DNA from: Prevotellaceae bacterium UBA7028
Lineage (GTDB): Bacteria; Bacteroidota; Bacteroidia; Bacteroidales; Bacteroidaceae
Direction of reading: 5' to 3'
DNA: 8,502 nt
Assembly: GCA_002494215.1 (NCBI GenBank)
Contig: DLBF01000133.1
Coordinates: forward strand, 1-8,502
Made by a program: the position numbers and the translations under genes. Every line of letters starts with the position of its first letter. Position 1 is the stretch's first letter. This document shows positions 1 through 8,502 of the stretch, piece by piece. The notes under the pieces were generated by a model. It did no database searches, was not told where the DNA came from, and saw only the letters and a list, made by a program, of their open reading frames with translations.

Positions 1-1223
1 ATGGCATCATCCACCACCGTACCGATAACCAGCACGAGGGCAAAGAGGGTAAGCAGGTTCAGGCTAAAGCCTATGAAGTAGAGTACGGCAAAGGTTCCTA
101 TCAGGCTGACCACAATAGCCAGCGAGGGGATGAAGGTGCTCTTCAGGTCTTGCAGGAAAATGTACACCACCAGCACCACCAGGATGATGGCTTCCAGCAG
201 GGTGCGTACCACGTTATGGATACTGGCATCCAGGAAGTCCTTGGTGCTCATCACATCCACCAGCTCCATGCCTGGGGGCAGCTCCTTCTGAATCTCCAGA
301 GCCGTCTCGTCTATGCGTTCGATAATCTCGTTGGCATTCGAACCAGGCGTCTGCGCAATCATACAGTTGGCACCCGCGTGTCCGTTGGTGCTGTTCTGGA
401 TGGTATAGTTCTGGATACCCAACTCCACACGTGCCACATCCTTCAGGCGAAGCACACTTCCATCGGGCAACGACTTGATGACCATATTCTCGTAATCGCG
501 TTCCTCTTCGTAGCGTCCTCTGTATTTCAGCACATACTGGAAGGTATTCTCCGCATCGGCTCCCAGGGTTCCCGTGGGAGCCTCTATGTTTTGCTCTGCC
601 AACACATTATCTATATCCGATGGCATCAGACCATAGGAAGCCATCCTAAGCGGATCGAGCCAGATGCGCATACTATAGCTGGCACCCCAGATATTCACCT
701 CGCCCACACCAGGCACACGCGACAAGCGAGGCTCGATGTTAATCTTCATGTAGTTGGTCAGGAAGTCTGTATCATAGGCATCCGTAGGGCTATAGAGCGA
801 GAGGCTCTTGATGTTGCTGGTCTGACGCTTACGGACCGTCACGCCACTTCGGGTTACGTCGGCAGGCAGCTGTCCCTGCGTAGAGGCCACACGGTTCTGC
901 ACATTTACCATAGCCATATCGGCATCGGTGCCCTGCTTGAAGTAAATGCTGATGCTGCCCGATCCCGTATTGGTAGCCGAGGAGGTCATGTACATCATGT
1001 TCTCCACACCATTCAGGCTCTCCTCCAGAGGAATAATTACGCTCTTCTGCACCGTCTCGGCATTGGCGCCGGTGTAGTTGGCACGCACGCTAACGGTTGG
1101 TGGTGCAATCTCGGGGAACTGCTCAATGGGCAACTGCAATAATCCTATCAGTCCCAGCACCACAATGAATACTGAGATTACACCAGAGAGGATTGGACGG
1201 TCTATAAAGGTCTTTGGTGTCAT
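1..1223 (-). CDS. RND-family (AcrB/HAE-1-like) multidrug efflux pump, N-terminal part
   Basis: This is the inner-membrane, proton-driven pump subunit of a tripartite RND efflux system. Only 407 complete codons are present, against roughly 1,030-1,060 for the family; the rest lies beyond position 1. Translating the complement from the ATG at 1223 gives an uninterrupted frame. Residues about 10-30 form the first membrane helix, followed by the family signature LPIEQFPEIAPPTV and then the porter domain, with the recognisable stretches NYTGANAETV and LNGVENMMYM. Residues about 345-407 contain helices 2 to 4. The sequence ends in GTVVDDA, so D405 and D406 match the AcrB D407/D408 proton-relay pair. 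The start codon overlaps the adaptor stop codon (ATGA), which implies translational coupling. Hydrophobic-drug (HAE-1) specificity is inferred from overall similarity. No outer-membrane channel gene is visible; it could follow beyond the window edge. Confidence 0.95.
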   Translation of the reverse strand, partial: MTPKTFIDRPILSGVISVFIVVLGLIGLLQLPIEQFPEIAPPTVSVRANYTGANAETVQKSVIIPLEESLNGVENMMYMTSSATNTGSGSISIYFKQGTDADMAMVNVQNRVASTQGQLPADVTRSGVTVRKRQTSNIKSLSLYSPTDAYDTDFLTNYMKINIEPRLSRVPGVGEVNIWGASYSMRIWLDPLRMASYGLMPSDIDNVLAEQNIEAPTGTLGADAENTFQYVLKYRGRYEEERDYENMVIKSLPDGSVLRLKDVARVELGIQNYTIQNSTNGHAGANCMIAQTPGSNANEIIERIDETALEIQKELPPGMELVDVMSTKDFLDASIHNVVRTLLEAIILVVLVVYIFLQDLKSTFIPSLAIVVSLIGTFAVLYFIGFSLNLLTLFALVLVIGTVVDDA

Positions 1224-2308
1224 TTTACTTCAACCCCCTCCTTGAGCAATCCTGCTCCTTCGGCAATAATGATGTCGCCTTCTGCGAGACCTTCCTCCAC
1301 GATATAGCTGATGCCGTCATCCAGGGGAGCGACACGGATTTCCGTCTGAGCCGTCTTGCCATCGATGACACGATAGACGAAGACCTTGTTCTGCAACTCG
1401 AAAGTAGCTGTCTGGGGGATGACAATCACATTATCCCGGATAGTAGAAACCACTACCGTTCCTGTGCCGCCATTACGAAGAAGATGCTCATTATTGGGGA
1501 ATACGGCACGCAGGGAGACTGCACCTGTGCTGGCATCCACAATGCCGCTTACGGCATCCACCCTACCCTTCTGGGTATATTCCTTACCATTACTCAAGAG
1601 TAGAGATACATCGGGCATACCCTTCATGAACGCCTCCAGGCTGCCGTATTGTAGGGTCAGGTCGGTCACCTCACGCTCGCTAAGGCTGAAATAAACCCAC
1701 ATCTCGCTATCATCACATACAGATATCAGGGGTTCGCTAATATTGCTGCTAACCAAAGCCCCTACGTGGTAGGGAATCATACCAGCCACACCACTAACGG
1801 GACTCTTTACAGTTGTATAGCTAAGGCTGTTGCGTGCATTTGCCACCTGGGCCTGGGCCTGAGCCACCTGAGCCTGGGCAGAGAGCAAGGCCTGCTGGGC
1901 AGTCTGCAAATCGTAGTCGCTAATCACCTGCTGGGAACGCAGTTGTTTCTTGCTGTCGTAATTGAGTTGGGCCGTAGCCTCGGCAGCCTTTGCCGACTTC
2001 AAGGCGGCCTCTGCCGTGTTCAAAGCTTCCAGATAAGGAACCTGGTCAATCACAAAGAGCGCCTGCCCCTTGTGTACCTTCTGCCCCTCGGCAATCAATA
2101 TCTTTGTTATGAGGCCGCTCACTTGAGGTCTGATTTCCACAATCTCCTTGCCCTTCATAGTGGCGCTGTAGTTAGCCTTAACGGCCTGACTGGTGCGTTC
2201 CACCTTCATGGTTTTATACACAAGAGCATTCTTCTCCTGCTTCTTGTTCTGGCAAGAGAAGAATAACAAAAGGGCCGGCAAGAGTGCCCAGAAGGTCTTC
2301 CTTATCAT
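1220..2308 (-). CDS. RND efflux periplasmic adaptor (membrane fusion protein), lipoprotein
   Basis: This 362-residue protein is the adaptor that links the RND pump to an outer-membrane channel. Its N-terminus is a lipoprotein signal with hydrophobic stretch ALLPALLLFFS followed by Cys19, so it should be lipid-anchored to the inner membrane and periplasmic. Residues about 55-90 form the first half of a lipoyl/barrel-sandwich domain (RPQVSGLITKI, then EGQKVHKGQALFVID). Residues about 97-163 are an Ala/Gln-rich helical hairpin with near-heptad repeats such as AQAQVAQAQAQV. The lipoyl second half follows (VKSPVSGVAGMI), then beta-barrel and membrane-proximal segments to residue 362. Length and domain order are typical of AcrA/MexA-type adaptors. 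The ATG at 2308 is the only start that gives a full lipoprotein signal. The gene lies 48 bp after the permease and overlaps the pump by 4 bp. Substrates cannot be read from the sequence. Confidence 0.95.
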   Translation of the reverse strand: MIRKTFWALLPALLLFFSCQNKKQEKNALVYKTMKVERTSQAVKANYSATMKGKEIVEIRPQVSGLITKILIAEGQKVHKGQALFVIDQVPYLEALNTAEAALKSAKAAEATAQLNYDSKKQLRSQQVISDYDLQTAQQALLSAQAQVAQAQAQVANARNSLSYTTVKSPVSGVAGMIPYHVGALVSSNISEPLISVCDDSEMWVYFSLSEREVTDLTLQYGSLEAFMKGMPDVSLLLSNGKEYTQKGRVDAVSGIVDASTGAVSLRAVFPNNEHLLRNGGTGTVVVSTIRDNVIVIPQTATFELQNKVFVYRVIDGKTAQTEIRVAPLDDGISYIVEEGLAEGDIIIAEGAGLLKEGVEVK

Positions 2309-2356
2309 TGTTGAATGGTTTTATCGGGTGGATATACTATCGAAAAAGGGATAACG

Positions 2357-3676
2357 TTAAGATTTCTCCTTTCCATGGAAAGACTTTACCTTCATACCCA
2401 ACTTGTTTGGCATGATGGCATTGAGGAAGATACCAACAATGGCAGCAATGGCCAAACCAGAAAGGTGGATGGGACCGATGGCGATATCATCGTTGGCACC
2501 ATACTTAACACCAATGGCCAATACAAGGATAAGGGCTGCTACAAACACGTTGCGTGAGCTCTTCAAGTCAACCTTCTCCTCTACCAAGTTACGAACGCCC
2601 ACAGCAGAAATCATACCATACAGGATAAGGCTGACTCCACCAATGGTGGCAGCTGGCATCAGCTGAACGAGGCAAGCAAACTTGGGACAGAAAGCCAAAA
2701 AGATAGCCAGACAAGCTGCTATGCGGATTACCATGGGGTCGAACACCCTGGTAAGGTTCAGCACACCAGTATTCTCGCCATAGGTGGTGTTAGCAGGAGC
2801 GCCAAAGACAGAAGCAACGGCTGTAGCGATACCGTCACCTGTTAATGTTCTGTGCAAACCTGGCTCGGTCAGATAATCCTTACCAACCGTTGAACTGATG
2901 GCAAGCATATCGCCAATATGCTCCATGATGGTAGCAAAGGCAATGGGCATAACGGCCAGAATAGTCGAGAGCATCAAGGTTGTGTTTCCATCTTCGAAGA
3001 CAGCCAGAATGGTGTGATCCCTCTGGATGGGGAAACCCACCCATGAAGCCTGACCAAGAGGAGTAAAGTCAACTTCACCCATACAGGCTGCAACGGCATA
3101 AGAAATCATTACACCCAGCAGAACGGGAATAATCTTGATAAGGCCCTTACCCCATACCGATGAGGCAATCACGGTAACAATGGAGATGATGGCCAGCAAC
3201 CAGTTGGTCTGACAATTAGAAATAGCCGAACCAGACAGCACCAATCCAATGGCAATGACAATAGGACCGGTCACTACGGGTGGGAAGAAATGCAATATCT
3301 TCTTGATGCCGAAGGACTTTATCAATGCTGCCATCACAAAATACATAAATCCTGCACAAGCAACACCCAAGCAGGCATAATCCAAGGCAAGTGTCTCGGA
3401 AAGACCTTGTGACACACCCATTTCCTTAACAGAGGCATAACCGCCTAAGAAGGCAAACGAAGAACCTAGGAAGGCGGGTACATTCCACTTGGAAATAAAA
3501 TGGAAAATCAGGGTACCGATACCGGCAAACAGCAGGGTAACGGATACATCCAAACCAGTAAGCAGGGGTACCAAGACCGTTGCGCCAAACATGGCAAACA
3601 AATGTTGTACACCCAGTATCATCATTCGAGGTGTGCCCAGCTGACGGGCATCATAAATGGCATTTTGTGGTTCCAT
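2357..3676 (-). CDS. uraA: Uracil permease, NCS2 (nucleobase:cation symporter-2) family
   Basis: This 439-residue polytopic membrane protein probably imports uracil with protons as part of pyrimidine salvage. The N-terminal helix carries QHLFAMFGATVLVP and the third helix carries the half-helix motif FLGSSFAF, both typical of UraA/PyrP. Aligned with E. coli UraA, the substrate and proton residues E241, H245 and E290 fall at E252, D256 and E301 with a constant offset of 11. The motifs are MEHIGD and TTYGENTGV. D256 replaces the UraA histidine, and Asp at this site is also known in NCS2 xanthine transporters, so xanthine or another base cannot be fully excluded. The GLHR segment (273-276) and GENTG favour the uracil branch. 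A good Bacteroidetes-type promoter lies just upstream, and the stop is TAA. It is first in a same-strand run with the efflux genes, although a functional link is not obvious. Confidence 0.92.
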   Translation of the reverse strand: MEPQNAIYDARQLGTPRMMILGVQHLFAMFGATVLVPLLTGLDVSVTLLFAGIGTLIFHFISKWNVPAFLGSSFAFLGGYASVKEMGVSQGLSETLALDYACLGVACAGFMYFVMAALIKSFGIKKILHFFPPVVTGPIVIAIGLVLSGSAISNCQTNWLLAIISIVTVIASSVWGKGLIKIIPVLLGVMISYAVAACMGEVDFTPLGQASWVGFPIQRDHTILAVFEDGNTTLMLSTILAVMPIAFATIMEHIGDMLAISSTVGKDYLTEPGLHRTLTGDGIATAVASVFGAPANTTYGENTGVLNLTRVFDPMVIRIAACLAIFLAFCPKFACLVQLMPAATIGGVSLILYGMISAVGVRNLVEEKVDLKSSRNVFVAALILVLAIGVKYGANDDIAIGPIHLSGLAIAAIVGIFLNAIMPNKLGMKVKSFHGKEKS

Positions 3677-3704
3677 ATAGATTTATGTGTTTAAAAATTT
3701 CCGT

Positions 3705-3737
3705 CAAAGGTACATATTTTTTGTTAAAACTGACAAA
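3705..3737 (-). promoter_or_regulatory. Bacteroidetes-type promoter of the uracil permease gene
   Basis: On the minus strand the -7 element TACCTTTG (3712 to 3705) matches the consensus TAnnTTTG exactly. A -33 element TTTG (3737 to 3734) lies 21 bases upstream, within the normal spacing. The predicted transcript start is near 3698, which leaves a short AT-rich leader of about 20-25 bases before the ATG at 3676. No riboswitch or attenuator fits in such a short leader. Confidence 0.7.
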
Positions 3738-3798
3738 AAAAACTGTATGCCAAGATAGGAAAAAGGGGCAAAAAAGAAGGAATAATCCAGAAAAAACA

Positions 3799-3816
3799 TA
3801 TTTTTGCATTCGCAAA
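3799..3816 (+). promoter_or_regulatory. Candidate -7 promoter element of the fucosidase gene, with overlapping small palindrome
   Basis: TATTTTTG at 3799-3806 fits the Bacteroidetes -7 consensus and lies 39 bases before the fucosidase ATG. No TTTG/TTG is present at the expected -33 distance, so the promoter may need an activator. The inverted repeat TTTGC-ATTC-GCAAA (3803-3816) overlaps the element and the likely transcript start, a position where an operator could act. The palindrome is short and could be chance in this AT-rich tract. Confidence 0.45.
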
Positions 3817-3845
3817 TAAACAAAAATGACAATACTTTTAATAAG

Positions 3846-5234
3846 ATGAAGAGGTTTTTCTTAACTTTAGCATTACTGTTGGCATGTAATATCAGCATGC
3901 AGGCAGCAGAAAAGAGCCTGTACCAGTTGCAGCAGGAGTTTGTGGATTTGCGCTTTGGCATGTTCATCCACTTTAATATCCCTACCTATTCGCCAGAAGA
4001 CTGGCCCGACCCTGACCAGCCTGCCTCTACCTTCAACCCTACCCGACTGGATTGTCATCAATGGGCCAAGGCAGCTAAAGCGGCCAATATGTCGTACGGA
4101 TGCCTGACAACCAAGCACCATAGCGGCTTCTGTATCTGGAATACCAAGACAACGGATTACAACAGTATGAACTCGCCCGTACACAAGGATGTGGTACGCG
4201 AATACGCGGATGCTTTCCGCAATGAGGGCCTGAAAGTGATGCTCTACTACAGCATTCTGGATACACACAGCCGATTGCGCCCTGGGCGTATCGATACCAA
4301 GAAACATACTGCCATGATAAAGGCACAACTAACGGAACTGCTGACTAACTACGGAGAGATTACAGCACTCATCATCGACGGATGGGATGCCCCATGGTCA
4401 CGCATCAGCTACGAGGATATTCCCTTCTACGAAATATACCAACACATCAAGAGCTTGCAGCCCAACTGCCTGGTGATGGACCTGAATGCAGCCAAATATC
4501 CAAGGGAGGCGCTCTTCTATACCGACATCAAATCCTACGAGCAGGGAGCCGGTCAGAAGATCAGCACAACAGAGAACCGTCTGCCTGCCCTTGCCTGTCT
4601 GCCCATCCAGCGCACATGGTTCTGGAAGGAGAGTATGCCTACAGACCAACTTAAGGATGTGAACTGGTTAGTCAAAGAGAACATTATACCTTATAATAAT
4701 GCGTACTGCAACTTTATCCTGAACGTAGCTCCCAATCGCGATGGTCTGATGGACGATAATGCCGTGGAAGCACTCCGTCAGATTGGCAGTATATGGAAGA
4801 ACGAGGGACCCACACAGCCCATTCCCGAGTGCGACGCCCCCATCATCACCACCAATATTGCCAAGCATCAGCCCACAGAATACAGTTGGAGCTACGACTA
4901 TGGCATTGGCGACTTCGCCAATAACGATAACTTCTCGGATGCATGGACATCTCACCCTTTGGTGAAGGAACCATGGTGGGAAGTATCACTCGACAAGAAG
5001 CGTGCCTTTAACCGCATCACCATCTTGGAACAGCAAGGAGAAGCCATTCAAGAGTACCGTTTGGAGTATCTGAACGGCAAGAAATGGACTACCCTGTTTG
5101 AGGGTCAGGCTGCCCCAGGCCGCATAAAGCAACACACATTCCCAGCCGTAAAAGCTGAGAAGGTGCGTATTACTGTTCTACGTCACAATGGAACGGTAAA
5201 GATTGCTGAGTTCGGGGTATATGCTGCAAAGTAA
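3846..5234 (+). CDS. Exported alpha-L-fucosidase-like glycoside hydrolase (GH29) with C-terminal discoidin/CBM32-like domain
   Basis: This 462-residue enzyme probably releases alpha-L-fucose from glycans by a retaining mechanism. The ATG at 3846 was chosen because it begins a clean signal peptide (MKRFFLTLALLLAC); a longer frame from a TTG at 3804 puts polar residues in front of it and overlaps the promoter. Cys14 in LLAC could make it a lipoprotein; otherwise signal peptidase I would cut near residue 20-21. The catalytic TIM barrel spans about residues 25-325, with GH29 hallmarks RFGMFIHF (36-43), TKHHSGFCIWNT (89-100), TTDYN, and NFILNVAPNRDG (289-300). D178 in LIIDGWD is the likely nucleophile; E232 or E243 is a candidate acid/base, not settled by eye. 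Residues about 370-462 resemble an F5/8-type C carbohydrate-binding domain (WWEVSLDKKRAFNRITI, then VRITV). No SusC/SusD genes are adjacent. Exact glycan preference is unknown. Confidence 0.9.
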   Translation: MKRFFLTLALLLACNISMQAAEKSLYQLQQEFVDLRFGMFIHFNIPTYSPEDWPDPDQPASTFNPTRLDCHQWAKAAKAANMSYGCLTTKHHSGFCIWNTKTTDYNSMNSPVHKDVVREYADAFRNEGLKVMLYYSILDTHSRLRPGRIDTKKHTAMIKAQLTELLTNYGEITALIIDGWDAPWSRISYEDIPFYEIYQHIKSLQPNCLVMDLNAAKYPREALFYTDIKSYEQGAGQKISTTENRLPALACLPIQRTWFWKESMPTDQLKDVNWLVKENIIPYNNAYCNFILNVAPNRDGLMDDNAVEALRQIGSIWKNEGPTQPIPECDAPIITTNIAKHQPTEYSWSYDYGIGDFANNDNFSDAWTSHPLVKEPWWEVSLDKKRAFNRITILEQQGEAIQEYRLEYLNGKKWTTLFEGQAAPGRIKQHTFPAVKAEKVRITVLRHNGTVKIAEFGVYAAK

Positions 5235-5264
5235 AAAAACAGCCTCTCCCCAAAATTTTATCAA

Positions 5265-5272
5265 TATTTTTG
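5265..5272 (+). promoter_or_regulatory. Candidate -7 element for the sigma-factor cassette
   Basis: TATTTTTG fits the Bacteroidetes -7 consensus and lies about 65 bases upstream of the sigma-factor ATG. No TTTG/TTG is seen 19-21 bases further upstream, and the surrounding sequence is AT-rich, so a chance match is possible. If real, the transcript would have a leader of about 55-60 bases containing the inverted repeat at 5303-5327. Confidence 0.35.
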
Positions 5273-5302
5273 TAATTAAGGGTATTTGGTTTTGCCACTC
5301 GA

Positions 5303-5327
5303 GGGTCTTATAGACAAAAAGAGACCC
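5303..5327 (+). repeat. Inverted repeat (6-bp stem) in the leader of the sigma-factor gene
   Basis: GGGTCT (5303-5308) and AGACCC (5322-5327) are perfect complements separated by a 13-base A-rich loop. The repeat ends 10 bases before the ATG at 5338. As RNA it could limit ribosome access; as DNA it could be an operator. There is no T-tract after it, so it is not an intrinsic terminator of the upstream fucosidase gene. The function is inferred from position only. Confidence 0.4.
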
Positions 5328-5337
5328 GACAGACATT

Positions 5338-5829
5338 ATGGATTATAGTAAACAAAAGTTTGAACGCCTGTTCAAGGACAACTATCCGCACATGTATCGC
5401 ATGGCTTTCTCGCTGGTAGAGAATGCCGACGATGCTAAGGATGCCGTCCACTAGGTGTTCGCTCAAATCTGGCGAGGCAAACCACAGATTAGCGAGGACA
5501 GCTTCAGAGGCTATCTGCTGGCTGCCACTCGCAACCAATGCCTGCACATGTTGCGCTCCAGACAACTACAACGTAAGATGGAGGAGGAACTGCAACGCGA
5601 GACAGAAGATGCCCAGAATGAGGAGCGCGAAGAGTTGCTGCAACAACTCAGGCAGGTTATTAATGACAACCTGACGGAACAAGACCGACGGGTCTTGCAA
5701 CTGCATTACGAGGACGAGATGACCTATCAGGAAACAGCTTCTGTATTAGGCATCAGCACTTCGGCAGTCAACAAACACATCACGCGTTCGCTGTTCAAAA
5801 TCCGTAAAACCCTAAAAATCGCTAAGTAA
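5338..5829 (+). pseudogene. ECF (group 4) RNA polymerase sigma factor gene interrupted by an in-frame TAG
   Basis: Reading from the ATG at 5338 gives a 163-position ECF sigma factor, but codon 39 (5452-5454) is TAG. Codons 1-38 give a clear sigma region 2 start (FERLFKDNYPHMYRMAFSLV, then DDAKDAVH). After the TAG the same frame continues with VFAQIW, RGYLLAATRNQCLHML, and region 4 at about 112-160 (LTEQDRRVLQLHYEDEMTYQ, then the recognition helix ISTSAVNKHITRSLFKIRK). In homologues the interrupted site is normally Gln, Glu or Asp (DIVQEVF-like), so one base change from CAG or GAG explains the stop. A GTG follows directly at 5455 and would allow a 124-residue product lacking much of region 2, probably not a working sigma factor. 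The stop codon TAA is 1 base from the next gene. Alternatives are a sequencing error, amber suppression, or a recent inactivating mutation; intactness elsewhere favours recent change or error. Confidence 0.85.
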
Positions 5830-5830
5830 G

Positions 5831-7621
5831 ATGAAAACCGAAGATATTGATAAAAAAATAGGCATGCCCGACGTGGACAAGGAATGGGCACGCTTCGAGC
5901 AGGAAGTCATTGGCAAGGAGCCAAAGGCTAACAAGCGCTCTATATATTCATGGATAGGTGGCTTAGGGATAGCTGCTTGTCTCCTACTCTTCTTCCTTAT
6001 TAATATGGGGGATGAACCCAAACCTGCAACACCTGTTGTAGCTGAGCAAGCAGAACCAGAGCCCGTTCAGCAGCCTGCAACAAAAGAGAATAAGGAGGAA
6101 CCCGTCGTTCACATCGTTAATACGCCCCGATTCAAGAATGCTCTACGCAAAGAATTGGCTTTAGCTGAACCTAAGCCAGCTACGCCTGTTGTAGCGGAAG
6201 AGGCAGAACCTGAGCCCACTCAACAGCCAGCAGAAGAAGAGGTTAAAGAAGAACCTATCGTTAACGTCGTTAGTACCCCCCAACCCAAGAAAGAACCGGT
6301 TTTAGCAAATAACGACACTCCAGCTAGTAAGGGACTTAAGACTTCTGCCCACGAGTATACAGGTAAAGTTCAGAAGTTTAATATGGACGACGTGAAAGAC
6401 CTCGCTTTCGAATCTGTTGACGAGTCATTAAAGGATGACGGCCGCGAGTTTCACGAGGTTACCTCTTTAAAAGAGGTTCCCCTATCCCTGCGTCTGCGCG
6501 GAAGATGTGACAAAGAAACAAACAGCTATCCACTTGTCCTTGTCAATGGCGAGCCTCTGCCCGATTCTTTGATCCAACAGGTTCTGGAACTCGACGACAT
6601 TGACACCTACATGCACCGATACTTTTACCAGCAACACTTGCTGCTTGACGAAGTATATGTTTACAAAGATTCTGAGATTACAGAAAAGTTTGGTGAACGT
6701 GGCAAGCATGGTGTAATTGAATTAAGGACCGTTCCCGACACTTTTTGCGACGATTATGTCAAAGCACACCCACGTATGAAGAAGAAATATCGTCGCATAG
6801 AAGGTTACGTCGTAGGTACTGACAACAAGCTATTAACGAAGGCATGGGTATACATCAAGGGAGAGCCCGATACAGGCGCAGCAACAGACTCCATGGGACA
6901 CTTTGCCTTCTGGGTTCCCAAGAAAGATATAACGCTCTGCGTAGACCACCCAGGCTACAAGCGCGCCAAGTTCCAGCATTTCCAATTTATCTACCGCCTT
7001 GAACCTGATTCTAACGTAAATGACCAGAACTTGTGGCTTCGGGGGAATCCAAAACCGACGTCAGAATCACAGGGACAAATCGCCGGTTCGCCTGACACTC
7101 CGCCCAATGACTCCATTCTCTACCTTATCAACGGAAAGCCTCAACCTAAGGAAAACAACAAGTGGTTGAGCAAAGACACTTATCTCGACTACTTCAAAAA
7201 GCAACATCTGCATGTTGAAAGAGTAATGGATTACACGAATGTTAAACAACGCTACATCGAGAAGTTTGGTGAGGCAGCAAAGTATGGTGTCGTGGAGTAT
7301 ATATGCGTGGAGGACACCCGTGGAGACTACTATATGGAGCAGCACGAGGAACTGAAAGCAAACCGTCGCCGCGTTTCGGGCGTCGTTCTTGACGAGAACG
7401 ACAAACCTTTAGGCAATACCACGATTTTCATATTGCATGATAAAGGGATATGGGGAACCGAAAAGACTGATTCATCGGGAAACTTTGCCTTCTGGGTTCC
7501 TCGCACAGACGTCAAGTTGGACCTCACACACTATGGCTATAAGCCTGTTGTCGTCGAACCAACCGATACATTCCAAACAATCCATCTTCTTCCCACAGCT
7601 ACCATGCAGAGCACGAAATGA
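5831..7621 (+). CDS. Putative anti-sigma/sensor membrane protein with two tandem plug-like plus carboxypeptidase-regulatory-like modules
   Basis: No exact family is recognised for this 596-residue protein, but its architecture is clear. Residues 1-36 are cytoplasmic, and MPDVDKEWARFEQEV resembles the N-terminal helix of Bacteroidetes FecR-type anti-sigma factors. Residues about 39-58 form one membrane helix (WIGGLGIAACLLLFFLI). A Pro/Glu-rich periplasmic linker (61-150) contains a 40-residue repeat. Two copies of a module follow, about 233-386 and 428-583. Each begins with a TonB-plug-like half (LVLVNGEPLP and VYVYKDSEITEKFGERGKHG in copy 1; LYLINGKPQP and EKFGEAAKYGVVE in copy 2). Each ends with a regulatory-like beta-sandwich half (IEGYVVGTDNKLL, TDSMGHFAFWVP; VSGVVLDENDKPL, TDSSGNFAFWVP). 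No TonB-receptor barrel follows. It starts 1 base after the sigma gene, suggesting coupled translation and a sigma-holding, periplasm-sensing role. That role is inferred. Confidence 0.8.
   Translation: MKTEDIDKKIGMPDVDKEWARFEQEVIGKEPKANKRSIYSWIGGLGIAACLLLFFLINMGDEPKPATPVVAEQAEPEPVQQPATKENKEEPVVHIVNTPRFKNALRKELALAEPKPATPVVAEEAEPEPTQQPAEEEVKEEPIVNVVSTPQPKKEPVLANNDTPASKGLKTSAHEYTGKVQKFNMDDVKDLAFESVDESLKDDGREFHEVTSLKEVPLSLRLRGRCDKETNSYPLVLVNGEPLPDSLIQQVLELDDIDTYMHRYFYQQHLLLDEVYVYKDSEITEKFGERGKHGVIELRTVPDTFCDDYVKAHPRMKKKYRRIEGYVVGTDNKLLTKAWVYIKGEPDTGAATDSMGHFAFWVPKKDITLCVDHPGYKRAKFQHFQFIYRLEPDSNVNDQNLWLRGNPKPTSESQGQIAGSPDTPPNDSILYLINGKPQPKENNKWLSKDTYLDYFKKQHLHVERVMDYTNVKQRYIEKFGEAAKYGVVEYICVEDTRGDYYMEQHEELKANRRRVSGVVLDENDKPLGNTTIFILHDKGIWGTEKTDSSGNFAFWVPRTDVKLDLTHYGYKPVVVEPTDTFQTIHLLPTATMQSTK
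6011..6283 (+). repeat. Tandem repeat encoding duplicated Pro/Glu-rich linker
   Basis: Residues 61-100 (6011-6130) and 112-151 (6164-6283) of the membrane protein are two copies of one segment, offset by 51 residues (153 bp). Both contain KPATPVVAE, AEPEP, QQPA, KEEP and a VVxxP-like end. Third-position differences between the copies show the duplication is not very recent. The composition suits an extended periplasmic spacer. Confidence 0.85.
6527..7579 (+). repeat. Duplicated coding module (plug-like plus regulatory-like), two diverged copies
   Basis: The segments 6527-6988 and 7112-7579 encode the two homologous modules. The best-conserved part encodes FAFWVP, where 19 bases are identical (6900-6918 and 7482-7500), a spacing of 582 bp or 194 codons. 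Elsewhere the copies are clearly diverged in protein sequence, so this is an old domain duplication within the gene and not an assembly artefact. Confidence 0.8.
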
Positions 7622-7640
7622 AGAATAAAAACTTACAAAT

Positions 7641-8303
7641 ATGAAGAAGCAAATCATTACATTAGTGACGTTTCTAATGGCGGCCGCCATTGGCGCACAG
7701 GCTCAGAGCAGGCTGGAACCCATGACACAAACTGATCAGAAGCTGTGGGGAGAAAAGTATTTCGAGACTTGGCTTTCCGGGAAGGCAAGCCAACAGATGA
7801 TTAAGTTCCCTACGCCCATGGAAGACTTCCCCTCCGCCCTGTATGTGTATAGCGGTTATGGGGAAATAGAGCGGTTGCAGGTAAAAAGGTGTGTGATGAA
7901 CAAATATGCCAAACGAAATGAGCCGAAGCTGAAGTTGGGCTCTACAGAAATCAAGACAGACAAGGAAACGACATTGGCGTTTTCCAACTTAATTAAACAT
8001 GCAGTCAGCACATGTATGTTTAATGACAATCGATTAGGATTCGATGGAACCACTTACTTCTTTGGTGATTATAGTCGTGTAGCCAGAATATGGTCGCCAG
8101 ATTTCGGAAGCAATTGCAGGAGACTGACAGATGTGTTGGAAAAAGCAATGGCAGCCGTCAAGGACCAGAACAAAGATGAACTGAAAGGATTACTGCCCGA
8201 GGTTAAGTCCCTAACAAAGGTATTCGAGGAACTTTATCCAAAAGACTTAGACAGGGAGTGGGAGAAAATCGATAGCGTTTTATCGGCCAAAGCGAAATTG
8301 TAG
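7641..8303 (+). CDS. Secreted protein of unknown function, third gene of the sigma cassette
   Basis: This 220-residue protein has a standard signal peptide, with basic KK at residues 2-3, a hydrophobic core, and a signal peptidase I site AQA between residues 21 and 22. It is therefore expected to be periplasmic or exported, with no lipobox and no further membrane segment. The mature part is about 199 residues with three cysteines (C84, C125, C159). A central stretch, FDGTTYFFGDYSRVARIWSP (134-153), precedes a helical C-terminus rich in Lys and Glu (161-220). I do not recognise the family. It starts 19 bases after the membrane-protein stop codon and is followed by a terminator, so it very likely belongs to the same operon. 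It could be a ligand, a partner of the periplasmic modules, or the effector of the system; none of these is shown by the sequence. Confidence 0.8.
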   Translation: MKKQIITLVTFLMAAAIGAQAQSRLEPMTQTDQKLWGEKYFETWLSGKASQQMIKFPTPMEDFPSALYVYSGYGEIERLQVKRCVMNKYAKRNEPKLKLGSTEIKTDKETTLAFSNLIKHAVSTCMFNDNRLGFDGTTYFFGDYSRVARIWSPDFGSNCRRLTDVLEKAMAAVKDQNKDELKGLLPEVKSLTKVFEELYPKDLDREWEKIDSVLSAKAKL

Positions 8304-8322
8304 ACTTTAGCCCCATGAACAT

Positions 8323-8359
8323 AAAAAACGAGCACCCGATATGGATGCTCGTTTTTTTT
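8323..8359 (+). terminator. Rho-independent terminator, potentially bidirectional
   Basis: CGAGCA (8329-8334) pairs with TGCTCG (8346-8351) across an 11-base loop. The stem is extended by A6 on the left against T8 on the right (8352-8359). A CC/GG pair with one bulged A could lengthen the stem inward. It sits 20 bases after the secreted-protein stop codon and before the stop of a convergent gene. The A-tract/T-tract symmetry means it could end transcription from both sides. Confidence 0.85.
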
Positions 8360-8391
8360 ATAAGGAGTTAATCTGTTTTATTCGTTGGAGT

Positions 8392-8502
8392 TTACTCCTC
8401 AACATCTTTCTCGACGGCGCGGAAATTAGCCAGATCCTCAACCTGGAATGCCTTGATGTAAGCACTCTTACCGAAGACATCCTCCTCGGTCATGCGGACA
8501 TA
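8392..8502 (-). CDS. C-terminal fragment of an unrecognised gene
   Basis: The minus strand is open from the window edge to a TAA at 8394-8392, giving 36 residues that include MTEEDVFGKSAYIKAFQVED and end in EKDVEE. The charged composition with regularly placed hydrophobic residues looks like a genuine soluble-protein C-terminus. Its stop also lies sensibly against the terminator at 8323-8359, which would serve both converging genes. The start lies outside the window, and I do not recognise the family from this fragment. Confidence 0.6.
   Translation of the reverse strand, partial: YVRMTEEDVFGKSAYIKAFQVEDLANFRAVEKDVEE

Follow-up and report, generated by a model that had tools for sequence, protein, structure and literature searches.

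The gene at positions 5831–7621 of the window, i.e. of the whole 8,502-nucleotide stretch analyzed, is proposed to encode the anti-sigma factor of the ECF sigma factor encoded directly upstream. It is considered fairly likely that this protein derives from FecR-type anti-sigma factors, that the corresponding sigma factor is autoregulated and that the input half of the protein was rebuilt from TonB/SusC parts. As deduced from sequence data, the protein probably restrains its sigma factor in Prevotella-like gut bacteria. The relevant features are the following:

5280–5310, + strand: ECF-type promoter-like element GGGTATTTGRTT-N13-GTCTTA, 0 mismatches, 27 nt before the sigma start
5338–5454, + strand: first piece of the ECF sigma gene (38 aa covering the start of region 2), closed by an in-frame TAG
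5455–5829, + strand: second piece of the ECF sigma gene (rest of region 2 and region 4; Sigma70_r4_2, E 1.2e-12)
5831–7621, + strand: anti-sigma-like protein, whole ORF (596 aa, open for 596 codons)
5831–5914, + strand: conserved N-terminal segment, residues 1–28 (IDKxIGMPDVDxEWxxFExEV), putatively sigma-binding
5942–6004, + strand: transmembrane helix, residues 38–58 (hydropathy; structure model)
6005–6490, + strand: Pro/Glu/Lys-rich periplasmic linker, residues 59–220 (composition, low pLDDT)
6491–6778, + strand: reduced SusC-type plug, module a, residues 221–316 (hhalign to SusC plugs)
6785–6973, + strand: NTE / CarboxypepD_reg domain 1, residues 319–381
7106–7354, + strand: plug-like module b, residues 426–508 (hhalign to module a)
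7361–7594, + strand: CarboxypepD_reg domain 2, residues 511–588
7641–8303, + strand: 220-aa protein of secreted type, starting 19 nt downstream of the anti-sigma gene

Hydropathy analysis of the anti-sigma-like protein revealed one strongly hydrophobic stretch (19-residue windows with starts at 36–45), and a helix was modelled at residues 38–58, in agreement with the single-pass protein described in the initial annotation. The protein is predicted to pass once through the inner membrane and to expose its modules to the periplasm. Further helices (residues 3–9 and 15–27) were modelled in a low-confidence part of the structure. Residues 26–231 show pLDDT values below 50, and proline, glutamate and lysine together account for 40% of residues 60–190 within the linker. 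At the DNA level, positions 6013–6291 of the linker represent a tandem duplication (period 153, 1.8 copies). In the related loci L005, L011, L019 and L027, a similar repeat-like insert (DPHQQPPSMGR...) is located directly ahead of the transmembrane helix. The receptor barrel is absent, as noted initially: the protein stops at the second regulatory domain according to Pfam and the structure model. Moreover, Pfam searches of this protein retrieved neither FecR nor FecR_C up to an E-value of 10, nor an M56 peptidase domain.

Given this layout, a Dma-like envelope-stress regulator lacking the barrel has to be considered. Its linker would span the periplasm and its modules would dock on outer-membrane complexes, so that the state of the outer membrane rather than one ligand would be sensed. 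The succession of anti-sigma domain, transmembrane helix, long disordered tether and outer-membrane-related end matches the Dma plan as given in the available excerpt of PMC13088901, and the linker of the window protein was modelled with low pLDDT. Furthermore, a barrel-ended anti-sigma factor of Phocaeicola governs a protective toxin response with envelope stress as the likely trigger, according to the excerpt of PMC9308784. However, the window protein has no barrel, and the TonB_C, LRR, DUF4419 and FecR_C modules of its relatives (see below) lack an evident common outer-membrane anchor. A regulator of this kind is therefore rated as possible, albeit unlikely.

The FecR-derived reading with a rebuilt input half is based in part on the periplasmic modules. 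Both halves of the protein form an internal repeat with 61 of 151 aligned residues identical, scoring 236 as compared to at most 60 across 1000 shuffles. The CarboxypepD_reg domain was identified twice (best stretches 323–380 and 515–576) with Pfam E-values of 3.9e-15 for PF13620 and 2.3e-14 for PF13715, and its assignment to the SusC NTE / CarboxypepD_reg type was obtained by sequence profile as well as by fold. In addition, the N-terminal part of the NCBIfam model TIGR04056 (SusC/RagA) was matched with an E-value of 5e-10 (38.4 bits, cut-off 368). Pfam Plug did not match the window protein itself, even at E 10; it matches 36 of the 49 members of alignment A1, which comprises the window protein and 48 of 120 listed homologues (401 found in all), the listed ones being biased towards the window's architecture through the search route. 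The profile of module a aligned to SusC plugs with an hhalign probability of 97.6 (E 4.4e-12), five column shuffles yielding values of at most 1.3, and module a of the window matched SusC-length frames weakly (E 4e-4 to 0.007). Module b matched module a with 99.0 (E 2.5e-18) and SusC plugs directly with 4.3. Judged by these profiles, module a is a reduced SusC-type plug, and module b is tied to plugs solely via module a. In the fold search for the plug, the SusC rows were weak (E 0.09–1.2) and the regulatory domain filled the match lists. The two plug-like and regulatory-like modules of the initial annotation are hence recovered, the plug-like parts being located at residues 221–316 and 426–508, while the limits of the modules were shifted from 233–386 and 428–583 to about 221–390 and 426–588. 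The regulatory similarity expected there emerged from profile and fold, and the plug similarity from the sequence profile. In the window protein, the regulatory domain follows the plug, which is the reverse of the SusC order.

A complete plug is present in the homologue at L017. It shares 68% identity over 117 aa with the plug of a SusC-like protein encoded in its own genome (1163 aa, Plug E 1.3e-13; counterpart in the genome of L018: 1168 aa), and these SusC-like counterparts stand beside SusD-like and fasciclin proteins. In the gene groups of the SusC-SusD-fasciclin type at L142–L145, which were covered in part by Pfam, the SusC plug shares 63–68% identity with the plug on the anti-sigma protein of L017. 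A 2239-aa protein encoded at L150 (2123–8839), which joins a GH18 domain to alpha-2-macroglobulin domains, has a 21-residue stretch in common with the plug query.

Regarding the adjacent gene, the second piece matched TIGR02985 (Sig70_bacteroi1) with an E-value of 9.1e-24 (84.5 bits, below the cut-off of 126.4), and region 2 was weakly detected by Pfam both before and after the stop (E 0.059 and 0.01). By its domain matches, the gene at 5338–5829 is an ECF sigma gene interrupted by an in-frame TAG, so that the neighbouring ECF sigma gene of the initial annotation is present, though in interrupted form. At the site of the TAG (5452–5454), 30 related loci are uninterrupted. Recoding of TAG was set aside because the downstream gene 7641–8303 itself terminates in TAG, and the codon was taken as a stop, as a mutation or as an assembly error. 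At L197 (G195), a second sigma gene of the same type has an in-frame stop, and the anti-sigma ORF behind it (335 aa) is intact.

The anti-sigma ORF of the window starts 1 nt after the sigma gene, and the same gap was found in 36 of 55 pairs. A peptide-pattern scan of a genome collection, described by the tool as covering 84,980 species, yielded 32 homologous loci, 30 of which feature the sigma gene upstream; the contigs of L008 and L009 end before the sigma position. A conserved ECF sigma gene, suggested initially as a trait of the neighbourhood, was thus recovered. Neither sigma-less homologues nor structural dissimilarity to the proposed domains was seen, the plug being assigned by sequence profiles. 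In L005 and L014, sigma and anti-sigma factor are encoded in one fused frame, which is either natural or an assembly artefact. L008 and L021 originate from one assembly and may be the opposite ends of a single gene. Each of 13 locus genomes contains one close copy of the sigma gene, other matches having E-values of 5e-25 or weaker. The gene is present in 34 of 301 genomes of the Segatella albensis family (E 1e-35) and in one of 344 genomes of the order (E 1e-32), namely the centre genome itself. Upstream of the sigma gene, the window encodes an alpha-L-fucosidase that carries an F5/8 type C domain (3804–5234).

The downstream 220-aa protein possesses a signal-like start and has no significant Pfam match. 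Its homologues follow the anti-sigma gene in 14 of the 32 loci, some of the others ending too early. Relatives were found in 26 of the 301 family genomes, 24 of them outside the 34 genomes with the sigma gene. A role as constant third part of the system was rejected on the basis of the 14/32 loci and of the distant relatives, which mostly occur without the sigma gene.

For the promoter-like element at 5280–5310, 0.01 matches were expected by chance at up to three mismatches. It was detected with 0–1 mismatch in 55 of 58 upstream regions (window plus 57 loci); L094 and L074 show three mismatches and L097 is without it. We infer that the element is recognised by the adjacent sigma factor. Screening of 20 genomes located it at the sigma gene in all 20; at up to two mismatches, five sites besides the sigma sites were counted vs three in the control, and the relaxed pattern gave 51 sites, of which 20 are at sigma genes and 31 elsewhere (control: 46). 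A regulon defined by the promoter pattern was discarded. Since the element is present at the sigma gene without excess elsewhere, the sigma/anti-sigma pair is probably self-regulating; a wider regulon might be served by weaker promoters.

The motif IDKxIGMPDVDxEWxxF opens the next ORF in 54 of 55 sigma-adjacent ORFs; the 55th (L094) retains its core, and three further loci added later also contain it. It is retained even where the sigma factor is 49–58% identical to that of Segatella albensis DSM 11370 (L026). Because the N-terminus and the sigma factor are co-conserved, residues 1–28 are regarded as the probable sigma-binding segment. Its FecR-like character, claimed in the initial annotation, finds support in the relative L095, which has the same N-terminus and carries FecR_C (E 6.8e-13, Pfam); L096, L195 and L196 also share this N-terminus and carry or resemble FecR_C by sequence, Pfam having been applied to L095 alone. 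The motif contributes little to this claim: the DVDxxWxxF type was found in 5 of 14 FecR-type frames with the strict pattern and in 7 of 14 with N allowed first, and some of these frames may not be FecR proteins.

These data also bear on a non-sensory role, in which the periplasmic part would serve as structural tether or scaffold and the sigma factor would merely set its dose. The presence of the promoter-like element solely at the own operon and the repeat-like modules fit such a role. It is nevertheless judged very improbable, given that the N-terminus and the sigma gene stay together while the periplasmic part varies and that the relatives with FecR_C represent a regulator type.

Across the relatives, modules of the plug, NTE, TonB_C, LRR, DUF4419, FecR_C and unnamed types make up the periplasmic half as a recombining mosaic. 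Behind the same N-terminus, TonB_C (L077, E 4.9e-13, Pfam), DUF4419 together with CarboxypepD_reg (L085, E 5.6e-68 for DUF4419), BspA-type LRR together with a plug (L010, E 1.2e-62 for LRR) and a domain without Pfam match (L071) were encountered. The nearest sigma relatives of the window, L017 and L018 (support 100/100 in the sigma tree), have the periplasmic content P-D-C3 as compared to a-C-b-C2 in the window. Moreover, the homologue P0014, which is 96% identical to the window protein over 165 N-terminal residues, has a complete plug (PF07715) in place of module a and regulatory domain 1. In total, 38 architecture strings were distinguished in 176 proteins (one string being empty) and 24 in 51 closed loci. 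These counts partly reflect detection limits, as T-C, T-P-C and T-a-C could belong to a single type and a-C and a-C2 to another, and contig ends truncate the architectures of L016, L019, L021 and L032. For this reason, the sigma tree and the DNA comparison were relied upon. On the sigma tree, the minimum number of changes is 9 for TonB_C, 10 for module D, 4 for b, 3 for c, one for LRR and 23 for the coarse architecture; these are raw tallies from a tree of 52 rows and may be inflated by the 12 open ones among its 49 inner branches. Receptor-type domains do reside on the sigma-linked single-pass protein, as described initially, but a single relocation understates contents that change many times on the tree.

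In the DNA comparison, 911 same-type module pairs were evaluated. Identities of at least 90% were obtained for 101 pairs, and 34 of these exceed the identity of the sigma genes by at least 5 points. Modules are up to 97–100% identical between loci whose sigma genes are 80–89% identical, e.g., module D of L018 vs L027 (96.9% over 879 nt; sigma 80.5%, first 60 codons 74.7%) and module d of L011 vs L015 (100% over 291 nt; sigma 88.5%, first 60 codons 74.9%), both references being located upstream of the modules. Recombination of modules between species is the most direct reading of these identities. A QGxIAG-like motif precedes 107 of 129 b, 17 of 18 d, 10 of 13 D, 58 of 95 c and 4 of 7 P modules; it was rejected as general module junction because it is rare ahead of a modules (15 of 142).

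The constant core of sigma factor and N-terminus combined with repeatedly replaced outer modules suggests a fast-changing sensor. Such turnover would also be expected if the modules were integrated decoys, i.e. bait copies of uptake parts used by toxins or phages, whose capture would free the sigma factor and lead to more bait. In line with this idea, several of the module types are those of the TonB/SusC machinery, and the strong promoter is confined to the own operon. On the other hand, the attacker or binding partner is hypothetical, LRR, DUF4419 and the unnamed modules are not obvious bait, and changing receptors could also drive the turnover; this explanation is considered rather improbable. 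The same low probability is assigned to its extended form, a closed-loop hypervariable bait sensor with a core acting on its own operon only and exchangeable copies of those uptake parts that attackers can exploit (among them plugs, NTE and TonB_C). Here, capture of such a copy by an attacker or a change of the matching receptor would release the sigma factor and cause production of more bait, with modules spreading between species by recombination. Plant immune receptors, which vary in integrated decoys, offer an analogy for such modules.

For the favoured FecR-derived anti-sigma factor with TonB/SusC-type input half, the following mechanism is proposed. The first approximately 28 residues would hold the sigma factor in the cytoplasm, one helix is predicted to cross the inner membrane and the Pro/Glu-rich linker is predicted to extend into the periplasm. 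The tip, which by sequence and partly by fold appears to consist of two plug-like and two NTE-type domains related to SusC/TonB, would most likely engage a periplasmic partner of real receptors, candidates being the TonB C-terminal domain, a SusC barrel, an NTE partner or a chaperone. Altered contact with this partner may open the anti-sigma factor to regulated proteolysis, and the freed sigma factor would then transcribe its own operon. Genome comparison shows repeated replacement of the input half, most directly read as recombination of whole modules.

In cell-surface signalling, receptor and anti-sigma factor normally reside in two separate membranes. In the system proposed here, the anti-sigma factor itself bears receptor-type parts, and a constant core takes many input modules. 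Among the matches listed for open-licence PMC articles, no title or abstract opening described an ECF anti-sigma factor bearing plug or NTE domains. The natural series of chimeric sensors could be used as a probe for the periplasmic role of plug and NTE domains. Moreover, an own-operon promoter combined with rapid module exchange prompts one to ask which selective force drives such turnover in gut Bacteroidaceae.

FecR-type anti-sigma factors of Bacteroidota (FecR_C, PF16344) likewise have an adjacent ECF sigma gene and an N-terminus ahead of a single transmembrane helix, whereas the window protein is without FecR/FecR_C, has a shorter cytoplasmic end and carries plug-like and NTE modules instead. 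M56/BlaR-type sensors also bear receptor-type periplasmic domains on an inner-membrane regulator, but feature an M56 peptidase domain in place of the anti-sigma end with its ECF sigma factor. The Plug-bearing precedent of this type invoked in the initial annotation does exist in a related genome: L148 (1616–3502) encodes an M56 peptidase that carries both Plug and TonB_C; its genome, G001, likewise possesses the sigma/anti-sigma system described here. L149 encodes an M56 protein with TonB_C, again in a genome with this system. The small gene adjoining the M56 peptidase of L148 is presumably BlaI-like.

SusC/RagA TonB-dependent transporters share plug and NTE/CarboxypepD_reg domains with the window protein, which differs by the lack of a barrel, duplicated domains in reversed order, a reduced plug and anchoring through an N-terminal transmembrane helix. 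The function of the SusC NTE is unknown, yet its deletion strikingly affects growth, as stated in the excerpt of PMC7782687. Dma1-3 resemble the window protein in their anti-sigma end, transmembrane helix, long disordered tether and cognate ECF sigma factor; the Dma proteins end in a beta-barrel, which the window protein does not, and Dma3 carries its own sigma domain, comparable to the fused frames of L005 and L014 (excerpt of PMC13088901). Barrel-ended anti-sigma factors of Bacteroides and Phocaeicola govern vesicle formation or a protective toxin response, probably by way of envelope stress, according to the excerpts of PMC13088901 and PMC9308784. Finally, the FoxA signalling domain binds the anti-sigma factor FoxR before the signal and shields it from proteolysis, according to the excerpt of PMC11637429; there, the signalling domain belongs to the receptor, whereas in the window the receptor-type parts are located on the anti-sigma factor itself.
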